From Actinobacteria bacterium IMCC26103 (GTDB lineage Bacteria > Actinomycetota > Actinomycetes > Nanopelagicales > Nanopelagicaceae), in NCBI GenBank assembly GCA_002284875.1, contig CP015604.1:186001-250000 (forward strand): a DNA stretch of 64,000 bases. Reading direction: 5' to 3'. The translations under genes were made by a program, and so were the position numbers. This document shows, piece after piece, positions 1-64,000 of the stretch. The notes beneath the pieces are model-generated. The model was not told the DNA's origin. It made no database searches and saw only the letters and a list, made by a program, of their open reading frames with translations. The first letter of the stretch is position 1. Every line of letters starts with the position of its first letter.

Positions 1-1697
1 GTCGTGTTACCCCTAAGTGCTTGAATTGACTCAGAAATGCTTGCTTCTGTAGCGCCATCTAGCGCACTCGTTGCCTCATCGAGAATTAAAAGCCTCGGAA
101 GGGTAAATAAAGCTCTTGCAATTCCAAGGCGCTGGCGTTGACCACCACTGATTGAGGTGCCGCGGTCGCCAACTTTTGTTTCAATTCCATTTTTAAGCGT
201 GGAAACGAATTCACTCAATTGCGCAATTTCCAGCGCCTTTTTAATTAAATCAACATGACTTTCGTCGGCAGGATATCCCATTGTGACATTTCCTGAAATT
301 GTTGTATTTGTGATCACTACATCCTGTGGAACGTATGACAAGGCGCCCGGCCAATTCCGAACCGCCTCAATAGGGGTCATTCCAGAAATTGAAACTTCCC
401 CGGAGGACGGAGTCAAAACACCAAGTATCAAATCTACAAGAGTCGTCTTGCCCGCGCCGGACGAGCCAACAATCGCTACAACAGAACCAGTTGTTATCTC
501 AAGATTTACGTTATCAACAGCCGGATTTTCATTTCCTGGATAGGTAAATGACACTTCATGTAACTTTATTTCTGGTTCGAATCCTGAATGATCCGTTTGT
601 ACTGTATCTAATACTTTTTCAATTGACTCTTCGCTGCCCAACACTTCAATTAATTCCAAAGTTGGTCCAGCGGTGCCAACGCTTGATTTAATTTGCAGTA
701 ATCCTGCCTGAACCCGAAGAACTGCAGGACCAATTCTGGTGCTTGCCGCCAAGAAGATAGCTAGCACTGCAATTGCGTGTGGAGCTGTTTGGGTAGAAAA
801 TTGGATTGCCGAAATAAGTAACGCACCAAATACAATTGTCATTTCCATAACATATTTTGAGATATTCTGGCGAAACGTGTTTTCAGCCATGATGTTAGAT
901 AATTCAAGGCGAAGTTTTCCAAATTGATTAGAATAAAAGTATCTTCGATTTCTGACTACAAGCTCCCGGTAAGAACTCAAAACCTCCATGAGTTTCTCTG
1001 AGCTTTCAATGCTAAGTTCCGCTTGCCTATTTCCAAGTAAGCGAACACGGACATGCATTACTTTATATAGTAAAAATCCAATTAGCGAGAAAATGAAAAG
1101 CGTGGAGAAAGCTATGGTTGTGTCAACAACAAACAGTCCAGTAGTTAGGATAATCAATAGCGAAATATCCGATATTAAATATATTAGAGTGCCAAGAACG
1201 CCAACGGTGATAGTACTCACGCCATTCGTGAGGGCGTAGATCGTTTGTTGCGTTGATCTTTCCTGAATTCTTAATAATGATTGGCCAAGTAGTTTTGAGA
1301 TCAAGATGGAAGAAAGCTGTGCACTTCGCCTACTCAAGAAATACAATGTGCGCCTGGTGAAGTAGAGGGAAACTAGGGTCTTTAATATCAAGGTAGAGGC
1401 TGCAATGAGACCAAGAATTGCTACTTGATTCTGAAGCGGTAGATTTTCAATTTTGAGAAACTCTAATACCTGGCCGACGCGGTCTCCACGATTTGAATTT
1501 GCAACTCCGGTGATTGCAAGCGAACCTAAAAGCCCGACTAGGAGAACACCAGCTAGATCCAAAAGGCTAAGACAAATCTGAATTATGGCTACTGCAATAA
1601 TCAAATACCTCTCACGTTTTGTCAAAACGCGTAAAGAGCGCATAACCGTTGAGGATGAGAGACGATTTCTTCGTGCTCGAAGGAAACTACTAACCAT
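1..1697 (-). CDS. ABC transporter, fused permease and ATPase (lipid-linked glycan flippase/exporter-like), 3' end outside window
   Basis: About 565 codons are present and the C-terminus lies beyond base 1. I read the frame from ATG at 1697, which follows an in-frame TAG and an AGGA-type ribosome site. Residues about 25-310 are hydrophobic and look like an exporter membrane domain. The nucleotide-binding domain follows: Walker A GSSGAGKTT at about 411-419, signature ISGGQRQR near 517, Walker B LLILDEAT with Asp540/Glu541. This is the MsbA/PglK-type half-transporter layout. It is last in a minus-strand operon after an epimerase and two GT4 transferases, and no Wzx is in the window, so flipping of the lipid-linked glycan is the likely job. 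Substrate is inferred from context only; a drug or lipid exporter is the alternative. Confidence 0.88.
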   Translation of the reverse strand, partial: MVSSFLRARRNRLSSSTVMRSLRVLTKRERYLIIAVAIIQICLSLLDLAGVLLVGLLGSLAITGVANSNRGDRVGQVLEFLKIENLPLQNQVAILGLIAASTLILKTLVSLYFTRRTLYFLSRRSAQLSSILISKLLGQSLLRIQERSTQQTIYALTNGVSTITVGVLGTLIYLISDISLLIILTTGLFVVDTTIAFSTLFIFSLIGFLLYKVMHVRVRLLGNRQAELSIESSEKLMEVLSSYRELVVRNRRYFYSNQFGKLRLELSNIMAENTFRQNISKYVMEMTIVFGALLISAIQFSTQTAPHAIAVLAIFLAASTRIGPAVLRVQAGLLQIKSSVGTAGPTLELIEVLGSEESIEKVLDTVQTDHSGFEPEIKLHEVSFTYPGNENPAVDNVNLEITTGSVVAIVGSSGAGKTTLVDLILGVLTPSSGEVSISGMTPIEAVRNWPGALSYVPQDVVITNTTISGNVTMGYPADESHVDLIKKALEIAQLSEFVSTLKNGIETKVGDRGTSISGGQRQRLGIARALFTLPRLLILDEATSALDGATEASISESIQALRGNT

Positions 1698-1729
1698 AAT
1701 TTCCTATTCTATACTTTTAAACAGCCGAA

Positions 1730-2860
1730 CTATGCTGATTCAGCCAACAACAGCCAAGAATCAATAAGAGTATCTAGAAATCCTGAATTTAAAGCGAATT
1801 GAATTGAATAGGCGTCATCGTTCGGTTCTGCATCCAGCGCATTATCAATTTCCTGCGATAAGGACTGTGGGGAGATAGATGCTTCAACTATTGTTATCGA
1901 GTTTTCGCCAAACAATTCTCTCGCGTCTCGCGCACCGTTTGAATCTAAGGAAATGACTGGAACCCCAGCAATAACAGATTCTCGGAGACCAAGTCCGTGC
2001 GATTCAGATGGAGCAAGGGAGAAATATATATCCAGATTGTTAAGGCTTCTCCATAGAGCCGGCTGTTCCAGATTGCCGAGGAAGGTAACTCTATTGGACC
2101 CTAGGAGTTTCTGGAGCTCTGATTTCAAACGAGGTTCCTCTGAACCATGCCCAGCTACTACTACGCTGAAGTCGTCGCGGCAAGAATCTAATTTTCTAAT
2201 GAAATCTATAAAATTCTCGGTTCCGCGATCTTTATGTAAACGTCCAAAAAATCCAATTTGAATAAGATCGCGATGCTTGGAAAAACTTTTTTCGCTTCGA
2301 TACTCAAGATTGATTGGAATCGGAATCACAAAAACATTTTGGCTTGGATTTTTTAATCGAACGTAATTGGCAATTTTGATTGAAACCGCTCTGACTTGAT
2401 CGGCTCGACGGAATGCATAATTGTGTATTTTTGTTCGGATAAACTTTTTTACCCAATTTTTTTCCCAATTTTTGTCCGCGATGTCGGCATGGACCTGAAC
2501 TTGAATTTTTGTTTCATCACGGTTAATTTTGGAGAAAATCCTACCTAACAGAAAGCTTTCCCAGGGGTCTCCACAAACAAGTACGGCAATTTTTAGATTT
2601 TCTTGTTTCATTATCCTAAGACTTTTTAGAAGAAACCCAATCATATTTATTTTTGATGACTTAACTTCAAAGAAAGAAACATTCCCAGAAACTTCTTTTT
2701 TGAATTTTCTGCCTTTAGAGATAACAATAAGCCGTAATGGTTTTGCGCTAGAAACTTCATATAGCTTCTTAGCATAAGTCTCATGGCGCAACCGGCTATC
2801 TGTTTTTTGAGAGTTAATATTCCCTTTAAAATCAAGAATTAAAACGGAAGAGGTATTCAT
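1730..2860 (-). CDS. glycosyltransferase family 4-like protein
   Basis: A 376-residue GT-B transferase. The C-terminal half carries the GT4 pattern: IGFFGRLHKDRG near 202-213 (start of the donor-binding domain), VVVAGHGSEEPRLK near 233-246, and the E-x7-E element ESHGLGLRE at 286-294 followed by AGVPVISLD. No membrane segment or signal peptide is visible, so it should be cytoplasmic and act on a lipid-linked acceptor. Its start overlaps the preceding GT4 stop by one base, and only 32 bases separate it from the ABC gene, so the genes are probably co-transcribed. Donor and acceptor cannot be read from the sequence. Confidence 0.85.
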   Translation of the reverse strand: MNTSSVLILDFKGNINSQKTDSRLRHETYAKKLYEVSSAKPLRLIVISKGRKFKKEVSGNVSFFEVKSSKINMIGFLLKSLRIMKQENLKIAVLVCGDPWESFLLGRIFSKINRDETKIQVQVHADIADKNWEKNWVKKFIRTKIHNYAFRRADQVRAVSIKIANYVRLKNPSQNVFVIPIPINLEYRSEKSFSKHRDLIQIGFFGRLHKDRGTENFIDFIRKLDSCRDDFSVVVAGHGSEEPRLKSELQKLLGSNRVTFLGNLEQPALWRSLNNLDIYFSLAPSESHGLGLRESVIAGVPVISLDSNGARDARELFGENSITIVEASISPQSLSQEIDNALDAEPNDDAYSIQFALNSGFLDTLIDSWLLLAESA

Positions 2861-3951
2861 TACAAAGAAAGGAGCTTTTCAGTGATTGCAAACTGTTTTT
2901 CTTCATTAAAATCTTTCTGAATGCGTTGTTTAACATTAGTTGAATATAACTGATATTTCTGTTCGTTTTTGAAAAGTTCCTCGATTTCAATTATGCGGGA
3001 TTGCCAATTCTCAATTTTAAGCACTACTCCGTCTTCGCCATTGCGAATAACACTCGTATTCGAAGGTATATCTGAAACTATTGCAGGCAAACCAAAAGAC
3101 ATCGCTTCCAAGAGAGAGAAGGATAAGCCTTCATATTCCGACATAATGATAAACACTTTACTTTGCCTGAGAAGGGTTTCTATTTGAGATTTGTTCTTCT
3201 CGCCAAGGAATGTGACTTCGCAATTTTTAGCCTTTGCATAGGATTTTAATTCTTTTTCTTCTGGTCCAGTGCCTACAATCGCGAGACTCATACCAATTTC
3301 ATTCGCGATATCTATATGTATTTTGATGTTTTTCCAAGATACCAGCCTAGAGATACATATTAGGTCATATCGATACTGCGGTTTTTCTGTAACTTCTTTT
3401 ATATTAGTACCGTTTGCAAGGAATGTAATCAGTTTTTTGACTTTCCAACTTTTTATTAGACTGCACAATTCTAAACTCGGAGCTGTTACTCCAGTGAATC
3501 TGTTCAATGAGAATGCAATTAACTTTCTCTGAGCTCTAACTTTAAGCGGTTGTCTAGACAAGTTAAAATCTACAATATTCAATTTTGTGGATCCAATATT
3601 TCTGCTTCGCTCCCAGACTGGATCCCCGACAATTTTTGCAAGTGCGTGTCTCTTTCTTAGTACAAGAGATATTCCGACTTCTTCGTGAAGTCCATTTGCA
3701 AATACTTTAAAGTCTTTTGAAATGAAGGCAATAAAAGTAATAACGAGAATCATTCTTAATGGTTTTGGCAATTTCCTTTGGATCCGGATTATTTGAAATT
3801 CATCACTTAGTTGTTTTTTTGTATCGTTAGCTAAAGTTAAAATTCGGACCTCATGACCCTTTTTCTTTAGGTATCTGGCTAAATTTGGGATGTAAGTAGC
3901 AGGCCCCCCGATATCAGGTGGAAAAATTCCTGTAACTAGTAGAATTTTCAT
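2860..3951 (-). CDS. glycosyltransferase family 4-like protein
   Basis: A 363-residue GT-B transferase. I take the ATG at 3951, which makes a 4-base ATGA overlap with the upstream epimerase stop and starts directly on MKILLVTGIFPPDIGG, the usual GT4 N-terminal strand and glycine loop. A GTG-type start 18 bases upstream would add an unconvincing extension. The donor-binding half has VGTGPEEKELK near 227-237 and the E-x7-E element EGLSFSLLE at 274-282 followed by SFGLPAIVSD. Second gene of the 4949-to-1 operon. The protein is lysine- and isoleucine-rich, in keeping with the AT-rich DNA. Sugar specificity unknown. Confidence 0.85.
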   Translation of the reverse strand: MKILLVTGIFPPDIGGPATYIPNLARYLKKKGHEVRILTLANDTKKQLSDEFQIIRIQRKLPKPLRMILVITFIAFISKDFKVFANGLHEEVGISLVLRKRHALAKIVGDPVWERSRNIGSTKLNIVDFNLSRQPLKVRAQRKLIAFSLNRFTGVTAPSLELCSLIKSWKVKKLITFLANGTNIKEVTEKPQYRYDLICISRLVSWKNIKIHIDIANEIGMSLAIVGTGPEEKELKSYAKAKNCEVTFLGEKNKSQIETLLRQSKVFIIMSEYEGLSFSLLEAMSFGLPAIVSDIPSNTSVIRNGEDGVVLKIENWQSRIIEIEELFKNEQKYQLYSTNVKQRIQKDFNEEKQFAITEKLLSL

Positions 3952-4949
3952 GTAGAAGAGGTTGCCCATTTTCTCAGGTTGTCTTTAGAGACCTCATCAC
4001 GAGCCCATTTTAACGTTTTAAAGATTCCTTCTTCCAGTTTAGTTTCCGGTTTTTCGCCTATAAGTTCAATAAGGTAAGCGGGATTACTCATCGTTCTAAC
4101 TGCATCTTCCTTCATACCCGGCTTTTCCTCTACTTCTAGCTTTTTTCCTGCTAAATCGCTAATGACTTGAGTCAAGTAATTCATTGATAGAGGTCGGCCG
4201 CCGCCGACATTTACAAAATCGCAGAATCCTGATTCCCTATTGGAGAGCTCCAATAGCAATTCTTGAACGGCCGAACTCACATCATCTATAAATGTAAAAT
4301 CCCTTTCTATTTCACCATTTCCAAACAATTGAAACGGTGTTCCTGCGTAAAGGTTGGCAATCATACGAAAATAAGCCATATCGGGTCTTCCCCATGGCCC
4401 GTACACCGTAAAAAATCTCAATCCTCGAACACGTACATCAGAATTATTAAACATGATCGGAGCCACTAGTTCATTGAATCTTTTCGTAGATCCGTAATAA
4501 CTAGTTGGATGCAACGATTCCTCCGATTCTGAGTATGGAAGTGAAGCGGCATTTCCATAGACACTTGAAGAACTTGCATATATGAAATTTTTTACTCCGT
4601 TGTCAATGCTAGCTCTAGCAATATTTGTGTATCCGGTAACGTTGCTTTGAATATATTTGCCAAAGTCATCCATATGCAAACGCACGCCGGCCTGGGCCGC
4701 CAAGTTGATAACAGATTCCGGTTTAAACTTTTCAACAACTTTGATTATTTCATCGTAATTCGAAATATCGGTATTTTTGAAAATTACTCCGTTTTTTTCC
4801 AAAAAATGTCTAACTCTTGCTTTCTTGAGGTCGACAGAATAGTAGTCAGAGAAGCTATCAACGCCCAGAACTTCATGGCCAGCCTTCTGAAGTGATGACG
4901 AGACAGCAGAACCTATAAATCCAGCAGCTCCAGTGACTAGGACGCGCAT
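3948..4949 (-). CDS. UDP-glucuronate 4-epimerase-like NAD-dependent epimerase
   Basis: An extended-SDR enzyme of 333 residues. It has the NAD-binding loop TGAAGFIG at 6-13, the catalytic pair Tyr152/Lys156 in SYYGSTK, and the segment DSFSDYYSVDLKKARV, which is typical of the CapI/LspL/plant GAE group converting UDP-glucuronate to UDP-galacturonate. A UDP-galactose-type epimerase is the alternative, but the DYY..LK.AR signature favours the glucuronate group. The start follows a clear ribosome site (GAGGAAA, two bases from ATG). It heads the four-gene operon. Its substrate UDP-glucuronate would also feed the UDP-xylose synthase encoded divergently next door. Confidence 0.82.
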   Translation of the reverse strand: MRVLVTGAAGFIGSAVSSSLQKAGHEVLGVDSFSDYYSVDLKKARVRHFLEKNGVIFKNTDISNYDEIIKVVEKFKPESVINLAAQAGVRLHMDDFGKYIQSNVTGYTNIARASIDNGVKNFIYASSSSVYGNAASLPYSESEESLHPTSYYGSTKRFNELVAPIMFNNSDVRVRGLRFFTVYGPWGRPDMAYFRMIANLYAGTPFQLFGNGEIERDFTFIDDVSSAVQELLLELSNRESGFCDFVNVGGGRPLSMNYLTQVISDLAGKKLEVEEKPGMKEDAVRTMSNPAYLIELIGEKPETKLEEGIFKTLKWARDEVSKDNLRKWATSST

Positions 4950-4984
4950 AGTTTCCTCAAATCTTTTTCAGAACGGGCATTCGC

Positions 4985-4990
4985 TATTAT
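4985..4990 (+). promoter_or_regulatory. -10 hexamer of a leaderless start
   Basis: TATTAT lies exactly 6 bases before the ATG at 4997, so the transcript should begin at or next to the start codon. No ribosome site is visible. Confidence 0.5.
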
Positions 4991-4996
4991 ATCGAT

Positions 4997-6064
4997 ATGG
5001 ACGTTGAAAATGATAATAGTTACACAGCAAAGACGAATCTACTCATATTCAACTACGCAACAGATGAGAAGGATCAAGTTTTCGCTCATCAAATTGAGGT
5101 CGTTCGACAACTGTCAATCAAATTCAGAAAAGTTTATGTAATTACAGCCAGTAGAGGTTTTGGGTCGCTTCCATCGAACGTCACATGTATCGAGTCAAAA
5201 TGGGTCCAAGGAAAGCATTTTTCGAATTCGACACGGCTTATAAAAAATTTCTTAGGTGTGGTACTCAGAGATAAAAACATCGTCGTTTTTTCGCACATGA
5301 CTGAGGTCCAATCAGCTTTGGTTTCTCCTCTGACGAAATTTCTAAGAATGAAACATATAGTTTGGTATGCGCATGCTTCTCGTTCGCTGGCGATGAATTT
5401 AAATAAGTTTATGTTGAATTCAATTGTCACATCAACCGTTGGTTCATGTCCATATACTGGGAATAAAGTAAAGATCCTGGGTCAAGCAATTGATGAAAAA
5501 AAGTTTAAGTTTACGATTCACAAGATTGGTTCACCGTACAACTTTGTCCATATTGGTAGAACCGATCCATCTAAAGACATTAACAAATTAATGAGATTCG
5601 TAGAGGATGTTAACTCGATGGGATACGAGTCAACTTTCACAATTGTTGGAAGACCTTCAAATCCTAAATTTAATTTTTACATAGAGGATTTATACAACCT
5701 TCGTAAAGGCTTCAAGGAGCCTTTACGAGTAGTTTTTCGTGAGCCCATGGAGAGAAATTCTGTTCCTGATTTTCTCGAGTCTTTCAGTATCTTTATACAT
5801 GCTTTCATAGGATCACTTGATAAAACACTAGTTGAGGCAACCTTATGCGGAATTCCAGTTTTATCAATTAATCATGAGTATCGTAGTATTTTTGGTTGTT
5901 GGTCCAATACTGCAAATAGTTCGTTAGAGGACGAATTTCTTGCGTTGATTGGGCTTAGTCCCGAGGAATTGGCTCTTGAACTAAAGCGACGACGTAAAAT
6001 TGCTGAAGAACAGCACTCGTTGTCTGGTTGGATTGAAAAAATTCTAACAATACTAACTAATTGA
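4997..6064 (+). CDS. glycosyltransferase, GT4-like
   Basis: A 355-residue transferase without signal peptide. The donor half begins at VHIGRTDPSKDINKLMRFVEDV near residue 185, then FTIVGRPS, and ends with FIHAFIGSLDKTLVEATLCGIPVLS, where the acidic residue before the CGIPV loop takes the place of the GT4 E-x7-E element. It is more diverged than the neighbouring GT4 proteins, so assignment is to the GT-B fold rather than to a defined subfamily. It is transcribed divergently from the UDP-glucuronate epimerase and is followed after 37 bases by UDP-xylose synthase. A role as a xylosyl- or uronosyltransferase is a context-only guess. Confidence 0.75.
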   Translation: MDVENDNSYTAKTNLLIFNYATDEKDQVFAHQIEVVRQLSIKFRKVYVITASRGFGSLPSNVTCIESKWVQGKHFSNSTRLIKNFLGVVLRDKNIVVFSHMTEVQSALVSPLTKFLRMKHIVWYAHASRSLAMNLNKFMLNSIVTSTVGSCPYTGNKVKILGQAIDEKKFKFTIHKIGSPYNFVHIGRTDPSKDINKLMRFVEDVNSMGYESTFTIVGRPSNPKFNFYIEDLYNLRKGFKEPLRVVFREPMERNSVPDFLESFSIFIHAFIGSLDKTLVEATLCGIPVLSINHEYRSIFGCWSNTANSSLEDEFLALIGLSPEELALELKRRRKIAEEQHSLSGWIEKILTILTN

Positions 6065-6101
6065 ATGATTTAATCATGGTCCGATGTGGGATTATTACCT
6101 T

Positions 6102-7037
6102 ATGCGAATTTTACTCACCGGAGCTGCGGGATTTCTAGGATCCCATCTAACTAGAAAGCTTTTAGATAACGGGCACTCGGTTATCGGGCTCGATGATTTA
6201 TCAACAGGAAATCTTGGTAATTTGGAATTTGCCTCTTCGAATTCGGATTTTACTTTCGTAGAACATGACATCAGGGAACCATTTTTTACACCGGTTGATG
6301 GAATTCTCAATTTTGCCTGCCCCGCTTCACCAAAACATTATCAATCTGACCCTGTTCGAACCATCGAGACCAATTTCTTGGGCATTATTAATATGCTTCA
6401 TTTAGCAAAACAAACGGGTGCAAGACTCTTACAGGCCTCTACTAGCGAAGTTTATGGCGACCCGATTGAATCCCCTCAAAGGGAAAGTTATTGGGGAAAT
6501 GTGAATCCAATCGGCATTCGTTCGTGCTACGACGAAGGTAAAAGGGCTGCGGAAACTCTGTGCTTCGATTACAAGCGACAGTACGGTTTGGACACTCGGG
6601 TAAATCGTATATTCAATACCTACGGGCCTAATATGTCGCAGGATGACGGACGAGTTGTAAGCAACTTTATTGTTCAAGCGTTGCAGAATAAACCCATAAC
6701 CATTTATGGGGATGGACTGCAAACGCGATCTTTTTGTTATGTTTCCGACTTGGTGGATGCGATATACCTTACTTTCATGTACCCCAACCCGCTCAGTTAT
6801 CCAATCAATATTGGGAACCCACGAGAATTTACAATGTTGCAGCTCGCTGAGGAAGTTATCGGCATTTCAAACTCTAAATCTATTCTCAAATTTGAGGATT
6901 TACCTGAAGATGATCCGAAACAAAGATGTCCGGATATTTCACAAGCCAGAGAACTTCTTGGATGGGAACCCAAGGTCTTTCTAAGGGAGGGCATCGAAAA
7001 AACAACCCAATACTTTAGTAACAATTTGAATCGATGA
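6102..7037 (+). CDS. UDP-glucuronate decarboxylase (UDP-xylose synthase)
   Basis: A 311-residue extended SDR. I choose ATG at 6102, which starts on [16 protein letters not shown]; a start 18 bases upstream would add six residues before the first strand. The NAD loop is at 7-13. The block [18 protein letters not shown] is diagnostic of UXS enzymes, as are the catalytic Tyr143/Lys147 in CYDEGKR and RIFNTYGP with the later [16 protein letters not shown]. The reaction is UDP-glucuronate to UDP-xylose plus CO2 through a 4-keto intermediate. There is no fused formyltransferase domain as in ArnA. It lies between two GT4 genes, and its stop overlaps the next start (ATGA), implying coupled translation. 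It competes with the neighbouring epimerase for UDP-glucuronate. Confidence 0.92.
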
Positions 7038-8125
7038 AAGTCACTCACTTAATAACGACGATATGTCGAGGTGGTGCCGAAACCCAACTTCTTACGCTAG
7101 CTCGAGAACAGGTCAGATTAGGCCATGAGGTAACCGTATATTTTCTAAAGGGTGATCCTGAGCTAGAAAAAGAGTTTCTAGACTCGGGCGTGCGTGTTGA
7201 GAACGCGTTGGTTTCAAAGACTTTTCTTCAGCAAATTCTTGTATTTAGAAATGAAATGCGCCGATCCAATTCAATAATACATGCTCACCTACCGAAGTCT
7301 GAACTGATAGCAAGTATCGCAAGATCAAGTAATAAGTTAATTATTTCGAGGCATAACTCAGAACCATTTTTCCCAGGAGCTCCAACTTTCATATCCAGAT
7401 TTCTTTCCAAGTTTGTTTCGTTGCGATCTAATGGATGCATTTCTATTTCAAATGCTGTTAAAAATTATCTGATATCAAATAAAGAATTGGTTTCTTCAAA
7501 AAAGCATTGGGTTGTGGAATACGGTTTCAATCCAAGTGCGAAAATCCATGAGCGAAAAGATATCCCAAAATCTTCCGTGATTACTTTCGGAACTGTTTCT
7601 AGGTTGGTCCCTCAAAAAGATTTGACAACGCTTTTAACAGGATTTGAGAAATTTACGAGTAAAAAACCATCGAATCTGTTGATTGTCGGGAAAGGCCCTG
7701 AAAAAATAAATCTTCGAACACTTTCCGAGCACCTAAACATTGATCAACATGTTAGATGGTTAGATCAGACCAGTGATGTTTATGAAACCATGTCGCAAAT
7801 GGATGTATTTTGCTTAACCAGTAAATATGAAGGATTTGGGCTAGTGCTTTTAGAGGCCATGCAATCTGAGCTTCCAATAATTGCAGCAAATAACTCAGCG
7901 ATTTCGGAGGTCTTGGGAGATAGTTATCCATATCTATTCACTACTTCTGATACTGCTAATCTTTTAGAGAAGATGGAACTGCTTACATCTGAACTGCATC
8001 GAAAAGATGCTATCGCCTATTTGCAAGAAAGACTCAAGAAGTTCTCACCATTCGTAATGGCTACAAAAATGGATGCCATTTATATGGAATGTCTTAACCA
8101 GATTCCTCAAAACAAATCTCTTTAA
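7034..8125 (+). CDS. glycosyltransferase family 4 protein
   Basis: A 363-residue GT-B transferase. The N-terminus [22 protein letters not shown] has the GGAE acceptor-domain loop common in GT4. The donor domain has [27 protein letters not shown] and the E-x7-E element EGFGLVLLE followed by [20 protein letters not shown]. It starts inside the stop of UDP-xylose synthase, so a xylosyltransferase role is attractive but unproven. The 3' end overlaps the 3' end of the convergent gene at 8094 by 32 bases, an unusually long convergent overlap even for this compact island. Confidence 0.88.
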
Positions 8126-9143
8126 CCAAGTTAGCTAAATATGATTGACGCATTTGACTTTGGTACAGAGCGTGACCGTTGGAGCCGATTTCTCTCACTA
8201 AATCTCGGTTTTTCTCAAGTAACAATAGACTTTGCACCAAATCTTGTGGTCTAGAGGAATCACAAAAAAACATTTCATTTTGAGAAATGCACATATCCTG
8301 CAACGGAACTGTTCTAGGAGTTAAGTAACATCTTGCGAAGTAAAGACTTTCAAACGCTTTATGCGGGATAGTACGCCCAAGCCTTTCATTCTCCGAGAAC
8401 TGACCAAGGCATAGGTCGCTACGCCGATAGAAGTCTGCCATTTCGTTACTGTTTAAAAAATAAGAAACTATTTTAGTATTTTTTGAATATTTGTAGTTCG
8501 AAAGATTTCTATTTGTTACTATAAGGAAGTCAATCGGTTCTTTTTCAAGCATTAAAGTTGCAGCGAGAATGTTTTCAATACCTGCTTCTTCATTAATCTT
8601 TCCTCGAAAAAGAACTTGGAGCCTTGCTTTTTTATTAGTGTTCAGGTGGGTTTCGGTGCTTTGAAAATTTATTTCATTTAGGCCTGTATACACAAATCTG
8701 AGTTTCTTTGGCGACATTAGAAATTTTCTTGAAATATATCTCACTTCTTGTTCACTCTCCAAAATTATTATTTTTGCCGAATGAAAGGAGATGAAATCAA
8801 TAATAAAGTTTTTTAATACTTTTAATTTTCTTAGCTTTAATCTATTAGGGCTGATAGCGGCCTCGGAGAGAGCCCACCCGGCGTCTAGAATTATTTCTTT
8901 TCCTAGTACTACTCGTGCCAGTAGCGTAATTTTGTGTGATGGAGACATTACAAGGATTACTTTGTCCTTTAAATTTGTAGATTTTCGTAGCCGCCAAAGA
9001 TCAAGAATCGCTGAAAACAACGTGCTTCGAATAGACACGTAAGCTGATACTTCTTCACCTAGTCCGTCAAAATAAACGCCTGAACGGGAATAGTCGGACT
9101 GCAAATATGATAAGAAAACTATTGATTTATTTATTCCATCCAT
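8094..9143 (-). CDS. glycosyltransferase-like protein (GT-B fold, family unclear)
   Basis: About 349 residues from ATG at 9143. An upstream ATG at 9197 in the same frame would overlap the divergent rfbF start and add a non-conserved serine-rich extension. Features are KARLQVLFRGKINEEAGIENIL near the middle (start of a donor-binding half), DFLIVTNRNLSNYKY, DLCLGQFSENERLGRTIPHKAFESLYFARCYLT and VREIGSNGHALYQ at the end. The KAFESL...ARCY element corresponds to the donor-loop glutamate of GT-B enzymes. No signal peptide. It stands alone on the minus strand between two plus-strand blocks. Substrate unknown. Confidence 0.65.
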   Translation of the reverse strand: MDGINKSIVFLSYLQSDYSRSGVYFDGLGEEVSAYVSIRSTLFSAILDLWRLRKSTNLKDKVILVMSPSHKITLLARVVLGKEIILDAGWALSEAAISPNRLKLRKLKVLKNFIIDFISFHSAKIIILESEQEVRYISRKFLMSPKKLRFVYTGLNEINFQSTETHLNTNKKARLQVLFRGKINEEAGIENILAATLMLEKEPIDFLIVTNRNLSNYKYSKNTKIVSYFLNSNEMADFYRRSDLCLGQFSENERLGRTIPHKAFESLYFARCYLTPRTVPLQDMCISQNEMFFCDSSRPQDLVQSLLLLEKNRDLVREIGSNGHALYQSQMRQSYLANLVKEICFEESG

Positions 9144-9183
9144 AAAACAGCCGTTCTTAGAACTCAATAGACTTGATGAATGG

Positions 9184-9189
9184 TTTAAT
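9184..9189 (+). promoter_or_regulatory. possible -10 hexamer for the CDP-sugar operon
   Basis: TTTAAT is 6 bases before the ATG at 9196. The hexamer is weaker than others in the window (T instead of A at the second position), but the spacing fits the local leaderless pattern. Confidence 0.3.
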
Positions 9190-9195
9190 TGAACC

Positions 9196-9897
9196 ATGCA
9201 AGTAGTAATTTTAGCGGGCGGCTTAGGTACTCGACTATCTGAAGAAACTGATTTTATTCCAAAACCTATGGTTAAAATTGGACCAGAGCCGATTTTGGTT
9301 CATCTGATGCGCTATTTTGCAAGTTTTGGGCACTCGAAATTTGTAATCGCGGCTGGCTATAAGCACGAAGTGATTTCTGATTATTTCCAAGATTTTGACG
9401 AATCTTGGGATATAAAGATTGTGAACACCGGTCTTGGGGCAAGCACGGGTGGCCGAATCCTGTTGCTGGAAGAACACCTTGAAGAAAATTTTATGCTGAC
9501 TTACGGTGATGGGCTCGGCGATGTCGATTTGCCTAAATTAGAAGCAGCCTTTAATGAACGCAAATACATTGCTTTGGTTACTGCCGTGAGACCTCCCGCT
9601 CGTTTTGGTTCCCTGCGCGTTGAAGCAGATTTGGTGACTTCATTCAATGAAAAGAATCCTCAGGATGAAGGTTGGATCAACGGAGGTTTCTTTATCTGCA
9701 ACAAGAGTGTTTTGAAGTACATTACTGACCTCGAGGAGCCTTTTGAGGGTAAACCGATTTCTGGGCTGGTCAAAGACAGGATGCTTGGAGTGCATCAACA
9801 TACTGGATGGTGGCATCCAATGGATACGCTCAGAGACAAGCGTCAATTAGAGGAGATTTGGGAGTCCGGAAGTATTCCTTGGGTGAGGCTCGCATGA
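9196..9897 (+). CDS. rfbF: glucose-1-phosphate cytidylyltransferase
   Basis: A 233-residue nucleotidyltransferase that makes CDP-glucose from CTP and glucose 1-phosphate, the entry step to CDP-deoxysugars. It has the nucleotide loop AGGLGTRL at 7-14, the activator lysine in IPKPMVKIG, and the RfbF-specific stretches VNTG.GASTGGRI, LTYGDGLGDVDL and FGSLRVEAD. The family is usually about 257 residues; here the segment between YFQDF and WDIKIVNTG is short, missing roughly 20 residues found in enteric RfbF. It is first in a five-gene, translationally coupled operon. CDP-glucose 4,6-dehydratase is encoded on the other strand at 13431-14441. Confidence 0.92.
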   Translation: MQVVILAGGLGTRLSEETDFIPKPMVKIGPEPILVHLMRYFASFGHSKFVIAAGYKHEVISDYFQDFDESWDIKIVNTGLGASTGGRILLLEEHLEENFMLTYGDGLGDVDLPKLEAAFNERKYIALVTAVRPPARFGSLRVEADLVTSFNEKNPQDEGWINGGFFICNKSVLKYITDLEEPFEGKPISGLVKDRMLGVHQHTGWWHPMDTLRDKRQLEEIWESGSIPWVRLA

Positions 9898-11144
9898 ATG
9901 AACTTCACATTCCCAAGGAACAAATACTGGCATCTAAAAGTTGCTCAAGCTGTCTAAGCTCGAATCTTTTCTTAGGAATAGACCTAGGCGAGCTTCCAAT
10001 TTCGAATGAACTGAAATCAATTAGTGGGCAATCGACGGAATTTTTTCCACTTCAATTGTTTATCTGTGAGAATTGTTCACTTGGGCAAGCCCCCTCAAAT
10101 ATTTTGCCTGACAGGCTTTTTTCTGACTACAGGTATTTATCCTCAGTCAGTTCAACGTTTGTGGCTCATGCACATGACTTCTGCCAGGAAGTTATTAAAA
10201 AGGACTTTATCAAACCGGGAGAGTTAGTATTAGAGATAGCTTGTAATGATGGCTACTTACTTAAGAATTTTTTGGGTTCAAACTTTAAAATATTAGGTGT
10301 CGAGCCAGCCAAGAACGTAAGTAAAATTGCAGAATTCATTGGAATTCCTGTAATAAATGAGTTCTTTGGCGCAAAGTTAGCGAGAGAAATCTTGTCTAAG
10401 TACGGCTACCCCAAATTGATTATTGCTAACAACGTTCTCGCACACGTTCCTGATATACGAGATTTCATGGAGGGCCTTTCAATTTTGTCTGGTCCGGCCA
10501 CGAAAATAAGTATTGAAAATCCTTCAATTCTTAACATTTTAAGAGATAACCAATTTGACACGATTTACCATGAACATTTCTCATACTTATCATGTACATC
10601 TGTTGATTACCTTGCAAAAGAATTTGGATTAGTTTTATTCGATTTAGATTCAATTGATATTCATGGGGGTTCAAACCGTTATTGGTTAGCACGAGAAATC
10701 TCAGAAATAAGTCAAGGTTTGATAAACGAGTTAGCAAGTGAGTCTTCAGCGGGTGTTTCCAAGAAGGAATCTTGGTACGTTGCTGAATCTAGAAAGGATG
10801 ACACACTAATCAAATTTGCAAACTGGTTGCAAGAGTGTCGTCTCAATAACGAAACGGTCATCGGATATGGCGCCGCAGCAAAAGCCAGCACTCTGTTAAA
10901 CGCTGCTGGCGTAGACAAAACCCTTCTATCTATGATTTGTGACTTGGGCTCTGAAAAAGTTGGCCGATTCATGCCTTCTGAGGACTTTGAGATAATCGAT
11001 TTTTCTTCATTAATTGCGAAAAACCCAGAAAACATAATTGTTTTCCCTTGGAATATAGCCGATGAAATTTCAAGCCAGATTTCAAAGTCTCTTCCTGATG
11101 CGAAAATTTGGATTGCCATCCCTGAGCTCAAAAGGATTAGATAA
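9894..11144 (+). CDS. nucleotide-sugar C-methyltransferase (TylC3/NovU type)
   Basis: Start ATG at 9894 in an ATGA overlap with rfbF; 416 residues. It has the three-part layout of sugar C-methyltransferases: an N-terminal zinc-binding domain with Cys17, Cys20, Cys58 and Cys61; a SAM-binding Rossmann domain with VLEIACNDGYLLKNF near 108-122; and a C-terminal domain with GYGAAAKAST near 323. The motif YHEHFSYLS and IDIHGGSNRYW fit the catalytic region of the family. Known members add a methyl to C3 (TylC3) or C5 (NovU) of 4-keto-6-deoxy nucleotide sugars. Here the likely acceptor is CDP-4-keto-6-deoxyglucose, because rfbF is coupled to it and rfbG is close. The methylated position is not readable. 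Confidence 0.88.
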   Translation: MNELHIPKEQILASKSCSSCLSSNLFLGIDLGELPISNELKSISGQSTEFFPLQLFICENCSLGQAPSNILPDRLFSDYRYLSSVSSTFVAHAHDFCQEVIKKDFIKPGELVLEIACNDGYLLKNFLGSNFKILGVEPAKNVSKIAEFIGIPVINEFFGAKLAREILSKYGYPKLIIANNVLAHVPDIRDFMEGLSILSGPATKISIENPSILNILRDNQFDTIYHEHFSYLSCTSVDYLAKEFGLVLFDLDSIDIHGGSNRYWLAREISEISQGLINELASESSAGVSKKESWYVAESRKDDTLIKFANWLQECRLNNETVIGYGAAAKASTLLNAAGVDKTLLSMICDLGSEKVGRFMPSEDFEIIDFSSLIAKNPENIIVFPWNIADEISSQISKSLPDAKIWIAIPELKRIR

Positions 11145-11684
11145 ATGAGAGTTGATATATCCGCTTTTTCGGAAATTACTATCTTTAACAATCCGGTTTA
11201 CAATGATAACCGTGGCCAACTGACAAAATTTGAACTGCCGATTTTAGGTAAAAGTTTCGATTCAATACTTGTCTCTAAAAACTTATTAGCCGGCACGGTG
11301 CGTGGCCTGCATTTTCAAACACCCCCTTTCGGAGAAGTAAAACTAGTTACTTGTTTAAGGGGCAAAATAATCGATTATGTGCTCGATATTCGAGTAGATT
11401 CACCTAATTTTGGAAGCTGGTCTCAAATCTTATTGGACGATACCAACCAGCAGAGTGTTCTCATCCCAATTGGATTTGCTCACGGTTTTCAGTCGTTAGA
11501 GCCAAATACAGAAGTCCTCTATACCGTTTCTGGCGACTTTAGTCCGGACCATTCGATAACACTTAATGTTAACGATCCAGATATCGCATTAGATTTTCCT
11601 ATGGCTATTTCTTCTATAGCTGACAAGGATCTAATGGGTATCAGTTTGTTCGAGTTGCGCAAGATGCGGATTAACTGGAAATGA
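11145..11684 (+). CDS. RmlC-type nucleotide-sugar 3- and/or 5-epimerase
   Basis: A 179-residue cupin of the dTDP-4-dehydrorhamnose 3,5-epimerase family, which inverts C3 and/or C5 next to a 4-keto group. It has GTVRGLHFQTPPFGE with the catalytic His56, LVTCLRGKIIDYVLDIR, the loop IPIGFAHGFQSL with His113, and Tyr126 in EVLYTVS. It starts directly after the stop of the C-methyltransferase with no gap. No dTDP-glucose synthesis gene (rmlA or rmlB) is nearby, whereas CDP-glucose genes are on both sides, so I infer a CDP-linked 4-keto sugar substrate rather than dTDP-rhamnose synthesis. Single or double epimerisation cannot be decided. Confidence 0.88.
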   Translation: MRVDISAFSEITIFNNPVYNDNRGQLTKFELPILGKSFDSILVSKNLLAGTVRGLHFQTPPFGEVKLVTCLRGKIIDYVLDIRVDSPNFGSWSQILLDDTNQQSVLIPIGFAHGFQSLEPNTEVLYTVSGDFSPDHSITLNVNDPDIALDFPMAISSIADKDLMGISLFELRKMRINWK

Positions 11685-12535
11685 AAGTTCTGTTAATCGG
11701 CGGCCGCGGATTTATTGGCCGAGAAATACTCTTACAAATAAAACAATTAGGATGGGAAGTTACGGAGTTTAATAGGAGTGAAACAAACCCTCTTGGTTAC
11801 ATGAATAAACTTGCCGTAACTGAACTTTTTGCCAATTGTAGTTTTGATTGCGTTATTTCTACAGCATGGAATACAGCTCACTCTACATACAGAGATTCGA
11901 GTGAAAATTTCCAACATCAAGCAGCGACGGAATATCTAGCATCGGAAGCCAAGCATTATTCTGTTCCAATCTTTGTGGCTCTCGGAAGTGCTGCGGAGTA
12001 TGGTGATGATAATTTAGCCGCTACTTCTCTATCGTCGATACTTAAGCCTGTCGATAACTATTCCAGTGCAAAGATATCGACCTTTCTTTCGCTGACCAAA
12101 ATTTTCGAATCAACGGGTACATTGTTGATCTGGCATCGGATTTTTCAGCCCTATGGTCATGGTCAAGACATGAATAGATTCTTACCGACTTTGATTTCGA
12201 AGGTGTCTTCAGGCTCCAAAATCGAGATAAAGAATCCAATGCATATTTATGATTGGATTAATGTTATTGATGTTGCAAAAGCAGTCTTATATTCCATAAA
12301 AAACAAGATTGGTGGCGCCATTGACGTCGGAACTGGGATAGGTACAAGTAACGAACAACTAGCGAGTGTGGTTTCGAGTGAATTTGGAGTCAAGTATCTT
12401 GAATCACAGGCGTCTACAGATTCACAGGTAAAGGGATTGGTTATGAATTCAAATACGCATCTGTTGAACCACGGTTGGGTTCCCGAATTCGCACTTGAAT
12501 CCGGGATTAAGGATTTGGTTAACAAACAATTATGA
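11681..12535 (+). CDS. NAD(P)-dependent 4-ketoreductase (SDR), probably final step of the CDP-sugar pathway
   Basis: A 284-residue extended SDR in an ATGA overlap with the epimerase. The cofactor loop GGRGFIG is at 7-13, the catalytic Ser/Tyr/Lys set is LGSAAEYG with Tyr127 and Lys131 in NYSSAKIS, and the substrate part has WHRIFQPYGHGQDMNRFLP. Size and motifs resemble CDP-abequose and CDP-paratose synthases and similar 4-ketoreductases. From its position after cytidylyltransferase, C-methyltransferase and epimerase, I infer that it reduces the 4-keto group and fixes the final configuration. Which epimer it makes is unknown. Confidence 0.8.
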   Translation: MKVLLIGGRGFIGREILLQIKQLGWEVTEFNRSETNPLGYMNKLAVTELFANCSFDCVISTAWNTAHSTYRDSSENFQHQAATEYLASEAKHYSVPIFVALGSAAEYGDDNLAATSLSSILKPVDNYSSAKISTFLSLTKIFESTGTLLIWHRIFQPYGHGQDMNRFLPTLISKVSSGSKIEIKNPMHIYDWINVIDVAKAVLYSIKNKIGGAIDVGTGIGTSNEQLASVVSSEFGVKYLESQASTDSQVKGLVMNSNTHLLNHGWVPEFALESGIKDLVNKQL

Positions 12536-13434
12536 TGGCGGGAAGTACTTTGAAATTCAGTAGAATCCGATTCCCTTGGAAGTTAAGGATTCATTGCTGG
12601 GGCGGTCTTGGATCTCAGCTTTTTGCTTGGGCTTTTGCTGAGGAACTTTTGAATTCTGGATTTGCAAGGAAAATTACATTAGTTTTACATAGTTCGGGGG
12701 TAACTCAACGCAATTCTGAGATAACCCACTTATCTGGCAGGATTCAGATAAAAATTCTTCAAGACTTTTCTGCTTCCACTCGGACTACCGATTCTGTGCG
12801 TTCAAATAGTAGCAGTCCAAGATTTCGTGGAAGATTAATCTCATTTTTGAGTCGATTGCAGATCATAATTTTTTCAGAGGATTTTCAGTCGATAAAACCT
12901 TGGACAATTCAACTCCGAAGCCATTACTCTCATCGAGCTTTAAGCAATGAAACGCTACAAATTGTGAAAACAACACTAAAGAATTTCTCGACTGTTGACA
13001 ATATTGATACATCTAAAAGTGCCAAAACTGCAATTCACTATCGTCTTGGCGATTTACTCACGCTTGAGAATAAAACTTTTGTTTCAGCTGATCGAGTTGT
13101 TTCGGCCTTGGAAAAGATAAGGGGGTTGGAGGTACGGGAAATTAAGAATGTTGATGTCTTTTCAGATTCTCCCGAAGTTGCCGTTGATAAGTTGTCAAAG
13201 CAAAATAGCTCTTTTCAATACAATTCTGTTGACTGCCCATCGTGGGATGTTCTAGTTAATCTCTTGAACTATCCTTATTTTATTGCTACAAATTCCAAGA
13301 TAGGTATATGGGTTACTTTGCTTAGGCAGCTCGAGGATTCGACGCGGGTAACATTGGTGCCAAAGGAGCTTCAACCTACTTTTTCGTTCATACTTTTGAA
13401 AGAATCCAAAAAAAGTCAAATTATTTATTATTAA
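12532..13434 (+). CDS. GT11/fucosyltransferase-like transferase
   Basis: About 300 residues, starting at ATG 12532 inside the upstream stop. A second ATG, the next codon, is also possible. RIHCWGGLGSQLFAWAFAEEL near the N-terminus matches the GLGNQ.F loop of alpha-1,2-fucosyltransferases. AIHYRLGDLL is the H-x-R-x-GD donor motif, DVFSDSPEVAVDKL follows, and NYPYFIATNSKIGIWVTLL replaces the usual NSTFSWW block, so the tryptophan pair is absent. As last gene of the CDP-sugar operon it is a good candidate for transferring that sugar, which would be an unusual donor for this superfamily. Family assignment is moderate. Confidence 0.65.
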   Translation: MMAGSTLKFSRIRFPWKLRIHCWGGLGSQLFAWAFAEELLNSGFARKITLVLHSSGVTQRNSEITHLSGRIQIKILQDFSASTRTTDSVRSNSSSPRFRGRLISFLSRLQIIIFSEDFQSIKPWTIQLRSHYSHRALSNETLQIVKTTLKNFSTVDNIDTSKSAKTAIHYRLGDLLTLENKTFVSADRVVSALEKIRGLEVREIKNVDVFSDSPEVAVDKLSKQNSSFQYNSVDCPSWDVLVNLLNYPYFIATNSKIGIWVTLLRQLEDSTRVTLVPKELQPTFSFILLKESKKSQIIYY

Positions 13435-14441
13435 AGTAAATTGAAATTGCTTATTTCATTTTGCATGTACTCTATCGTTGAAATCTGATCACTCTTTTTA
13501 TACCAGTTAACAGTACTCATTACACTAGATTCAAAATCGTATTTCTCTCGCCAATTTAATTCGTTTCTTGCTTTTGAGGAATCAATTAGCAATAGTTTAG
13601 ACTCTTCTGGAAGATTTACCTCACTTTTTTTCCAAATCAGACTCGGGTTAGTTTGTTTAATAACAAAATCAGTAAGCTCTGAAACAGTTCTGCAAACTTC
13701 ATCGTCAGGTCCGAAATTCCAAATATCAGGTTTTTGGTTCTCGATTAAACTATTAACGGCAAATATGTAACCGTTCAAACAATCCAGGACGTTCTGCCAT
13801 GGCCTAACTGACTCTGGATGGCGCAATGAAGGGTTAAGTCCTTTTGAGATGTCATCAATTAGATTTGGGATAATTCGATTATCTGAGTAGTCACCACCTC
13901 CGATAACATTACCTGCTCTTGCGATTCCAATGGGCTGAGTTGAAACAGATTTCTGCCATGATTGAGTGAGAATGTCAGCCATGGCTTTTGACGCACTATA
14001 TGGATCATCTCCACCAAGTTCATCTGACTCTTTATACCTCTTTAGTGTTCCCAAATTTTTGTAAACTTTATCGGTCGTAACAACGAGTAAAGCCTTAAGA
14101 TTATTTGATTTTCGTGCGGCTTCAAGAATATTCAGTGTGCCATTAACATTAATTTCAAATGTTTCAAAAGGTTTTTCGTACGAAGTGAGCACTAACGATT
14201 GCGCTGCCATATGGATGATTACATCTGGATTGCAATTCAATACAGCCTTTTGCAAGGGTCCTAGATCACGAATATCTTGCCGATAGTCAAATTCCAATAG
14301 TTTTGATAACTCACCCATATTAAATAGGGATTTTTTTTCTGGGTCGAGTGCCAGGCCGGAAACTTCGTGTCCTAGACTCTTTAATAACACTATTAGCCAC
14401 GCACCTTTAAAGCCTGTATGGCCTGTGACTAAAAAATGCAT
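13431..14441 (-). CDS. rfbG: CDP-glucose 4,6-dehydratase
   Basis: An extended SDR of 336 residues from ATG at 14441. A GTG two codons upstream is possible, but a TAAGAG hexamer sits exactly 6 bases before the ATG. RfbG-specific features are TGHTGFKGAWL at 6-16, VVTTDKVYKN with Thr123/Asp124/Lys125, the catalytic Tyr148/Lys152 in DPYSASK, and NVIGGGDYSDNRIIPNLI. It converts CDP-glucose to CDP-4-keto-6-deoxyglucose, the intermediate for the genes at 9894-12535. It is convergent with that operon, overlapping it by 4 bases, so the pathway is split over two opposing transcripts. Confidence 0.92.
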   Translation of the reverse strand: MHFLVTGHTGFKGAWLIVLLKSLGHEVSGLALDPEKKSLFNMGELSKLLEFDYRQDIRDLGPLQKAVLNCNPDVIIHMAAQSLVLTSYEKPFETFEINVNGTLNILEAARKSNNLKALLVVTTDKVYKNLGTLKRYKESDELGGDDPYSASKAMADILTQSWQKSVSTQPIGIARAGNVIGGGDYSDNRIIPNLIDDISKGLNPSLRHPESVRPWQNVLDCLNGYIFAVNSLIENQKPDIWNFGPDDEVCRTVSELTDFVIKQTNPSLIWKKSEVNLPEESKLLLIDSSKARNELNWREKYDFESSVMSTVNWYKKSDQISTIEYMQNEISNFNLL

Positions 14442-14447
14442 GCCCAC

Positions 14448-14453
14448 CTCTTA
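14448..14453 (-). promoter_or_regulatory. -10 hexamer of rfbG
   Basis: TAAGAG on the minus strand, 6 bases before the ATG at 14441. It supports the ATG over the upstream GTG. Confidence 0.4.
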
Positions 14454-14481
14454 AATTTGAATAAATCGCTTGATACTACTC

Positions 14482-14487
14482 TAAGAT
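14482..14487 (+). promoter_or_regulatory. -10 hexamer of a leaderless start
   Basis: TAAGAT is 6 bases before ATG at 14494. Together with the rfbG hexamer 28 bases away on the other strand it forms a compact divergent promoter. Confidence 0.5.
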
Positions 14488-14493
14488 TTAAGC

Positions 14494-15237
14494 ATGAGAC
14501 TCAGCACTCGCATTTTGATCAAATTGCGCCTTATGGCGCCTAAATTCTATTTTGGGCAACAATTATCCGAATTTTGTCTTGATCATATTAAACCCCATGT
14601 GTACTTCGATAAGTGGGCGATTCAGCCGTTCAATGGCCAAGCGCGACGAATGGCTGTTATTTGGGAGATTGCTCGAACGTTTAAACCGACTGTTGGGGTA
14701 GAAACGGGAACGTTTATGGGTTCGTCGACACCATACTTGGCTACCATGGTGGAAAAAGAGATGTACACGATTGAAATCGACAAGCCAACTTTCGATCTAG
14801 CTACCGAGAGATTCGAGAAGAATGGCCACCAAAAGAATATAAATTTAATTCTTGGCGATTCTGTACTTCAGATTGAAACAATTCTTGATGGTTTAAACCC
14901 AAATGAAGATAGGGTTTTGGCATATCTTGATGCTCATTGGTATGACGCGATTCCAACAACGGAAGAGATAGAAGCGCTGATTAATTGGGGTGGCTCCTGG
15001 ATTGCTGTAATAGATGACTTTAAGATTGATTCAGATTCGGGCTATAGATTTGATTCTTATGGTGAAGTTGAAATTGGAAAAGATGTTTTGCCTTCTAATA
15101 GAGATTTAAGGCTTTTTGTTCCAAGTATCTCTTCAGAATACGAAACCGGGCGACGAAAAGGAACAGGCTACGTCTGCATGAAATCGGATGCAAAGGTCCT
15201 TGAGTCGATTTCGGATTTGACTGAATATAGACTGTGA
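14494..15237 (+). CDS. class I SAM-dependent methyltransferase
   Basis: A 247-residue protein. The Rossmann core starts at VGVETGTFMGSSTPYLATMV near 68-87 (the SAM glycine loop in E-x-G-x-x-x-G form), then YTIEIDKPTFDLATERF (acidic strand-2 residue) and LILGDSVLQIETIL. LAYLDAHWYDAIPTTEEIEAL and VIDDFKIDSDSGY provide a metal-type D-A-H / D-D pair resembling Methyltransf_24 and TylF-like O-methyltransferases. It overlaps the following GT11 gene by 4 bases (GTGA). It may methylate the glycan or a sugar precursor; the target cannot be read. Confidence 0.72.
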   Translation: MRLSTRILIKLRLMAPKFYFGQQLSEFCLDHIKPHVYFDKWAIQPFNGQARRMAVIWEIARTFKPTVGVETGTFMGSSTPYLATMVEKEMYTIEIDKPTFDLATERFEKNGHQKNINLILGDSVLQIETILDGLNPNEDRVLAYLDAHWYDAIPTTEEIEALINWGGSWIAVIDDFKIDSDSGYRFDSYGEVEIGKDVLPSNRDLRLFVPSISSEYETGRRKGTGYVCMKSDAKVLESISDLTEYRL

Positions 15238-16115
15238 AAAAGAGATCAAACTTCTTAATCTTCGGAGAAGATCCAATTTTTCTTCTTCGTGGCGGAATCG
15301 GAAATCAATTATTCATTTACTCTGCTGCCATCCGTCTTGGGCAGATTCACGCATTCACTCCGGTGTTTCAGACCTTAGGTATTGATCATAAGGAGTGCAT
15401 ATCTGAGCTTGGAATTCCCGGTAATTTCATGTCAACTAAGAATTCATGGCTCTATTCTCTAGATAGAAGAACGAATCAGTTTTTGTCGAAGCGAAGAGTT
15501 ATAGATTTCTCGGACTTAGCAACAATCCATATGAAGAACTTAACAATAGGTAAAAAAACTTACGTTTCTGGATATTTTCAGACAGCTGATTTTGCAGTTG
15601 ATCTGAAAAATAGTGGCTTCTTTGATGACTATATTTCAAAAGAACCTACAATTTTATTGAAGCGCGAATATGAAGAAATTCGAGATTTGAATAGCACGAT
15701 AATTCACCTTAGGTTTGGGGACTATTTGAAGGCTTCCTCGACTCTGGGTAACCTAACGGTTGATTACTACAACCAAATTTTTGATTCTGATCCCGAAATC
15801 GGCGAAAATCCAGTTTATTTAATGACTGATGATCCCTCTTCAGCAAAGTTGTTTGTGCGAGATTTTCCAAAATTAAACCTCATCTTTCTTGATAAATTTA
15901 AAGATGTGAAAGCCATTGAACAGATTAAGTTATTTGGTGCAGCAAACCGAATAATCTGTGCCAATTCGACGTACTCATGGTGGGGTGCATTTCTTTCTAA
16001 CAGGGCGAAGAAAATTTGGGTACCAAATCCATGGTTTAAGGATCCAAAACTCGCGGCTCATGCCGATGGAATATATCCTCCTACCTTTGTCCAATTTCCT
16101 TCGTTCTGGAAATGA
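15234..16115 (+). CDS. glycosyltransferase family 11 (alpha-1,2-fucosyltransferase-like)
   Basis: A 293-residue protein with GTG start inside the stop of the methyltransferase. It has all GT11 blocks: FLLRGGIGNQLFIYSAAIRLG near 17-37, IIHLRFGDYLKA (the H-x-R-x-GDY donor motif) near 161-172, NPVYLMTDDP, and ICANSTYSWWGAFLSNRAKKIWVPNPWF near the C-terminus. Characterised members transfer fucose from GDP-fucose, and a GDP-fucose-synthase-like gene lies at 21815. GT11 proteins in surface glycan loci can also use other donors, so the sugar is an inference. Cytoplasmic, no signal peptide. Confidence 0.87.
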   Translation: MKKRSNFLIFGEDPIFLLRGGIGNQLFIYSAAIRLGQIHAFTPVFQTLGIDHKECISELGIPGNFMSTKNSWLYSLDRRTNQFLSKRRVIDFSDLATIHMKNLTIGKKTYVSGYFQTADFAVDLKNSGFFDDYISKEPTILLKREYEEIRDLNSTIIHLRFGDYLKASSTLGNLTVDYYNQIFDSDPEIGENPVYLMTDDPSSAKLFVRDFPKLNLIFLDKFKDVKAIEQIKLFGAANRIICANSTYSWWGAFLSNRAKKIWVPNPWFKDPKLAAHADGIYPPTFVQFPSFWK

Positions 16116-16119
16116 TTTA

Positions 16120-17115
16120 TTAATAAACTCCAAGATTCAGAATATCGGGATTCGAGTATTTCCCACCATTGATTAGCAAAGCACTTGCAGAGCCATTAGC
16201 TATTGAGCAAGTTATTGAACGGCATTCCGAGAGTAAGTAGATTTCTGCTAAATAGCCTAGCGCTTCTATTGTTTGTTTCGATTGACTGTGGCGATTTGAG
16301 AGAAATTTTTCTATAGTTTTTTTCTCTCTAAATTCCTTGTATGCGATTAAGGAGTAGGTTGAATTCAAACGTTTTCGCGCTTCATTATCTTCTGTGGAAA
16401 TAAATAACCGAGAGTAACTCTCTTTATCCAGCTTAGATTCCAATCTAGATAACAACATTGATAAACTTGGCTGCTTAGCATGACCTTTGGGTTTAGTAGC
16501 TACATAGTCAGTTCCACGATAGAAGACGCCCATAGTGTTTGACTCCCATTCAAGGAAGTCTTTTATTCGGTCAATAAATTTTTGCGTTTGCTCATTTATC
16601 CTGATGTTTTCGCTATAAAGCTGGCTATAACGCATAAGTAATTCATTATCCATCACAAATCCCAATCCGAGATCTGCTAATGGACTATCTGGTTGAATTC
16701 GATCCCCTTTGGAAAGCGTCAAATATTTGTACTGTGCTATGTCACTAATTTTGACCTCTGAAACGGGCTTGAAAAAATATTCCCACGAGTTCTTGCTGCC
16801 ATTGAAAGGTTTCTTTTGAGAATAAGAAGTCCAATAATTTTGCATGTCAACGATTGGAGTCATATCCAAATTTTTTGCGTACTCGATTCCTTGAAGAACA
16901 TGGTTTACGTTAGAGAATAAACCGCCTCCTGGTGGACGCCTTCTAATTAAATAAATGTGGGTTGTTTGAGAACCACTATCGTTAACAACGGATCGTTCGG
17001 CAAACTCGCGCTCCCTCTTCGCTTTAAATCTTTTAGCTGCCGTCACCCAAAGACTTTGGGGTATGAACTGTTTTACTTTGTACTTTAAGAAAGCAACTAA
17101 CCATATTTTCCTCAT
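16120..17115 (-). CDS. putative fucosyltransferase-fold transferase (GT23/O-fucosyltransferase-like)
   Basis: A 331-residue protein. HIYLIRRRPPGGGLFSNVNHVLQGIEYA contains a glycine-rich loop like that opening the fucosyltransferase fold. TPIVDMQNYWTSY and NSWEYFFKPV follow, then MGVFYRGTDYV, which resembles the H-x-R-x-TD donor motif of NodZ/FUT8-type enzymes with Tyr in the His position. RLFISTEDNEARKRL and AEIYLLSECRSITCSIANGSAS near the end match the last blocks. The motif order supports this superfamily, but the family is not certain. It is convergent with the GT11 gene, 4 bases apart. A third fucosyltransferase-like protein in this block points to a fucose-type branch. Confidence 0.55.
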   Translation of the reverse strand: MRKIWLVAFLKYKVKQFIPQSLWVTAAKRFKAKREREFAERSVVNDSGSQTTHIYLIRRRPPGGGLFSNVNHVLQGIEYAKNLDMTPIVDMQNYWTSYSQKKPFNGSKNSWEYFFKPVSEVKISDIAQYKYLTLSKGDRIQPDSPLADLGLGFVMDNELLMRYSQLYSENIRINEQTQKFIDRIKDFLEWESNTMGVFYRGTDYVATKPKGHAKQPSLSMLLSRLESKLDKESYSRLFISTEDNEARKRLNSTYSLIAYKEFREKKTIEKFLSNRHSQSKQTIEALGYLAEIYLLSECRSITCSIANGSASALLINGGKYSNPDILNLGVY

Positions 17116-17163
17116 GGGAAGTAAACCTCATCTCGATCTCCCTATTCTATCTAGTTTGCACTA

Positions 17164-17169
17164 TAGAAT
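17164..17169 (+). promoter_or_regulatory. -10 hexamer deciding the start of the next gene
   Basis: TAGAAT ends exactly 6 bases before GTG at 17176. A GTG at 17170 touches the hexamer and is therefore unlikely to be the real start. Confidence 0.45.
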
Positions 17170-17175
17170 GTGTCT

Positions 17176-18120
17176 GTGGTCTCCGCGATTCTGTTACTGG
17201 CATATAACCGTTGGGATCTCGTTGAGAGGCGTTTATTCGAGTTAGCTGAATCCAGAGTTAAACCTACCGATGTGGTTCTGTCGGTCGATGGTTCTGTCGA
17301 TCCAGAGTTCAACCGAATGAGAGAGGCACACGTTTATCGACTCAAGAACTTAGATTTGCCTTTTGAGTTTGAAGTGATTCTGAGGCCTATCAATCTTGGC
17401 TGCAGTAGTCACATAATTACTGCTGTAACTGAGACGCTCAATCGATATGAGAGCGTAATAGTCATTGAGGATGACGTAAGCGTGTCTCCATTTTTTCTTG
17501 AATCAATGAATGAAACTTTTGATCTCATTGGACGCCATGATGATGTGGGAACTATCGGAGGTTTTTCAACTTTCCATAAGAGATGTCATTTTCCATTGTT
17601 TTTTAAAGGCAATTATTGGCGCAAAACCAGCTATTTCTCAGCCTGGGGTTGGGGTACAACCAGAGAATTTTGGAGATCCTTCATTAGAGTTAGTGAAATA
17701 GATGACTTAAATGAATACCTCTCTCGATCTTCGACTTGGAGCAACTTCTCGCGTAGAAAGAAAGCCATTTGGCTGCGGAGGTTTAATCGGGGTGTCTGGG
17801 ACTTTAATGTCCAGCTCACTCTCTTTAGGAATGATAAATTCAATCTTTTGCCGGCTCTTCGAATCATTGATAACGAGGGATTTTCTGACGAAAGGTCTAC
17901 TCATACAAAACATAGACGCCCTAGAAATCTCTTTGGTGAAGGGAAGTCTAATGAAATCCCAAAAAAGATTGAAGAATTTAGATATTCACCTTTAAGAAAA
18001 ATATTTTGGGGGTTTGTAGACTCTAATTTATGGGCAGCGGATGGATTATTTAATACTCGTGGAAGGGAAGCTGGAGTTAGAACCATGATCCGAAAGATGT
18101 TTAATCACTTTAAATTTTAG
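17176..18120 (+). CDS. GT2-like sugar transferase (HlpA-like family), paralogue of the next gene
   Basis: About 314 residues from GTG at 17176, chosen from the promoter spacing. The N-terminal GT-A fold reads SAILLLAYNRWDLVERRL, then VVLSVDGS, ILRPINLGCSSHI and VIVIEDDVSVSPFFLESM, in which the EDD triplet is the metal and donor site. The second half has YFSAWGWGTTREFW, SSTWSNF, VWDFNVQLTLF and DNEGFSDERSTHTK, all shared with the convergent gene at 18117-19022. This family is common in surface glycan loci. The donor is unknown. It meets its paralogue tail to tail with a 4-base overlap. Confidence 0.72.
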   Translation: MVSAILLLAYNRWDLVERRLFELAESRVKPTDVVLSVDGSVDPEFNRMREAHVYRLKNLDLPFEFEVILRPINLGCSSHIITAVTETLNRYESVIVIEDDVSVSPFFLESMNETFDLIGRHDDVGTIGGFSTFHKRCHFPLFFKGNYWRKTSYFSAWGWGTTREFWRSFIRVSEIDDLNEYLSRSSTWSNFSRRKKAIWLRRFNRGVWDFNVQLTLFRNDKFNLLPALRIIDNEGFSDERSTHTKHRRPRNLFGEGKSNEIPKKIEEFRYSPLRKIFWGFVDSNLWAADGLFNTRGREAGVRTMIRKMFNHFKF

Positions 18121-19022
18121 TTTCTTAGAATGTTTCTGATTCTAATTAACCTAGAATCCCCTGCGGTAGTATTTGGCTCAATAACTTTACTAAAAAATTG
18201 ACTAATAGGTACAGAGCAAATTTGATTAACTCGTTCCGATTTCACTTTTCCATTGAACATCCACCTTGGTTTTTTTCCTTTTGTGTGAACACTTCGAGTG
18301 TCATCAAAACCTTCGTTGTTGGTTAACGTGAATATTGGCGAGAGGTTGGTCATTTCATTTTTGAAACACATATATTGGAACTGTATATCCCAAGTATGGT
18401 AAGGAGTGCGCTGAATTTTAACAAATCTAGATAACCACAAGAACTGTTGCCACTTATTCAATTCATTCCAAGTTGAAGAATTCTTTAGGTCACTATTTAG
18501 ATCCATTTCGGAAATATTTAAAACGTAGTTCTCCCAGGCTTCTCTAGTGCAAAGCCATCCCCAACAATTAAAGTAAGGAGTAATTCGCCATCGGTTCTTA
18601 AAGCGTAGAAATTTATTTCTTTTTACAGGAGAGAATGCTGAAACGATTCCGTTGATCCCAATTTCGTCTAGTATTCTTCTCCCGCGCTTCATATTTTCAA
18701 GAAAATTCTCGGAAATTTCAATGTCATCTTCTAAGACTATTACCTCGTGATAATCCCTCAAGACTTTCGATATTTCACCAGTTAAATGTTTTGAAAGTCC
18801 AAGATTGTCTTCGTGCAAAGTAATAGATACTTGGCATTGATTTATACATATTTCGCGTATTTCATTGAGTGTATTTTGCATTTCTTCTCGAAGCTCAGGG
18901 CACCCATCGACTGAGATAATTAGGTTTTTAACATTTTCCCGAATTAACTCTTGGACTCTCTTTTTTAGTAATTCCGGTCGATTAAACCCAATCAACAAAA
19001 CTGGTATATCTCTATTCATCAC
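18117..19022 (-). CDS. GT2-like sugar transferase (HlpA-like family), paralogue of the previous gene
   Basis: About 301 residues from GTG at 19022, supported by TAGAAT 6 bases upstream. An ATG one codon later is the alternative. The GT-A fold reads PVLLIGFNRPELLKKRV, LIISVDGC, LHEDNLGLSKHL and VIVLEDDIEISENFLENM (donor/metal EDD). The C-terminal half has YFNCWGWLCTREAW, NSSTWNEL, TWDIQFQYM and NNEGFDDTRSVHTKGKKPRWMF, aligning block by block with its convergent neighbour. The two probably add related sugars, or the same sugar at different positions. The N-terminal half has diverged more than the second half. Confidence 0.72.
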   Translation of the reverse strand: MMNRDIPVLLIGFNRPELLKKRVQELIRENVKNLIISVDGCPELREEMQNTLNEIREICINQCQVSITLHEDNLGLSKHLTGEISKVLRDYHEVIVLEDDIEISENFLENMKRGRRILDEIGINGIVSAFSPVKRNKFLRFKNRWRITPYFNCWGWLCTREAWENYVLNISEMDLNSDLKNSSTWNELNKWQQFLWLSRFVKIQRTPYHTWDIQFQYMCFKNEMTNLSPIFTLTNNEGFDDTRSVHTKGKKPRWMFNGKVKSERVNQICSVPISQFFSKVIEPNTTAGDSRLIRIRNILRN

Positions 19023-19028
19023 TAAACA

Positions 19029-19034
19029 ATTCTA
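19029..19034 (-). promoter_or_regulatory. -10 hexamer of a leaderless GTG start
   Basis: TAGAAT on the minus strand, 6 bases before GTG at 19022. Confidence 0.45.
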
Positions 19035-19037
19035 GTG

Positions 19038-19043
19038 TAAACT
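19038..19043 (+). promoter_or_regulatory. -10 hexamer of the FkbM-family gene
   Basis: TAAACT, 6 bases before ATG at 19050. Only 27 bases separate the two divergent start codons, so both promoters interleave. Confidence 0.5.
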
Positions 19044-19049
19044 CAGTGC

Positions 19050-19985
19050 ATGCGTGATAGGTTCATTAGAAATCTTATCGCTTCTTTTAGAAATCGCTAT
19101 TCGCTTCGAATACTGCGTAAATTAATGTCATTAAAAACCGATTCTTACGTCGTCAATCGTATTTATAACTTTTATGATCCTAACAACCTCCGACGTCATT
19201 CAAAGGTTTCACGTCGAAGCATCGTGGTCCGCTCGACAGGTAAATATGGCGAACGGGTTGAGTTAGATCTAAACGAACATATTGACTATAGATTTTTTTT
19301 CTTGGGCTATTTTGATGATGTCCCAAAATCCTTAGTTAATCGTATTGGTAAAGCTAATGAAGTTTTTTTTATAGACGTTGGAGCGAATGTGGGGCTGGTA
19401 TCAATCGCTATCGCTTGCGAGGGTTACCAGACATTGGCTATCGAGCCGTTACCGTTCAACATTAAAAAGTTCCGAAATAGTTTGAAACTTAATCCTAAAT
19501 TAGACTTGGAAATCATCGAATCTGCGGTTGGCTCTCACAGTAAAGTTTCTGATAATGAGTTCATTGAGATTTTTACTCCTCCTGGAAATTCCGGTGCAAG
19601 TAGCTCTTCAAAAGCTTGGAATCCTAGTTTGCAACCTTCTGATGTAAGTCTAGTGAGATTGGATTCACTAGACAATCTATGTTTACATATTTTGGATTCT
19701 TCATCATTCACTGATTTAGTTATTAAGATTGATGTTGAAGGTATGGAATTGGATGTTATTGCTGGTGCCAGTGAAATACTTCAGAAATATAGACCACAAA
19801 TATTAATCGAATGGAAACCCGGTCAAAATGCATTAATCAAATTCCATGAATTATCAAATATGCTCCAGGTCCATGAATACCGATTGTCTTCGCAAATCTC
19901 CCCAAATGAGTTAATTCCAAATTACAGCTTCGATCCTTATTTAATATATGAAAATCTCTTGTTGATACCGAATGAACTGCCTTAG
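19050..19985 (+). CDS. FkbM-family methyltransferase
   Basis: A 311-residue SAM-dependent O-methyltransferase. The N-terminal ~100 residues are basic and not diagnostic. The FkbM core begins with VFFIDVGANVGLVSIAIA near 108-125 (SAM loop), then TLAIEPLPFNIKKF (acidic ribose contact), ESAVGSHS, VRLDSLDNL, and IKIDVEGMELDVIAGASEIL, ending with ILIEW. The family O-methylates sugars and polyketides and is common in glycan clusters. It is a single-gene unit, convergent with the GT2 gene at 19982 with a 4-base overlap. A sugar hydroxyl of the island's glycan is the likely target by inference. Confidence 0.85.
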   Translation: MRDRFIRNLIASFRNRYSLRILRKLMSLKTDSYVVNRIYNFYDPNNLRRHSKVSRRSIVVRSTGKYGERVELDLNEHIDYRFFFLGYFDDVPKSLVNRIGKANEVFFIDVGANVGLVSIAIACEGYQTLAIEPLPFNIKKFRNSLKLNPKLDLEIIESAVGSHSKVSDNEFIEIFTPPGNSGASSSSKAWNPSLQPSDVSLVRLDSLDNLCLHILDSSSFTDLVIKIDVEGMELDVIAGASEILQKYRPQILIEWKPGQNALIKFHELSNMLQVHEYRLSSQISPNELIPNYSFDPYLIYENLLLIPNELP

Positions 19986-20893
19986 CCATCCCAATGATTA
20001 ATTCTAGTTTTGATACCAATTTTTCTTAATAGGGTAATCATCAAACTTAAATTTGAAAGCGAGCCTATATAGATTTTTCGCCGTGGTGATAGCTTTCTTC
20101 TTATGATCTGTTCAGTTAGATATAGAAATGTGTTGGCGAATATGTAACGCGTATTGAATTTTACACTGATGTCGGAATCTTTTGATTGTAGTAGTAGGGC
20201 ATCTCTGCGGCGTTCATCAATTAGAAGTCTGTAAATGTCTAATGGGCTATACGTTTTATGATCGTCGAGTCGATCGATATAAGTTTGATCGATCGTTACT
20301 TTTCCCTGGCGATATTGTCTGTGTTCAACTTTGACATCTCCCAAGTAAAGTCTTCTTCCAGTCTGATTGGCGACGTTGGAGATCCAAAAATCAATACCGT
20401 TATCTCGTAAATGGGGAGTAAAAATATAACCGAAGACATCAACCCATTTTCTGTGAACCATTCCTATGGTTGCATATTTTTGAGGGTACGAAGTTGCCAT
20501 GTCATTTACGTGCACAACTCCGAGTTTTGATGAAAAACTCTTAATTCCGTTCCTAAGCTCTTCATCCCAACCGTGAGTCAAGAAAATTACGTCGTCTCCC
20601 GACCAAAAAAAATATTCGCCAGAAGCAGCTGTGATTAATGTGTTGTACATAGATGAAAGCCACATGCGCGGCCCTCTTACTATCTTCACATTTTCAGAAA
20701 ATTGTATTTGTCTACACGAATCGTCATCCAGGTCAATATAGAGGCAAAACTCGATAAGTTGTGGTTTCGATGCCATCTTGAGCGCCGAATCCATCATGGC
20801 TGCTAATTGATCTGGCCTATTCCTTGTCGGGCATAGAATACTTATTCGTTCAGGTTCGGTCTTAATAACTCCTACATTCTTTGAGGAACTCAT
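19982..20893 (-). CDS. glycosyltransferase family 2-like protein
   Basis: 303 residues from ATG at 20893, which overlaps the upstream methyltransferase stop as ATGA. An in-frame ATG 15 bases earlier is less likely. GT-A features are ISILCPTRNRPDQLAAMMDSAL near 17-38, FCLYIDLDDDS, VRGPRMWLSSMYNTLITAASGEYFFWSGDDVIF (donor/metal GDD) and the later IDFWISNVANQTGRRLYLGDVKVEHRQ. The C-terminal third is basic, without clear membrane segments. It is last in the transketolase-containing cassette (25427 to 19982), so a role in transferring the sugar made there is a reasonable inference. Confidence 0.77.
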   Translation of the reverse strand: MSSSKNVGVIKTEPERISILCPTRNRPDQLAAMMDSALKMASKPQLIEFCLYIDLDDDSCRQIQFSENVKIVRGPRMWLSSMYNTLITAASGEYFFWSGDDVIFLTHGWDEELRNGIKSFSSKLGVVHVNDMATSYPQKYATIGMVHRKWVDVFGYIFTPHLRDNGIDFWISNVANQTGRRLYLGDVKVEHRQYRQGKVTIDQTYIDRLDDHKTYSPLDIYRLLIDERRRDALLLQSKDSDISVKFNTRYIFANTFLYLTEQIIRRKLSPRRKIYIGSLSNLSLMITLLRKIGIKTRINHWDG

Positions 20894-21810
20894 GGATTTG
20901 GCTTCCAAACCACAACTGAGTAACCATCTACAAAAAACGAGCCAACAAAGCTGCGGAAATATTGGTCTATTTCTAGCCTTCCCTCTTTAGACAATTTTTC
21001 AATATGCAGGTAGAGACCATTTAGGTAATTTCTCTTGTTGAAATATTTTATTGATAGCGAATCTAGATTGTTATTCTTATCTAAAGGTTCCCACATGGGT
21101 TCTATATGAATGACTATTTTGGGCTTTTGGTAGAGTAAATACTCGATAAATTTAGTGAATTCTGTTCCAGTCTGCTCGAGTGAAGCCACCGTTAAAACAA
21201 TTGAGTCGTCTTTTATACTTAATGCTTCATCCGGATTAAAATAGTCAAATTTTGCTGAATGCAGCTTGTTATCTTTAGTTTCTTTAGCGATCAAATTAAT
21301 TATTTTCTGAGAAGATTCAACCCAATCGAGGCCGTAGAGTTCTAAATTATTATTAAATTCACGGATTTTGACTAAGTTATTACCTGTACCGCACCCGAAC
21401 TCATAGAGATTTTTCATTTCGCTTGAATACTTCTCCACCAATGATTGTATTAACAAAGAGAGTAACCCTGACTCCATTAAGGCTGACTTGGGTTTTATGA
21501 ATTGCTGCTTCCATCTAATTAGTGGATACTTTCCGAAGTATTTTGGGGCAATCGAAGCCAAGTCTTTCGAGTCTGAAAATTCAATTAGGTTTTGTCCCCA
21601 GCCATTTTCCCAGGATTCTTTTCGGTGGCTCCCAGATACTACTAAATCTTTCGCAAGCGTTCTTTCGATTTCACTTATCGCTTCTAGGTGTTCTTCTGTT
21701 GTCAAATCTTCAAATTTTAAATCTATTAAATTAAATCGTCTTATGAAATCCTCAGTCGCCGTGAAATTCCATAATTTCTGAAGTTCTTCTAAAGTGATTG
21801 ATTGAGACAT
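20890..21810 (-). CDS. SAM-dependent methyltransferase, class I
   Basis: 306 residues from ATG at 21810, preceded by a GGAAG ribosome site and 4 bases after the stop of the GDP-fucose-synthase-like gene. A longer frame to 21855 would overlap that gene by 41 bases and is rejected. The first 120 residues look helical and are not recognised. The Rossmann core is LYEFGCGTGNNLVKIREF, YGLDWVESSQKII, and IVLTVASLEQTGTEFTKFIEYLL. The C-terminal part KIVIHIEPMWEP and GYSVVVWKP completes the fold. The core resembles Methyltransf_25/11. It probably methylates a sugar intermediate or product of this cassette. Confidence 0.72.
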   Translation of the reverse strand: MSQSITLEELQKLWNFTATEDFIRRFNLIDLKFEDLTTEEHLEAISEIERTLAKDLVVSGSHRKESWENGWGQNLIEFSDSKDLASIAPKYFGKYPLIRWKQQFIKPKSALMESGLLSLLIQSLVEKYSSEMKNLYEFGCGTGNNLVKIREFNNNLELYGLDWVESSQKIINLIAKETKDNKLHSAKFDYFNPDEALSIKDDSIVLTVASLEQTGTEFTKFIEYLLYQKPKIVIHIEPMWEPLDKNNNLDSLSIKYFNKRNYLNGLYLHIEKLSKEGRLEIDQYFRSFVGSFFVDGYSVVVWKPNP

Positions 21811-21814
21811 AAAG

Positions 21815-22732
21815 TTACTTCCTGATACTTGGATAGTTGCCGTTGAACCACTCAACAGTCTCTTTCACTCCATCGGATAATTTTGTAAAACTAAAGTTTG
21901 GTAAACGTTCAAGAAGAGCTTCATTGCTTGATGGTTTCCTAAACTGTCCATCCGGTTTAGTTTTGTCGAAATTTATTTCGCCTGAAAAGTCCATCTCACG
22001 CACTACGCATTCGACTAAATCTCTAATTGAAGTCTCGGTACCCGAAGTGAGGATTAAGGGTTCAGAATCAGAATAATTGTTTAACATCCATAGGGTAATT
22101 TTTGCCACATCTTTCGAGAAAACAAACTCTCTGAGTGGTTTTCCGCTTCCCCAAACCGTTAAGTTTGTTTTTTCTTTCTTGGCAAGATAGGTCTTGTGTA
22201 TCAAGGCTGGGACAACGTGACCCTCTATAAGATTAAAATTGTCGCGAGGTCCAAATATGTTCGTTGGAATAGCGACGACATAATCGAGTCCCCATTGAGC
22301 TCTGTATGCTCGACTTTGGACCTCAAGCATTCTTTTTGCATATGCGTACCCAAAGTTTGAAGGATGAGGTTGGCCCAAATGCAAGGTTTCCGGGGTTAGT
22401 GGGTACGGTCCTTCATTTGGGAATACACAAGTAGACATAAAAGAGACTAATTTACTTACATTTGTTTTTCTCGCCGCTTCAAGAGTATTTATATTTATTT
22501 GAAGATTATCCCTAAAATACTCTCCCGAATGCATGAGATTCCCACCGATTCCACCCACGAGCGCTGCGAGGTGAATGACTTTCTCCGGTTTTATTCTGTT
22601 AAACAACGACTCAGTTTCCTGATAATTCGTTAAGTCGGCATCTTTCCGAGTCGCAAAATACACATTTTCGCTAATCAGCTCTCTAAGGGCGGAACCAACG
22701 AGTCCATCAGATCCCGTCACTAATATTGTCAT
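21815..22732 (-). CDS. fcl: GDP-L-fucose synthase-like epimerase/reductase
   Basis: A 305-residue extended SDR. VTGSDGLVGSAL at 5-16 is the cofactor loop. HLAALVGGIGGNLMHSGEYFRDN is the Fcl-specific stretch, MSTCVFPNEGPYPLTPE carries the Ser/Cys site, and the YxxxK pair is in FGYAYAKRMLEVQ. VAIPTNIFGPRDNFN and WGSGKPLREFVFSKDVA complete the match. Fcl performs 3,5-epimerisation and 4-reduction of GDP-4-keto-6-deoxymannose. The partner GDP-mannose 4,6-dehydratase is not in this window, so either it lies elsewhere or the enzyme acts on another 4-keto sugar. It has its own leaderless promoter inside the cassette. Confidence 0.82.
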   Translation of the reverse strand: MTILVTGSDGLVGSALRELISENVYFATRKDADLTNYQETESLFNRIKPEKVIHLAALVGGIGGNLMHSGEYFRDNLQININTLEAARKTNVSKLVSFMSTCVFPNEGPYPLTPETLHLGQPHPSNFGYAYAKRMLEVQSRAYRAQWGLDYVVAIPTNIFGPRDNFNLIEGHVVPALIHKTYLAKKEKTNLTVWGSGKPLREFVFSKDVAKITLWMLNNYSDSEPLILTSGTETSIRDLVECVVREMDFSGEINFDKTKPDGQFRKPSSNEALLERLPNFSFTKLSDGVKETVEWFNGNYPSIRK

Positions 22733-22738
22733 ATAACG

Positions 22739-22744
22739 AGTCTA
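22739..22744 (-). promoter_or_regulatory. internal -10 hexamer of fcl-like gene
   Basis: TAGACT on the minus strand, 6 bases before ATG at 22732, in the only gap (34 bases) of the cassette. It is identical to the galE and MFS-tmk hexamers. Confidence 0.5.
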
Positions 22745-22766
22745 CCTGAATTCAGAAGTTTTGAAC

Positions 22767-23774
22767 TTATTTTTGTGCATTTATCCAAGTAATGGTTTTA
22801 GAGAGTCCGTCATCAATATTTGTAAGGTTCGCAGTAGGCGAAATTTTATTAATCTTCGTCAAATCTAGCCAGACATCATTTGGGGCGCTACCTAGAAAAG
22901 TTTGTGAGGTGGGAGGTATTTCTAGCTTTGCACTTGTAATTAAGGAAACTTTAGCCGCTAATTCTGCGATTGAGAGTCTTGAAGTTCCTCCGACATTATA
23001 GATTGGTTCGCTCCCTTTTTTAATTATAGCAAGCATCATTTCAATCGCATCGAGAACGTAGCAATATGTCCGCATGGCAGATCCGCTGTCTTTTAAGGTA
23101 ATTTTTTTTCTCTCTACGGCCATCTTTATGAAGTCGTATAAAACCCTAGAGTCACTTTCTTTTATACCGGGGCCGTAAGCTAGAGCGAGCCTCGCGGAAA
23201 AGCCGACTATCTTTTTTTCAGAATACTTTAGATTGGCAACGATTGTTTCGCCCAATCTTTTGCCCTCGATATATGGAGCTCTCTCATGATCGGTATTAGT
23301 AGTTCCAACTTGATCTTCGCGAAACGGTGGCTCACTTAGTCCTGAATAAATTTCTGAAGTACTGACAAACAGAAATCTTCCTGAATTGTTTAATTTTTCA
23401 GTCAACTTCTGAGTGACTATGGAATTTAGCTCCATAGTTTTCGTTCTATTTTCCAAAAACTTACCTGGTTGCCCATACCCCGAAGCATGGATAATCAAGT
23501 CGAAATTGGGGAAGGATTCGAGTAGCTCTAAATCTGTTAGGTCTCCTTTAAGGACAACCGTATTTTCACTTATGGGTACGGTGAAAAAACCTGAAAGTGA
23601 AGATGCATACAACTTAATTTGTCCATTTTTAAATAAATCCAATTTTTGAAAAAACGTCACAAAATAACTGCCTAATAATCCACTTGCTCCAGTTACTAGA
23701 ATAGTTTTCTGGTTGAAATACTCTTCATTCTCCTTAGTGATCAGGCTTTCAACGTCTAGTTCAATTTGATTCAT
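22767..23774 (-). CDS. NAD-dependent epimerase/dehydratase (SDR), sugar nucleotide type
   Basis: A 335-residue extended SDR with an N-terminal extension of about 24 residues before TILVTGASGLLGSYF. The active-site region is FLFVSTSEIYSGLSEPP, then Tyr and Lys in APYIEGKRLGE. The later ARLALAYGPGIKESDSRVLYDFI and GSAMRTYCYVLDAIEMM resemble UDP-glucuronate decarboxylases and 4,6-dehydratases. Specificity cannot be assigned; the UXS block NFACPASP is replaced by IIHASGYGQPG. It overlaps the transketolase C-subunit by 14 bases, so it is tightly coupled to it. It probably prepares or finishes the sugar handled by the transketolase pair. Confidence 0.75.
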   Translation of the reverse strand: MNQIELDVESLITKENEEYFNQKTILVTGASGLLGSYFVTFFQKLDLFKNGQIKLYASSLSGFFTVPISENTVVLKGDLTDLELLESFPNFDLIIHASGYGQPGKFLENRTKTMELNSIVTQKLTEKLNNSGRFLFVSTSEIYSGLSEPPFREDQVGTTNTDHERAPYIEGKRLGETIVANLKYSEKKIVGFSARLALAYGPGIKESDSRVLYDFIKMAVERKKITLKDSGSAMRTYCYVLDAIEMMLAIIKKGSEPIYNVGGTSRLSIAELAAKVSLITSAKLEIPPTSQTFLGSAPNDVWLDLTKINKISPTANLTNIDDGLSKTITWINAQK

Positions 23775-24651
23775 TGTTTATAATTTCTGTAATTCGGTGC
23801 TTTAGACTTTCTGAATCGAGCTTTAAATACTCGAGCTGCTGGCGGTAACTTCCATATTTTCTGATGAATTTCTTCGGCACACCTATCTGATGGATTGAGT
23901 ACCCCTTTGATGCAAATGTTCCAACTGTGCTTTGAAGAAGTTGACCTGAATAATACGGCTCAATCAGGATTACGGTTTTGGAGTCATTTCTAACGTCAAT
24001 CTTTATTTCATGTTCTGAATCGAAGCTGTTTACGTAATGCACTTCAATATCTAGGTGTGGTGCGATTTCCAATAGTTCATCTAGGATAGGACCTACCGCA
24101 ATAACAATTGCATCACTTCCGTCCTGAATTTTTTTAGCTGCACCAAATTGCAATTGAAAGGGCTCTCGGTTTTTACTTTCCGAGAGTCTGAAGTAGTTTA
24201 AAAAGCCATTATTCCATTCTGCGCGATACATACTGGCAAACTCATCCGGGTGACCTGGTATGTAAATCCGGGATCCAGGTATGTTTGATATTAAGTTGAC
24301 ATCAGCTGGACAGTGATGGGTACACCCAAGAGCCGCATAATCAAATGAAGCACCTACGCTTACGAGGTTCCCAGGTAATGATTGGTAACCAAAATCGACC
24401 TTAATCTGCTCGTAAGCGCGTTCAACTATAAATGGAGCGATTGTATGTACTGTCGGTATTACTCCTTCGGAAGAAAAACCTGCGGCCATGCTTATCATGC
24501 TTTGTTCTAGGATCCCAATATTAAATACTCGATCAGGATAACTTGAAAGTGCGTTCCTAAATCCGAAAACTCCGATATCTCCTAAGAACAACGAAGATTG
24601 CCTGTTTTCTTCCAACACCGAGCTAGCAACTTCAACAAAGGTTTTTCTCAT
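23761..24651 (-). CDS. transketolase-like protein, C-terminal subunit
   Basis: 296 residues, equal to the pyrimidine-binding and C-terminal domains of transketolase as a separate polypeptide. Visible features are LFLGDIGVFGFR, RVFNIGILEQSMISMAAGFSSEG with the conserved glutamate that activates the ThDP aminopyrimidine, and THHCPADVNLISNIPGSRIYIPG. The last third is the C-terminal domain (KTVILIEPYYSGQL). It overlaps the N-subunit by 4 bases. Split transketolases occur in archaea and in many sugar clusters. Its place in a glycan island beside sugar SDRs suggests a dedicated two-carbon transfer rather than central metabolism. Confidence 0.88.
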   Translation of the reverse strand: MRKTFVEVASSVLEENRQSSLFLGDIGVFGFRNALSSYPDRVFNIGILEQSMISMAAGFSSEGVIPTVHTIAPFIVERAYEQIKVDFGYQSLPGNLVSVGASFDYAALGCTHHCPADVNLISNIPGSRIYIPGHPDEFASMYRAEWNNGFLNYFRLSESKNREPFQLQFGAAKKIQDGSDAIVIAVGPILDELLEIAPHLDIEVHYVNSFDSEHEIKIDVRNDSKTVILIEPYYSGQLLQSTVGTFASKGYSIHQIGVPKKFIRKYGSYRQQLEYLKLDSESLKHRITEIINNESN

Positions 24652-25427
24652 ATTAAGTCAATCTTTAATTCATTTACCTGATCAGATTTGGGACTTAAAT
24701 GGTGCCAAGCAGGATTGTTTTCCATCGCTTTCAATCCAAATCCTTTAATTGTGTAACCGAGGATTGCAGTGAGCGTGTTTGATTTAGACATTTCAAGCGC
24801 TTCATCAATCTGTCTTAAATCATTACCATCTACTTCAACACATTGATATCCGAAAGCTTCGAATTTCGCCTTCACATCACCAAGTGCCAGAGCGCGGTCA
24901 CTTGAATGATTTAAGTCTACTAGAACGACAAGTTCATGAACATTATGATGAGATGCCAAGAGCAGGCTTTCCCAAATAGTTCCTTCATTCATTTCTCCAT
25001 CGCCTATAAGGCAATATACCTTTTTCCCATCCTTAGAGACCCTGCTTGCCATCGCTTTTCCGAGTGCGAAAGGCAACCCGTGTCCTAGCGATCCGGTCGA
25101 TGCACAGACTCCTGGAATTTTATTGGAATCTGGATGTCCACCATAATCACTATCGAAGTTCGCAAAATTAACTTTCCATTCCCCTCCAATAAATTTTGCC
25201 TCTTCCAAAACTGCATAGAGTGCTAATGATGCGTGTCCTTTGGATAGCACAAAGTCGAATTTAACTTTATTGTCAATATTCCAATTGCCACAATAGATTG
25301 AGTAGATCATTTCCAGAACAGAAAATGCACTCGGTATATGTCCCTCTTGTGAGACGGCTGAAGCTTCAAGAATGTCTCCACGCATTCGTTTTAGAATGTC
25401 TCTTGAGTCTTGAAGATTACTGGTCAT
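24648..25427 (-). CDS. transketolase-like protein, N-terminal (ThDP pyrophosphate-binding) subunit
   Basis: 259 residues. SQEGHIPSAFSVLEMIYSIY and FVLSKGHASLALYAVL match the transketolase N-terminus. GHPDSNKIPGVCASTGSLGHGLPFALGKAMA is the substrate and cofactor entry, and LIGDGEMNEGTIWESLLLASHHNVHELVVLVDLNHS is the GDG-x26-N ThDP motif. It pairs with the next gene to form one active transketolase. It opens the cassette 25427-19982 with a TACAAT hexamer 6 bases before the ATG. The donor ketose and acceptor are unknown. Confidence 0.9.
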   Translation of the reverse strand: MTSNLQDSRDILKRMRGDILEASAVSQEGHIPSAFSVLEMIYSIYCGNWNIDNKVKFDFVLSKGHASLALYAVLEEAKFIGGEWKVNFANFDSDYGGHPDSNKIPGVCASTGSLGHGLPFALGKAMASRVSKDGKKVYCLIGDGEMNEGTIWESLLLASHHNVHELVVLVDLNHSSDRALALGDVKAKFEAFGYQCVEVDGNDLRQIDEALEMSKSNTLTAILGYTIKGFGLKAMENNPAWHHLSPKSDQVNELKIDLI

Positions 25428-25433
25428 TCAGTG

Positions 25434-25439
25434 ATTGTA
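25434..25439 (-). promoter_or_regulatory. -10 hexamer of the transketolase cassette
   Basis: TACAAT on the minus strand, 6 bases before ATG at 25427. Confidence 0.5.
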
Positions 25440-25513
25440 GCCAATTATTTGAAGAATCCACAGAAAGCGCTGCGCAGGCAATTCAAAATGCTTTTCGTAC
25501 CTGTGGAATCATT

Positions 25514-25519
25514 TACTAT
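25514..25519 (+). promoter_or_regulatory. -10 hexamer deciding the GT4 start
   Basis: TACTAT is 6 bases before ATG at 25526. It excludes the much longer open frame that runs back across the divergent transketolase gene. Confidence 0.5.
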
Positions 25520-25525
25520 AACTTC

Positions 25526-26608
25526 ATGGGACATGTGATTATCGCCGTTGAGAACCTTCGAATCGGTGGTTACCAAAGATTGGCTCTGGACCAGGCTTAC
25601 CACCTGTCTGATATTTCATATCCTTGTACATTACTTTTGTTGAATCCCGAAGTACCTGACTTGAAAACTTTTGCAGATACTGAAAATGACTTAATTCGTT
25701 CAAAGAGACTTGTTATATCCAGATTAGATGGACGAAGAATCAAAGATTTTTTTGCAATAAGAAAGTTGCTGGACGCCGATGATTCGAAGGTTCTTGTAAT
25801 CTCCCATTCAATGCGCTCAACTGTTCTCTTTGCACTTGCGCGAATTGGAATTAAAAAAAGGGTTGTAATCAATACAACTATTCATCAGTTACCGTCATTG
25901 TCCAAATCAATTCAGCGACTTAAAAGATTTATCTACGCTCAGTTTGGTGAAAATCTTTTTGGATACTCTGATGCTGTTATAAAAGATTGGAATGCGCGAT
26001 ATTCTATTTTTGGTAAACGAATATCTCTGCTCCGCAATGGAATATACGAAGGCAGACTAAATACAACCTCTGGGAGTATTGGAGAGGGAAAACCGCGACT
26101 TATTTTCCTCGGACGAAATACTTCATGGAAAGGTATCGAAACTTACTTTGATCTATTCAATTTGCCAGTGTTTTCTAACCACCTTGGGTTAATGATGATT
26201 GCGAGTGCTTCAGAAAACATTCGGTATGCTGCTGAAAAAGTCGGTGCCAATCGCGTTGAAATTATTGAAGGAGCAAATCTTCAGAAATTCATTCCCCGAA
26301 AAGGAGACTTGCATGTATATCCATCTCAATACGGTATCCGAGCAAAGTTCACGGAACCAATTTCACTCAATTGTTTGGAGATGGCGCTTTTGGGTACGCC
26401 GAGTCTCGTAACTGAATCGAATGAAAATACTTGGCCGGAAATTTATGAGAAGGGATTTTTTATCGGGGTTTCTTGGGAAAATAGAATCAATTTAGGTGCG
26501 GTGCTGACAGAGAAAACTTTGAGTCATGTATCAGACAGCCAAGGTCATATTAGACACTTGGTTTCTATATCAAATAATGTGAATGCGCACCTAAGCTATT
26601 TGGATTAA
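25526..26608 (+). CDS. glycosyltransferase, GT4-like
   Basis: About 360 residues from ATG at 25526. The frame is open further upstream, but there it covers the divergent transketolase gene. HVIIAVENLRIGGYQRLALDQA opens the GT-B acceptor domain. RLIFLGRNTSWKGIETYFDLF starts the donor domain, and DLHVYPSQYGIRAKFTEPISLNCLEMALLGTPSLVTES contains a diverged E-x7-E region with LEMALLGTP. It is convergent with the GT2 gene at 26621, 12 bases apart. Cytoplasmic, donor unknown. Confidence 0.75.
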   Translation: MGHVIIAVENLRIGGYQRLALDQAYHLSDISYPCTLLLLNPEVPDLKTFADTENDLIRSKRLVISRLDGRRIKDFFAIRKLLDADDSKVLVISHSMRSTVLFALARIGIKKRVVINTTIHQLPSLSKSIQRLKRFIYAQFGENLFGYSDAVIKDWNARYSIFGKRISLLRNGIYEGRLNTTSGSIGEGKPRLIFLGRNTSWKGIETYFDLFNLPVFSNHLGLMMIASASENIRYAAEKVGANRVEIIEGANLQKFIPRKGDLHVYPSQYGIRAKFTEPISLNCLEMALLGTPSLVTESNENTWPEIYEKGFFIGVSWENRINLGAVLTEKTLSHVSDSQGHIRHLVSISNNVNAHLSYLD

Positions 26609-26620
26609 CTTTGATTTTCG

Positions 26621-27343
26621 CTAAAAGAATTCCTTGATTGCCGCTAGGCAGAATTTAACTAATTTTTTGTTAGGAAGTTTTGTTTTCTTGGCGCCCCAAG
26701 TTGATCCTTGTACAGACTCGCCTCTGCGAGGAATATTAGTCAGGCTAAAGTTAAAGACTTGTTGGCCCTCATTTCGAGCAATAATGGATACTGCAAGATT
26801 TGGAACCATCGAATTATTATCAATTTTACTGAGGAATCTTTGCAACGTTCCCCTCTCGTAAATTCTACAGGGGGTATTTGCATCAGCAATTCTCTTTCCA
26901 GTTTTAATCAGGACCAAAAGTCTTGTAAAAAGCGAGATAACTTTCCTAAACCACGGGTCTTGACGATATACCCTTTGTCCTTCGCCGTAATTGTTATTTG
27001 AATGGTTAAATTTTTTAAAAAAATTAAACATTTCTTTTCCAAGAAACTGACCGTCTCCATCGACTGTCAGTATGTATTCAGAGTTATTCAATATTCCATA
27101 ATTCATGGCTTCCAACGTTGTGCGACCGTGGCCTAGATTCGCCACGTTTTTATGGAGAATTAGGTCGTTTGTTTGCGCTTTCATCTCTTGTAAAACTTTC
27201 CACGTATCATCTGTTGAACAGTCATCTACAATTAGAATCGTTGTTTGAATGCCACTAAATTCATTCTTTATTTCCGAAACAAATTCTCTTATGCCTTCAG
27301 ATTCATTGAAAACCGGCATAACAATCGTTAGTTGTTTCTTCAT
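26621..27343 (-). CDS. glycosyltransferase family 2 (polyprenyl-phosphate or DPM1-like)
   Basis: A 240-residue GT-A enzyme: LTIVMPVFNESEGIREFV at 5-22, ILIVDDCSTDDTWKVL (nucleotide-binding DD), NLGHGRTTLEAMNYG, and LTVDGDGQFLGKEMFNF (metal DxD-type DGDGQ). No C-terminal membrane pair is evident, so it resembles soluble dolichol-phosphate-mannose-synthase-like enzymes. It begins inside the stop of glf (TAATG), so it may handle galactofuranose, or may make a polyprenyl-phosphate sugar for the GT-C protein encoded next to glf. Both are inferences. Confidence 0.82.
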   Translation of the reverse strand: MKKQLTIVMPVFNESEGIREFVSEIKNEFSGIQTTILIVDDCSTDDTWKVLQEMKAQTNDLILHKNVANLGHGRTTLEAMNYGILNNSEYILTVDGDGQFLGKEMFNFFKKFNHSNNNYGEGQRVYRQDPWFRKVISLFTRLLVLIKTGKRIADANTPCRIYERGTLQRFLSKIDNNSMVPNLAVSIIARNEGQQVFNFSLTNIPRRGESVQGSTWGAKKTKLPNKKLVKFCLAAIKEFF

Positions 27344-28509
27344 TATTGACCCGTAGTCGCGAGACGAAGTTCGTTCTCATAAAGCGATAGTGCGCTTGCA
27401 ATTGCCATGTGCATATCAAGGTACTGATATGTTCCGAGCCTTCCACCAAAATATACATTTTTTAATTGTGCGGCTTCTTCCCGGTACTTGTTTAGTTTTG
27501 CTCTATCTTCACTTGTATTTATTGGGTAATACGGATCATCTGTCTTACCGGCAAACCTGCTGAATTCCTTCATAATTACTGTTTTCCCAGCTGTGTACGA
27601 TCTTTCAGGATGAAGGTGCTTAAACTCGTGTATCCGAGTGTATTCTGGAATTTCATCGCAATAATTTACGACAGAGTTTCCTTGGTAGTCATCTACTTCC
27701 ACAACTTCTGTTTCAAAATCGAGGGTTCTCCATCCTAAAACACCATACTTATATCCGAAGTATCTGTCGATCGGTCCCGTGTAGATGACCAGTTGATTTT
27801 TTCCTATTTGACTCTGAATATCAAAGAAATCCGTATTCAATTGAATGCTGATTTTTTCATCGGTTACCATTTTTTCTTGCCATTTCTGGTATCCATCCAT
27901 TGGGAGTCCTTGATACTTATCGCTAAAGTAGCGACCATCGAGGTTTGTCCGTATTGGCAATCTGCTAATGATTTCGGCTGGCAAATCTCTCGGGTTGGTC
28001 TGCCATTGCTTCTCTGTATAGTTTTTAATGAATCGGTTATAAGCGATTTCACCAACTAGTGAGATTGCCTTACTTTCAAAATTATTTAGTTCATCTTTGG
28101 GGAAACTTGCCAATAATTGCGCGGCCTGCTCCACCGTAGTTATTCCTGGGTACAACTGACTCAATGTCTGAAGATTTACTGGAAGGCTAAAAACCTCTCC
28201 TCTTGATATTGCAAAAACCCGGTGTTGGTAATTATTGAATTCAGTAAACTTAGAAACATATTTCCAAACTTTTTCATTATTGGTGTGGAATAGGTGACTA
28301 CCATAAGTGTGTACCTCGACTTGAGAAGAAGCTTCAATATAAGAGTGCGCGTTACCACCAATGTGATCTCTCGAATCTACGATTGCAACTCGCTTTTGGC
28401 TCTCAGAAGCTAGTCTCTCTGCGACGGTTAGGCCAAAAAAACCAGCTCCCACAACAATGACGTCGGCTTCGCGAATCCATTCCACCAAGGGTGTTTTGGA
28501 TAATCGCAC
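27343..28509 (-). CDS. glf: UDP-galactopyranose mutase
   Basis: 388 residues, converting UDP-galactopyranose to UDP-galactofuranose with reduced FAD. The FAD dinucleotide fold is DVIVVGAGFFGLTVAERLA at 16-34, then VAIVDSRDHIGGNAHSY. VHTYGSHLFHTNNEKVWKYV is the hallmark active-site histidine block. YTEKQWQTNPRDLPAEIISRLPIR, EFKHLHPER and FGGRLGTYQYLDMHMAIASAL complete the family pattern. Start is GTG at 28509, with TAACCT 6 bases upstream. It shows that galactofuranose is available in this organism; whether it goes to the island glycan or to an actinobacterial wall galactan cannot be decided. Confidence 0.95.
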   Translation of the reverse strand: MRLSKTPLVEWIREADVIVVGAGFFGLTVAERLASESQKRVAIVDSRDHIGGNAHSYIEASSQVEVHTYGSHLFHTNNEKVWKYVSKFTEFNNYQHRVFAISRGEVFSLPVNLQTLSQLYPGITTVEQAAQLLASFPKDELNNFESKAISLVGEIAYNRFIKNYTEKQWQTNPRDLPAEIISRLPIRTNLDGRYFSDKYQGLPMDGYQKWQEKMVTDEKISIQLNTDFFDIQSQIGKNQLVIYTGPIDRYFGYKYGVLGWRTLDFETEVVEVDDYQGNSVVNYCDEIPEYTRIHEFKHLHPERSYTAGKTVIMKEFSRFAGKTDDPYYPINTSEDRAKLNKYREEAAQLKNVYFGGRLGTYQYLDMHMAIASALSLYENELRLATTGQ

Positions 28510-28515
28510 GCGCTT

Positions 28516-28521
28516 AGGTTA
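28516..28521 (-). promoter_or_regulatory. -10 hexamer of glf
   Basis: TAACCT on the minus strand, 6 bases before the GTG start at 28509. It supports the GTG start. Confidence 0.5.
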
Positions 28522-28542
28522 GCAAAATTCGAATATAAACGC

Positions 28543-28548
28543 TATAAC
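28543..28548 (+). promoter_or_regulatory. -10 hexamer of the GT-C gene
   Basis: TATAAC, 5 bases before ATG at 28554. Confidence 0.5.
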
Positions 28549-28553
28549 TGACT

Positions 28554-29729
28554 ATGGACGTGTTAGGGCTTTCAATACTGAAATCCAATATTACGGGTAA
28601 ATCGGTTAATAGAATTATAACTGGATTTGTTGTACTTGGTATTTTTCTTCGGTGCTCTCTGGCTTTTACTTCGACTAATTTTGATTTCGAAAGTTATAAA
28701 ATTACCTCCGATTTGATTCTTGCAGGAGAACCTCCCTGGCGAGGGCAAAGGTATAACTACGGAATATCTTGGTCGCTTATCTTGAGTATTCTGCGTTTGC
28801 TTTCATTCGAGAATGACTTAATATTTCGAATATTAATCGTCGGGGTACTAACAGCTGCGGATTTAATGATCGCGCTGATTTTAAAAAAATGGTTCGGGGC
28901 AAAAACAGCTTGTATTTTCTTTATAAATCCAATATCTATCATGGTGACGGGTCATTACAATCAGTTTGATAATTTATCGATAGCCGCCGCTCTCTGGGCG
29001 ATGAATTATCTAATCAAATATTTAGATTCAAATGTTCGCACTGATTTGGCTAAAAGTATTTTACTTTTTTCACTTTCTCTGACTATAAAACATAATCTAG
29101 CGTTGTTTCTGATTTGGTTCGTTTTTCTGAAGTGCAATAAGAGAGTTAGAGCGGCTCTAATAGGGATACCGGCCTTTATCTTCCTTGCACATTTTGTTCC
29201 TTTTATGCTTATTTCAAAGTTTGATAGAGAAAGTGTTTTGAGCGCTGTATTCAAGTATTGGTCTTCAAACAACGCACCATTTTGGAAATTTTGGTTTTGG
29301 GATAAAGATTTTGCAGAGAGTCTAGGTTCACATACCGCTTGGCATCATGGTAGATTGTGGAATATATTGATGATTCTCTCAGTTTCAGTCGTGGGATATT
29401 TAGTTCGAAGACTTGATTTACGTTTATTGATTCCGATTTATACCTTGGCGTTAATCACATTCTCTTCAGCAATTACCTCACAATTTTTGGCAATTGCTGC
29501 CGTAGGAGCTGCAGTATTTTTCAACATTGGGTTCCTTGGATTCTTTATGTTCGAGACAGTTTGCCTATTCGCGGATCCTGCAGGATTGGATATCCATTTT
29601 CTTCAGGACTTTCTTAGCATCCGAGGCTGGAATTCTTGGAATACTGCTCCGACATTAATAGTCGTTGCTGTTGTTATTCATTTCTGGAAAAGGAGATTTA
29701 TTTCTTTATCAAATTTTTCCTGCAAGTGA
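28554..29729 (+). CDS. GT-C-type membrane glycosyltransferase (mannosyltransferase-like)
   Basis: 391 residues with about ten hydrophobic segments. The first outside loop contains the acidic stretch FTSTNFDFESYKITSDLILAGEPPW, which fits the metal/catalytic loop of GT-C enzymes that use polyprenyl-phosphate sugars. VTGHYNQFDNLSIAAALW is a helix-loop motif seen in ALG6/ALG8- and PIG-M-like families, and HNLALFLIWFVFL follows. It would act on the outer membrane face after flipping by the ABC protein. It is divergent from glf and is followed by a 354-base stretch without a clear gene. Confidence 0.7.
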   Translation: MDVLGLSILKSNITGKSVNRIITGFVVLGIFLRCSLAFTSTNFDFESYKITSDLILAGEPPWRGQRYNYGISWSLILSILRLLSFENDLIFRILIVGVLTAADLMIALILKKWFGAKTACIFFINPISIMVTGHYNQFDNLSIAAALWAMNYLIKYLDSNVRTDLAKSILLFSLSLTIKHNLALFLIWFVFLKCNKRVRAALIGIPAFIFLAHFVPFMLISKFDRESVLSAVFKYWSSNNAPFWKFWFWDKDFAESLGSHTAWHHGRLWNILMILSVSVVGYLVRRLDLRLLIPIYTLALITFSSAITSQFLAIAAVGAAVFFNIGFLGFFMFETVCLFADPAGLDIHFLQDFLSIRGWNSWNTAPTLIVVAVVIHFWKRRFISLSNFSCK

Positions 29730-30083
29730 TGAAAAGGGAATCTACTAGAGGTGGCTTCGTTTTCCATGTATTTTCAATCGCGGCGGGAACTATCACCCAC
29801 ATGGGTACGTTTTCAACTGGTAGCACCTGCTGGTTCCCGCTTAATCAACAGCTGCGATAGAGAGTGGCACCAAGGGTAAGCGTAGTCTCAAGAGCTATGT
29901 TGCTAACTGGAGGTCATCAAAATCCTACGTCTCTTGAAATGTGCTTAGCGATTGTCTCCACCAAAAATTTCCTGATGCGAAAAGCTTGACTAGATATTTC
30001 AGAGTTCCACATTAAATATAACTTAAATCTATTACGGAAGTGGTAGATACACTTTTCCAATCTTATTCAATGATAAAAATCAA
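29730..30083. other. 354-base stretch without a supported gene
   Basis: This is the only gap above 300 bases in the island. I find no tRNA, repeat or insertion-sequence end. Short open stretches exist on both strands, for example one of 31 codons at 29897-29989 on the plus strand beginning MLLTGGHQNP, loosely like a GT28/MurG N-terminus, but none has a family match I can defend. Base composition in 29750-29880 looks more GC-balanced than its flanks. It may be the remains of a lost gene or a long 5' or 3' untranslated region. Confidence 0.35.
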
Positions 30084-31604
30084 TCAGTTGCTTTGCACAT
30101 TTAGTTTGTCTACTATCCGTTTCGAAACATCTATATCAAATGGAGAATTGTAAACAAGACTGTATGATAGTTTTTCAAGTATTAAATGTAATTCTGATCG
30201 TCTGTCTCGATTCAATAGATTAACGAAAAAACTTTTTGAAGACTTCACTTCCGATCTTGATCTTTTCAATTTGCTAGTACTTGGCCCAACAGACATTTGA
30301 GGGCATATCTCGTAAATCGGGCGATTTTTCTTGGCGCTTAATAGAAGGATTACAAGTGCTTTTTCTTTTTCTTGACTATTGAGTATTTCTACACCTGAAA
30401 AAGAAGAGTTATTCAAATCGTTCAACGTTACTCTCTTCGCCATCCATTCGGGGTAAGTCCCCCCGAAAACTAATGACTTAAAGCCTGCAGCAGCCGTTTC
30501 AAGAGCGATAGTTCCAGAGTAAGTGAAGACAATCCTTTTCTCTTTTAGTATCTGGGCTGTTGAGGGTACATCATTAAAACATGTTGGTTTAATTCCGAAC
30601 GTTTGAGCTAGCCGGTCGATAATCTCAATTTCGTCTGGATACTGAGTTGAGCTTGGATGAATTTTTATTTTCCAATTCTCTTGCTCTTTACCAATTTTTT
30701 CGAACATTTTTTTAGTCCATATAAAGTAGTCATCTGATTCCAGTATGAAATTTTCTTTTTTATTGGGAAGTTCACGAGAGGCGTCACGAATGCAATGAAG
30801 CATTAGTACTTTAGCATCATGTGCCACGCCGTTTTGAGATTTCTGTTTATAAGCCTTAATTGCTTCCCGATCTGATTTCAATTTTCCTTGCTGACGATCA
30901 GAAAAATACTGTTTTGCTAGTTTTACTAATTCATTTTTGGCGCTGATGTTTAAGTTATCATATTCAATGCAAAGTTCATCAACAGTTTTTGTCTGAGAGG
31001 GATATCTTTCCGAAGAACTAACATCCAGAAGTTGACCATGTGGGTTTAGAATGAATACCCGTTTATTTCGCCGTTTAGCATAAAAATGAATAGTTCGATT
31101 AAATGTGTATGCCAGATCAGGCAGAAAAAAAACTTCAAACTCTTCAACAATCTGTCGCGCATGCTCATGTGATTGCCTTATTCTTGCCATAACTTCTGAA
31201 GTGTATGGTGATATTTCAAAATACTCATCTGAATTACACCTCCTACGGTAGTCATCAGCCATGCCTCGCCATATTTCATAACCGTATCCAAGCTCAATCA
31301 GGCCACTAATCTTTTCCTCGTAACTGTAACTTTTCACATCTTCTTGAATTTCCATTCTTGCCTGCGGATCAATTATTTTTACGTCACTAGAAAATTTAGA
31401 AGTGGAGTCTAGTAGTACTGCGAAAATCGTATGTAAAGTTCTGCAGTCATTGGTACTGTACGGTAGAAAGACAATTCTCTTCTTGCGAATTTCAGGGTGC
31501 TCGTTTCGATTAATATTTCGACAAGCGAGTTTCACGGTCATCCGGCTCAAAAATAGAGCCGCTTTCCAATTTAATCTAAAAAATATTTCGTTAATCGTCA
31601 CCAT
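30084..31604 (-). CDS. capsule-synthesis-like glycosyltransferase (KpsC/KpsS or LipB-like)
   Basis: 506 residues, cytoplasmic. RIVFLPYSTNDCRTLHTIFAVL opens a first Rossmann-like half. The second half has WKIKIHPSSTQYPDEIEII, IVFTYSGTIALETAAAGFKSLVFGG and EWMAKRVTL, matching the H-P and S-G-T-x-x-x-E blocks of the capsule polysaccharide synthesis family (Pfam Capsule_synth), whose characterised members transfer CMP-Kdo or related sugars. Since it closes the operon making a CMP-nonulosonate, it is the natural candidate transferase for that sugar. The last ~100 residues are basic and not recognised. The start overlaps the SDR gene by 7 bases. Confidence 0.65.
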   Translation of the reverse strand: MVTINEIFFRLNWKAALFLSRMTVKLACRNINRNEHPEIRKKRIVFLPYSTNDCRTLHTIFAVLLDSTSKFSSDVKIIDPQARMEIQEDVKSYSYEEKISGLIELGYGYEIWRGMADDYRRRCNSDEYFEISPYTSEVMARIRQSHEHARQIVEEFEVFFLPDLAYTFNRTIHFYAKRRNKRVFILNPHGQLLDVSSSERYPSQTKTVDELCIEYDNLNISAKNELVKLAKQYFSDRQQGKLKSDREAIKAYKQKSQNGVAHDAKVLMLHCIRDASRELPNKKENFILESDDYFIWTKKMFEKIGKEQENWKIKIHPSSTQYPDEIEIIDRLAQTFGIKPTCFNDVPSTAQILKEKRIVFTYSGTIALETAAAGFKSLVFGGTYPEWMAKRVTLNDLNNSSFSGVEILNSQEKEKALVILLLSAKKNRPIYEICPQMSVGPSTSKLKRSRSEVKSSKSFFVNLLNRDRRSELHLILEKLSYSLVYNSPFDIDVSKRIVDKLNVQSN

Positions 31605-32380
31605 ACAGATCTTCCACCATCTACTGGAAGGGCCACCCCTGTAACAAAATCAGACATATCACTAAGTAAGAACTGTATAGACGAATTCAAATCTTTCGTT
31701 GTCGCTAATCTGCCCATAGGCGTCCTTTCAACCAATCTCCTTCGGAAATTTTCTGAGAAATCTGTGTCCACTGGGCCAGGACAAATACAATTTACTCGTA
31801 TTCCTTTAGGCCCAAAGTACGTCGATAGGTACTTCGTCAGACCAATTAATCCAAACTTCTCGAAACTGTAACTTGGGGGCTTTAAACTACATTGAGCTTT
31901 GTGCATTTCTGGTGAGCCATTGCAATTGCAATAAATCCTTTGATCCGGACTAATTAATGAGAGGTCGCTCCCGACTAGGACGACTGAACTGTACTCTGAG
32001 AGTAGATCTTCGAGCTCGGAAACCAGATTTAAAGTCCCCGAGTAAGTTAAAGAAATTGATTCCAAGTCCTTACTAAAATTGAAATCACTCAAGCGGGTGT
32101 TATTCCCGAGAGAATCTATCGTAGGATTGATCGCTGCAAGATTTACTATTCCTGTAACATTGTCAGTTTTTGACTTTATCTCAGATAGTGCCTGCTTTAC
32201 TTGAGCTTTATCAGTTATATCGCATTCAAACTTGTTTTCGCCAGGTTTATTATTCAAGTCTAGTTGATAAACGGTTGCACCTTGATTTTCTAGGCTTTGG
32301 ACCAAGGATTCACCGAGCATCCCTTTCGAACCTGCAACAACAATATGTTTCTTATTTAATATTTTTAGTTTTCTATCCAT
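31598..32380 (-). CDS. short-chain dehydrogenase/reductase (FabG/PtmA-like)
   Basis: A 260-residue classical SDR. Cofactor loop VVAGSKGMLGESL at 14-26, LDLNNKPGENKFECDITD (acidic NAD-selective region), NLAAINP, the active Ser in VLVGSDLSLISP, the YxxxK pair in SYSFEKFGLIG, and IRVNCICPGPVDTDF. An insert of about 20 residues with three cysteines (IYCNCNGSPEMHKAQCSLKP) lies between the Ser and Tyr, which is unusual for the family. SDR plus Gfo/Idh plus cytidylyltransferase is a recurrent trio in nonulosonate and flagellin-glycan clusters such as Ptm. The exact substrate is unknown. Confidence 0.82.
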   Translation of the reverse strand: MDRKLKILNKKHIVVAGSKGMLGESLVQSLENQGATVYQLDLNNKPGENKFECDITDKAQVKQALSEIKSKTDNVTGIVNLAAINPTIDSLGNNTRLSDFNFSKDLESISLTYSGTLNLVSELEDLLSEYSSVVLVGSDLSLISPDQRIYCNCNGSPEMHKAQCSLKPPSYSFEKFGLIGLTKYLSTYFGPKGIRVNCICPGPVDTDFSENFRRRLVERTPMGRLATTKDLNSSIQFLLSDMSDFVTGVALPVDGGRSVW

Positions 32381-33407
32381 GGTTTTTCCTCATATTGCTT
32401 GCCGCTTGGATAAAGCCATCCACTTTGATCGCATCTGCAATACCGGCGGCTTTTATTTCTTCAGAACTAAGCGTATTTAAAAGTTGATGAAGCATTTCCT
32501 TAAATTGATCGTCTCTACTTGTTTCTGCGAAATTGAATGACTTTACGCCTCTTGACTTATCAATAATGTCTAATTTTTGTTTCAGCCAATCCCATTTCAT
32601 TCTTCCACCTTTGAACATTAACTCACCACCCCGTTGTGACGGCCATCCTATGAAATCGAAATCCAGTTGTGCGGTTAATTTACTTCTTTCCTTGGATTCA
32701 CAAGTAACCCTTTGAAAATCTGGAGTTGAAATTTGTAGATCGCTCTTCTTAGATTCTCTGTATTCAACTATCTTCATCTCGCCAAACAGACACATAACAA
32801 TGTCTATATCGTGAGAAAAGCAGCTTAACGGATCTCCTTGCTGATCGACATTACCCATGTGACTAGTTCTGTAATCCTCATATGGATGCATAGACTCTAA
32901 ATTCTCACTAAACCAAGATTTATAGGAATATATGTCCTCTGGATTGATTAAAGCTATTTCAAATTTCAACTTTTGCAGTAATTTTGAATATCTTGACTGA
33001 AAAGACATAAATATATCGTTTTGTCGTGATTCAAAAATGTCGCTATTGTTATGGTGGATTTGTTCGCTTGAATTCATTCCCGATAATGGTTTTTCAATCA
33101 GTATTTTTCTTGAATTGGTAAAATTGCAAACATCAATCAAATCTTGTTTGTGCAAATGAATTGGACTCGCAATAATCGATAAATCCAATGATTTTGGTAG
33201 TTCATTGAGGTTCGAAACTTCAATAATTCCATAAATAATTGTGGGATCTGCTAAAGAAGAAGACTGCAAAGTTGAGTCAATCAACTCAATTCTTTTACGT
33301 CGCCTTATTGTATAAAGTCTCAAATCATCGCCATACGTATCACGAAGCAATCTTGCGTATCTCTGGCCGATGGAACCAAGTCCATAAATGAATACATTGT
33401 AAGTCAC
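32373..33407 (-). CDS. Gfo/Idh/MocA-family oxidoreductase
   Basis: 344 residues. The N-terminal NAD(P) fold reads MTYNVFIYGLGSIGQRYARLL. LSIIASPIHLHKQDLIDVC and ILIEKPLSGMNSSEQ follow, with the family EKP motif whose lysine is catalytic. The C-terminal half is the alpha/beta substrate domain with SCFSHDIDIVMCLFG, where a His-Asp pair sits in the GxHxxD position. Members oxidise or reduce sugars and nucleotide sugars. It abuts the neuA stop and overlaps the next SDR gene by 8 bases. It probably makes or modifies a precursor of the nonulosonate, which is inferred from context. Confidence 0.85.
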   Translation of the reverse strand: MTYNVFIYGLGSIGQRYARLLRDTYGDDLRLYTIRRRKRIELIDSTLQSSSLADPTIIYGIIEVSNLNELPKSLDLSIIASPIHLHKQDLIDVCNFTNSRKILIEKPLSGMNSSEQIHHNNSDIFESRQNDIFMSFQSRYSKLLQKLKFEIALINPEDIYSYKSWFSENLESMHPYEDYRTSHMGNVDQQGDPLSCFSHDIDIVMCLFGEMKIVEYRESKKSDLQISTPDFQRVTCESKERSKLTAQLDFDFIGWPSQRGGELMFKGGRMKWDWLKQKLDIIDKSRGVKSFNFAETSRDDQFKEMLHQLLNTLSSEEIKAAGIADAIKVDGFIQAASNMRKNHG

Positions 33408-34154
33408 TTATGACCCGTACCTTTCCTCGTCAATCTGATTGAATTTTCTTTCGGATATTGAATTGTCAAGCCTAATAAAATCTTCCACGTAATCAATATC
33501 AACATTACTCTCTTGTGGGCTATGTATTGCCGTAATTTTGTACTTGTGTTCGGGGCATTTACTCATGTAATAACATGGCCGAATTATGTCAACGTAGCCG
33601 TCTTGCCAATATGTTTGCGGTAGAATCTGTCTAGGGTTATTGAACAAATCCTCCTCTAAGGTTCCCAATACTGGCTCCATTACCTTGTCTTCCGAAACAT
33701 TCCACATTTTGTATGGTGTCTCTGTGGAAGGTTTAACTGATCTTGCAAAACAAGAGTTTTTGGTTTCCACAAACTCTTCGATGGCTCCATCCAAAAAAGC
33801 TGCATTACGATGCGGGTTAGTTGGACGAAGAAAAACAAGAATCTTGGGTTTAGCGCCTCGATTTTTCAACATCCAATCAAAAAAGTGCTCAATTACAGGT
33901 CCATCCTTAGTTAAATCTTGGGCGAGTGAAACGGGCCTTAAGAATGGCACCTCGGCACCAAAATGCCGGGATACTTCCGCTATTTCGGCATCCTCTGTGC
34001 TTACGTTTACGCATTTAATTAAATTGCATTCGAGCGCGGTTTTAATGGTGTGCGCCAATAGAGGTTTGCCCATTAAACTTTGTAAGTTTTTTCTTGCTAT
34101 CGATTTTGAGCCCCCTCGCGCCGGGATGAGGCTAACAATTTCCTCTACTGCCAT
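33408..34154 (-). CDS. neuA: CMP-N-acylneuraminate (nonulosonate) cytidylyltransferase
   Basis: 248 residues. SLIPARGGSKSIARKNLQSLMGKPLLAHTI at 8-37 is the CTP-binding signature of acylneuraminate cytidylyltransferases. VSTEDAEIAEVSRHFGAEVPFLRP and VFLRPTNPHRNAAFLDGAIEEF follow, and WQDGYVDIIRP lies in the C-terminal part. It activates a 3-deoxy-nonulosonate with CTP. The sugar may be Neu5Ac, Kdn, legionaminate or a relative; the sequence alone does not say. It overlaps the phosphatase gene by 10 bases, consistent with sequential steps of one pathway. Confidence 0.9.
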   Translation of the reverse strand: MAVEEIVSLIPARGGSKSIARKNLQSLMGKPLLAHTIKTALECNLIKCVNVSTEDAEIAEVSRHFGAEVPFLRPVSLAQDLTKDGPVIEHFFDWMLKNRGAKPKILVFLRPTNPHRNAAFLDGAIEEFVETKNSCFARSVKPSTETPYKMWNVSEDKVMEPVLGTLEEDLFNNPRQILPQTYWQDGYVDIIRPCYYMSKCPEHKYKITAIHSPQESNVDIDYVEDFIRLDNSISERKFNQIDEERYGS

Positions 34155-34654
34155 TTCTTATCCAAGCAAATTAGGTCTGAAACTTCTCTAATCACTCCGT
34201 TTCCACCTTTGCTATTTAAGAGATACTTTGCAACCTTTTTTATCTCTGAATTCGCGTCCTTGGGACAGGCGGTATAAGTTAAAATTTTCATAATTGCCAA
34301 ATCATTAATTTCATCACCGATGTAAAAAATTTCGTCGGAGGAAATCCTTTTTTTGGTTTGTAGGTTTGTTACGAACTCAAGCTTATCAAGTACATTAGTG
34401 TAAGCAGTAATATTCAATTTCTTTGCTCGGTGTTTTACCGAATTGTTCGCTTCCGATGAAAGAATAATCACATCTATCCCGTTCTTCTTAAGCAATTTAA
34501 CACCTATGCCGTCAAGACGGCTACAAGTTACCGATTCGAATCCTTGTTCCGAAATTTCAACTTTTCCATCAGTCATTACTCCATCAAAATCCGAGATTAC
34601 AAGACTGATTTTAGAGAAATCTGCCCTTGCCTTAAATAAATTGAGCTTTTTCAT
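34145..34654 (-). CDS. KdsC-like HAD phosphatase (nonulosonate-9-phosphatase-like)
   Basis: 169 residues, the compact capless HAD fold. VISDFDGVMTDGKVEI carries the nucleophile Asp22 and acid/base Asp24, IILSSEANNSV is motif II, and DEIFYIGDEINDLAIMKI provides the Mg-binding acidic residues. The family removes phosphate from Kdo-8-P or acylneuraminate-9-P. Its presence next to a NeuB homologue suggests a phosphorylated route (hexose-6-phosphate plus PEP to a nonulosonate-9-phosphate), unlike the non-phosphorylated bacterial Neu5Ac route. It overlaps the pyruvyltransferase gene by 23 bases. Confidence 0.88.
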   Translation of the reverse strand: MKKLNLFKARADFSKISLVISDFDGVMTDGKVEISEQGFESVTCSRLDGIGVKLLKKNGIDVIILSSEANNSVKHRAKKLNITAYTNVLDKLEFVTNLQTKKRISSDEIFYIGDEINDLAIMKILTYTACPKDANSEIKKVAKYLLNSKGGNGVIREVSDLICLDKKWQ

Positions 34655-35741
34655 AAAATTCCGATAGTTTGTTTTTTTCCCCGATTATTGCTCGGTCTTG
34701 ATCGCTAAAGTTGAATCTTTCCGTCATTACGTTGTCTAGAAAACTTTCGCATTTTTTCGATATATTTTCATCGTTTAATTCAACGATTTGCTTTTCTAAT
34801 TTTAGATTACTCATATAGGTTTTCATTCTATTTTGAGTTGAGATCACCAATGTAGGTATACGCATTCCTAGTGAAGGGCTCAAGGAGTGTACGCGCATGG
34901 CGATAACAGCGCGAGCTCCGTGATAATGATTGTAGATCTGCATGTGATCTTCGAATCCCGGCATTGATAAAACTCTTACTTTTTTGTGCAAAACTCCAAC
35001 CTTTAGTCTCTTACAAACCATCAGGATCATTTCATAATCCTCAAAAGAATGTGGAACAAATACTATTTTTTCATTTATATTTTCAGCGAAAATCTCACAA
35101 CAGCCCACTAGCGTTTGAATTATTCGTTCTAGTTTTTTGGGGTCTTTGTATCGGTTGACGCTATCTTCATAATTTACGCTTATAAACAGATCTTTTCCTA
35201 AATCATTAAATCTAGGTGAACAGACGAAGAAACCCGGATCAGGGCATTCCGGCATGTTCTCCATTTCTTCGCCCAGTAGGTTCTCTAGCCACGCTTTAGT
35301 TCCATCATTTCTTAATCCAATTAGGCAATCATCTCTTGAATTTAGATAACTCAAAGTTTGTAATAACTGATCCTTGTTTGGATAGATGCCGTCACTCCAG
35401 AATCTATAGGATAATCCGTGTGCAATTATCGGTACTCTAATTTTGTCCAAATCTTGGGCTGTGAAATTCAGCCTAGAGCCGCCTTTTTTATGATCCTCCC
35501 TCCCGTTGAATGTCACAGCACCTGGGATCAGTAATAGCTCGCTCTCGTTAACTTTCTGATAGAAATCATCTCGAAATATGCTGTCCGCGAATGTTACTTG
35601 GTCCCAAGAATAGAAACTAGGAGAGATTTTATTTTTGGGATTTACTATTGAAATGGAGTTCAATGTTCCGGTAACGAGTGCGCCATTTCCAACATTAGGG
35701 CTTTGAATATTAGCAAGAACTAGCGCTTCTATTTTTCTCAT
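34632..35741 (-). CDS. polysaccharide pyruvyltransferase-family protein
   Basis: 369 residues of the CsaB/WcaK family, which transfers pyruvate from PEP to sugars as ketals. It has NIQSPNVGNGALVTGTLNSI (N-x-G-N/D-x-A-L block) near 11-30, LLLIPGAVTFNG (V-G-G-x-x-x-x-D position), VPIIAHGLSYRF, VFVPHSFEDY and the conserved Arg-His in AVIAMRVHSLSPSLGMRIPTLVIS. It begins inside the stop of neuB. Both NeuB and this protein use PEP. Pyruvyl ketals give the glycan negative charge, matching the acidic nonulosonate. Confidence 0.82.
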   Translation of the reverse strand: MRKIEALVLANIQSPNVGNGALVTGTLNSISIVNPKNKISPSFYSWDQVTFADSIFRDDFYQKVNESELLLIPGAVTFNGREDHKKGGSRLNFTAQDLDKIRVPIIAHGLSYRFWSDGIYPNKDQLLQTLSYLNSRDDCLIGLRNDGTKAWLENLLGEEMENMPECPDPGFFVCSPRFNDLGKDLFISVNYEDSVNRYKDPKKLERIIQTLVGCCEIFAENINEKIVFVPHSFEDYEMILMVCKRLKVGVLHKKVRVLSMPGFEDHMQIYNHYHGARAVIAMRVHSLSPSLGMRIPTLVISTQNRMKTYMSNLKLEKQIVELNDENISKKCESFLDNVMTERFNFSDQDRAIIGEKNKLSEFYEKAQFI

Positions 35742-36619
35742 TACTTAAAGTCATCTACTCGTCGTAGCTTTCTCATGTTTTCAACTTCAATATCTAAAAT
35801 TCGTTTTTCGGGACTACCATCAAGATCGCTGCATTCGTTTATATATGAAATCAATTTTCTTGATCCAGATAACTCTAAACTCGCCGACTGATCCGATCCC
35901 CACATCGATCGATCTAGAGTGATGTGTCTTTCAACTACGCAGGCTCCATATTTAGCTACTGCAATTACGCTCGGTAAGACTCCAACTTCATGTCCGGAAT
36001 ATCCAGCGTTTAGATTGAAGGTCTTTCTTAGCGTCTCAATCACAGCCAGATTCAGGTCGGCATTTTTTGCTGGGTACGTAGAAACGCAATGTAAAAGGAT
36101 AATCTTGTCGTGGCCGATAGTCTCAATAGCACGCCTAATTTGATCAAGTGTGCTCATTCCGGTAGAAAGAAACACGGGCTTTCCGGTAGATCCTATGGCT
36201 TTCAGCAAACTCGCGTCAGTCAGACAAGCACTCGCTACTTTATGTGCGATTACGTTTAAACGTTCTAAAAAATCAACACTTGGGACATCCCATGGTGACG
36301 CAAACCAGTCGATGTCATTTGACTTGCAATAATCGGAAATAATCTTGTATTGAGATTCGTCAAACTCAAGACCGTATTTAAGATCACCGTTAGTTTTTCC
36401 GAAAACACTCTCTCGAGGCTTACTCAAATCCTCTGCTGTATAAACTATATCCACCGTACGTTTCTGAAATTTTACAGCGTTATATCCAGCGTCTAACGCC
36501 TGGTCGATTAATCGGAGAGCATTTTCTAGTGAACCGTTGTGGTTTATTCCAATTTCCGCAATTGTATAAACTTTTTCATTCTGACCACAGGTAGAACTTC
36601 CAACTTGGATATTTAACAT
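35741..36619 (-). CDS. neuB: NeuB-family nonulosonate synthase lacking the C-terminal SAF domain
   Basis: 292 residues. It has the full (beta/alpha)8 barrel: YTIAEIGINHNGSLENALRLI near 18-38, AVKFQKRTVDIVYT, FASPWDVPSVDFLERL, KVASACLTDASLLKAI, VFLSTGMSTLDQI, LLHCVSTYPAKNADLNL, GYSGHEVGVLPSVIAV and VVERHITLDRSMWGSDQSASLE. These include the metal-binding His and the PEP/substrate Lys and Glu residues. It stops at NMRKLRRVDDFK, just where the usual antifreeze-like SAF domain (about 55 residues) should begin. In known NeuB dimers SAF closes the partner active site, so this enzyme must manage without it or borrow one. The reaction is PEP plus hexosamine, or hexose 6-phosphate, to a 3-deoxy-nonulosonate. 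Confidence 0.9.
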   Translation of the reverse strand: MLNIQVGSSTCGQNEKVYTIAEIGINHNGSLENALRLIDQALDAGYNAVKFQKRTVDIVYTAEDLSKPRESVFGKTNGDLKYGLEFDESQYKIISDYCKSNDIDWFASPWDVPSVDFLERLNVIAHKVASACLTDASLLKAIGSTGKPVFLSTGMSTLDQIRRAIETIGHDKIILLHCVSTYPAKNADLNLAVIETLRKTFNLNAGYSGHEVGVLPSVIAVAKYGACVVERHITLDRSMWGSDQSASLELSGSRKLISYINECSDLDGSPEKRILDIEVENMRKLRRVDDFK

Positions 36620-36628
36620 TTAAGAATT

Positions 36629-37201
36629 TTACCTTTCTTCGACAAGATTTTCAATCTCCTGGCAAAAGAAGTGCATTAAATTCACATGGATCTCTTGAAT
36701 TCTTGATGTATTTCTGACATTCGGAGAAATTAGAATATCTGGGGGAAATTTAAAGTTAGCAACGGCGCTTTCTGATGTGAACGCAACACTTGGAATATTC
36801 TCGATTTTAGCCACTTCAATTAACCGATTAATGTTTTCTGATCTTCCGCTTGTCGTAAAGACTAGTAGCATCCCACATAGTTTCGAATAAGCGGAAAATT
36901 CACGGGCAAATTGGTCAGAAAATTCATAGTCATTCGCCCACGCTGTTGATACGGCAGAATTTACTCCAAGAGTTAGAACAGGGAATGCTCGATGCTGGCG
37001 CGTAAAGAAATTTACTAATTCACCGCTTAAATGTTGGGCATCAGACATTGAACCGCCGTTGCCTGCTACTATGATCAATTTGTTATTTTGGATTACTTCA
37101 ACGGCTAATTCAATGGCCCTATGCATCTCAGTAGCAATATTTACGGCCTTGGCTGCAGCCAGATTTTCAATGGTTTGGTCAAGATACTCAGACAACTCCA
37201 T
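36629..37201 (-). CDS. SIS-domain sugar-phosphate isomerase (GmhA/DiaA-like)
   Basis: 190 residues. The signature IVAGNGGSMSDAQHLSGELVNFF at about 43-65 is that of GmhA-type phosphoheptose isomerases and DiaA. LTLGVNSAVSTAWANDYEFSDQFAREFSAYSKL, VFTTSGRSENINRLIEVAK and the C-terminal RIQEIHVNLMHFFCQEIE (metal-binding His/Gln helix) complete the fold. It opens the eight-gene operon, 9 bases before neuB. Two roles are possible: supply of a heptose or hexose phosphate to NeuB, or an unrelated heptose branch; no other ADP- or GDP-heptose gene is visible. Confidence 0.88.
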   Translation of the reverse strand: MELSEYLDQTIENLAAAKAVNIATEMHRAIELAVEVIQNNKLIIVAGNGGSMSDAQHLSGELVNFFTRQHRAFPVLTLGVNSAVSTAWANDYEFSDQFAREFSAYSKLCGMLLVFTTSGRSENINRLIEVAKIENIPSVAFTSESAVANFKFPPDILISPNVRNTSRIQEIHVNLMHFFCQEIENLVEER

Positions 37202-37207
37202 GTTTTT

Positions 37208-37213
37208 ACTTTA
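37208..37213 (-). promoter_or_regulatory. -10 hexamer of the nonulosonate operon
   Basis: TAAAGT on the minus strand, 6 bases before ATG at 37201. Confidence 0.5.
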
Positions 37214-37245
37214 ACAGTCTACTCAACAAACCAAGGGTTATAAAG

Positions 37246-37251
37246 TAGTGT
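37246..37251 (+). promoter_or_regulatory. -10 hexamer of the PhyH gene
   Basis: TAGTGT, 6 bases before ATG at 37258. TATAAAGT just upstream is an alternative, which would leave a leader of about 10 bases. Confidence 0.4.
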
Positions 37252-37257
37252 TTTCAC

Positions 37258-38079
37258 ATGATAAAACATGATTATTTACATCAATTTGAGGAAAATGGCC
37301 TTTTTAGGGTTGACGGTTTGCTTACAAACACAGAAGTTGAAACTTTAAGAATTTTGGTTGACGAGCTCATGACAGGGAAAAAATCGCTTGCCGGTATGTT
37401 TTTCCAACGTGATCCAAATTCATCTGATTATCAAGATGTAACTTTTGATCAAACTGTATTTAGTGGACCTTCACTGAATTACAGAAAGATAAAGGATTTA
37501 GAGTACATCCCCGAGTTTTTGGCTGCTGTACAGAATAAACAAATTAAATCAATTTCTAATTTACTTATTGGCGAAGAAGTTTCCGCGATGCGTACGATGG
37601 TCGTAAATAAGCCTTCTCGGTCCAAAACACCTTTGCCATGGCACCAGGACATCTCTGCGAGTTGGCCGATGTCGATGCCACCTATCCTAACCGTATGGAT
37701 TGCCTTGGATGAGGTTGATGAAGAGAATGGCTGTGTCGAGTGGTTGTCTGGTAGCCATAAACTTGGTGAAATTGACGGTGGACACTTAACGTCTGAATCA
37801 AGCATGACGGATCTATTATCCAAACACGAGGTAATAAAAGGAGTATTAAAACCAGGTGATGCAATTGTGTTTGATAACGGAGTTATTCATAGGTCCAATC
37901 CAAATTTATCTGGCAGGCGCAGGAGAGGTTTGACCATTTGTCTAATGCATGCTGAGACTTTCAATACCAAAACTAATACCTTTTATCCAAAAATTTTCGG
38001 ATTAGATGCGTTGACTCCCCAGGAAGTAAGCACCTTAGCTCATGTACCACTTAATCGACCGATTGATTATGGAGAGTAA
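37258..38079 (+). CDS. phytanoyl-CoA dioxygenase (PhyH)-family Fe(II)/2-oxoglutarate oxygenase
   Basis: 273 residues. Iron ligands are visible as His129-x-Asp131 in PWHQDISASWP and His211 in NGVIHRSNPN. An arginine cluster just after (GRRRRGLTICLMH) provides the 2-oxoglutarate carboxylate contact. LTVWIALDEVDEENGCVEWLSGSHK is the conserved PhyH core. It is transcribed divergently from the nonulosonate operon with a 56-base shared promoter region, so hydroxylation of a sugar or acyl group of that pathway is plausible; the family is very diverse and this is inference. It marks the right end of the AT-rich island. Confidence 0.87.
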   Translation: MIKHDYLHQFEENGLFRVDGLLTNTEVETLRILVDELMTGKKSLAGMFFQRDPNSSDYQDVTFDQTVFSGPSLNYRKIKDLEYIPEFLAAVQNKQIKSISNLLIGEEVSAMRTMVVNKPSRSKTPLPWHQDISASWPMSMPPILTVWIALDEVDEENGCVEWLSGSHKLGEIDGGHLTSESSMTDLLSKHEVIKGVLKPGDAIVFDNGVIHRSNPNLSGRRRRGLTICLMHAETFNTKTNTFYPKIFGLDALTPQEVSTLAHVPLNRPIDYGE

Positions 38080-38097
38080 TTCTTTAGGTGGTTTTGC

Positions 38098-38742
38098 TTA
38101 ATCCAGGACCACTGAACCGTTTGGAGTGCTCAAGTGAACGGAAACTATTCCGGTTTCGCCATCTTGGGTTGATGGGTCTACCCAATCAATTTCAACTTTA
38201 TCGAGTCCATTGAGGATTTCAGTCTTGAACCAAGAATCAGAAAGCTGATCTTTGTCTGCAATAACAATTTTTTCGATCTTTGAAACAGTTAAACCATCCT
38301 TTGAAGGATGATCTTCGGTTAGCCACTGGATGAAGAATGGAAGTTCGCGCGATTCTTCAATTTCCTTAACACCAATTTGCTTCCACTTAAGATCGGTTCC
38401 ATCTGGACGTGTGCGGTGACCATCCACTGCTTTGCGACCAAACTTTTCTTCGATTGGTGAAATATCTTCAGTGCTAAATACCCAAGTAAGCCATCCGCCG
38501 CCTTCCTGTGCTTTCTTTGAAACGGCTTTGCCCCAAGGAGTTTGTTCTGTCGCTGGGTGATCTAGCGGACAAACAACTTCTATGTATTTTCCATCGAGAA
38601 GTGGCGCTGTGAAGTTACGTGTACCAAAACGTGGGTGGATACCGCCATCAACAAATGTTGTTCCAAGGCGTGAACCTAGGCGTTGCACGGTGTCGGCTAA
38701 TTGATCATGGGAAGTTACATATGAGACATGGTCTAAGCGCAT
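38098..38742 (-). CDS. VOC/glyoxalase-like domain protein
   Basis: About 214 residues from ATG at 38742, where CAAAAT sits 6 bases upstream. An in-frame ATG at 38760 would add six residues. MRLDHVSYVTSHDQLADTVQRLGSRLGTTFVDGG opens a Glyoxalase_3-type module, with NFTAPLLDGKYIEVVCPLDHPA providing a Glu metal-ligand position and a second half with FFIQWLTEDHPS. Enzymatic role unknown; related actinobacterial proteins are uncharacterised. It follows the secreted hydrolase gene by 53 bases on the same strand and is convergent with the PhyH gene. Its base composition is like the core, not the island. Confidence 0.75.
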   Translation of the reverse strand: MRLDHVSYVTSHDQLADTVQRLGSRLGTTFVDGGIHPRFGTRNFTAPLLDGKYIEVVCPLDHPATEQTPWGKAVSKKAQEGGGWLTWVFSTEDISPIEEKFGRKAVDGHRTRPDGTDLKWKQIGVKEIEESRELPFFIQWLTEDHPSKDGLTVSKIEKIVIADKDQLSDSWFKTEILNGLDKVEIDWVDPSTQDGETGIVSVHLSTPNGSVVLD

Positions 38743-38748
38743 GGAGTT

Positions 38749-38754
38749 ATTTTG
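38749..38754 (-). promoter_or_regulatory. possible -10 hexamer of the VOC gene
   Basis: CAAAAT on the minus strand, 6 bases before ATG at 38742. Confidence 0.35.
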
Positions 38755-38795
38755 CACCATAAAAAGGGGTGCTCTTTACCAAATATTGAGCGGTA

Positions 38796-40334
38796 TTAAA
38801 GCTGGCAGGAAAGGTTTTTCTTCGGACTCTTGCCCTGCAATAAGTAGATATCGACTGCGTTGTCGACACAGGCGCTGCCGCGACCTTGGCCGGTGTGGCC
38901 ATCGGCATCTAGTGAGATGAGTTTGGATGAGGTGAAGATTTTATTGAGACCCACGGCCCAGTCATATGGCGTTGCTGGGTCGCGGGTGGTGCCGATGACG
39001 ATGATTGGTGCAGTTTTGATTGAAGTTATCTTGTTTGTGGTGCGGGTGAGTTTGTCTTTAGTTGGTGGGGTTAAATATTTGCAGGCGATATTTGTGTAGG
39101 CAAGGTATGGGCCAAAGATTGGGGCGACGTCGCTAAATCTTTGGGCATCTGATTTTGTCTTTTCGATGCTACGGGTGTCGGGCCAATCAAGGCAATCGAT
39201 GATGGCACCGGAATCTAGTTCGTTAGATGAATATGTGCCATCTGATGAACGACCGGTGTATTGATCGGCAAGATCTAAGAAGGTATCGCCATGGCCTTGT
39301 TGGCCTTCAAGGAATGCTGTGCGCAATTTGGGCCAGCCATCGACATCGTCATATAGGGCAGATGCAGTGCCGAGAACGATTAGGGATTCTGTTGCAACGC
39401 GGTCATCGTTTTCTACCTTTGTTTTTCTAGGTAGAGGACTGGCTGCTGCGTTTTGAAAGAGTGTGATGATCTTTGATGTGGCCTCTTGTTTATTTTTTGG
39501 TAACGGACAGTCTTCTTGTTTTGCACAATCTGTTAAGAATGCATCTAGCGCATCATCAAAGCCTTTAGCTTGTGAAAGGTTTTGTTCCAGGATTGAAATA
39601 TTTGGATCTAACGCACCATCTAGAACCATGCGGCCGACTTTGTCGGGAAAGAATTGTGCGTAAAGGGTGCCAAGGTATGTGCCGTATGACTTGCCAAAGT
39701 AATTGATTTTCTTATCACCAAGGGCTGCGCGCAGGATGTCCATGTCGCGGGCGGCCTCCGCTGTTGAGTAATGGTTTAAATATGGGTTTGCACTTTGGCA
39801 TTTATCGATGAAATCTTTGGAATCAGCTAGTGCTTTTTCAAGTTCTGCTTCGGTATCGGGTTTGGCATCGGATGCGTAGCTGGCATCGGATTCTTTATTG
39901 TCGAGACATTTAATGGGGGCGCTGCGGTCGACGCCGCGTGGGTCAAAGCCCACGATGTCGTATCTGTCGAGAACATCTGGATCAAAGACGTATTCGGCGT
40001 TATAGGCGTAGTCAACGCCAGAGCCACCGGGACCACCGGGGTTAACGATTAGAGAGCCGATGCGCTTGCCTTGATCTTGAGCTTTATAGCGCAGGACTGC
40101 GATTTTAAATGTTCCAACTTTTAAATCTGCGTAATCTACTGGGACAAGCAAATCGGTGCATTCAAATGTTTCATAACAGGTGGCCCAATCAAGTTTCTGA
40201 TTTTCATAGGCAGCTAAATCAGAGAGTGGTTTTTCAATGGCGACTTTTGAGGCACAGCCAGATGTCACCAGTGCAAATGAGATTGCGATGGCGGTTAATA
40301 GTTTGTTGTTTTTTAGCACTAGGCCAGCCGGCAC
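38796..40334 (-). CDS. secreted alpha/beta-hydrolase lipoprotein (tripeptidyl aminopeptidase-like)
   Basis: 512 residues. The N-terminus has basic residues, a hydrophobic stretch and the lipobox LVTSGC with Cys near 27, so it is probably a lipoprotein facing outwards. The hydrolase part shows LIVNPGGPGGSGVDYA (oxyanion loop of the TAP/proline iminopeptidase group), DIVGFDPRGVDRS, the nucleophile Ser in FGKSYGTYLG near residue 215, the Asp in IGTTRDPATP and the His in DADGHTGQG. The C-terminal TAP-type domain ends with a disulfide-capable Cys pair. It releases N-terminal peptides in characterised Streptomyces relatives, so peptide scavenging is likely. It overlaps holB by 16 bases. Confidence 0.85.
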   Translation of the reverse strand: MPAGLVLKNNKLLTAIAISFALVTSGCASKVAIEKPLSDLAAYENQKLDWATCYETFECTDLLVPVDYADLKVGTFKIAVLRYKAQDQGKRIGSLIVNPGGPGGSGVDYAYNAEYVFDPDVLDRYDIVGFDPRGVDRSAPIKCLDNKESDASYASDAKPDTEAELEKALADSKDFIDKCQSANPYLNHYSTAEAARDMDILRAALGDKKINYFGKSYGTYLGTLYAQFFPDKVGRMVLDGALDPNISILEQNLSQAKGFDDALDAFLTDCAKQEDCPLPKNKQEATSKIITLFQNAAASPLPRKTKVENDDRVATESLIVLGTASALYDDVDGWPKLRTAFLEGQQGHGDTFLDLADQYTGRSSDGTYSSNELDSGAIIDCLDWPDTRSIEKTKSDAQRFSDVAPIFGPYLAYTNIACKYLTPPTKDKLTRTTNKITSIKTAPIIVIGTTRDPATPYDWAVGLNKIFTSSKLISLDADGHTGQGRGSACVDNAVDIYLLQGKSPKKNLSCQL

Positions 40335-41473
40335 ATCAGAGCTTCGATGGTCAGTAATGGTGCTGCGTTGTGGCTCAAATTGACCCTGGCTTCCATGATG
40401 GCGTTGATCTTCTTTACCGTCGCATGTGGTGGGGTTTTATGCGCATAAGCACTTATTTCATCGAGAATATCGATATTGATAATTGAATCTGTGGCGCCTG
40501 ATTGCACCAGCATCACATCGCGATAGAAAGTTGCGATATCAAGCAGTGCTCCATCCAATCCATCGCGCACGGCGCGGGTGGCCCGTGATTTCTGATCTTT
40601 CTCTAACTCTTTAATTGCCTTGGCACCACCTGTTGCCATGCCGCGACCGGTTGCGCCTTTGCCATAGGCCTCAGCGAGCGCCGCAGTTTCTGCTTCATCT
40701 CGCGCATCGGTTGCGGTATTTGCCTCTTGCGTTGCTAGATCGACCATGGTTTGTGCTGCCGTAAAGGCTGCGGCGATGGAATTTAATTGCAGTGGAAGCT
40801 TCATAACTTGGGCGCGGTTGCTGCGCACGTGTTCGTTGGTGGCGATGTAACGGGCGCGACCGATGTGCCCTTGAGAAACGCGGGCGGCGAAATCGGCCAT
40901 GGCAGGTGTTATGCCATCGCGCTTTTCGAGAACTTCGGTGACATCGTGTGTTGATGGGGTGCGCAGTTGCAGGTGGCGACAGCGCGAGCGAATGGTGGGC
41001 AAGATGTCGTGCAAAGTTGGGGCGCAGAGTAACCAGACGGTGCGAGCGCCAGGTTCTTCGATAGCTTTAAGAAGTGCGTTGGCGGCAGATTCAGTCATGC
41101 GGTCGGCATCTTCCATCACGACTACGCGCCAGCCACCCATGGATGGGGCCCAAGATGTGCGGGTTAAAAGCTCGCGGATTTCATCGATCTTGATGGAAAG
41201 GCCCTCGGTGCGAATGATTTCAACATCGGGATGTCCCGAGGTTTGGGCGCTGCGACAGGCCTGACAGGTGCCACAGCCGCCCGTAGGGCATACAAGGGCG
41301 GCGGCAAAGGCAACTGCGGCAGATGATCGACCAGAGCCAGGTGGACCAGTGAAGATCCACGCGTGCGTCATCTCTTGAGATTCTTCCCCGCTTTGGGCAG
41401 CCTTTACTGCGCCCTGCAGAATTTCGGTGATGTGGCGCTGGCCAACTAATTCATCAAAGACTGTTGCGGTCAT
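40319..41473 (-). CDS. holB: DNA polymerase III subunit delta'
   Basis: 384 residues, an AAA+ clamp-loader subunit. FTGPPGSGRSSAA is the P-loop region, GGCGTCQAC with an upstream Cys (CPTGG) forms the zinc module, VVVMEDADRMTESAANALLKAIEEPG is the Walker B/sensor block, and TIRSRCRHL contains the SRC arginine motif. The tail from residue ~260 includes an alanine-rich segment that is longer than in E. coli. It overlaps both the upstream MFS-tmk gene (4 bases) and the downstream hydrolase. The tmk-holB pairing is conserved in many bacteria. Confidence 0.9.
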   Translation of the reverse strand: MTATVFDELVGQRHITEILQGAVKAAQSGEESQEMTHAWIFTGPPGSGRSSAAVAFAAALVCPTGGCGTCQACRSAQTSGHPDVEIIRTEGLSIKIDEIRELLTRTSWAPSMGGWRVVVMEDADRMTESAANALLKAIEEPGARTVWLLCAPTLHDILPTIRSRCRHLQLRTPSTHDVTEVLEKRDGITPAMADFAARVSQGHIGRARYIATNEHVRSNRAQVMKLPLQLNSIAAAFTAAQTMVDLATQEANTATDARDEAETAALAEAYGKGATGRGMATGGAKAIKELEKDQKSRATRAVRDGLDGALLDIATFYRDVMLVQSGATDSIINIDILDEISAYAHKTPPHATVKKINAIMEARVNLSHNAAPLLTIEALMCRLA

Positions 41474-43554
41474 TTCTTCTTAGTACTTTTCTTAACCGGC
41501 TTCTTGATTGATTTCTTTAAAGACTTCTTTGGTTTCTTAACTTCATGCGAAATGGTAGGCAATAACGCGATGCGGTTGGTGATCTCGTGGTGGATTGCTT
41601 CAATGGATTGTGTGCCATCGACGACTAAATATCGTTCTGGATCAATGCGGGCGATCTGTAAGAACTCTTGGCGCACGCGTTCGTGGAAGGCAAGTGGTTC
41701 TGCTTCTAAGCGATCACGGTTTTTTAAACGGCCGATACCGATTTCAGCTGGCAAGTCGATAACGATAGTTAAGGTTGGAAAAAGTGATTCGGTTGCCCAA
41801 CGCGAAATACGCGCGACTTCGCCAGGAGATAAGATGCGACCTGCACCCTGATAGGCAATTGATGAATCAAAGTAACGGTCGGTAATTACAACATCGCCAT
41901 TTGCTAGCGCCGGACGAATAACTGAGTAAACATGGTGGGCGCGATCTGCGGCATAAAGCAAAGCTTCGGCGCGCGGACTGATTTCGCCGGTTTCATGTCC
42001 GAGCAAAATCTTGCGCAGGCCTTGTCCTAAATCCGTGCCGCCTGGTTCGCGCGATAGAACAACGCTTTCTCCGCGATCTTCTAACCATTTCTTAAGTAAC
42101 TTTGATTGTGTTGATTTGCCGGTGCCTTCGCCGCCTTCGAATGCGATGAAGGTTCCTTTACTTGGAGCACCGGTGATGCCACCGAGTTCGCCTTTTAGGG
42201 CATTTGCAATATCTGACCACAGTGAAACATTGGGGCGATCTTTCATCTGGTGATATGAAATCGAACCGATGATCGCTGCGATAAAGCCTGCGATCAGAAT
42301 CGTGGCTTGTGCGCCGTTGAAGTTAATGCTGCCATTTTCAAAGTTATATGTGTGAACGCCGAAGGCTGCGGCGGCTGCTGGTGCGATCGCAAGGACGGCG
42401 ACCAAGGTGATGCGGATCAGTGATTGCACGAAGGCAAAGGTGCGCCCGCGCACCTCATCTTGGACTTCCATCCCCAGCATCGTGAAGCCGGTAACCCAGG
42501 TAACGCCGCTGAAAATACCCAAGATGATTACGGTGAAAACGGCCATAACTAGGTTTGGAATAAGGGCGAGAAGAATTAAAAAGATACCGGCGGTAGTAAG
42601 TGATGCACCAAATAAACGACGGCGCGAAAATTGTGCAAATATCTTTGGGCCAAATGCAATACCGATGGCAAGACCGGTAAAGACTGCGCCGAATAGAACA
42701 CCATATGCGGCATCTCCGCCACCGAGATCGCCTACAAATGTGCGGGCCAGGCCAATAACGGCACCTGCTGCAAAGAAAGCACCGATCATTCCAACAACAA
42801 GTCCGCGCACTATTTTGGTCTGGCTAACTGCTTTCCAACCATCGTGCAGCGATTTTAGGACGCCTTCATCTTTAGCTTTCTTAGCAGCAGCTCCCTTGGG
42901 AATTTCTTTAAGTCCCCAGATAGTAAAAGCTGCAAAGGCAAAGCTTGCTGCATTTACATATAGTGCAATATCAATTGAGTCACCAATGGTAAATGGAAAG
43001 AGTGATTCAATGGCGTTGGCAAATAAGGTAAGGAATGAGAATAAAAGCGCAGCGATTGGTGCTGTGCCATAAGCCGCCAATAAGGAAACTTGATTGGCGC
43101 TTTCTAACTTCTCTTTGCCAACTAGATTTGGAACGGTGGCCTCTTTTGCGGGCGACCAAAAGAGAGTTAAACATTCGACCAAGATCATCGCGGTGTATAG
43201 CCAGAAATATGTGTGCACAATCGGGATAGATATATAAAGTGCGGTGCGCAAGATATCGGCGCTGACCATTAACTTGCGGCGATCTAAGCGATCGGCAATA
43301 ACGCCGGCGATAGGTCCTAAGAAAACCGCTGGCAATAAACGCGCGATAAAGACACCGGCGATCGCAAAGTTTGCAGTTGCATAAGATCCGCCGGAAAGTT
43401 GTTGCGCAAGCGCCGTCGTTGCAAGCAACCCCAGCCAATCGCCCAAAGATGAGAAGACCATCGAGTTCCAGAGCTTACGAAAAGCGGGGATCGCCAGAAC
43501 GCTGCGGGTTTCATCCTGCGCCGGGGCGGCAGGGGTCGGCAGGCTTGCGGGCAT
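41470..43554 (-). CDS. tmk: bifunctional MFS-like membrane protein / thymidylate kinase
   Basis: 694 residues. Residues about 20-440 form a major-facilitator-type domain with roughly 12 hydrophobic segments (for example FRKLWNSMVFSSLGDWLG and GVIADRLDRRKLM, the MFS loop motif). Then comes a complete dTMP kinase: FIAFEGGEGTGKSTQSKLLKKW with the P-loop near 470-480, SREPGGTDLGQGLR, VVITDRYFDSSIAYQGAGR and FHERVRQEFL. The last ~20 residues are a lysine-rich tail. The fusion is known from several actinobacteria, where the membrane domain has no proven function. It tethers dTDP synthesis to the membrane. The promoter TAGACT lies 6 bases before the ATG. Confidence 0.93.
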   Translation of the reverse strand: MPASLPTPAAPAQDETRSVLAIPAFRKLWNSMVFSSLGDWLGLLATTALAQQLSGGSYATANFAIAGVFIARLLPAVFLGPIAGVIADRLDRRKLMVSADILRTALYISIPIVHTYFWLYTAMILVECLTLFWSPAKEATVPNLVGKEKLESANQVSLLAAYGTAPIAALLFSFLTLFANAIESLFPFTIGDSIDIALYVNAASFAFAAFTIWGLKEIPKGAAAKKAKDEGVLKSLHDGWKAVSQTKIVRGLVVGMIGAFFAAGAVIGLARTFVGDLGGGDAAYGVLFGAVFTGLAIGIAFGPKIFAQFSRRRLFGASLTTAGIFLILLALIPNLVMAVFTVIILGIFSGVTWVTGFTMLGMEVQDEVRGRTFAFVQSLIRITLVAVLAIAPAAAAAFGVHTYNFENGSINFNGAQATILIAGFIAAIIGSISYHQMKDRPNVSLWSDIANALKGELGGITGAPSKGTFIAFEGGEGTGKSTQSKLLKKWLEDRGESVVLSREPGGTDLGQGLRKILLGHETGEISPRAEALLYAADRAHHVYSVIRPALANGDVVITDRYFDSSIAYQGAGRILSPGEVARISRWATESLFPTLTIVIDLPAEIGIGRLKNRDRLEAEPLAFHERVRQEFLQIARIDPERYLVVDGTQSIEAIHHEITNRIALLPTISHEVKKPKKSLKKSIKKPVKKSTKKK

Positions 43555-43560
43555 GGGTTG

Positions 43561-43566
43561 AGTCTA
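43561..43566 (-). promoter_or_regulatory. -10 hexamer of MFS-tmk
   Basis: TAGACT on the minus strand, 6 bases before ATG at 43554. A weak TTAGGT lies 17 bases further upstream as a possible -35. Confidence 0.5.
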
Positions 43567-43592
43567 TCGGGAGCGCCAGACGGACCTAAAGG

Positions 43593-43621
43593 CCCTCTTT
43601 TCATAGAGAATTCCAAGAGGG
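43593..43621. repeat. inverted repeat in the divergent MFS-tmk / 43662 promoter region
   Basis: CCCTCTT (43593-43599) and AAGAGGG (43615-43621) are perfect complements separated by 15 bases. It lies between the two divergent promoters, so it may be an operator. There is no T-run, so a terminator is unlikely. Confidence 0.4.
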
Positions 43622-43650
43622 AAACCCAAGGCGAGCCATCAATGAGTGCC

Positions 43651-43656
43651 TACTCT
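43651..43656 (+). promoter_or_regulatory. -10 hexamer of the small secreted protein gene
   Basis: TACTCT, 5 bases before ATG at 43662. Confidence 0.4.
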
Positions 43657-43661
43657 TAACT

Positions 43662-44156
43662 ATGCAAAAAGCGCGCCGCGGGAGAATTTTTCTCTTTGCC
43701 TTATTCGCGGTCTCACTGCGCGTTCTTACTGGTGCTCCTGAAGCCCAAGTAAATTTCACATCTTTGCTATCTGATAATGCGATCGCAAATGAAGCGGTAA
43801 TTCATTATGCGCCAATCAATGACCATGCGGCGATTGTTAACTCTGAAAAAGCAGATTCGATTCCAGAAAAACATAGAACTTATGCAACCTATAAGAAATA
43901 CACGACGCCTGATAAGTCACTTTCCTTAACACCTGAAGTAAGCCAACTAGGTGAAAGTGCGCAAAGTTTATATACAACATATCTAGATAGAAACCTTTCT
44001 CGAACCATTCTCGATCTACGTTCGACCTCGCCTCCCGTGGTTCTGAGCGTTTCTTCACATACAGGTGCATTACAGACCTATTCAAATAATTTTAGGGAGA
44101 TAAAACTTGGAACATCAACAATCGATAACGGTACTAGGGGGCTCGGCAGCGTCTAG
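43662..44156 (+). CDS. hypothetical small secreted or membrane-anchored protein
   Basis: 164 residues, not recognised. RRGRIFLFALFAVSLRVLTGAPEA looks like a signal peptide or N-terminal anchor. The rest is polar, rich in Ser, Thr and Asn, with no cysteine and no repeat. The start has a -10 hexamer at leaderless spacing, which supports a real gene. Its 3' end overlaps the next gene by 50 bases, and the last ~17 residues lie in that overlap, which is odd for this genome. An earlier true stop or a small frame error cannot be excluded. Confidence 0.5.
   Translation: MQKARRGRIFLFALFAVSLRVLTGAPEAQVNFTSLLSDNAIANEAVIHYAPINDHAAIVNSEKADSIPEKHRTYATYKKYTTPDKSLSLTPEVSQLGESAQSLYTTYLDRNLSRTILDLRSTSPPVVLSVSSHTGALQTYSNNFREIKLGTSTIDNGTRGLGSV
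44094..44099 (+). promoter_or_regulatory. ribosome binding site fixing a TTG start
   Basis: AGGGAG is 7 bases before TTG at 44107. It is one of the few strong ribosome sites in the window and decides the start of the SGNH-like gene. Confidence 0.5.
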
Positions 44157-44829
44157 CTTTAGCGACGCCCATCAGAAATCGTGGCCATATTTATTAAAAG
44201 CCGAACTTCCTGAATCCATACTTTTCAAAATTGAGACACGTCCTAGTTTAACTTTTGTCCGGGCGTTAAATGAACTCATAGATTTCCCAAACGAAGATCT
44301 CTTGATCCTGCATTTTGGGACATCTATAGGTTGGCCGGTTTCACTCGTTGGAATAGGGCACAAGTTGGGAATTGATTTCACATCCGAGGTTGCCTTTCAC
44401 CAAGCCGCGCACAAGAGCTCGGGGCTAATGAATCGGCTGCGCAAGAGATCGCGGGCGCGCTTTAGAAATACCGTGAAATATCTGCTTTTCTTCCTGGGCC
44501 TATATAAATCACGCGTTAGCCGGCGCGAAATAGCCGATCAGATAGATACCGTGGTTCATCTGGCGGCCAAGCAGAGCAAGCGCATTATCTGGGTGCAACA
44601 TCAGGCGCTGCAGAACCGCAGGATTTATCTAGAAAAGCGCAGCTATGCCAAGTATTACAAGGAGATTTTGAGTGCTTTGGAGAAACATATATCTCCAACA
44701 TTTGCTCTGGTAACGCTGCCAGATGACTTCTTAATCCCAGAGAATTACCTTTTAGATTGCGTGCACTTGAGCGAGAAGGGCCATCGCCGCTTAGCAGATT
44801 TACTTAAAGTAACTTTTAAGGAGTTTTAA
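44107..44829 (+). CDS. SGNH/GDSL-hydrolase-like protein
   Basis: 240 residues from TTG at 44107. ITVLGGSAASSFSDAHQKSW near the start has a Ser in the block-I position after two glycines. LLILHFGTSIGWP could supply block II/III. The C-terminal LLDCVHLSEKGHRRLADLL is the D-x-x-H block V of SGNH esterases. No signal peptide is present in this frame. The family includes carbohydrate esterases and acetyltransferase partners. The gene overlaps the preceding small secreted protein gene and ends 4 bases into the convergent galE. The exact reaction is unknown. Confidence 0.65.
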   Translation: MEHQQSITVLGGSAASSFSDAHQKSWPYLLKAELPESILFKIETRPSLTFVRALNELIDFPNEDLLILHFGTSIGWPVSLVGIGHKLGIDFTSEVAFHQAAHKSSGLMNRLRKRSRARFRNTVKYLLFFLGLYKSRVSRREIADQIDTVVHLAAKQSKRIIWVQHQALQNRRIYLEKRSYAKYYKEILSALEKHISPTFALVTLPDDFLIPENYLLDCVHLSEKGHRRLADLLKVTFKEF

Positions 44830-45794
44830 AAGAGGCTGCGGATACTTTCTTCCAGGCTGTATTTGGATTTAAAGCCCATCTCTTTTGCAGCAAGTGAAAC
44901 ATCTGCACATAAGAATGCTGGGTCTCCGGCACGACGTGGGGCTTCTATTACCTCGGTATCTGCCTTATTTGTGGCATCTAATACAAGTTTAATGATCTCG
45001 CGAACTGATGCGCCGCGCCCTGTGCCGACATTGATGATTGGTGGAATTGGACTTGTTGCATTTGCTGCAACCAAGTGCGCTGCAGCAATATCGCGCACAT
45101 CCACATAATCGCGCACGCATGTGCCATCTTGAGTTGGGTAATCAATTCCGAAGATAACAGGCGCTTGGCCGTTATTTAACTTACCTAAAACGATTGGTAC
45201 TAAATTCTCAACTGAGTTATCTAGCAACTCTTGGGCTGCGGTCCCGACAACGTTGAAGAAGCGAAGTGATGTTCCGGAATAACCGGGCGTATTAATAAAT
45301 TCAGTAACTTTACTTTCCGCATCTAACTTGGTTGAGCCATACGGAGAAATCGGTGCCAGCGGACCATTTTCTTTACATGGCTCCATTGTGTCGGGGCTGC
45401 CGTAAACCGCGGCAGTTGATGAGAATAAGAATTTCTTAATTCCATATTTTTGAGCAAGCTCTAATAATTTGGTAGTTGCGGTGTAGTTAACTTCCTTGTA
45501 CTCATCAGGTTTTTCAACTGATTCGCCAACGGCCTTCAGTGCTGCGGTGTGGACGATGCCGGTGAAGTTATGGCTGCTTAAAACATTTTCAACTGCGGTG
45601 TAATCGCGGATATCTACAACTTCCAGCAGGATCTCTTGGTTGTGTTTCTTGCGTAAGTAATTAACGCGCGGTTCAAGTCCTTGGTAGAGCGAATCCAGCA
45701 GAACAACGTCTTTGCCATCTTGGATAAATAAGTCGGCAATGTGTGTGCCGATATAGCCCGCACCACCTGTGATTAGCCAAGTCTCGCGGTTCAT
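44826..45794 (-). CDS. galE: UDP-glucose 4-epimerase
   Basis: 322 residues. NAD loop ITGGAGYIGTHI at 8-19, LLDSLYQGLEPRVNYLR, IVHTAALKAVGESVEKPDEY (the GalE-specific A-x-K-A-V-x-E-S block), the catalytic Ser in FLFSSTAAVYGSPD, the Tyr/Lys pair in SPYGSTKLDAESK, and FFNVVGTA. It interconverts UDP-glucose and UDP-galactose, and so could feed UDP-galactopyranose mutase encoded by glf at 27343. It stands alone with its own leaderless promoter and appears to belong to the core rather than the island. Confidence 0.94.
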   Translation of the reverse strand: MNRETWLITGGAGYIGTHIADLFIQDGKDVVLLDSLYQGLEPRVNYLRKKHNQEILLEVVDIRDYTAVENVLSSHNFTGIVHTAALKAVGESVEKPDEYKEVNYTATTKLLELAQKYGIKKFLFSSTAAVYGSPDTMEPCKENGPLAPISPYGSTKLDAESKVTEFINTPGYSGTSLRFFNVVGTAAQELLDNSVENLVPIVLGKLNNGQAPVIFGIDYPTQDGTCVRDYVDVRDIAAAHLVAANATSPIPPIINVGTGRGASVREIIKLVLDATNKADTEVIEAPRRAGDPAFLCADVSLAAKEMGFKSKYSLEESIRSLF

Positions 45795-45800
45795 GTACTG

Positions 45801-45806
45801 AGTCTA
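45801..45806 (-). promoter_or_regulatory. -10 hexamer of galE
   Basis: TAGACT on the minus strand, 6 bases before ATG at 45794. Confidence 0.5.
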
Positions 45807-45864
45807 ACCGTGGCTGCTTGAGAGTAAGAGCAGGGCTAAAGCGCTAAAAATAGGCTGCAAATTA

Positions 45865-45896
45865 AATGTTACACATTTGCATCGATGTATAACAAT
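45865..45896. promoter_or_regulatory. inverted-repeat operator upstream of the antitoxin gene
   Basis: AATGTTACACAT (45865-45876) and ATGTATAACAAT (45885-45896) are inverted copies matching at 10 of 12 positions with an 8-base spacer. They sit just upstream of the TATACT hexamer, where an autorepressing antitoxin should bind. Confidence 0.55.
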
Positions 45897-45901
45897 GCCG
45901 A

Positions 45902-45907
45902 TATACT
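45902..45907 (+). promoter_or_regulatory. -10 hexamer of the toxin-antitoxin operon
   Basis: TATACT, 6 bases before GTG at 45914. A TTGCAT at 45877-45882 could be the -35 with a long 19-base spacer, and lies inside the inverted repeat. Confidence 0.5.
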
Positions 45908-45913
45908 TCCAGC

Positions 45914-46225
45914 GTGGCTTCTAAGAATAATGAGATTCATCAACAGAACCGAGTCGGTATCCGTGAACTTCGCCTTGATACCTCGAAAATTCTCTCTCGC
46001 GTCGTTGAAGGAGAAGAGTTCTTGGTTACAGATCGTGGCGAACCGATAGCCCAGTTGATTCCTATAAATAAAGATGTTGATGACTTCTTTAACAAGTTGG
46101 TTGAAGCTGGAGAAATTATCCCTGCACAGAACCCTAACCATCGCTTCAAGGCGCCGGTTATCACACATAACGATAAGAAGTCGCTCTCTGAAAAGTTAAT
46201 AGAAGAACGTGGCACTTATCTGTGA
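45914..46225 (+). CDS. antitoxin, Phd/YefM (prevent-host-death) family
   Basis: 103 residues from GTG at 45914. VGIRELRLDTSKILSRVVEGEEFLVTDRGEPIAQLIPI at about 13-50 is the Phd/YefM DNA-binding and dimerisation fold, with the typical V-G-I-R-E-L-R start and T-D-R-G-E-P-I-A-x-L. The C-terminal half is charged and should be the disordered toxin-neutralising segment. It overlaps the toxin gene (GTGA). Phd-type proteins normally autorepress, and a suitable operator lies upstream. It belongs to a type II toxin-antitoxin pair. Confidence 0.9.
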   Translation: MASKNNEIHQQNRVGIRELRLDTSKILSRVVEGEEFLVTDRGEPIAQLIPINKDVDDFFNKLVEAGEIIPAQNPNHRFKAPVITHNDKKSLSEKLIEERGTYL

Positions 46226-46629
46226 AAAATATTTATATAGATTCATCGGCGATCCTTAAACTGATTGTGCAAGAGAAAGAATCTGATGCAGTTCGGTCAA
46301 TCACTCGTGCACGTTTCATTACATCTGAAATTTCGCGCGTTGAAATTATTAGAGCAGTTCTGCGCCATGAACCCAAAGCTCTAAAAACTGCTGAGAGTGT
46401 CTTGAAGAATATAAATATATTAACTATCGATTCTGCGACTTTAACTCAGGCAGAGCGGTTGCCGGAGCGAATCAATATCCGCGGCCTCGACGCGATTCAT
46501 CTCGCATCGGCTGGAAAATTTGGCCTTCGAATAACTGCACTTCTTACCTACGATAAACAAATGGCTAAGGCTGCAAGAGAGTTAGGTTTTGAAGTTCTGG
46601 CACCGACTGAGGTTGAGAGCGAAGATTAA
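46222..46629 (+). CDS. vapC: PIN-domain toxin, VapC type
   Basis: 135 residues from GTG at 46222. The acidic metal-binding set of PIN ribonucleases is present: Asp7 in YIDSSAILKL, Glu in SEISRVEIIRA, Asp in GLDAIHLASA, and Asp in LLTYDKQMAKAA. Characterised VapC proteins cleave tRNA or rRNA to stop growth. It is translationally coupled to the Phd-type antitoxin. Its stop overlaps the convergent topA stop by 4 bases, so it sits between core genes without any mobile element. Confidence 0.9.
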   Translation: MKNIYIDSSAILKLIVQEKESDAVRSITRARFITSEISRVEIIRAVLRHEPKALKTAESVLKNINILTIDSATLTQAERLPERINIRGLDAIHLASAGKFGLRITALLTYDKQMAKAARELGFEVLAPTEVESED

Positions 46630-49403
46630 CTCTTCGCTTTGCCGGTTGCTTTCTTAGCTGCCTTCTTCTTGGTTGCAGCTTTTTTAACAGTGTTCTTGGT
46701 CAACGTTGGCGCAGCATCACCTGGCTTAGCTTTGGCTGCCTTCTTCTTTGATTTCTTAGGAGAAGGACCATTTTCGGCTTCCCATGCACGACGTCCAGCA
46801 AGTAGCTCAAGTGCACGCTCAATTGTTAGCGCTTCCAGGGTGTCACCGCGGCGCAGCGTCGCATTGGTTTCGCCATCGGTGACATACATGCCAAAGCGGC
46901 CATCTTTAACGATAACTTCTTTCTCGGTTGCTGGATCTTTACCGAGTTCTTTAAGTGGAGGCTTGGCAACACCACGGCGGCGCTCTTTTGGCTTTGAGTA
47001 AATCTCTAGCGCTTCATCTAATGAAAGTGAGAAGAGTTGATCTTCGCTGGTTAGTGTGCGCGAATCAAGGCCGGCTTTTAGATACGGACCATAGCGTCCG
47101 TTTTGAATAGTTATATCTTCGCCAGCCGAGTTTGTGCCAAGAATGCGGGGAAGTGATAGAAGTTTTAGCGCGTCATCGATTGTGATGGTATCTAGCGTCA
47201 TCGTTGATAAAAGGGAAGCGGTCTTTGGTTTTGGCGCATCTTTCTTCTTGCGCTTCTTCTTTGGTTCGCCCTTGTCATCTAACTCAACTGGTTCTGGTGG
47301 AAATACTTCGGTGATGTATGGACCAAAGCGACCAGACTTTGCAATAACTTCCAAACCGGTTTGTGGATCTGTACCCAGTTCACGTTCGCCAGAAGGTGCG
47401 GCCAATAATTCAATTGCTTTGGCAAGAGTTAACTCATCTGGTGCCAACTCTTCTGGAATATTGGCAAGCTTGCGATCTTGATCTGGAATATTTTCTTGTA
47501 AGTAAGCGCCATAGCGACCAACGCGGATTTCAATGGTGTCAGATAAGTTCATGGTGTTTGTGGCACGAGCGTCGATGCCACCGAGGTCTAGAGATAGTTC
47601 GTTAAGCCCTGGCTGACCATCGACGCCGTAATAGAAATCGCGCAACCAATCAACGCGGCCGGCTTCGCCCGCTGCAATCTTGTCGAGATCTTCTTCCATT
47701 GATGCGGTGAAGTCGTAATCAACTAACTTCGTAAAGTGAGTCTCTAATAGGCCTGTTACAGAGAAAGCCAAGAAAGTTGGCACCAGTGCGCGCCCGCGTT
47801 TATAAACATAACCGCGGTCTTGAATTGTTTGAATAATTGATGCAAATGTTGAAGGGCGGCCAATACCCAGTTCTTCTAACTTTTTAACAAGTGTTGGTTC
47901 GGTGTAACGGGCAGGTGGCTTGGTGTCGTGGCCTTCGCAGTTATATTCACTGACCTTTATTGATTGGCCAACTGACATTGCTGGTAATCGTTTATCGGTT
48001 GCTTCTTCATCGACTTTAGCGTTTTCATCTACGATGTCATCGTATGCTGCAAGAAATCCTGGAAAGGTAATAACGCTGCCGTTGGCACGGAAGATTGTGG
48101 CTTTTCTATCTGTTGTGGTCGCATCAAAGTCAACGCGCATCTGCATCTTCTTGGCATCAGCCATTTGCGATGCAACGGTGCGCTTCCAGATTAAATCGTA
48201 GAGTGCGAATTCATCACGGGATAGTTCTGGTGCTAATTCGCCCGGTGTCTTAAATGTGTCACCTGCGGGGCGAATTGCTTCGTGAGCTTCTTGGGCGTTC
48301 TTAGATTTACCTTGGTAAACACGTGGCGCATCTGCGACATGGTCTGCGCCGTAAAGTGATTTTGCGGCAGCGCGTGCTGCATTGATGGCTTGTGCCGAAA
48401 GATTGATTGAATCGGTACGCATATAGGTGATGTAACCGTTTTCGTACAAACGTTGGGCAACGCGCATAGTGATCTGAGCGCCCCAACCTAAGCGAGAGCC
48501 GGCATCTTGTTGCATGGTTGATGTTGTAAAAGGTGGCTTAGGACGTTCGGTGCGTGGAGATTCCTCCATCGATTTAACAGTTAGCGCAGTTGATTTAAGT
48601 GAATCAACAAGTGCGTGCGCTGACTTTTCATCAAGTAACAAGATATTTTCTAGCGATTTTTCTTTGACTGCGCCATCGGCCCCAAAGTCACTAGTTGAAG
48701 CCACTTTCTTGCCTTCTACCGAAAGCAGGCGTGCGGTGAAGCCGAGTTCGCATGTGGCATTTAGATCCCACCAAGATGATGAGATAAAGGCCATGCGTTC
48801 ACGCTCTTTTTCAACGATTAACTTGGTAGCAACTGATTGCACGCGACCTGCAGAAATGCGTGGCATTACTTTCTTCCACAGCACAGGAGATAAACGGTAG
48901 CCAAAGAGTCGATCTAGAACGCGACGGGTTTCTTGCGCATCAATTAAGTTGTAATCAAGATCCCGAGTATTAACAACGGCTGCCTGGATTGCTTCCTTGG
49001 TAATTTCGTTAAAGACCATTCGCTTGATTGGGATCTTGGGTTCAAGGACTTCAACTAAGTGCCAAGCGATTGCTTCGCCTTCACGGTCTTCATCTGTTGC
49101 CAGTAATAACTCATCGGCGCCTTTCATCAACTCTTTAAGTTCAGCAACTTTTGCTTTCTTATCGGGGTTGATGACATATAAAGGTGCGAAATCATTTTCG
49201 ATATCAACGCCTTCTTTAGACCAGGCAAGTTTCTTAACATCTTTAGGAATATCGGCTGCGCGCTGCGGCAAATCGCGGATATGACCGACGCTAGCCTCGA
49301 CGATGAAACCATCGCCGAGGTAGTCGCCAATCTTGCGCGCTTTTGCTGGTGATTCAACGATCACCAGTTTCTTAAGCTCTCCTAGTTGCTTTTTGTCTGG
49401 CAT
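46626..49403 (-). CDS. topA: DNA topoisomerase I
   Basis: 925 residues, type IA topoisomerase that relaxes negative supercoils. Toprim domain: LVIVESPAKARKIGDYLG near 13-30 and LLLATDEDREGEAIAWHLVE with the DxDxE metal site. The active-site Tyr is in NGYITYMRTDS near residue 325. FTTSTMQQDAGSRLGWGA and YTEPTLVKKLEELGIGRPSTFASI follow. The C-terminal third has four repeated modules of the form G-x-D-P-x-T-G-x-x-x-x-x-K-x-G-R-x-G-x-Y, with no zinc cysteines. It ends in a lysine/alanine-rich tail, as in mycobacterial TopA. A weak AGGA ribosome site precedes the ATG. Confidence 0.96.
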   Translation of the reverse strand: MPDKKQLGELKKLVIVESPAKARKIGDYLGDGFIVEASVGHIRDLPQRAADIPKDVKKLAWSKEGVDIENDFAPLYVINPDKKAKVAELKELMKGADELLLATDEDREGEAIAWHLVEVLEPKIPIKRMVFNEITKEAIQAAVVNTRDLDYNLIDAQETRRVLDRLFGYRLSPVLWKKVMPRISAGRVQSVATKLIVEKERERMAFISSSWWDLNATCELGFTARLLSVEGKKVASTSDFGADGAVKEKSLENILLLDEKSAHALVDSLKSTALTVKSMEESPRTERPKPPFTTSTMQQDAGSRLGWGAQITMRVAQRLYENGYITYMRTDSINLSAQAINAARAAAKSLYGADHVADAPRVYQGKSKNAQEAHEAIRPAGDTFKTPGELAPELSRDEFALYDLIWKRTVASQMADAKKMQMRVDFDATTTDRKATIFRANGSVITFPGFLAAYDDIVDENAKVDEEATDKRLPAMSVGQSIKVSEYNCEGHDTKPPARYTEPTLVKKLEELGIGRPSTFASIIQTIQDRGYVYKRGRALVPTFLAFSVTGLLETHFTKLVDYDFTASMEEDLDKIAAGEAGRVDWLRDFYYGVDGQPGLNELSLDLGGIDARATNTMNLSDTIEIRVGRYGAYLQENIPDQDRKLANIPEELAPDELTLAKAIELLAAPSGERELGTDPQTGLEVIAKSGRFGPYITEVFPPEPVELDDKGEPKKKRKKKDAPKPKTASLLSTMTLDTITIDDALKLLSLPRILGTNSAGEDITIQNGRYGPYLKAGLDSRTLTSEDQLFSLSLDEALEIYSKPKERRRGVAKPPLKELGKDPATEKEVIVKDGRFGMYVTDGETNATLRRGDTLEALTIERALELLAGRRAWEAENGPSPKKSKKKAAKAKPGDAAPTLTKNTVKKAATKKKAAKKATGKAKS

Positions 49404-49431
49404 TATTTCCTAAGATCGGGGAAGTTATTTC

Positions 49432-51717
49432 TTAGTACTCGATAGAAGTTGCTTGGCGACGGCTGCGAATTAACGCACCGATGATAAGCAGAACTGCAGC
49501 GAGTGAGATAAACATTGATGTGACCTGTTGGGTTGGAAGTGCGAAACTTACAATCGCAGGTGTAATCAAGAGGCCAACCAAGTTCATAACCTTAATAAGT
49601 GGGTTGATTGCAGGGCCGGCGGTGTCCTTAAATGGATCTCCGACAGTGTCGCCAACGATGGTTGCAGCGTGTGCATCTGAGCCTTTTCCGCCGTAATTGC
49701 CATCTTCAACCATCTTCTTCGCGTTATCCCAAGCGCCACCTGAGTTAGATAGGAAGACAGCCATAAGTGTTCCGGTGCCGATTGCACCTGCAAGGTATGC
49801 ACCTAGTGCGCCAACGCCAAGGCCGAAGCCGACTGCGATTGGTGCCATAACTGCAAGCAAGCCTGGTGTTGCCAGTTCGCGTAATGAATCACGAGTACAG
49901 ATATCTACAACGCGACCGTATTCAGGCTTTTCAGTGCCCTTCATAATTCCTGGGTGCAGTTTGAATTGATTACGTACTTCCATAACAACTGCGCCTGCTG
50001 CGCGAGATACCGCGTTAATTGCAAGACCTGAGAAGAGGAATACAACTGCGGCGCCGATAATTAGACCAACTAAGTTACGTGGATCTGCAACATCGAGAAC
50101 ACCTTGGAACTGAAGTGCAACATCTTTGCCTTCACCAACAGCCTTGATTACGGCCTCTTTGATCGCATCGGTAAATGCACCGAACAAGGCTGTTGCAGCA
50201 AGTACGGCAGTTGCAATTGCAATTCCTTTAGTGATCGCCTTGGTTGTGTTACCAACTGCATCAAGGGAGGTAAGAATTGCGGCGCCTTCGCCCTTAACAT
50301 CGCCTGACATTTCAGCAATGCCTTGTGCGTTATCAGAAATCGGCCCGAAGGTATCCATGGCAACGATTACGCCAACAGTTGTTAGCAAACCAGTTCCGGC
50401 GATTGCGATTGCAAAGAGGGATAAGGTAATTGATCCACCGCCGAGTAAAAATGCGCCGAATACTGATGCTGCAATTAAGAGCGCTGAGTAAACCGCTGAT
50501 TCAAAACCAACTGAGATACCAGCCAAAAGCACTGTGGCAGCACCTGTCTGTGATGAAGCTGCGACATCGTTTACCGGGCGTTTGCCAACTTCAGTAAAGA
50601 AGCCAGTTAATACCTGGATTGCGGCAGCTAGTGCGATACCGATTAATACTGCGCCAAAGGCAAGTATGCGTGGGTTGATATTGCCGGCATCTGCAAGGAC
50701 CTTAGGTGAGAAGTTTGTTAGTTGATCAAACTTCGCAGGGAGGTATGTAAATGTGGCAAGGCCAGTCAAACCGGCTGAGATAACTGCAGATAGGAAGAAT
50801 GAACGGTTAATTGCGCTCATCGCTGACTTATCTGTAGAACGCATCTTGGTTAGGAAGATACCTATAACGGCGGTCAAGATTCCGATTGCGGGAACGATAA
50901 GTGGGTAGATCAAACCTTCGTTACCGAAAGCAGCTTTACCTAGAATCAAAGCTGCAACAAGTGTTACGGCATATGACTCGAACAAGTCTGCGGCCATACC
51001 AGCACAGTCACCGACGTTATCGCCGACGTTATCGGCAATTGTTGCTGGGTTACGTGGATCATCTTCTGGAATACCTTTTTCAACTTTACCAACAAGGTCT
51101 GCTCCGACATCTGCAGCCTTAGTAAAGATTCCGCCACCGACGCGCATAAACATCGCAAGCATCGCAGCACCAAAACCAAATCCTTCAAGAACGGTTGGGG
51201 CATTTTCGCGGAAGATAACAACTGCACCGGCTGCACCGATTAGGCCCAGACCAACTGTTGTCATACCAACGACGCCACCAGTACGGAAGGCGATTTGAAC
51301 TGCCTTCTGCGCACTCTTCTGGCGAGCAGCTTCAGCAACGCGCACATTTGCGCGAACTGCTAGCCACATACCGTTGTAACCAACGAGTGCGGAAAAGCCT
51401 GCACCCATAAGGAAGAAGAGCGAGCGCCCGATACGTATTGCTGTTGTATCAGCAGGTAGTGCAAACAGTAGAAAGAAAACAATTCCCACGAAATATGAAA
51501 GTGTGCGGAACTGGCGGGCAAGGTATGCCGCGGCTCCTTCTTGAACTGCTTCTGCGATCTCGCGCATCTTGTCGGTGCCATCGCTGGCTGCCAAGACTTG
51601 GGCGCGTAATACCCAGGCGATCGCCAGAGCGAGTAATGAAATCGCTAGGACCACATAGGTGATATTTAGGTTTGTGCCGGTTACTTGCACATTGGACAGG
51701 GCGGCAGATGCTCGCAT
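49432..51717 (-). CDS. hppA: membrane-bound H+-translocating pyrophosphatase
   Basis: 761 residues with about 16 membrane segments. It couples hydrolysis of pyrophosphate to proton pumping. Substrate-site motifs are DVGADLVGKVEKGIPEDDPRNPATIADNVGDNVGD, with the repeated DNVGD acidic sites, and, near the C-terminus, GGAWDNAKKMVEDG and GDTVGDPFKDTAGPA. The segment DAVGNTTKAITKG has Lys after GNTT and Thr three residues later, the residues marking the potassium-independent H+-PPases. The gene has a strong ribosome site and its own promoter. Confidence 0.95.
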   Translation of the reverse strand: MRASAALSNVQVTGTNLNITYVVLAISLLALAIAWVLRAQVLAASDGTDKMREIAEAVQEGAAAYLARQFRTLSYFVGIVFFLLFALPADTTAIRIGRSLFFLMGAGFSALVGYNGMWLAVRANVRVAEAARQKSAQKAVQIAFRTGGVVGMTTVGLGLIGAAGAVVIFRENAPTVLEGFGFGAAMLAMFMRVGGGIFTKAADVGADLVGKVEKGIPEDDPRNPATIADNVGDNVGDCAGMAADLFESYAVTLVAALILGKAAFGNEGLIYPLIVPAIGILTAVIGIFLTKMRSTDKSAMSAINRSFFLSAVISAGLTGLATFTYLPAKFDQLTNFSPKVLADAGNINPRILAFGAVLIGIALAAAIQVLTGFFTEVGKRPVNDVAASSQTGAATVLLAGISVGFESAVYSALLIAASVFGAFLLGGGSITLSLFAIAIAGTGLLTTVGVIVAMDTFGPISDNAQGIAEMSGDVKGEGAAILTSLDAVGNTTKAITKGIAIATAVLAATALFGAFTDAIKEAVIKAVGEGKDVALQFQGVLDVADPRNLVGLIIGAAVVFLFSGLAINAVSRAAGAVVMEVRNQFKLHPGIMKGTEKPEYGRVVDICTRDSLRELATPGLLAVMAPIAVGFGLGVGALGAYLAGAIGTGTLMAVFLSNSGGAWDNAKKMVEDGNYGGKGSDAHAATIVGDTVGDPFKDTAGPAINPLIKVMNLVGLLITPAIVSFALPTQQVTSMFISLAAVLLIIGALIRSRRQATSIEY

Positions 51718-51720
51718 TGG

Positions 51721-51729
51721 TTCTCCTCC
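51721..51729 (-). promoter_or_regulatory. strong ribosome binding site of hppA
   Basis: GGAGGAGAA on the minus strand, ending 3 bases before the ATG. It is among the best ribosome sites in a window where most first genes have none. CTCC just upstream could pair with its GGAG. Confidence 0.6.
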
Positions 51730-51808
51730 GTTGGAGAGTCAGGGCGTCCTTTCGATGCGGACGCGAAGATGGCGAGAGTTTACGCATAGTTGGCCGTCAA
51801 ACACCAAA

Positions 51809-51837
51809 ATTAGATGCATATACCACTTATATGTAAA
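51809..51837 (-). promoter_or_regulatory. promoter of hppA
   Basis: TTTACA (51832-51837) and TCTAAT (51809-51814) on the minus strand with a 17-base spacer, leaving a leader of about 85 bases. The spacer contains CATATA-N5-TATATG, a perfect 6-base inverted repeat that could be an operator. Confidence 0.45.
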
Positions 51838-51870
51838 ACTTTTACGCTCGGGGAGGCCATCGAGGTCGGC

Positions 51871-51876
51871 TAACCT
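51871..51876 (+). promoter_or_regulatory. -10 hexamer of the DedA gene
   Basis: TAACCT, 8 bases before ATG at 51885. Confidence 0.4.
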
Positions 51877-51884
51877 TGTGGGCA

Positions 51885-52535
51885 ATGAATACTTCTGTGA
51901 ACCTCTTTGATGCCCATTCCGTGATCTCAACCCTTGGGTTGGTCGGGATCTTGGCGATCATCTTTATGGAGACAGGGCTCTTGATCGGGCTCTTCTTCCC
52001 CGGTGACTCGTTGCTCTTTCTATCAGGCGTAGGCGCATCTGGGGCCGCGGCGAAAATTTTTGATGGCGTTCACATTGATATTACGGCTTTGCTGATCGGC
52101 GCACCGTTGGTTGCGATCGTTGGTTCTCAGACCGGTTATCTAATTGGCGCAAAATTTGGCGTAAAGCTCTTTGATCGCCCAGATGGTCGAATCTTTAACC
52201 AGAAGAAGGTTAAAGCCACGCAAAAGTGGCTTAATAAATATGGCACAGGTAAAGCCTTGGTATTGGCTCGTTTCATTCCCTTTGTTCGCACACTGATTAA
52301 TCCGATGTGCGGAATCGTTGGCGTGCCAGCGAAGAAGTTCTTCTTCTGGAATTGCGTTGGCGCGATTTTGTGGACCGAAGGCGTAATCATCGCTGGTTAC
52401 TATTTAGGTGAAAAGTTAGAAGGCAGTGTCGATAAGTATTTACTACCAGTTGTTGCAGTTATTGTCTTGGTTAGTGTTATGCCAGTTGCAATTGAGATTT
52501 TGCGTGAATGGCGCACCAAACGCCACTTAAGTTAA
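51885..52535 (+). CDS. DedA-family membrane protein
   Basis: 216 residues from ATG at 51885; a TTG three codons earlier is less likely given the promoter. FMETGLLIGLFFPGDSLLFLSG is the conserved family N-terminal re-entrant loop with E and F-x-P-G-D. LARFIPFVRTLINPMCGI is the hallmark arginine-rich R-F-x-P-x-x-R motif, and FFFWNCVGAILWTEGVIIAGYYLG follows. DedA proteins act as lipid scramblases, including undecaprenyl phosphate recycling in characterised members, so it could support the glycan carrier cycle. It is convergent with pyrE, 3 bases apart. Confidence 0.92.
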   Translation: MNTSVNLFDAHSVISTLGLVGILAIIFMETGLLIGLFFPGDSLLFLSGVGASGAAAKIFDGVHIDITALLIGAPLVAIVGSQTGYLIGAKFGVKLFDRPDGRIFNQKKVKATQKWLNKYGTGKALVLARFIPFVRTLINPMCGIVGVPAKKFFFWNCVGAILWTEGVIIAGYYLGEKLEGSVDKYLLPVVAVIVLVSVMPVAIEILREWRTKRHLS

Positions 52536-52538
52536 GAG

Positions 52539-53072
52539 TTATAAACCTAGATCAGCTAGCTGGAACGCTGCGCGGTATTCGTAACCTGCATCAATAATCG
52601 CTTGCTGTGCCCCGCGTTCCACAATGACTGCAACGCCAACCACAATCGCACCAGCCTCAATGAGAGCTTCAACGGCAGTTAATACTGAGCCACCAGTAGT
52701 AGAAGTATCTTCAACTGCTAAGACGCGTTTGCCAACAACATCTGGTCCTTCGATGCGGCGCTGCAGGCCGTGCGCTTTTTCGGCTTTGCGAACTACAAAA
52801 GAATCAATCGCTTTTCCATTGCGCGCCGCTACATGCATCATCGCTGTTGCAACAGGGTCGGCGCCCAAAGTTAATCCACCGACGGCTTCGTAATCTAAAT
52901 CTTTAGTTAGTTCCAACATGACTTCACCAACCAGAGGCGCTGCAATGTGATCCAAGGTCACGCGGCGCAGGTCAACGTAGTAATCGGCTTCTTTGCCAGA
53001 AGAAAGAATGACTTTGCCGTGTACAACAGCCTTATTTACGATCTCGCTCTTTAACTTATCGCGTGCGCTCAT
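52539..53072 (-). CDS. pyrE: orotate phosphoribosyltransferase
   Basis: 177 residues. It converts orotate and PRPP to OMP in pyrimidine synthesis. VILSSGKEADYYVDLRRVTLDH and GGLTLGADPVATAMM are the N-terminal and substrate-loop blocks. FVVRKAEKAHGLQRRIEG is the flexible catalytic loop with Lys/His, and VLAVEDTSTTGGSVLTAVEAL is the PRPP-binding motif. TAGGCT lies 7 bases before the ATG on the minus strand, so it may have its own leaderless start although it is only 19 bases behind hspR. Confidence 0.95.
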   Translation of the reverse strand: MSARDKLKSEIVNKAVVHGKVILSSGKEADYYVDLRRVTLDHIAAPLVGEVMLELTKDLDYEAVGGLTLGADPVATAMMHVAARNGKAIDSFVVRKAEKAHGLQRRIEGPDVVGKRVLAVEDTSTTGGSVLTAVEALIEAGAIVVGVAVIVERGAQQAIIDAGYEYRAAFQLADLGL

Positions 53073-53091
53073 GGGGGCGAGCCTACACTGA

Positions 53092-53484
53092 TTATTTATC
53101 TTCTTTGTAGATGATTACTTCACTCTTGCGCCGTGTAGCTAGTGATTTTGGTGGGTTCTCTTTAATCAGCGCATCTACTTCGATTCGCAACTGTGCAACC
53201 TCGATCGCCATATTCGCCATCGCAGATTCAAGTTCAATAATTCTTTTAATACCAGCGTGGTTAATTCCTTCACCGACTAAACGACCAACCATGCGCAACG
53301 ATGCGATATCGCGCAGCGAATAACGACGGTTGCGACCTACGGTGCGATTTGGCGAAACTAAACCTAAGCGATCGTATTGGCGCAGAGTTTGCGGATGTAG
53401 TCCCGAAAGTTCTGCCGCAACTGAAATTACATAAAGTCCGGCATCATCATCTGGAGTTTGGTTATCTTCTGGTTCGTTACTCAT
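53092..53484 (-). CDS. hspR: heat-shock repressor HspR (MerR family)
   Basis: 130 residues. LYVISVAAELSGLHPQTLRQYDRLGLVSPNRTVGRNRRYSLRDIASL at about 17-63 is the MerR helix-turn-helix and wing, with the H-P-x-T-L-R-x-Y-D signature of HspR. A coiled-coil helix follows (IKRIIELESAMANMAIEVAQLRIEV). In actinobacteria HspR represses the dnaK operon by binding HAIR sites with DnaK as co-repressor. The start overlaps dnaJ by 4 bases, and two candidate HAIR sites lie upstream of dnaK, so autoregulation is expected. Confidence 0.94.
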   Translation of the reverse strand: MSNEPEDNQTPDDDAGLYVISVAAELSGLHPQTLRQYDRLGLVSPNRTVGRNRRYSLRDIASLRMVGRLVGEGINHAGIKRIIELESAMANMAIEVAQLRIEVDALIKENPPKSLATRRKSEVIIYKEDK

Positions 53485-54404
53485 AGCTCTGCCTTACTTT
53501 TTAGCTCGCTACGTACATCTAACTCTGCAGTGGCTTCGGCGTATTTCTTTAATGCATCGGTTGCTGCTTCATCTAACTTTGCTGGGACCTGTACTTCAAC
53601 AGTTACAAGCAAATCTCCAGTTGTTGAACCTTTTGTAATACCACGACCCTTAACGCGCAGAGTGCGACCGTTAGATGTGCCAGGCGATAAGCGAAGGGTT
53701 ACTTCATCGCCTGTAAGAGTTGGAACTTTTATATCTGCGCCAAGGGCGGCTTCAGTAAATGTAACCGGCACAGTCAAAGTGATGTTCTCGCCTTTGCGCG
53801 AAAAGATTGGGTGCGGTTTAACGTGCAACATAATAAATAGATCACCCGGGCCAGCATCGCCAAAAGAGCCTTTACCTTTGACGCGAATCTTGGCACCGTC
53901 ATTTACACCGGCTGGAACGCGCGCTGAAATATTTTGTGATGGTCCGCCATCTGCAGATAAACGCAGCTCTAAAGTGGTGCCAAAGGCTGCTTCTTTAAAG
54001 GTAATAGTTGCTTCAGTTTGTAGATCTTGTCCCTTACGTGGACCACGACGACCGCCGCCACCAAATAAATTAGCGAAGATATCTTGTGGGTTACCGCCGC
54101 CGAAGATGTCGTTGAAGTCTCCACCTTGAAAGTTCTGCCCGCCTTGTGGTGCGCGCATGCCACCGCGTTCAAACATGTCGCGCGCTTGATCGTATTCGGC
54201 GCGTTTTTTTCCATCAGACAAGATGTCATATGCCTCAGAGACAGCTTTGAACTTCTCTTCCATTGCGGCATCGCCTTTAGTTTTATCGGGGTGAAGTTCG
54301 CGCGCTAAAGAACGGTATTTCTTCTTAATCTCATCGCCACTGGCAGATTTGCCAATGCCCAAGATTTTGTAGAAATCCTTTTCGTAAAGGTCTTTAGCGG
54401 CCAT
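53481..54404 (-). CDS. dnaJ: DnaJ co-chaperone without zinc finger (type B)
   Basis: 307 residues. J domain with the HPD tripeptide in ARELHPDKT near 35-43, followed by a Gly/Phe-rich linker (FNDIFGGGNPQDIFANLFGGGGRRG), then directly the two C-terminal substrate domains. The protein has no cysteine, so the four CxxCxGxG zinc repeats of classical DnaJ are absent and the length is about 80 residues shorter. It therefore resembles CbpA/Hdj1 rather than DnaJ proper, although it occupies the classical operon slot between grpE and hspR. It stimulates DnaK ATPase. Confidence 0.93.
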   Translation of the reverse strand: MAAKDLYEKDFYKILGIGKSASGDEIKKKYRSLARELHPDKTKGDAAMEEKFKAVSEAYDILSDGKKRAEYDQARDMFERGGMRAPQGGQNFQGGDFNDIFGGGNPQDIFANLFGGGGRRGPRKGQDLQTEATITFKEAAFGTTLELRLSADGGPSQNISARVPAGVNDGAKIRVKGKGSFGDAGPGDLFIMLHVKPHPIFSRKGENITLTVPVTFTEAALGADIKVPTLTGDEVTLRLSPGTSNGRTLRVKGRGITKGSTTGDLLVTVEVQVPAKLDEAATDALKKYAEATAELDVRSELKSKAEL

Positions 54405-54413
54405 GGAAAGTAG

Positions 54414-54914
54414 TTACTCCGCAGGTGTTTCGGCTGGATCAGTTACAGCAACACGAGCCGGACGCAAGATACGTTCTTTATATTTATATCCTGGTTGCAG
54501 AATTTTTGTTGCAGTTGGCACAGTTACATCAGCACCTGAATCATGCATCAACGCTTCGTGAATTTGGGGATCAAATTCATCACCTGCGGTGCCGTACTTT
54601 TCCAAACCTAAACGAGTTGTAATTGCGGTGATTTGATCTGAAACAGATTTAAATCCGCCGGTTACTTCACCGTGTTCGGTAGCGCGATCGATATCGTCCA
54701 AAGTTGCAAGTAGCTCCGTTAAAACTGCGCCGATTGCTAATTCGTGCGCAAGTGCGCGATCGCGTTCAACGCGTTTACGGTAATTGGCATATTCAGCCTG
54801 AAGTCGTTGTAAATCAGCGGTGAGAGCCGCCACCGGATCAGTCTCCTGAACCGAGGCAGCCTCAACGACATCTTCAACAGATTCAACAACTTCTTCAGTT
54901 GTTTGATCAGTCAT
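54414..54914 (-). CDS. grpE: nucleotide exchange factor GrpE
   Basis: 166 residues. An acidic N-terminal region and long helix (DPVAALTADLQRLQAEYANYRKRVERDRA) lead into the GrpE core, with LTELLATLDDIDRATEHGE and the C-terminal beta domain FDPQIHEALMHDSGADVTVPTATKILQPGYKYKERILRPARVAV. It releases ADP from DnaK. It starts one base inside the dnaK stop and precedes dnaJ by 9 bases in the heat-shock operon. Confidence 0.95.
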   Translation of the reverse strand: MTDQTTEEVVESVEDVVEAASVQETDPVAALTADLQRLQAEYANYRKRVERDRALAHELAIGAVLTELLATLDDIDRATEHGEVTGGFKSVSDQITAITTRLGLEKYGTAGDEFDPQIHEALMHDSGADVTVPTATKILQPGYKYKERILRPARVAVTDPAETPAE

Positions 54915-56743
54915 TAATTTGAGCCCTCATCAACAACTTCAGCATCTTCGACGCCATCTTCAGATGGTGCGCCTTCTCCTGCTGCCGCCCCTGCTGCTGC
55001 ATACATCGCAGCACCAAGTGCTTGGCTAAGAGTTGCTACCTTTTCGGTATTTGCTTTGATTGCTTCGAAGTTAGCGCCACCGAGATCGGTCTTAAGTTCA
55101 GCAAGTGCTGCTTCAACTTCGGCCTTCTTCTCAGCTGCTTCACCTTCAGAAAGTTTCTCTGCATTATCTGCAATGAACTTTTCAGTCTGGTAGACAAGTG
55201 AATCTCCGTTGTTGCGGATTTCTGCTTCCTCTTTACGCTGCTTATCTTCTGCAGCATGTGATTCAGCATCTGCCATCATGCGATCGATCTCTTCTTTAGA
55301 AAGTGAAGATCCACCACTGATTGTGACTGATTGTTCTTTGCCGGTTGCAAGATCTTTTGCGCCAACGTGAACGATTCCGTTTGCATCAATGTCGAAGGTA
55401 ACTTCAACTTGTGGAACACCGCGTGGTGCTGGTGCGATTCCGGTTAGTTCGAACATGCCTAGCTTCTTGTTGTAAGCAGCCATTTCACGTTCGCCCTGGT
55501 AAACCTGGATCTGCACGGCAGGCTGATTGTCATCAGCTGTTGTAAAGATTTCGCTGCGCTTTGTTGGGATCGTTGTGTTGCGCTCGATCATCTTGGTCAT
55601 AACTCCACCCTTGGTTTCGATACCAAGTGTCAGTGGAGTTACATCGAGAAGCAGAATGTCTTTGACTTCACCCTTTAGAACACCTGCTTGAAGCGATGCG
55701 CCAACGGCGACTACTTCATCAGGGTTTACGCCCTTATTTGGCTCTTTTCCGCCGGTTAAGTCGCGGACCAAATCAACTACTGCTGGCATACGAGTTGACC
55801 CACCAACCAGTACAACGCTCTTGATATTGCCAATTGCGATTCCAGAATCTTTTAGAACTTGCTGGAAAGGCTTCTTGCAACGCTCTAGCAGTGGAGCAGT
55901 AAGTGTTTGGAATTGTGCGCGAGTCAAAGTCTCATCAAGGAACAATGGATTCTTCTCGGCATCAACGGTGATGTATGGCAAGTTAATTGATGCTTGCTGT
56001 GATGATGAGAGTTCGATCTTCGCTTTTTCAGCGGCTTCACGGATACGTTGCATCGCCATCTTGTCTTTAGTTAAATCAATTCCGTTCTTTGAACCGAAAG
56101 TTTGAACTAAGTGATCGACAAGTGCTTGATCCCAGTCATCTCCACCAAGGTGGTTATCTCCGGCAGTTGCTTTAACTTCAACAACACCATCACCGATTTC
56201 CAAAAGGGAGACGTCAAATGTTCCACCACCTAAGTCGAATACAAGAATGGTTTGTTCGGTATCTGCTTTATCAAGACCGTAGGCGAGCGCTGCTGCAGTT
56301 GGTTCGTTGATAATGCGAAGTACATTAAGGCCTGCGATTTCGCCAGCTTCTTTTGTTGCTTGACGTTCTGCATCAGAGAAGTACGCAGGAACGGTGATAA
56401 CTGCGTCCGTTACTGTTTCACCAAGATATGCCTCAGCATCGCGCTTTAGCTTTTGCAGAATACGTGCAGAAATTTCTTGTGGTGTGTACTTCTTGCCATC
56501 GATATCGGCGGTCCAGTTGGTACCCATGTGGCGCTTAACGGAACGGATTGTGCGTTCAACGTTTGTTACTGATTGGCGCTTGGCGACTTCACCGACGAGA
56601 ACTTCGCCATTTTTAGCGAAGGCAACGATCGATGGGGTTGTGCGAGCGCCTTCTGCGTTGGCGATAACCGTTGGCTCTCCACCTTCGAGTACCGATACGC
56701 AGCTATTTGTAGTTCCGAGGTCGATTCCGACTGCTCTAGCCAT
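54914..56743 (-). CDS. dnaK: chaperone DnaK (Hsp70)
   Basis: 609 residues. [20 protein letters not shown] at 5-24, [39 protein letters not shown] and [17 protein letters not shown] are the ATPase motifs. The linker and substrate domain begin at [33 protein letters not shown]. The C-terminal tail is acidic ([13 protein letters not shown]). It is first in the dnaK-grpE-dnaJ-hspR operon, has a GGAGC ribosome site, and two HspR-type inverted repeats upstream. Confidence 0.97.
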
Positions 56744-56807
56744 TTGTATTGCTCCTTTTTCATTCTTAGCTCATCTCAAGCCCGGTTTGGGGTTGAGGCT
56801 GGTCTAA

Positions 56808-56828
56808 CCTGAGTCGATCTTACTCGAA
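56808..56828. promoter_or_regulatory. candidate HspR operator (HAIR), distal copy 1
   Basis: CCTGAGT-N7-ACTCGAA compared with the HAIR consensus CTTGAGT-N7-ACTCAAG: 6 of 7 and 5 of 7 arm matches, with the exact 7-base spacer. Confidence 0.55.
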
Positions 56829-56830
56829 AG

Positions 56831-56851
56831 AGTGAGTCGGAGCGACTCAAG
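56831..56851. promoter_or_regulatory. candidate HspR operator (HAIR), copy 2
   Basis: AGTGAGT-CGGAGCG-ACTCAAG: the right arm is a perfect HAIR half-site, the left arm keeps TGAGT, and the spacer is 7 bases. It starts 23 bases after the first copy. A TATAAC on the plus strand at 56866-56871 lies close by, so the divergent Fe-S gene could also be affected. Confidence 0.7.
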
Positions 56852-56907
56852 TTTGGGCCATCCCGTATAACTCCCTGCCTTGCCCAGATATTCCCGCCCC
56901 GCCTCGG

Positions 56908-56913
56908 TAACCT
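56908..56913 (+). promoter_or_regulatory. -10 hexamer of the Fe-S reductase gene
   Basis: TAACCT, 6 bases before ATG at 56920. Confidence 0.5.
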
Positions 56914-56919
56914 CGCGTT

Positions 56920-58965
56920 ATGCGTATCGCTCTGGCCTCACTCTCGTATGCGATCACCGTCTTCGCCCTCGTTCTATTAACAGTGCGCGTGCGACAGCTG
57001 ATTGGGATTTATCGCAAGGGCCAACCTGATCCAACTCGTAGCGATAATCCGGGTGCGCGTTTAAAGAATATGTTGAAAGAAGTTTTGGGCCACACCAAGA
57101 TGCTCAACTTCACAGCAACCGGAGTTGCGCACTGGTTTGTAATGATTGGTTTCGGTGCGCTCTTCGGAACTTTGGTTACAGCTTTCGGACAAGTTTTAAA
57201 TCCCGAATTCGCGTTGCCGGTTATTGGCCATTGGGTTGTTTACGAACTCTTTGCTGAATTTATCGCGCTTGCAACCGGTGTTGGAATCGTTACCTTGATT
57301 GGGATTCGCCAAGTTACAAGATTCCGTATGTTAAATCGTTTTGCAGGCTCTGGGATGTGGAAGGCGTATTACATAGAAGCCACAATCTTGGCGATTGTTT
57401 TCTGTGTGACTGCGCTGCGCGGACTAGAAGGCGCACTTGCAGGTGAAACAAATTGGAACTGGCATTACGCACTTTCTTGGCCAGCAGTCCTTGCCTTCCA
57501 AGGCATGAGCGTTGCGGCAATTGAAAACGCAATTGTTTGGGTAGCTACTGCCAAAATTGTTATATCAATGGCTTGGTTTATTGTAATTGCAAGTAATTTA
57601 ACAATGGGAATTGCTTGGCACCGCTTCTTGGCTTTCTTCAATATTTTCTATAAGCGCAATAGCGATGGCAGTAATTCACTTGGCGCACTTCCTGAAATGC
57701 TTTCTAAAGGCAAACCGATTAACTTTGAAGATCCTGCTGAAGATGATGTCTTTGGACTCGGTAATCGCCAAGATATTTCTTGGAAGGGTCTACTGGATAT
57801 GACCAGTTGTACCGAGTGTGGACGGTGCCAATCGCAATGTCCGGCTTGGCACACAGATAAACCACTTTCACCAAAGCTTTTGATTATGGCGATGCGCGAT
57901 CACGCCATGGCTAAAGTTGTTGAAACCGAAGCAATAGTGGGCGAAAGTGGCCCTATTTCACTTGATGTTCTCTGGTCTTGCACGATGTGTGGTGCATGTG
58001 TGAATGAGTGTCCGGTTGATATCGAACACGTTGATCACATTGTAAATATGCGTCGTTTTCAGGTATTAGTTGAATCAGAATTTCCATCTGAACTCGGTGG
58101 CACATTCCGTAATTTAGAAAAAGCCGGCAACCCATGGGGTGCTAATAAACAAGATCGTGAAGGCTGGATCGCCGAATGTGATTTTCCAGTCCGCGTAGTT
58201 GAAGGTGTATTGCCAGATGAAGTTGAATATTTATTCTGGGTTGGTTGCGCAGGTGCGTATGAAGAACGCGCCAAGAAAACAACAAAGGCTGTTGCCGAAC
58301 TTCTCTACATGGCCGGGGTTAACTTCGCAGTATTAGGTAAGCGCGAGACTTGTACGGGAGATCCAGCACGCAGATCAGGGAATGAATTCCTGTATCAAAT
58401 TCTTTCACGTGAAAACATCGAAACTTTTAATGAAGTATTTGCGGGTCGTCCGAAAGGTAAGAAAAAAGTTGTAGTTACCTGTCCGCATTGCTTTACAACC
58501 ATCGGTCGTGATTATGCACAAAGTGGTTTTGAACTTGAGATGCTGCACCATACGCAGCTGCTTAATACTTTAATTAAAGAAAAACGTTTAAAGCCAAGCC
58601 CACATAAGAGTGAGAAGAAGTTGACCTATCACGATCCTTGTTACTTGGGCCGGCACAATCAGATCTATGCACCACCGCGCGAACTTCTTGAAGCATCTGG
58701 TTGCGATATAACTGAGATGCCACGTAATCAAGAGCGATCATTTTGTTGCGGTGGTGGTGGTGGGCGTATGTGGATGGAAGAAAAAATTGGAACGCGCATT
58801 AATTTAAATCGCGTTGATGAAGCTATTTCAACTGGCGCGCAAGAAGTTGCAGTGGCTTGTCCGTTCTGCCGTGTGATGGTTGGTGACGGCATGGTCGCCC
58901 GCGAAAGCGATGTTGAGGTTTTGGATGTTGCACAAATTCTCCTGCGCAGTGTTAAACAAGAATAA
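56920..58965 (+). CDS. membrane-anchored (4Fe-4S) reductase, heterodisulfide-reductase-like (Rv0338c type)
   Basis: 681 residues. Residues about 1-240 have five or so membrane segments with His residues, resembling the NarI/HdrE-like cytochrome b unit. Two ferredoxin motifs follow: CTECGRCQSQCP near 297 and CTMCGACVNECP near 353. Then come two CCG (cysteine-rich) domains: WVGCAGAYEERAK with ETCTGDPARRSGNEF, and VVVTCPHCFTTIG to RSFCCGGGGGRMWMEE. The layout matches actinobacterial Fe-S oxidoreductases like mycobacterial Rv0338c, which is about 200 residues longer. It probably passes electrons between quinone and an unknown partner. The stop codon lies inside a large nested palindrome. Confidence 0.88.
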   Translation: MRIALASLSYAITVFALVLLTVRVRQLIGIYRKGQPDPTRSDNPGARLKNMLKEVLGHTKMLNFTATGVAHWFVMIGFGALFGTLVTAFGQVLNPEFALPVIGHWVVYELFAEFIALATGVGIVTLIGIRQVTRFRMLNRFAGSGMWKAYYIEATILAIVFCVTALRGLEGALAGETNWNWHYALSWPAVLAFQGMSVAAIENAIVWVATAKIVISMAWFIVIASNLTMGIAWHRFLAFFNIFYKRNSDGSNSLGALPEMLSKGKPINFEDPAEDDVFGLGNRQDISWKGLLDMTSCTECGRCQSQCPAWHTDKPLSPKLLIMAMRDHAMAKVVETEAIVGESGPISLDVLWSCTMCGACVNECPVDIEHVDHIVNMRRFQVLVESEFPSELGGTFRNLEKAGNPWGANKQDREGWIAECDFPVRVVEGVLPDEVEYLFWVGCAGAYEERAKKTTKAVAELLYMAGVNFAVLGKRETCTGDPARRSGNEFLYQILSRENIETFNEVFAGRPKGKKKVVVTCPHCFTTIGRDYAQSGFELEMLHHTQLLNTLIKEKRLKPSPHKSEKKLTYHDPCYLGRHNQIYAPPRELLEASGCDITEMPRNQERSFCCGGGGGRMWMEEKIGTRINLNRVDEAISTGAQEVAVACPFCRVMVGDGMVARESDVEVLDVAQILLRSVKQE

Positions 58966-59029
58966 GGAATTGGAAGCGCAAGGACTGTAAAAGGCTATTC
59001 CCCAGTCCTTAGCGACAATTCCTTATTCT
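58959..59029. repeat. 71-base nested palindrome at the 3' end of the Fe-S reductase gene
   Basis: The outer arms are a perfect 14-base inverted repeat, AGAATAAGGAATTG (58959-58972) and its complement (59016-59029). Inside is a second perfect 8-base pair, AAGGACTG (58980-58987) and CAGTCCTT (59003-59010), extended by CGC/GCG across a one-base bulge. The loop is 15 bases. The left arm contains the TAA stop of the Fe-S gene. It is placed between convergent genes, so a bidirectional terminator is possible, but its size and nesting are unlike a simple terminator and no T-run follows. Confidence 0.75.
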
Positions 59030-59033
59030 GTAG

Positions 59034-59042
59034 TTATCCACA
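59034..59042 (+). other. perfect DnaA box
   Basis: TTATCCACA, the strong E. coli-type DnaA-box sequence, in the convergent intergenic region. It is a single copy, so it is not an origin by itself. gyrB-gyrA lies only 2-5 kb away, and in actinobacteria gyrBA is usually close to oriC. It could be a titration or regulatory site, or chance. Confidence 0.4.
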
Positions 59043-59065
59043 GAGTTCGTGCACAGGTGTGGACT

Positions 59066-59083
59066 AATTACACGCGTGTAATT
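59066..59083. repeat. perfect 18-base palindrome across the rhomboid stop codon
   Basis: AATTACACGCGTGTAATT is fully self-complementary and includes the last codons and stop of the rhomboid gene. It has no loop, so it is more likely a protein-binding site than a hairpin. Confidence 0.6.
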
Positions 59084-59607
59084 CGCAGCAAAACCGCAGT
59101 TGTTAAGTACCCGCCGATGAGGCCACCTAGGTGGGCTCGCCAGTCGATTCCGCCCAGAATGAAGCCCAGCGCGAAGTTAAGTCCGACGATTACATAGATA
59201 TCGCGTGCGCCTTGGTTAAGACGCTTACCTAGCGCGATAAAGGCGCCGAATAAACCGAAAATCGCACCGGATGCTCCGACTGAAACATGTGGGGCGCTAT
59301 TTAAATAAATTGAGGCAAGGGATCCTGTTAAAAGTGAGATAAAGAAAATTACAAGAAAGCGAGTTTTGCCAAGAGCTGCCTCAATTGGATTGCCTAAAAC
59401 TAAAAGTGAGAACATGTTAAAGAATAGATGCGTTAGCCCGCCGTGAACTAGGGCGACTGTAAAGAGGCGCCAGTATTCACCGGAATCTACGAGTGGGCCA
59501 TAGAGCGCAGCTTTTTCATAGAAAGTTGGATAGACCAGATTTAATAGATAGGCAGCGCTAATAACTGTAATTAATGAGAGCGTTGCAGAACGCTTCATTT
59601 GATACAT
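59068..59607 (-). CDS. rhomboid-family intramembrane serine protease
   Basis: 179 residues with six hydrophobic segments. YWRLFTVALVHGGLTHLFFNMFSL holds the family H-x-x-x-x-H-x-x-x-N block. The nucleophile Ser is in VSVGASGAIFGLFGA (G-x-S-G), and the base His is in DWRAHLGGLIGGYL. It cleaves membrane proteins within the bilayer. The start at 59607 has TAATAT 6 bases upstream. Order and strand next to ppiA, the two tRNAs and gyrA match the mycobacterial origin-proximal region. The last codons lie in a perfect palindrome. Confidence 0.92.
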   Translation of the reverse strand: MYQMKRSATLSLITVISAAYLLNLVYPTFYEKAALYGPLVDSGEYWRLFTVALVHGGLTHLFFNMFSLLVLGNPIEAALGKTRFLVIFFISLLTGSLASIYLNSAPHVSVGASGAIFGLFGAFIALGKRLNQGARDIYVIVGLNFALGFILGGIDWRAHLGGLIGGYLTTAVLLRITRV

Positions 59608-59613
59608 ATTTTT

Positions 59614-59619
59614 ATATTA
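59614..59619 (-). promoter_or_regulatory. -10 hexamer of the rhomboid gene
   Basis: TAATAT on the minus strand, 6 bases before ATG at 59607. Confidence 0.5.
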
Positions 59620-59626
59620 ATACGAA

Positions 59627-60139
59627 TTAAGAGATGGTGACGCTATTGATTACAACTGGTGTAACAGGCACATCTTGGGCACCTGTTGGTGTTGAACCGA
59701 TCTTTTCTACAACAGCCTGAGAAGCAGCGTCTTTAACTGCTCCGAAGATGGTGTGCTTGCGGTTTAACCAAGTTGTTGGTGCAACGGTGATAAAGAATTG
59801 TGAACCATTTGTTCCTGGTCCTGAGTTAGCCATTGCAAGAATGTATGGCGCATCAAATTGCAGCTCTCCGTGGAATTCATCAGCGAATTGGTAACCAGGT
59901 CCACCGAAACCTTTTCCAAGTGGATCTCCACCTTGGATCATAAAACCAGAAATGACGCGGTGAAAAATTGTTCCGTCGTATAACTTGGCAGTTGTCTTCT
60001 TGCCATCGCGTGGATCGGTCCACTCCTTTGCACCAGTTGCGAGTTCAACAAAGTTAGCAACTGTCTTTGGTGCATGGTTTGGATAGAGCTCGATAACGAT
60101 GTCGCCGAGTGAAGTGTGGAGAGTTGCTTGTGATGACAT
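59627..60139 (-). CDS. ppiA: peptidyl-prolyl cis-trans isomerase, cyclophilin type
   Basis: About 170 residues from ATG at 60139; a TTG four codons upstream is possible. Cyclophilin core: [45 protein letters not shown] with the catalytic Arg, [34 protein letters not shown], and [12 protein letters not shown]. It has no signal peptide, so it is cytoplasmic. It catalyses prolyl-bond isomerisation during folding. The conserved position next to alaT/ileT and gyrA agrees with mycobacterial ppiA. Confidence 0.94.
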
Positions 60140-60187
60140 GTTGTTAGCCAATCGTTAAGTGGATGATTTACAAAATAGTTAGAGAAG

Positions 60188-60260
60188 TGGAGACCAGGGG
60201 AATCGAACCCCTAACCCCCGCCTTGCAAAGGCGGTGCTCTACCAATTGAGCTAGGTCCCC
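60188..60260 (-). tRNA. tRNA-Ala (TGC)
   Basis: On the minus strand the 73-base sequence starts GGGGACC and ends GGTCTCCA. The seven-base-pair acceptor stem, TTCGA T-loop and anticodon TGC in CTTTGCAAG are all present. CCA is not encoded. It follows tRNA-Ile by 13 bases, so both are probably cut from one transcript. Confidence 0.96.
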
Positions 60261-60273
60261 GTGTTAGAACGGG

Positions 60274-60348
60274 TGGGCCCAGGTGGACTTGAACCACCGA
60301 CCTCTTCCTTATCAGGGAAGCGCTCTAACCAGGCTGAGCTATGGGCCC
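60274..60348 (-). tRNA. tRNA-Ile (GAT)
   Basis: On the minus strand the 75-base sequence starts GGGCCCA and ends TGGGCCCA. The anticodon stem CTTCC/GGGAG encloses the loop CTGATAA with anticodon GAT. T-loop TTCAAGT is present. CCA is not encoded. It lies downstream of gyrA as in mycobacteria. Confidence 0.96.
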
Positions 60349-60381
60349 GCAAGAAAGATCGCTCTTTAATGCAGAAGCGCT

Positions 60382-60410
60382 AGGTTACTTGAACTTCTCC
60401 AAGAGACCAA
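60382..60410 (-). promoter_or_regulatory. promoter of the tRNA-Ile/tRNA-Ala unit
   Basis: On the minus strand TTGGTC (60405-60410), a 17-base spacer and TAACCT (60382-60387), about 33 bases before the mature tRNA-Ile 5' end. Confidence 0.45.
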
Positions 60411-60416
60411 AACGCA

Positions 60417-60435
60417 CGCCTTAGCGCAGAAGGCG
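60417..60435 (-). terminator. possible terminator after gyrA
   Basis: Arms CGCCTT and AAGGCG with a 7-base loop. On the minus strand they are followed by TGCGTTTTGG, a short T-run that partly overlaps the tRNA promoter. Weak but correctly placed. Confidence 0.35.
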
Positions 60436-60446
60436 AAAGCGTAGCG

Positions 60447-62960
60447 TTATTTGGCCGAAATCTCATCTTCCTGGTTCTGTGTAACAGAGACCAGAACGAC
60501 GCCTTCATCAAGGTTTACCAAGCGAACACCCATTGAATCGCGTCCGGTCTGGCGAACCTCAGCAGCTGGTGTGCGCATTACGGTGCCGGCAGAAGTAATT
60601 GCAAGAATTTCATCGCTGTCGGCGAGAACAAGTGCGCTGACAAGTGAACCGCGTGAATTCTCATCAATTTTTGCAGCTTTGATTCCGATACCGCCACGAC
60701 CTTGCAAACGATATTCATCTAAAGGAGTTTTCTTTCCGTAGCCACCATCGGTTGCAGTTAATACAAATGAGTTTGCAGATTTTGAATCAATGCGCGCCAT
60801 GGTTAGTAACTCATCACCTGCACGGAACTTCATTCCGATTACACCACTTGTGGAACGGCCCATTGGGCGAAGTGATTCCTCATCGGCTGCAAAACGCAAA
60901 GACATCGCTTTTTTGGAAACGAGTAATAGTTCATCGCCCTTATTTATAAGAGCTGCAGATACAACTTCATCACCAGGTTTTAGTGAGATCGCAATCAAAC
61001 CACCGGTGCGTGGTGAATCGTATTCAATAAGTGGTGTCTTCTTAACTAATCCAGTCTTAGTTGCAAGAACTAGATAAGGAGATGCGTTGTAATCTTTAAA
61101 TGACAAGACTTGGGCGATCGTCTCATCTGATTTAAAAGCCATTAAGTTTGCAACATGTTGTCCGCGCGCATCACGACCGGCATCTGGTAGCTCGTGAACT
61201 TTGGCGCGGTAGACGCGGCCTTGGTTGGTAAAGAACAATAACCAGTCATGTGTGCTGGCTACAAAGAAGTGATCGACCACATCATCTTGTTTTAGCGCTG
61301 CACCTTTTACGCCGCGGCCGCCGCGTCGCTGTGATTTATAGAGATCGGCGTTGGTGCGTTTGGCATACCCGGTGCGGGTAATTGTGACTACTGCATCTTG
61401 ATCTGGAATTAAATCTTCAGCAGAGAAATCACCTTCGCTGGCCACGATCTGGGTGCGGCGTTCATCGCCATATTTAGCGGTTAGCTCTGTTAGTTCAGAA
61501 ATGATTATTTGGCGCTGCTTTGCTTCACTGGCCAAGATCTCATTTAGCTCGACGATATCTGCCATCAGGCCGTTGTATTCGTCGTTAATCTTCTGGCGTT
61601 CAAGTGCTGCTATACGACGAAGCTGCATATCCAAAATTGCATTTGCTTGAACTTCATCAACATCTAATAACTTCATTAAACCGGTGCGCGCTTCTTCAGG
61701 TGTTGTAGATGCGCGGATTAAAGCAATAACTGCATCAAGGGCATCTAGTGCCTTTAGATAACCCTGCAAGATATGGGCGCGTTTTTCTTTTTCAGCTAAG
61801 CGATATTTAGTACGGCGAATAATTACTTCGACTTGGTGCTGGATATAGAACTTAATAAATTCATCAAGGCGCAAGGTGCGTGGTACACCATCGACCAGCG
61901 CCAACATATTTGCACCGAAGGTATCTTGCAATTGGGTCTGCTTATAAAGGTTATTTAGGACAACCTTTGGAATTGTAGATGATTGCAGAACAATTACTAA
62001 ACGTTGGCCCAGACGTTCGTTTCCTTCATCGCGCACATCGGCGATGCCTTTGATCTTGCCATCTTTAACGAGTTCAGCAATTTTCAACGCTAAGTTATCT
62101 GGGTTTACTTGATAGGGAAGTTCGCTAACGACTAAACAGGTGCGCTTATTAATCTCTTCAACTTGTACGACTGCGCGCATTGTGACCGAACCGCGGCCGG
62201 TGCGATAAGCCTCTTCAATGCCGGTGCGTCCAACAATTAAAGCCTTGGTTGGGAAATCTGGACCTTTTACAATCTTAAGTAATTCATTTAGTAATTCTTC
62301 TGGCTTTAGATCTGGGTTATTAAGTGAGTAAATAACGCCCTCGGTAATTTCGCGCAGGTTATGTGGCGGAATATTTGTAGCCATACCGACTGCGATACCG
62401 GCTGAACCATTTACTAATAAGTTTGGGAATCGACTTGGTAGAACATCTGGTTCTTGCGAGCGGCCGTCATAGTTTGGTGAGAAGTTGACGGTATCTTCAT
62501 CAATATCGCGCATCATCTCCATCGCGATCGGCGACAGGCGCGCTTCGGTATAACGCATCGCAGCTGCGGGATCGTTGCCTGGAGAGCCAAAGTTTCCGTT
62601 GCCATCTACCAATGGATAACGCAGTGACCAGTGCTGGGCTAAGCGAACAACGGTGTCATAGATCGCAGTGTCACCGTGTGGGTGGTAATTACCCATGACG
62701 TCACCGACGATGCGTGAAGATTTGTAGTACCCCTTATCTGGGCGATAACCGGCGTCATACATCGCATATAAAACGCGGCGGTGAACTGGCTTTAAACCAT
62801 CGCGTACATCAGGCAATGCGCGACCGACAATGACTGACATCGCATAATCAAGATAAGAACGCGCCATTTCGACTTGTAAGTCGACGGTTTCTACGCGGTC
62901 AAAATCATCACCTGGGTTAACCATGCCGGTGCGATCTATTGGTGTTTTATCTTCAGCCAT
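60447..62960 (-). CDS. gyrA: DNA gyrase subunit A
   Basis: 837 residues. The breakage-reunion domain has [30 protein letters not shown] and the active-site Tyr137 in [13 protein letters not shown]. The quinolone region reads [12 protein letters not shown], with Thr98 at the position of E. coli Ser83 and Asp102 at that of Asp87. The C-terminal domain contains the GyrA box [10 protein letters not shown] needed for negative supercoiling, followed by the beta-pinwheel repeats. It begins immediately after the gyrB stop, with no gap. Confidence 0.97.

Positions 62961-64000
<1,040 letters not shown>

Follow-up and report, generated by a model that had tools for sequence, protein, structure and literature searches.

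The operon analysed here raises the question of which sugar is made when a NeuB-type synthase is encoded together with a GmhA-type isomerase and a phosphatase, and whether this synthase takes a free or a phosphorylated aldose. The operon lies on the minus strand at positions 30084-37201 of the window, i.e., of the whole analysed stretch of 64,000 nucleotides, and comprises eight ORFs (Table 1). As far as can be read from sequence, it is reasonably likely that they direct, by a phosphate route, the synthesis of a CMP-activated 3-deoxy-2-ulosonic acid, which would then be incorporated into a surface glycan; the product is probably a sialic-acid-like surface sugar made via phosphorylated intermediates. 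Kdn is one possible product and a ten-carbon acid not described to date is another, because the isomerase proposed to feed the pathway is of a kind otherwise used for heptose.

Organization of the operon

The positions and the order of the eight genes are those first described in the earlier note on this DNA, and its statement that they overlap or nearly touch is confirmed by the ORFs and their junctions (in order, +9, -1, -23, -10, 0, -8, and -7 bases). Judging by the family scores and the related loci found elsewhere, chance is excluded as an explanation of this arrangement. Sites resembling promoters and terminators were fewer than in shuffled sequences. The genome is complete (1.46 Mb, 99.99% completeness) and encodes a single NeuB.

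Table 1. Genes of the operon, from first to last, with their proposed functions
Product	Position in the window	Strand	Basis
SIS-domain isomerase, GmhA type, 190 aa; proposed aldose-phosphate maker	36629..37201	-	SIS_2, 61 bits
NeuB-type 3-deoxy-ulosonate (phosphate) synthase without SAF, 292 aa	35741..36619	-	NeuB Pfam, 238.7 bits
Polysaccharide pyruvyltransferase family protein, 369 aa	34632..35741	-	PS_pyruv_trans PF04230, 54.3 bits
KdsC-type HAD phosphatase, 169 aa; proposed ulosonate-phosphate phosphatase	34145..34654	-	TIGR01670, 109.4 bits (cut-off 106.95)
CMP-ulosonate synthetase (NeuA/PseF/LegF type), 248 aa	33408..34154	-	CTP_transf_3, 61.7 bits
Gfo/Idh/MocA-type oxidoreductase, 344 aa, GTG start; PtmF-like position	32373..33407	-	PF01408, 22.7 bits (cut-off 24)
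SDR oxidoreductase, 260 aa, PtmA-like, SPDQRIY motif	31598..32380	-	PF13561, 121.2 bits
Terminal operon gene, 506 aa; possible surface-glycan transferase, family unrecognised	30084..31604	-	Place in operon and stretch read by eye

The synthase, the phosphatase and the proposed route

While a canonical bacterial NeuB, which acts on free ManNAc, has a SAF domain and is accompanied by NeuC, the NeuB of the window has no C-terminal SAF domain, and its AlphaFold model (pLDDT 95.2; nearest to 6ncs, PseI, and NeuB structures) ends after the barrel. Residues K50, K127, S130, S208, H210, H232, and D243, which we take to be the catalytic positions, are invariant across 28 rows of the alignment. The protein carries the motifs KFQKR, RESVFG, GYSGHE, and ERHITLD. 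KFQK is present in 30 of 31 SAF-less NeuBs vs. 3 of 25 SAF-containing ones, GxSGH in 28/31 vs. 6/25, and RH[IF]T in 27/31 vs. 1/25; rows from a scan of viral sequences are excluded from these counts, as the search pattern of that scan contained KFQK and would bias the count of this motif. These motifs place the NeuB of the window in a large SAF-less group, the motif set of which is not shared by most SAF-containing NeuBs. We collected 104 distinct SAF-less rows with such a motif set, some of them fragments, and divided them by a loop into the class of the window protein (A, 77 rows) and another class (B, 27 rows). These classes are not clean clades, since the protein of locus L082 has the B loop yet falls among the A rows.

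Among the models of the library, the phosphatase matches best the NCBIfam model of Kdn-9-phosphate phosphatase (NF058599), with 115.3 bits, under the cut-off of 180. It retains E56, R64, and K67 of the solved Kdn-9-phosphate phosphatase BT1713, presumably functionally important positions of that enzyme. The three residues are kept in 23 of 26 KdsC domains from loci with SAF-less NeuB, most of which are of class B. At positions 56 and 67, the KDO-8-phosphate phosphatase 3n07 has R and A instead of E and K; in the alignments, the hypothetical protein 2p9j likewise lacks E56 and K67, and structure 4hgq has A at position 56. The NeuA protein scored 127 bits with the PseF model, under its cut-off of 205.7.

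From these features, we infer a core logic of isomerase, phospho-sugar-dependent synthase, phosphatase, and CMP-synthetase, that is, the logic of Kdn or Neu5Ac-9-phosphate synthesis and not that of NeuC and free ManNAc. Starting from a ketose phosphate, the SIS protein would form an aldose phosphate of manno configuration, which the SAF-less NeuB would condense with phosphoenolpyruvate to a ulosonate phosphate; KdsC would then strip the phosphate, and NeuA would add CMP. As in legionaminic-acid clusters, the Gfo and SDR proteins may tailor the sugar or its precursor. The pyruvyltransferase and the terminal gene product may act on the glycan. Tentatively, a Kdn-type product (from mannose 6-phosphate via Kdn-9-phosphate) appears the most likely, followed by a ten-carbon acid from heptose 7-phosphate, which is possible but doubtful. 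The action of NeuB on a phosphorylated aldose, suggested in the earlier note, is supported by the SAF-less motif set, the three phosphatase residues, and the lack of NeuC; the interpretation given there is, as a whole, partly supported.

NeuC and other precursor genes

The earlier note had seen no NeuC in the operon and had named a neuC gene elsewhere, together with normal Neu5Ac, as evidence against its reading. Our profile search of the whole genome gave no match to Epimerase_2 (NeuC), and the same search was positive in 11 of 14 control genomes. This absence alone does not discriminate between the routes, since Epimerase_2 is also missing in 11 of 13 genomes of the same family with NeuB of SAF type; it is present in one (G640) of the six family genomes with SAF-less NeuB. 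Two queries, which matched 38 fetched loci, found no DegT aminotransferase in the window, in agreement with the reported absence of the aminotransferase half of a Pse/Leg pair, and neither LegB, LegH, nor PtmE was seen among the ORFs.

A legionaminic, pseudaminic, or Neu5Ac pathway, with precursor genes elsewhere in the genome, is highly improbable given the lack of Epimerase_2 in the genome and of DegT in the window, and given a SAF-less NeuB with a different motif set. It would fit with the DegT search, the scope of which was the window, and with the trio of NeuA, Gfo, and SDR genes, which is listed for legionaminic-acid clusters in Table 5 of PMC4481668 and was also found in such clusters among the loci that we compared. 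The clusters of PtmA-LegF-PtmF type resemble the operon in their adjoining SDR, CMP-synthetase, and oxidoreductase genes and differ from it in the precursor genes named above. The occurrence of the trio in these clusters indicates that Gfo and SDR need not act upstream of NeuB. Thus, of the proposal that an isomerase and oxidoreductases together supply the aldose phosphate, the part concerning the isomerase is plausible, as SIS recurs near SAF-less NeuBs, while the oxidoreductases may have another role.

The SIS-domain isomerase and its substrate

The isomerase is the sole SIS_2 match in the genome. Its description as GmhA-like holds as regards the family match and the active site, but not the equivalog level, as its scores with GmhA models are far below the cut-offs (TIGR00441, 97.9 of 209.45 bits). 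Of the positions that we take to be those of the GmhA active site (E. coli numbering), H61, E65, Q172, and H180 are kept and R69 is replaced by F; the active-site residues are kept in 12 of 12 sequences.

An SIS gene occurs within 4 kb of 12 of 77 class A NeuBs vs. none of 27 class B NeuBs (Fisher p with kinship ignored, 0.033 for A and B and 0.11 for A and SAF-type NeuB), and, with viral contigs excluded, of 6 of 9 vs. none of 22. Apart from Actinomycetota, where three further genomes of this family have one, such SIS genes were found in viral contigs and in two proteobacterial contigs, one of the gamma and one of the alpha class. Neither KdsC nor SIS is obligatory near a class A NeuB, because KdsC is absent within 4 kb of 73 of the 77 and SIS of 65, most of these being on viral or short contigs.

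In the SIS tree, NeuB-linked and heptose-linked proteins are interleaved, and the SIS of the window, a long branch, groups with the heptose-linked protein of L186 (85/78 support). A NeuB-specific SIS clade was considered and rejected (4 changes; 207 of 500 shuffles were as low). Relatives of GmhB, HddA, or HldE are encoded in six of the seven related loci whose SIS gene has no SAF-less NeuB next to it; in NCBIfam, these relatives match best, in most cases below the cut-off, the heptose models or that of the related histidinol-phosphatase domain. No heptose-activation genes were found in the window or in any fetched NeuB-linked SIS locus, although two of these loci (L079 and L080) are only 3.2 and 5.5 kb long, so that their absence there says little. 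The GmhB model matched nothing in the genome, though it scored the GmhB relatives of L186, L187, L189, L191, and L192. The heptose cassettes of these five loci share with the operon the SIS type and its active-site residues, and the operon has NeuB in place of their heptose genes.

Since heptose genes accompany SIS in six of the seven loci of the former kind and in none of the NeuB-linked ones fetched, NeuB may receive heptose 7-phosphate. In such a case, SIS would be a true GmhA, and NeuB would join D-glycero-D-manno-heptose 7-phosphate with PEP to form 3-deoxy-dec-2-ulosonate 10-phosphate, to be converted by KdsC and NeuA to CMP-deculosonate. We regard this as unlikely, albeit deserving of attention: a transaldolase gene directly precedes SIS-NeuB-NeuA in L143, the window contains a split transketolase about 4.7 kb past the end of the operon, and a dedicated SIS would be superfluous for Kdn if a cupin encoded elsewhere in the genome makes mannose 6-phosphate; however, the replacement at R69, the Kdn-9-phosphate phosphatase residues of KdsC, and the rarity of SIS near SAF-less NeuBs argue against it, and no ten-carbon ulosonic acid was found in the literature searched by compound name. 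Somewhat more doubtful is the wider proposal that the operon makes the first ten-carbon sialic-acid-like sugar, with sedoheptulose 7-phosphate entering via SIS and NeuB forming 3-deoxy-dec-2-ulosonic acid, and that this chemistry is common to NeuB-SIS sets in viral contigs and in bacteria from freshwater and the sea. The SIS-NeuB pairing nevertheless offers a handle on whether ten-carbon ulosonic acids exist.

No PGI/PMI or type I PMI was found in the genome, but it encodes, elsewhere, a type II PMI-like cupin (PF01050) and a GDP-mannose dehydratase (GMD). Mannose 6-phosphate may therefore be available anyway, which counts against our main reading, and the idea of SIS as its only source was dropped as proof. 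The two genes would also suit a reading in which SIS is left over from a heptose cassette that was exchanged into the island; NeuB would then be supplied not by SIS but with cupin-derived mannose 6-phosphate, and plain Kdn would be the product. In favor of such a swap, counterparts of the island edge gene (38098-38760) are found close to heptose cassettes in L191 and L192 and to SAF-NeuB cassettes in L056, L058, L061, L063, and L083. Nonetheless, the lead position of SIS in the operon, with 9 bases between it and NeuB, and its recurrence near SAF-less NeuBs in the proteobacterial contigs and the three other family genomes render a leftover improbable.

Remaining genes of the operon

Weak relatives of the Gfo protein are encoded near NeuA and SDR in L055, L060, L143, and L172, and relatives of the SDR protein near NulO genes, many with the PDQR.Y motif. 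Weak relatives of the pyruvyltransferase are encoded in L072 and in L131, in the latter next to a SAF-less NeuB. The terminal gene product, previously taken for a capsule-type glycosyltransferase, received no support for this assignment: its best Pfam match, DUF4890 (E 0.094), is under cut-off, it has no NCBIfam, PHROG, or meaningful PDB match and no plasmid relative, and its single-sequence structure model was useless (pLDDT 31.7). A kinship with a 639 aa protein of L084 was dismissed as no real link (E 0.16).

Relation to known pathways

The KDO pathway (KdsD-KdsA-KdsC-KdsB) consists of an SIS isomerase, a PEP synthase, an HAD phosphatase, and a CMP-transferase. The operon follows the same logic but has a synthase of NeuB type, phosphatase residues unlike those of 3n07, and an isomerase of GmhA type. 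The Kdn-9-phosphate pathway of Bacteroides thetaiotaomicron, presumably encoded by BT1713-1715, and of Prymnesium parvum shares with it a phospho-sugar-dependent synthase (here predicted from sequence), a CMP-synthetase, and the lack of NeuC, and with BT1713 also the KdsC-type phosphatase. To this known core, the window adds the GmhA-type isomerase, the pyruvyltransferase, and the Gfo-SDR pair. In P. parvum, no phosphatase homologue was found (PMC6200933).

Class B NeuBs are encoded in actinobacterial genomes, some of which, of 6-11 Mb, are probably those of Streptomyces, and 15 of 20 class B loci have NeuA and KdsC joined in a single open frame. These loci resemble the operon in NeuB (about 50% identity), the KdsC residues, and NeuA, and differ from it in the fusion, the loop class, and the lack of SIS. 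Streptomyces walls contain a Kdn polymer, according to PMC11481543 and PMC7831098, and the actinobacterial loci with fused NeuA-KdsC may be linked to Kdn teichulosonic acid.

Phage records contained three matches to the NeuB of the window (best 42.5%), and a library of virus structures contained distant barrels, the best being a phage NeuB-like protein with 15% identity. Three plasmid relatives are annotated as N-acetylneuraminate synthase or as a member of its family. The motifs and the phosphatases point to phosphorylated substrates for SAF-less NeuBs, against such naming; if this is true, what is called "sialic acid" in environmental genomes and viruses would in many cases be a Kdn-like or new acid.

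Organization and setting of the operon

The genome is a single contig of 1,456,516 bases, with completeness rated 99.99%, of which the window represents bases 186001-250000. It is probably that of an acI-type actinobacterium from freshwater. Eight minus-strand open reading frames, separated by junctions of +9, -1, -23, -10, 0, -8, and -7 bases, form the operon in the order proposed in the earlier note.

Genes of the operon and their positions in the window
Gene	Position	Strand	Basis
SIS	37201-36629	minus	ORF and family search
NeuB	36619-35741	minus	ORF and family search
Pyruvyltransferase	35741-34632	minus	ORF and family search
KdsC	34654-34145	minus	ORF and family search
NeuA	34154-33408	minus	ORF and family search
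Gfo	33407-32373	minus	ORF and family search
SDR	32380-31598	minus	ORF and family search
Last gene	31604-30084	minus	ORF; no family

For the product of the last gene, nothing over the cut-off was found in Pfam; NCBIfam and PHROGs gave no family, and PDB had no useful match. The first 36 kb of the window have a GC content of 38-40%, which rises to 46-50% past 40 kb. Seven further fetched loci contain the edge gene (38098-38760), which there lies near genes of NeuBs with the C-terminal SAF domain (L056, L058, L061, L063, and L083) or heptose genes, i.e., GmhB, HddA or HldE relatives (L191 and L192). The island site seems to be a point of exchange for surface-sugar cassettes. The same island contains a split transketolase (23761-25427); similar pairs occur in L057, L094, L116, and L124, and an annotated pair lies near NeuB in L173. 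A PhyH-type dioxygenase gene adjoins SAF-less NeuB gene sets in the window (37258-38079) and in L172 (11815-12564), and a weak match (E 0.0025) lies near the SAF-less NeuB of L084 (2666-3553).

A distinct kind of NeuB

The window NeuB (292 aa) stops after the barrel. Its AlphaFold model (28 sequences, mean pLDDT 95.2) is best matched by the structures of 6ncs, PseI, and meningococcal NeuB. Its relatives were drawn from genomes, plasmids, and viral contigs (at least 534 viral stretches confirmed, 80 kept). With a tail of at least 40 residues scored as a SAF domain and identical rows removed, 104 rows were SAF-less, including a few fragments (L084, L064), and 29 had a SAF tail. The motif K[FLIVM]QK was found in 101/104 SAF-less vs. 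3/29 SAF NeuBs, a pooled count biased by the seeds of the viral scan (EIGINHN and [NDQ]AVKFQK). The pooled counts were 89/104 (4 with N, 11 unmatched) vs. 6/29 (22 with D) for GxSGH, and 83/104 (19 unmatched) vs. 1/29 (12 unmatched) for the RH[IF]T-type motif. When the viral-scan rows were left out, KFQK was present in 30/31 vs. 3/25, GxSGH in 28/31 vs. 6/25, and R before H in 27/31 vs. 1/25. Judged by these motifs, the window NeuB is a member of a distinct NeuB kind. The animal Neu5Ac-9-P synthase has the same motifs, yet with a SAF domain.

The loop following KFQK divides the SAF-less NeuBs, by regular expression, into class A (VY..E.L...RES.[WF]G and relatives; 77 NeuBs, including that of the window) and class B (TPWGxMTY; 27 NeuBs, the actinobacterial set). 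In the tree of 68 chosen rows, the SAF rows are set apart by a branch with 75/99 support and class B forms one group except for L082. SIS-linked rows are scattered, yet with 8 changes they cluster more than expected at random, since only 3 of 500 shuffles gave so low a number. Five further SAF-less or truncated NeuBs occur in 296 genomes of the family (G437, G640, G618, G639, and G522). Many of the kept viral stretches (L088-L167) also carry NeuA and SDR genes, and ulosonate gene sets look common in viruses. Pairs of nucleotidyltransferase-fold proteins, read by eye, are encoded near SAF-less NeuBs in L002 (12987-15108) and L090 (5369-7451).

Precursor genes and the phosphatase

The absence of NeuC, reported earlier for the locus, extends to the whole genome, which encodes one NeuB: Epimerase_2 had no matches there; the same search was positive in 11 of 14 control genomes. 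Epimerase_2 is present in 5 of 31 chosen genomes, namely 2/13 family genomes with SAF-type NeuB, 1/6 with SAF-less or truncated NeuB (the window's included), and 2/12 class-level genomes with class B NeuB; missing NeuC alone discriminates little between routes. Likewise in agreement with the earlier note, which saw no Pse/Leg dehydratase-aminotransferase pair and a KdsC-like phosphatase, no DegT aminotransferase was found within the 64-kb window by two queries that match in 38 fetched loci, and the window KdsC passes the KdsC subfamily cut-off. Its best NCBIfam match is the Kdn-9-P phosphatase model, with a score under the cut-off.

Residues E56, R64, and K67 of Kdn-9-phosphate phosphatase BT1713 (sequence identical to PDB 3e81, used as the position reference), which we take to be specificity residues, are kept in the window KdsC and in 23 of 26 KdsC domains from loci with SAF-less NeuB. 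The exceptions have V at 64 (L141 and L142, which look identical) or G at 56 and A at 67 (L053). In alignments, positions 56/67 are R/A in KDO-8-P phosphatase 3n07, R/E in hypothetical protein 2p9j, and E/K in 3mmz. As KdsC lies within 4 kb of 19/27 class B vs. 4/77 class A NeuBs, its pairing with NeuB is usual in the former and rare in the fetched pieces of the latter (2/9 in non-viral class A; an additional KdsC domain occurs in L084). A phosphate route to the ulosonate of the operon is likely. Precedents are the NeuB-phosphatase fusion of Leptospira (PMC3438082) and the synthesis of Kdn-9-P from mannose 6-phosphate in Prymnesium (PMC6200933).

NeuBs about 50% identical to that of the window occur in many actinobacterial genomes. 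Among 20 actinobacterial NeuB neighbourhoods, KdsC was scored in 19, in one open frame with NeuA in 15, and SIS in none. Judged by their size and number, these genomes probably include Streptomyces, whose walls contain a Kdn polymer (PMC11481543 and PMC7831098); the relatives may thus be indirectly linked to Kdn.

The isomerase and the nature of the product

SIS, counted at 60 bits or more within 4 kb of NeuB, accompanies 12/77 class A, 0/27 class B, and 1/29 SAF NeuBs. The single SAF case is no independent one, as it concerns L002 and its second NeuB. With kinship ignored, Fisher p is 0.033 for A and B and 0.11 for A and SAF. Outside viral contigs, the counts are 6/9, 0/22, and 1/25. In G437, G640, and G522, SIS lies at most 1.5 kb, midpoint to midpoint, from the SAF-less or truncated NeuB. 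H61, E65, Q172, and H180 (E. coli GmhA numbering) are kept in all 12 NeuB-linked SIS, including that of the window, in which R69 is replaced by F.

The window SIS as a query matched in 15 of 296 family genomes, eleven times at about 1e-16 or better, and in seven of these eleven cases no SAF-less NeuB adjoins the SIS. Six of the seven loci contain heptose genes, which in L190 are a weak HAD and a GHMP kinase about 6 kb away from SIS; the seventh, L188, is a contig of 4.65 kb. Each of the ten tested proteins of L186, L187, L189, L191, and L192 had as its best NCBIfam match the model of HldE, of heptose 7-phosphate kinase, or of heptose 1,7-bisphosphate phosphatase (or, for the last, of its relative, the histidinol-phosphatase domain), with scores under the equivalog cut-offs. 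Heptose genes are absent from the window and every fetched NeuB-linked SIS locus (L079 and L080 are only 3.2 and 5.5 kb long), and the GmhB model found nothing in the window's whole genome. In the SIS tree, NeuB-linked and heptose-linked proteins are mixed, and the simplest reading would be one isomerase stock serving either heptose activation or NeuB.

We tentatively regard Kdn as the product of the operon. Should SIS keep a heptose-type specificity, the substrate passed on to NeuB would be heptose 7-phosphate, which would give a ten-carbon product; the mixed tree and the heptose genes of the other SIS loci speak for this, but the Kdn-type residues of the window phosphatase, the frequent lack of SIS near SAF-less NeuBs, and a literature search that found no ten-carbon ulosonic acid make it somewhat unlikely. 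A product other than these two is unlikely. As regards Kdn, the role of SIS as a mannose isomerase is not proven. Neither a bifunctional PGI/PMI nor a type I PMI was found in the window's genome; a lone PF01050 cupin and GDP-mannose 4,6-dehydratase are present, and Kdn may therefore need no SIS. The swapping of cassettes suggested by the island site allows SIS to be a remnant.

In the viral contig L143 (6633-8825), a transaldolase gene (PF00923) directly precedes those of SIS, NeuB, and NeuA. Another viral contig, L095 (2633-10061), combines NeuA, NeuB, and SIS genes with those of a PEP mutase (PF13714) and an iron-alcohol-dehydrogenase-like protein, which hints at a phosphonate linked to an ulosonate.

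The NeuA-Gfo-SDR trio

The trio is found again in L055, in L060, in a looser arrangement in L143, and in L172 (Azospirillum thermophilum) beside LegB, LegC, NeuC, and a nucleotidyltransferase, although Gfo similarity across these loci is weak (22.9 bits in L172). It resembles the legionaminic cluster of Plesiomonas in having oxidoreductases and a CMP-synthetase as neighbours: in Table 5 of PMC4481668, PtmA, LegF, and PtmF (a 326-aa oxidoreductase) adjoin. Because the trio accompanies NeuBs of either kind, its probable target is a feature that their sugars have in common or a shared precursor.
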